Assembly (NCBI GenBank): GCA_035528375.1
Contig: DATKYS010000027.1
Coordinates: 1-5,250 of the forward strand
From: a bacterium
Lineage (GTDB): Bacteria > RBG-13-66-14
Reading direction: 5' to 3'
Length of the DNA stretch: 5,250 nt
Position 1 is the stretch's first letter. Each line of letters starts with the position of its first letter. Below the pieces are notes generated by a model. That model searched no databases and was not told the DNA's origin. It saw only the letters and a list, made by a program, of their open reading frames with translations. Of this stretch, positions 1 through 5,250 are shown piece after piece. The translations under genes were made by a program, and so were the position numbers.

Positions 1-1
1 G

Positions 2-163
2 GTGGCCGAAAATTTCGATTGGGGGATAAGGAACACCGGAAACCTGTACTACACGTGGACACAATACGACGCCTCTGCCTTCTTCCGCCTCCTGGGCACG
101 CCCCTGGACACCGACGTTCAGTCCGCGAGCTGGGGGGAGATAAAGGCGGGGTTCTCGGACTAG
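2..163 (+). CDS. Secreted beta-rich protein, C-terminal fragment (tandem paralogue of the next gene)
   Basis: This is the last 53 codons of a gene that begins left of the window; the frame is open from base 2 to the TAG at 161-163. The visible tail ends in ASWGEIKAGFSD. It aligns with the end of the downstream protein: a Phe-Phe-x-x-Leu-Gly core (AFFRLLGTP against TFFTILGVP), a 12-14 residue linker, then SWGEIKA. The fragment has many aromatic residues (DWG, LYYTWTQY), as expected of a beta-sandwich. The gene ends 44 bp before the next start with no convincing terminator between them, so the two are probably co-transcribed. Function is unknown. Export is inferred only from the signal peptide of the paralogue. 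Confidence 0.75.
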   Translation: MAENFDWGIRNTGNLYYTWTQYDASAFFRLLGTPLDTDVQSASWGEIKAGFSD

Positions 164-195
164 CGCCCGGGCACCGTTCAGCCTTTTAAAAAATC

Positions 196-201
196 AGGAG
201 G
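196..201 (+). promoter_or_regulatory. Shine-Dalgarno site deciding the start at 208
   Basis: A perfect AGGAGG lies 6 nt before the ATG at 208 but only 3 nt before an in-frame GTG at 205. The spacing favours the ATG. Confidence 0.75.
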
Positions 202-207
202 TGCGTG

Positions 208-813
208 ATGCGCGCTTTGGCAGTTATATTGCCCCTCGCGTGCGCGGCCGTGTGGGGTGGCGAGGCTGCACAAGCGGCCCCGCCTCCGCCCGACCTGCAG
301 GTCCTTTGGGAAAACCCCTACGATTACGACCTTTTAGAGATGGGCCTTCCAAGCAACGGCGGTAACCAAACCCAGGACGACTTCACCTTCGAGGAATCCG
401 GCGTGATAATGGGCTTTGACTGTTGGTTCTGCTACGACGGCAACCACCCCAAGCCCTTCACGGCCATTATTTTCTACGACTACAACGGCGGACCGAGCGG
501 CAGGAGATGGATGGCCGACATTACCGACGTAACCGACATAGACACAGGGGATGACTCATACGGTGATGACGTGTACCGCACGGAGTTGAGATTGGACGAG
601 GAGGACTACGTCTTCGTCGAGGCCGGTACGACGTTTTGGCTGGAGCTGTACTGGAACGGGCTTCTCAACGGTTACTGGCTGTGCGAGATGGGCGGTAACG
701 CGCACTGCAACGGCGACGAATACAACCTTTCGACGTTCTTCACCATCCTGGGCGTTCCGTCGGGCGAGGGCGTGGAGCCCATGAGCTGGGGGGAGATAAA
801 GGCAACCTTCTGA
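208..813 (+). CDS. Secreted acidic beta-sandwich-like protein of unknown function
   Basis: A 201-residue protein with an N-terminal signal peptide: a hydrophobic stretch at residues 3-16 and a signal peptidase I site after AQA (residue 23), followed by a proline-rich stretch (APPPPD). It is therefore probably exported. The mature part is rich in Asp, Glu, Tyr, Trp and Gly. It has a DDFTF segment (57-61), the acidic patches DTGDDSYGDD and LDEEDY, and a C-terminal SWGEIKATF (193-201). Two cysteine pairs, C72/C75 (CWFC) and C159/C167, could form disulfides after export. The alternating hydrophobic pattern resembles secreted beta-sandwich or lectin-like domains, but no enzymatic motif is visible and I do not recognise a named family. 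The upstream fragment is a paralogue, so this is a tandem duplication. A strong terminator follows directly. The ATG is preferred over the GTG at 205 because of Shine-Dalgarno spacing. Confidence 0.8.
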   Translation: MRALAVILPLACAAVWGGEAAQAAPPPPDLQVLWENPYDYDLLEMGLPSNGGNQTQDDFTFEESGVIMGFDCWFCYDGNHPKPFTAIIFYDYNGGPSGRRWMADITDVTDIDTGDDSYGDDVYRTELRLDEEDYVFVEAGTTFWLELYWNGLLNGYWLCEMGGNAHCNGDEYNLSTFFTILGVPSGEGVEPMSWGEIKATF

Positions 814-818
814 TTATG

Positions 819-846
819 GGGCCGCCCTCGGGCGGCCCTTCTTTTT
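819..846 (+). terminator. Rho-independent terminator after the tandem secreted genes
   Basis: A perfect GC-only stem, GGGCCGCC / GGCGGCCC with a CTCG loop (extendable to 9 bp), is followed at once by TTCTTTTTG. It begins 5 nt after the TGA of the upstream gene and separates that unit from the dehydrogenase gene. Confidence 0.9.
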
Positions 847-875
847 GTAGTGGCAAGGGGTTTAAACCCCTTGTC
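847..875. repeat. REP-like palindrome with GTAG at its foot
   Basis: Bases 854-873 are a perfect 20-bp palindrome with arms CAAGGGGTTT / AAACCCCTTG. The pairing extends outward by a G-T wobble (853/874) and a G-C pair (852/875). The tetranucleotide GTAG (847-850) lies just upstream, an arrangement like REP elements. It lies between the terminator and the promoter of the next gene and overlaps the predicted -35 region, so it could also serve as an operator. Whether it recurs elsewhere in the genome cannot be seen here. Confidence 0.6.
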
Positions 876-890
876 TCCTTCTTGTATAAT
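862..890 (+). promoter_or_regulatory. Sigma-70-type promoter of the dehydrogenase gene
   Basis: A consensus -10 box TATAAT (885-890) has a weak -35, TTAAAC (862-867), at 17-bp spacing. The -35 falls inside the palindrome at 854-873. Transcription would start near 897, leaving a leader of about 23 nt. An AAGGA Shine-Dalgarno (908-912) sits 7 nt before the ATG at 920. The -10 context TTGTATAATCA recurs upstream of the glycosylase gene on the other strand. Confidence 0.6.
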
Positions 891-919
891 CATCCACGAG
901 AATCCCCAAGGACGGGCGA

Positions 920-1771
920 ATGACGCGGGGCGCATCAGTACTGGTCACCGGGACCTCGACGGGTATCGGCCGGGCCGCGGCCCTGGAGCTGGCGCGCCGG
1001 GGTTTTTCCGTCTATGCCGGGGTCCGGCGGTCGAAGGACGCCGAGAACCTCCTCGCCGCCGCGGAGGGGAAGCTGTCGCCGGTGATGCTCGACGTGACCC
1101 GGCCCGAACAGATTGCCGAAGTCGCCCGCCTCATCGAGGCCGAATCGGGCGAGACCGGGCTCCACGGCCTGGTCAACAACGCCGGAATCAACGTGTCCGG
1201 CCCGCTGGAGTTCCTGCCGCCCGACGACCTGCGCCGCCAGTTCGAGGTGAACCTGTTCGGCCAGCTCGCCGTGACGCAAGCCCTCCTGCCGCTTCTGCGG
1301 AAGGCGCGGGGCAGGGTGGTCAACATCGGGTCCGTTTCGGGCTGGAGCGCCATGCCGCTCGTCGGCCCCTACTGCGCCTCGAAGTTCGCTCTCCGGGCCC
1401 TGAACGACTCGCTGCGGCTGGAGCTGCGTCCCTGGGGTATTTTGGTGATTCTCGTGGACCCGGGGCCCATCGCCACGCCCATCTGGGACAAGGCGCAGGA
1501 CCGACGGGAGGAACTCGGGGCGGAAACCCAGGCAAGCGCACTGTACGGCCCGATGATAGAGCGAGCCCTCGCGTTCACCGCCGGGACCGTGGCCGGGGCC
1601 ATCGAGCCCGAAAGGGTGGCGGGAACGGTCATCCGCGCCCTCGAGAGCCGGAGGCCGAGGGCCCGCTATCTCGTCGGCGCCACCCTCCGGAGCGGTCCGT
1701 TCGTGGAGAAGCTCCCCGTCCGTCTCCGCGACTGGCTCATCGCCAAAATCATCCTCAAGGACTACAAATAA
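920..1771 (+). CDS. Classical short-chain dehydrogenase/reductase (SDR)
   Basis: A 283-residue cytoplasmic NAD(P)-dependent oxidoreductase. The Rossmann cofactor motif TGTSTGIG is at residues 10-17, the NNAG motif at 86-89, and the catalytic tetrad is N111 (NLFG), S138 (NIGSVSG), Y151 and K155 (YCASK). PG at 181-182 with T186 marks the cofactor-binding loop after strand 6. The arginines after strand 2 (GVRRS, 34-38) suggest preference for NADP(H), which is an inference. The order and spacing are complete, and the length fits classical SDRs that have an extended substrate-binding C-terminus, as in 17-beta-hydroxysteroid or retinol dehydrogenase-like members. The substrate cannot be predicted, because the variable C-terminal part sets it and no pathway gene lies next to it. 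The gene has its own promoter and stands alone. Its 3' end converges on the minus-strand envelope gene. Confidence 0.93.
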   Translation: MTRGASVLVTGTSTGIGRAAALELARRGFSVYAGVRRSKDAENLLAAAEGKLSPVMLDVTRPEQIAEVARLIEAESGETGLHGLVNNAGINVSGPLEFLPPDDLRRQFEVNLFGQLAVTQALLPLLRKARGRVVNIGSVSGWSAMPLVGPYCASKFALRALNDSLRLELRPWGILVILVDPGPIATPIWDKAQDRREELGAETQASALYGPMIERALAFTAGTVAGAIEPERVAGTVIRALESRRPRARYLVGATLRSGPFVEKLPVRLRDWLIAKIILKDYK

Positions 1772-1794
1772 AGGGCGGCCCCTCGACTGCCCTT
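1771..1794 (-). terminator. Weak hairpin between convergent genes
   Basis: AAGGGCGG (1771-1778) pairs with CTGCCCTT (1787-1794), 8 bp with one G-T wobble and an 8-nt loop, in the 38-bp gap between the dehydrogenase and the minus-strand gene. Read on the minus strand it is followed by a T-rich TTTATTTG, so it fits better as a terminator for the leftward transcript. On the plus strand no T-run follows. Confidence 0.4.
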
Positions 1795-1809
1795 CCCGCA
1801 TCCGCCGAT

Positions 1810-2376
1810 TCATAGGGCGAAGGCATACCCCACGTGCAGCGAGTACAGCTTGGAGTAGGATTCTTTGCTCATGAGGTACGAGGTCCGTATCTCGAAGTGG
1901 ATGCCCCCGGTGTCCCCCAAAAGAACGTCGAAAACACCGATGGCGCCCATACAGAACACCGAAGCCGAACCTGTGGCCTCCTCCTCGCCCGAGGTCAACT
2001 TCCCCGATAACGAGGCCAGCCCCAGGTGAAAGCCCACCGCCATCACGGTGTTCGATTCGATGAAGCCGTAGCCGATGAGCCCCATAAACTGGTTCAGGTT
2101 CAGCTCCCCGGAAATGCCCTCGGCGCCGACGTGGCCGCCGGTGTACGTGTACCCAGCCCCGAGGTAGAATCCGCCGCCGCCCGGGAGCCAGTTGAACGTG
2201 GCTCCGACGCTGCCGCCGAAGTAGCCGGCGAAGTCGGTTTGCGCCCCGCCGTGAACGGCCAGCCACGCTTCGAAGGGCGGCTTATACAGCTCCACCTCCA
2301 CGGCTCCCACGGGCTCTTCGTCGGAAAAACAGGCCCCGGAAACGAATAACAAGATGGCCAGTACGAAGTATTTCAT
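1810..2376 (-). CDS. Small beta-barrel-like envelope protein
   Basis: A 188-residue protein with an N-terminal export signal: MK, a hydrophobic core at residues 3-13, then SGAC-FSDEE. Cys16 could be a lipid-modified cysteine in a non-canonical lipobox (VSGAC), or cleavage could be by signal peptidase I. From about residue 35 the chain alternates hydrophobic and small or polar residues, with many Gly, Tyr and Phe (GGFYLGAGYTYTGG, FMGLIGYGFIES, VGFHLGLASL). It ends in a strand with aromatics (SLHVGYAFAL). This is the look of an 8-strand-type outer-membrane barrel, although the final residue is Leu rather than the usual Phe, and a lipid anchor would be unusual for a barrel. No specific function is visible. 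It starts 32 bp after the glycosylase gene on the same strand and probably shares its transcript. The ATG at 2376 is supported by a very strong Shine-Dalgarno. Confidence 0.75.
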   Translation of the reverse strand: MKYFVLAILLFVSGACFSDEEPVGAVEVELYKPPFEAWLAVHGGAQTDFAGYFGGSVGATFNWLPGGGGFYLGAGYTYTGGHVGAEGISGELNLNQFMGLIGYGFIESNTVMAVGFHLGLASLSGKLTSGEEEATGSASVFCMGAIGVFDVLLGDTGGIHFEIRTSYLMSKESYSKLYSLHVGYAFAL

Positions 2377-2377
2377 C

Positions 2378-2386
2378 CCTCCTCCT
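2378..2386 (-). promoter_or_regulatory. Strong Shine-Dalgarno of the envelope gene
   Basis: On the minus strand this reads AGGAGGAGG, immediately before the ATG at 2376. It is the strongest ribosome site among the minus-strand genes and contrasts with the absence of one on the gene upstream in the same unit. Confidence 0.8.
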
Positions 2387-2408
2387 CTTTAAAACACTAC
2401 TCCGGCTT

Positions 2409-3572
2409 CTACATCTTCGTCCGCTCAACCACCTCCCCGCAGCCGTTGAAGACGGCCAGTTCCTCGAGCTTCATCTTCAGCGCGCGCTTCAGCTCCTCCC
2501 CGACGCGCACGCCGTCCCCCCACCACAGCCCCTGCACCAGCAGCTTTTTCGCCTTCCTGTCCGCCTTGGCGTCCACCCGACCGACGAACTCCTCCCGGAA
2601 AAGAATCGGCAGCGCGAAGTAGCCCATCACCCGCTGCGCCGGGGGCTTGTAGCACTCCAGGGCGTAATCGAATCCGAAGAGCCGCTTGACCCTGTCCCGC
2701 AGGATGACGAGGTTGTCGAAAGGGCTCAGGAGGTGCAACCCTTCGATCGGCGCGTCGTCCATCGCGTCGAGCACCTCCCGCAGGGCGAAGAGCTCCGCGC
2801 TAAAACCCTCGACCCGCACGGGAATCACCTCGCCCTCCTCCACGAGCCGGTCCGCGCACTTCCGCTTCTTCGGCGACCGTCGCAGGTGGAGGCGGATGTC
2901 GTTCAGAGTGGCGACTCCGTGAGCGGCGAGCGCCCGGCGGGTGAAGAAGAGCTCCCGTTCGTCCTCGTCGGGAAATGTGACGTCCACCCAGTCGGGCAGC
3001 ACCCGCTCGGTGAGGTCGTAGAAACGCTGGAACCGCTCCCGGCGGTCCACCATGAGCCGTCCCTGGGTGAAGAGAAGGTCCAGGGCGATCTTGGCCGGTT
3101 TCCACTCCCACCAGCCCTTGCTCTGGGCCGTTCCGCCGAAGTCCCTGGCCGCCAGGGGGCCCTCGGCGCGGATGCGTGCGTACACCTCCTCCATGAGCCC
3201 GGCGTGCTTCTCCAGGAAGCGGCCCTGCCAACTCGCCCACGCGGGGAAGGTGCGCATCTTTTCCAGGTAGAAGCGGAAATCCGCCAGCGGCAGGTAGCAC
3301 ATCGCGTGGCCCCAGTACTCGAAAACCTTCCTATCCTCCGCCAGGAGCGCGTCCAGGTGCTCCGGGCGGTAATCAGGAACACGGGTCCAAAGTGTGTGGT
3401 GGTGCGCGCGCTCGATGACGTTGACCGTGTCTATCTGCACGTAGCCCAGCCGCTCGACACAGCGGAGCGCCCCCTCCTTGCCGGGGGGCAGACCGGCGTC
3501 GCCGTCCAGGAGCTGGCACTTCAGGGCCAGCCGCCGCGCCTGGGATTCACTGAGACTCGCGTGTGCCGCCAT
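2409..3572 (-). CDS. ycaQ: YcaQ/AlkZ-like winged-helix DNA glycosylase (HTH_42 family)
   Basis: A 387-residue cytoplasmic protein matching the winged-helix family that includes E. coli YcaQ and Streptomyces AlkZ. These glycosylases excise bulky or crosslinked alkylpurines, and YcaQ unhooks interstrand crosslinks. The family's catalytic Q-hydrophobic-D motif is present as Q46-I47-D48 within GYVQIDTVNVIERAHHHTLW (43-62). The QxD form matches YcaQ, whereas AlkZ has QxQ. Further family signatures are HHHTLWTR (57-64), EYWGHA (85-90), LLSPFDNL (281-288) and VGRVDAKADR (330-339). The length is close to the roughly 400 residues usual for the family, so the gene is intact. The ATG at 3572 gives the expected N-terminus (SLSESQARRLALKCQ matches the first helix), although no Shine-Dalgarno precedes it. 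A promoter lies at 3601-3629. The envelope gene follows after 32 bp. The family is clear from motifs; activity on crosslinks is inferred from homologues. Confidence 0.88.
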   Translation of the reverse strand: MAAHASLSESQARRLALKCQLLDGDAGLPPGKEGALRCVERLGYVQIDTVNVIERAHHHTLWTRVPDYRPEHLDALLAEDRKVFEYWGHAMCYLPLADFRFYLEKMRTFPAWASWQGRFLEKHAGLMEEVYARIRAEGPLAARDFGGTAQSKGWWEWKPAKIALDLLFTQGRLMVDRRERFQRFYDLTERVLPDWVDVTFPDEDERELFFTRRALAAHGVATLNDIRLHLRRSPKKRKCADRLVEEGEVIPVRVEGFSAELFALREVLDAMDDAPIEGLHLLSPFDNLVILRDRVKRLFGFDYALECYKPPAQRVMGYFALPILFREEFVGRVDAKADRKAKKLLVQGLWWGDGVRVGEELKRALKMKLEELAVFNGCGEVVERTKM

Positions 3573-3600
3573 ATTCGCCGCGGGAAAGAGGAGCGGTTTG

Positions 3601-3629
3601 ATTATACAAAGTCCGACGACCGAAGTGAA
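3601..3629 (-). promoter_or_regulatory. Sigma-70-type promoter of the glycosylase gene
   Basis: On the minus strand there is a perfect -10 TATAAT (3606-3601) and a -35 TTCACT (3629-3624, four of six consensus bases) at 17-bp spacing. The start would lie near 3594, giving a leader of about 22 nt that contains no purine-rich ribosome site. It shares the 11-nt TTGTATAATCA with the dehydrogenase promoter. Confidence 0.65.
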
Positions 3630-3656
3630 AACGCCACAGCGCGGCGTGTAACGTTT

Positions 3657-3699
3657 CCCTCTCCCTGGAGAGAGGCTCGCCTACGGGTTAGGGTGAGGG
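3657..3699. repeat. Imperfect palindromic intergenic repeat
   Basis: CCCTCTCCC (3657-3665) can pair with GGGTGAGGG (3691-3699) with one mismatch. A local hairpin around CTGG is nested inside (CCTCTC at 3658-3663 with GAGAGG at 3670-3675). CTAC (3681-3684), the complement of GTAG, lies within it. It is non-coding by position, between two minus-strand genes, and resembles dispersed small palindromic repeats. Its copy number cannot be seen here. Confidence 0.45.
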
Positions 3700-3712
3700 T
3701 CGAGGTAAATAA

Positions 3713-3740
3713 CGGGCGGGTGTGGACACCCGCCCCTACG
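3713..3740 (-). repeat. REP-like unit, left member of an inverted pair
   Basis: Read on the minus strand this is C, then GTAG (3739-3736), then a perfect 10-bp stem GGGCGGGTGT / ACACCCGCCC around CC. It is the inverted partner of 3760-3787, identical at 22 of 28 positions. All six differences lie in three stem base pairs and preserve pairing. GTAG directly at the foot of a palindrome is the hallmark of REP elements mobilised by RAYT (REP-associated tyrosine) transposases. Confidence 0.7.
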
Positions 3741-3759
3741 ATAATCCGCGAATCCAACC

Positions 3760-3787
3760 CGTAGGGGCGACCGTCCACGGTCGCCCG
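3760..3787 (+). repeat. REP-like unit, right member of an inverted pair
   Basis: This is C, then GTAG (3761-3764), then a perfect 10-bp stem GGGCGACCGT (3765-3774) / ACGGTCGCCC (3777-3786) around CC. It ends 4 bp from the stop codon of the large minus-strand gene, so its RNA form would sit at that transcript's 3' end and could stabilise or end it. No T-run follows on either strand. With its partner and the 19-bp spacer it forms a BIME-like (paired, inverted REP) element. Confidence 0.7.
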
Positions 3788-3791
3788 CGAA

Positions 3792-5250
3792 TTAACGCGC
3801 AATCACCACCCGCCGCGTAAGGGCGCCGGCATCGGCGGCGAGGCGGACGAGATACACGCCGGGTGGAAGCGTCGAGGTGTCGTAGGCGATTTCGTGGCGG
3901 CCGGGGGTGGTGGGGACGCTCACGGAGGACTCCACGAGCCGGCCCGAGAGGTCGTAGAGCGAGAGCTCTACGTTTTTCGTGCCCTCGGGCAGGTAGTAGC
4001 TCAAGGTCACCCGGTCAGCAGCGGGGCAGGGGAAAGGCGCGTAGAGGGTGAAGCGGCCGGCGTCCGATCCTTGCCAAGTGGCCTCCACGGGACCGAAGCG
4101 TCGTACGGAACCGTCGGGGAGCGTGGCTTCGAGGATGTAGAGGTGGGTTACGTTGGGCTCTGCGTCGCGGTCCAGGTAGCGGTAGATGGCATCGCCGGAT
4201 AGGTTGACTAGACTCTCTCCGTCACGCTCCAGACGCCAGGATGAGCCGGTCAGATCACCCTCCTCCCGCCAGGAGAGGAGGATGCCGTCGTCGTGATTTT
4301 CCGCGGACAAAACCGGCTCGTCGAAGCCTGATCCCTCCAGCTGGTGGACGTAACCGATGTCGTAATCCCAGGAATCTTGGCGGATGTGACCTACAGTTCG
4401 AATAAGGCCGTCCTCATCCACAGCGCCAAAAGGCCCCATCTGGTTAGACCCGACCATAACATCCGGAGTATACCACTGAGGTTCGCCGATCAAGTCGCCG
4501 TTTTCGTCGAACTCGAAGAAGCCGTAGCCCTCTGTTACATTCGCGAACAGAAAAATTCTCTCATCGGCTGTAATAAAGAAGTTGCGCTCGTCTATTTGGA
4601 CATCGTGTTCCATGAAAACCAACTTAGGTTCAACCAGCACATTACCATCCAGATCCAAAATTACATAACCGATGTAACTCTCGTAATCTTCATCATGACG
4701 GTAGGAAATGTGAACGTGATTATTAGAGTCAATACATATTGCGGGCTCGACATCATACGGTTCGTAAAGCAGGTAATCACTCTTAATCTGAGTAGGGTAC
4801 CCGACATCTATCAGGTCGGTCAGGTATGAGCCGTCATCGCCGTCAATCTTCCGGTATGCGACGGAATAATCATCTTCCGTCACACCTGTGTAGTATGTGT
4901 AAGCGACATGGACATTTCCATCGGAATCCACCGTCATTCCCTTATCCCAAGAAACGTAAGCGTACACGGGGTCGTCACAAATAACGTGGTTGGAGGCGAG
5001 AAGGTTGCCGGTGGAATCAACCTTCGCGTGCAGAGGTGACCGGTACCATTCCTCGCCGTTCCAGACGTAGCCTGTGTAGAGAAGATGAACGTTATCGTCA
5101 TCATCGCAGACGGCGTACATCGTCCAATCGGCGTCGGTGTCGAAGTCGAAGAGGTGCTTCGGATCGACCAGGTAGGAACCATCGGCGGTGTCTATCTGTG
5201 TGTACCACATCTGGAGGTTGCCGGCGGTATCCCTAAGCCAGAAGATATGC
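3792..5250 (-). CDS. Large secreted repeat protein with T9SS type A-like sorting domain (5' end outside window)
   Basis: The frame is open from the TAA at 3794-3792 to the right edge, so the N-terminus is missing. The ATG at 5210 is internal: the 13 codons before it (HIFWLRDTAGNLQ) continue the repeat pattern. Numbering from 5210, residues 1-300 hold five to six units of about 50-60 residues. Each begins after an Asp-rich turn with a strand of the form N-V-H-x-x-Y, for example DDDDNVHLLYT (36), DSDGNVHVAYT (95) and DSNNHVHISYR (161). This suggests a beta-propeller with possible calcium-binding turns. Residues 298-378 resemble a fibronectin type III domain. Residues 386-472 match the Por secretion/T9SS type A tail: LYAPFPCPAADRVTLSYYLP, VELSLYDLSGRLV, PGRHEIAYDTSTLPPGVYLVRL, then RRVVIAR. 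It is likely delivered to the cell surface or outside. Ligand or activity is unknown. The propeller part is much more AT-rich than the tail. Confidence 0.85.
   Translation of the reverse strand, partial: HIFWLRDTAGNLQMWYTQIDTADGSYLVDPKHLFDFDTDADWTMYAVCDDDDNVHLLYTGYVWNGEEWYRSPLHAKVDSTGNLLASNHVICDDPVYAYVSWDKGMTVDSDGNVHVAYTYYTGVTEDDYSVAYRKIDGDDGSYLTDLIDVGYPTQIKSDYLLYEPYDVEPAICIDSNNHVHISYRHDEDYESYIGYVILDLDGNVLVEPKLVFMEHDVQIDERNFFITADERIFLFANVTEGYGFFEFDENGDLIGEPQWYTPDVMVGSNQMGPFGAVDEDGLIRTVGHIRQDSWDYDIGYVHQLEGSGFDEPVLSAENHDDGILLSWREEGDLTGSSWRLERDGESLVNLSGDAIYRYLDRDAEPNVTHLYILEATLPDGSVRRFGPVEATWQGSDAGRFTLYAPFPCPAADRVTLSYYLPEGTKNVELSLYDLSGRLVESSVSVPTTPGRHEIAYDTSTLPPGVYLVRLAADAGALTRRVVIAR

Follow-up and report, generated by a model that had tools for sequence, protein, structure and literature searches.

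What kind of element is formed by two short GTAG-footed palindromes that face each other across a 21-nt linker, and is there any meaning in the fact that their stems differ by an exact exchange of three base pairs? The pair that raises this question lies at 3713-3787 of the window, by which we mean the whole of a 5,250-bp contig (C27) in a 2.63-Mb genome of 144 contigs (G000). The features that enter into the argument are the following (positions in the window).

3657-3699, no strand assigned: second abundant repeat (CCCTCTCCC...GGGTGAGGG), adjoining the 3' side of unit A; the same association is found at other REP sites
3713-3740, minus strand: REP unit, allele A (CGTAG GGGCGGGTG TCCA CACCCGCCC G); 66 identical copies of the 26-nt core in 1.27 Mb
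3740-3760, no strand assigned: linker of 21 nt between the two GTAG feet, GGGTTGGATTCGCGGATTATC when read from the B side; agrees with the asymmetric linker that is conserved among other dimers with GTAG inward
3760-3787, plus strand: REP unit, allele B (CGTAG GGGCGACCG TCCA CGGTCGCCC G); 37 identical copies of the 26-nt core in 1.27 Mb

The inverted pair in the window

Unit A, read as the reverse complement of 3713-3740, is CGTAGGGGCGGGTGTCCACACCCGCCCG, and its GTAG (3736-3739) is directed toward its partner; unit B, 3760-3787 read forward, is CGTAGGGGCGACCGTCCACGGTCGCCCG. Direct comparison of the two 28-nt units bears out what the initial annotation had said of their coordinates and strands, of identity at 22 of 28 positions, and of the exchange of mid-stem triplets (GGT..ACC in one unit, ACC..GGT in the other). 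The swapped-stem observation is confirmed. The 10-bp stems of that annotation are shortened by one pair: each unit is predicted to fold into a 9-bp stem with a TCCA loop, and the tenth (T-A) pair is dismissed because the resulting 2-nt loop is sterically impossible. (The predicted DNA minimum free energies of the two units are -12.0 and -12.2 kcal/mol, with z about -5.) In both units a short palindrome has GTAG standing unpaired at one of its feet, which is a mark of the GTAG REP superfamily, and an inverted REP pair with a conserved linker is the composite called BIME or REPIN. In the narrower sense of Bertels and Rainey, a REPIN is a pair of REPs that joins into one long hairpin; the window pair, taken as a whole, is predicted to form two separate hairpins. 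An Rfam search of the window gave no match. Generation of the swap by a single inversion of the hairpin core is rejected, in that it would convert the loop GTCCAC to GTGGAC, and the pair shows otherwise.

Copies, stem alleles and a transposase

As long as two copies were in view, the swap could be put down to chance, as the initial annotation allowed. That reservation is removed by searching the genome with the pattern GTAGGGGCG-N3-GTCCAC-N3-CGCCC, which has 165 matches in 2.63 Mb and 0 in the reversed control; the looser GTAGGGGCG..CGCCC has 327 (control 12). Detailed statistics refer to 80 stretches comprising 1.27 Mb, or 48% of the genome, the first 40 of which were picked partly for carrying REPs, so that no densities are derived from them. 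Over this 1.27 Mb a hairpin scan recovers 317 units, compared with 51 in reversed sequence. The stem alleles include GGGT (66 copies identical to A) and GACC (37 identical to B); CGACC with a TTYA loop, GGGT with a TTTA loop, GGACC and GGGG also occur, as do two forms with an extra small hairpin inside the loop. (The inserts that make up these mini-hairpins are GACGGCGCGCCG in the CGACC/TTYA type and of GTAGGACGAGTCC type in the GACC type.) The exact triplet swap is therefore not privileged: no fewer than five stem alleles coexist, and A and B are simply two among them.

Compensatory change in the stem had also been proposed, with triplets varying without complementarity named as the outcome that would speak against it. 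Among 36 distinct 26-nt units, chosen by us from 59 distinct ones under a hairpin criterion that tolerates one mismatch in nine, 95.1% of cells are paired (0 of 500 shuffles as high), both-sided changes are found at 6 of 9 stem pairs, and both-sided changed cells number 62 against a shuffle mean of 18 (again with no shuffle as high). The covariation score collapses when the partner is slid by one or more columns. Since the hairpin criterion and the choice of rows favor pairing, covariation is better supported by how many alternative complementary types there are. Six mid-stem pairs are variable while the loop is constantly TYYA throughout the alleles (T in 234, Y in 236, Y in 237 and A in 214 of 239). 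Of 304 units, 298 have C or T immediately before GTAG. A single unit in contig C38 (39494-39523; L148:19494-19523) is GTAG-tagged at both ends (GTAGGGGCGACCGTGGACGGTCGCCCCTAC) and can thus be read as a REP on either strand.

The proposal that such palindromes are of the REP/BIME type moved by RAYT transposases is supported by the copies, by covariation and by the presence of a RAYT with family units. The Y1_Tnp profile search of the genome gives one gene (L050:1429-1902), encoding a 157-aa HUH Y1 transposase that matches the NCBIfam REP-associated tyrosine transposase REP_Tyr_transpos (NF047646; 109 bits, cut-off 80) and the solved TnpArep structure PDB 4er8 (E 3e-8). Upstream, a family unit is placed 38 bp from this gene; on the downstream side a long-loop unit follows at 9 bp and a further family unit at 76 bp. 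The anticipated gene flanked by the same units is, in that sense, present, with family units adjoining it, but the flanking units are sibling alleles with TTCA loops (GGACCTTCAGGTCC and the long CGACC type) and not A or B. In the congener G001, alleles A and B do flank a RAYT (L244:1442-1900), which is 36% identical to that of G000. The L244 type was not found in G000, where the one gene given by the profile search is a different RAYT. Because A and B flank the L244 RAYT in G001, the window alleles are tied to a transposase not found in G000, although its loss is not certain, since contigs often break at REPs. The A/B-linked RAYT of G000 may have been lost, may be unassembled, or may have been replaced by the single remaining RAYT, and the mobilizer of A and B in this genome is uncertain. 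The sixteen nearest relatives of the G000 RAYT are 37-56% identical to it; its homologues, from Chloroflexi, Dehalococcoidia and other MAGs, mostly have GTAG hairpins of their own near the gene. A distinct GTAG hairpin class (GTAGGGCGGGG...CCCCGCC) adjoins other RAYTs of the genus (congener loci L245, L247 and L263) and is also represented in G000 (stretches L172, L183 and L206).

We conclude that the window pair is very probably a GTAG-tagged REP heterodimer, GTAGs inward, and belongs to a non-autonomous repeat family, several hundred copies strong, that RAYT spreads. Mobilization by RAYT, and recognition by way of GTAG and the loop, are what we infer from these associations. RAYT (TnpA-REP) tyrosine transposases would act on single-stranded DNA to spread the family. 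Of each unit they would read the GTAG foot, the GGG/CCC stem base and the loop TYYA; for the mid-stem, pairing alone would suffice, so that it would drift by compensatory change into alleles, and a dimer together with its linker would spread as one unit. In our reading, the use of unlike alleles would let each unit keep its own hairpin and not collapse with its partner into one long hairpin. It is very improbable that these are instead ordinary bidirectional intrinsic terminators, alike by convergence. A T-run does follow the stem in some units, and only 4 nt separate the 3' end of unit B from the stop codon (3792-3794) of a minus-strand gene for a T9SS-tail protein, a position that would suit a terminator. 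On the other hand, the T-run is confined to 51 of 304 units, leaving five of six without one, and on this ground a reading as terminators alone is rejected as the leading explanation. Terminators are not marked by a GTAG foot, a TYYA loop or association with a RAYT, and dozens of exact copies imply copying.

Pairing of unlike units

Published usage designates dimers with GTAG outside as HH and those with GTAG inside as TT (PMC3733652); the window pair is TT. The genome holds 36 TT pairs of 26-nt units with linkers of 15-35 nt, and 72 HH pairs whose spacer is exactly GC. Linkers of B-to-A TT dimers, to which that of the window belongs, are about 20-24 nt long and asymmetric, with the consensus GGG...GATTCGCG....AC; the end of the window linker, GCGGATTATC, recurs in two other GTAG-inward copies. 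The C-to-A linker is of 29 nt (GAGGTTGACGCGCGATTCACACC...). That TT linkers are conserved and asymmetric implies that TT dimers spread as units.

What stands out in this family is its unusually strict unlike pairing. Identical units in inverted orientation are absent from all 89 close pairs (49 HH and 40 TT) in the 48% of the genome that was analyzed. If two stems are counted as close when their first 8 bases differ at no more than one position, and the expectation is obtained by reassigning partners per copy, 4 close-stem HH pairs are observed where 16.1 are expected, and 0 TT pairs where 14.0 are expected (for HH and TT together, 4 as compared with about 30). At distances of 41-300 bp, like stems are avoided by inverted neighbors (5 close of 78) and not by direct-repeat neighbors (40 close of 92). 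Folding predictions put the cross duplex of the observed pairs at an average of about -18 to -20 kcal/mol, as against about -24 for two own hairpins; the cross duplex is the weaker in 81 of the 89 pairs and the stronger in 8. A like-with-like pair is predicted to form a single duplex of about -40 kcal/mol. If repeated allele combinations are reduced to one each, the probability of seeing no like type is 0.04 for HH (one quasi-homotypic type is in fact seen) and 0.07 for TT. The same search applied to another genome, G029, does yield inverted pairs of identical units (C27:142477+ with 142523- is one of them), which means that the rule is not universal and that the method and the assemblies are able to show such pairs.

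Is unlike pairing imposed, or merely inherited? Descent may explain much of it: a few ancestral dimers would have held different alleles, all present pairs would derive from them, and the stem swap would be without a role. Shared ancestry of the copies and the borderline per-type probabilities make this founder effect a serious rival, to which, as the sole cause, we assign a little less than an even chance; that GTAG-inward linkers are of few conserved types (B-A and C-A) is in accord with descent as units. The per-copy permutation speaks against it, however, as does the occurrence of HH pairs, 2 bp apart, in many allele combinations, none of them identical among the pairs listed from G000 and its congeners. 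The alternative is that like inverted pairs do arise but are eliminated: folded into long perfect hairpins or cruciforms, they would stall replication and suffer cleavage, and unlike alleles would be the survivors (a suggestion made in PMC3733652). This alternative is plausible, if on the doubtful side. It has on its side the predicted energies and the confinement of like-stem avoidance to inverted neighbors; tandem arrays of heterodimers would yield the same contrast between direct and inverted neighbors, G029 retains identical inverted pairs, and homodimers are described as common in some Pseudomonas in the same paper. As causes of the strict unlike pairing, founder effect and removal or avoidance of like pairs are roughly equally likely.

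Still more tentative, and in our estimation rather unlikely, is the reading of the mid-stem alleles as a self-avoidance code, in which dimers are formed or kept only if their units cannot cross-pair, flipped base pairs driving the stem alleles apart while the transposase-read GTAG, stem base and loop stay fixed. That the rule should be an artefact of assembly, with short-read MAGs breaking at perfect palindromes and so hiding like pairs, is improbable. Several contigs (C29, C98, C99 and C101) do end at or near REP pairs, but these contig-end pairs are heterotypic, GTAG-inward pairs with variable linkers of 20-30 nt obey the same rule, and identical inverted pairs were assembled in G029.

Relation to known REPs, and the genomic setting

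The family fits known descriptions of REPs (PMC3733652 and PMC8266576) as a further example, from an uncultivated lineage. The GTAG REP superfamily of Di Nocera et al. 2013 (PMC3733652) comprises 24 families, with subfamilies defined by alternative complementary stem residues, with HH and TT dimers, and with RAYT association; its heterodimer preference is stated there to have no obvious explanation, and protection from SbcCD is suggested. The present repeats are like these in the GTAG foot, 9-bp stem, short loop and complementary stem variants, and also in HH and TT dimers, heterodimer preference, intergenic location and RAYT association. They have the form GGG N6 TYYA N6 CCC, and may be identical with one of the 24 families. 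Searching the literature with the repeat sequence itself brought up only unrelated papers among the matches listed.

BIMEs of E. coli (Y, Z1 and Z2 REPs; GTAG-3) are comparable in their inverted pairs of unlike units (exclusively so, according to PMC3733652), GTAG-inward dimers and mosaic arrays. E. coli REPs, however, have a bulged stem and partners that differ in the loop, whereas here the stems are perfect and mid-stem pairs differ. REPINs of Pseudomonas fluorescens (PMC3116915) are likewise RAYT-linked, with dimer plus spacer as the apparent replicative unit, but their dimers join a single REP type to its own inverted copy and are predicted to form one long hairpin, in contrast to the unlike partners and separate predicted hairpins of this family. 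The Group 3 TnpA-REP/REPtrons of Stenotrophomonas and Marinomonas (PMC8266576) share the short perfect palindrome with GTAG. For a perfect-palindrome REP, Corneloup et al. 2021 (PMC8266576) show that cleavage depends critically on GTAG and on one base of the loop; GTAG and loop, critical for activity there, are conserved here, although the Group 3 loop is GCT and ours TYYA, the likeness being one of repeat features.

What is added is a richly multi-allelic REP family from an uncultivated lineage. One genome supplies 72 dimers with GTAG outward and 36 with GTAG inward, and congeners supply more, so that the family provides a clean data set bearing on the question posed in 2013, of why REP dimers so often pair unlike units. 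Because the differences among its alleles lie mainly in mid-stem bases that are paired, and the parts presumed to be read by the transposase are constant, cross-pairing and sequence recognition are experimentally separable.

REP midpoints fall inside ORFs in 64 of 304 cases, as compared with 86% of random points (a rough figure, from greedy ORF calls), and convergent gene pairs are somewhat more frequent at REP-bearing gaps (67 of 186) than among all neighboring ORF pairs (198 of 898). The window pair is flanked by the T9SS-tail gene and by a gene for an AlkZ-like protein, which share the minus strand; an SDR-family gene lies at a greater distance. AlkZ-like orthologues (90% identical in G001, 85% in G002) anchor the same gap in these two congeners. 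In G001 it contains a different GTAG hairpin (of GTAGGGCGGGG type) beside copies of a CCCTC repeat; in G002 it contains no GTAG hairpin, only CCCTC-type repeats. Occupancy of this gap by the A/B dimer thus varies among the genomes. Neither genome offers a clean empty site with exact boundaries, and insertion boundaries are unreadable in the comparison. At the end of the T9SS-tail gene, 36 bp (window 3792-3827; L270 2891-2926) are conserved in G001, which beyond them stops matching the window, as if the T9SS-tail gene had been lost or gained there. The second repeat of the window (3657-3699; CCCTCACCC...GGGAGAGGG) has about 148 copies in 1.27 Mb and often follows REP units immediately on their 3' side, behind a stretch like GTTTTTTTATAAGGTGG, so that larger mosaics result.
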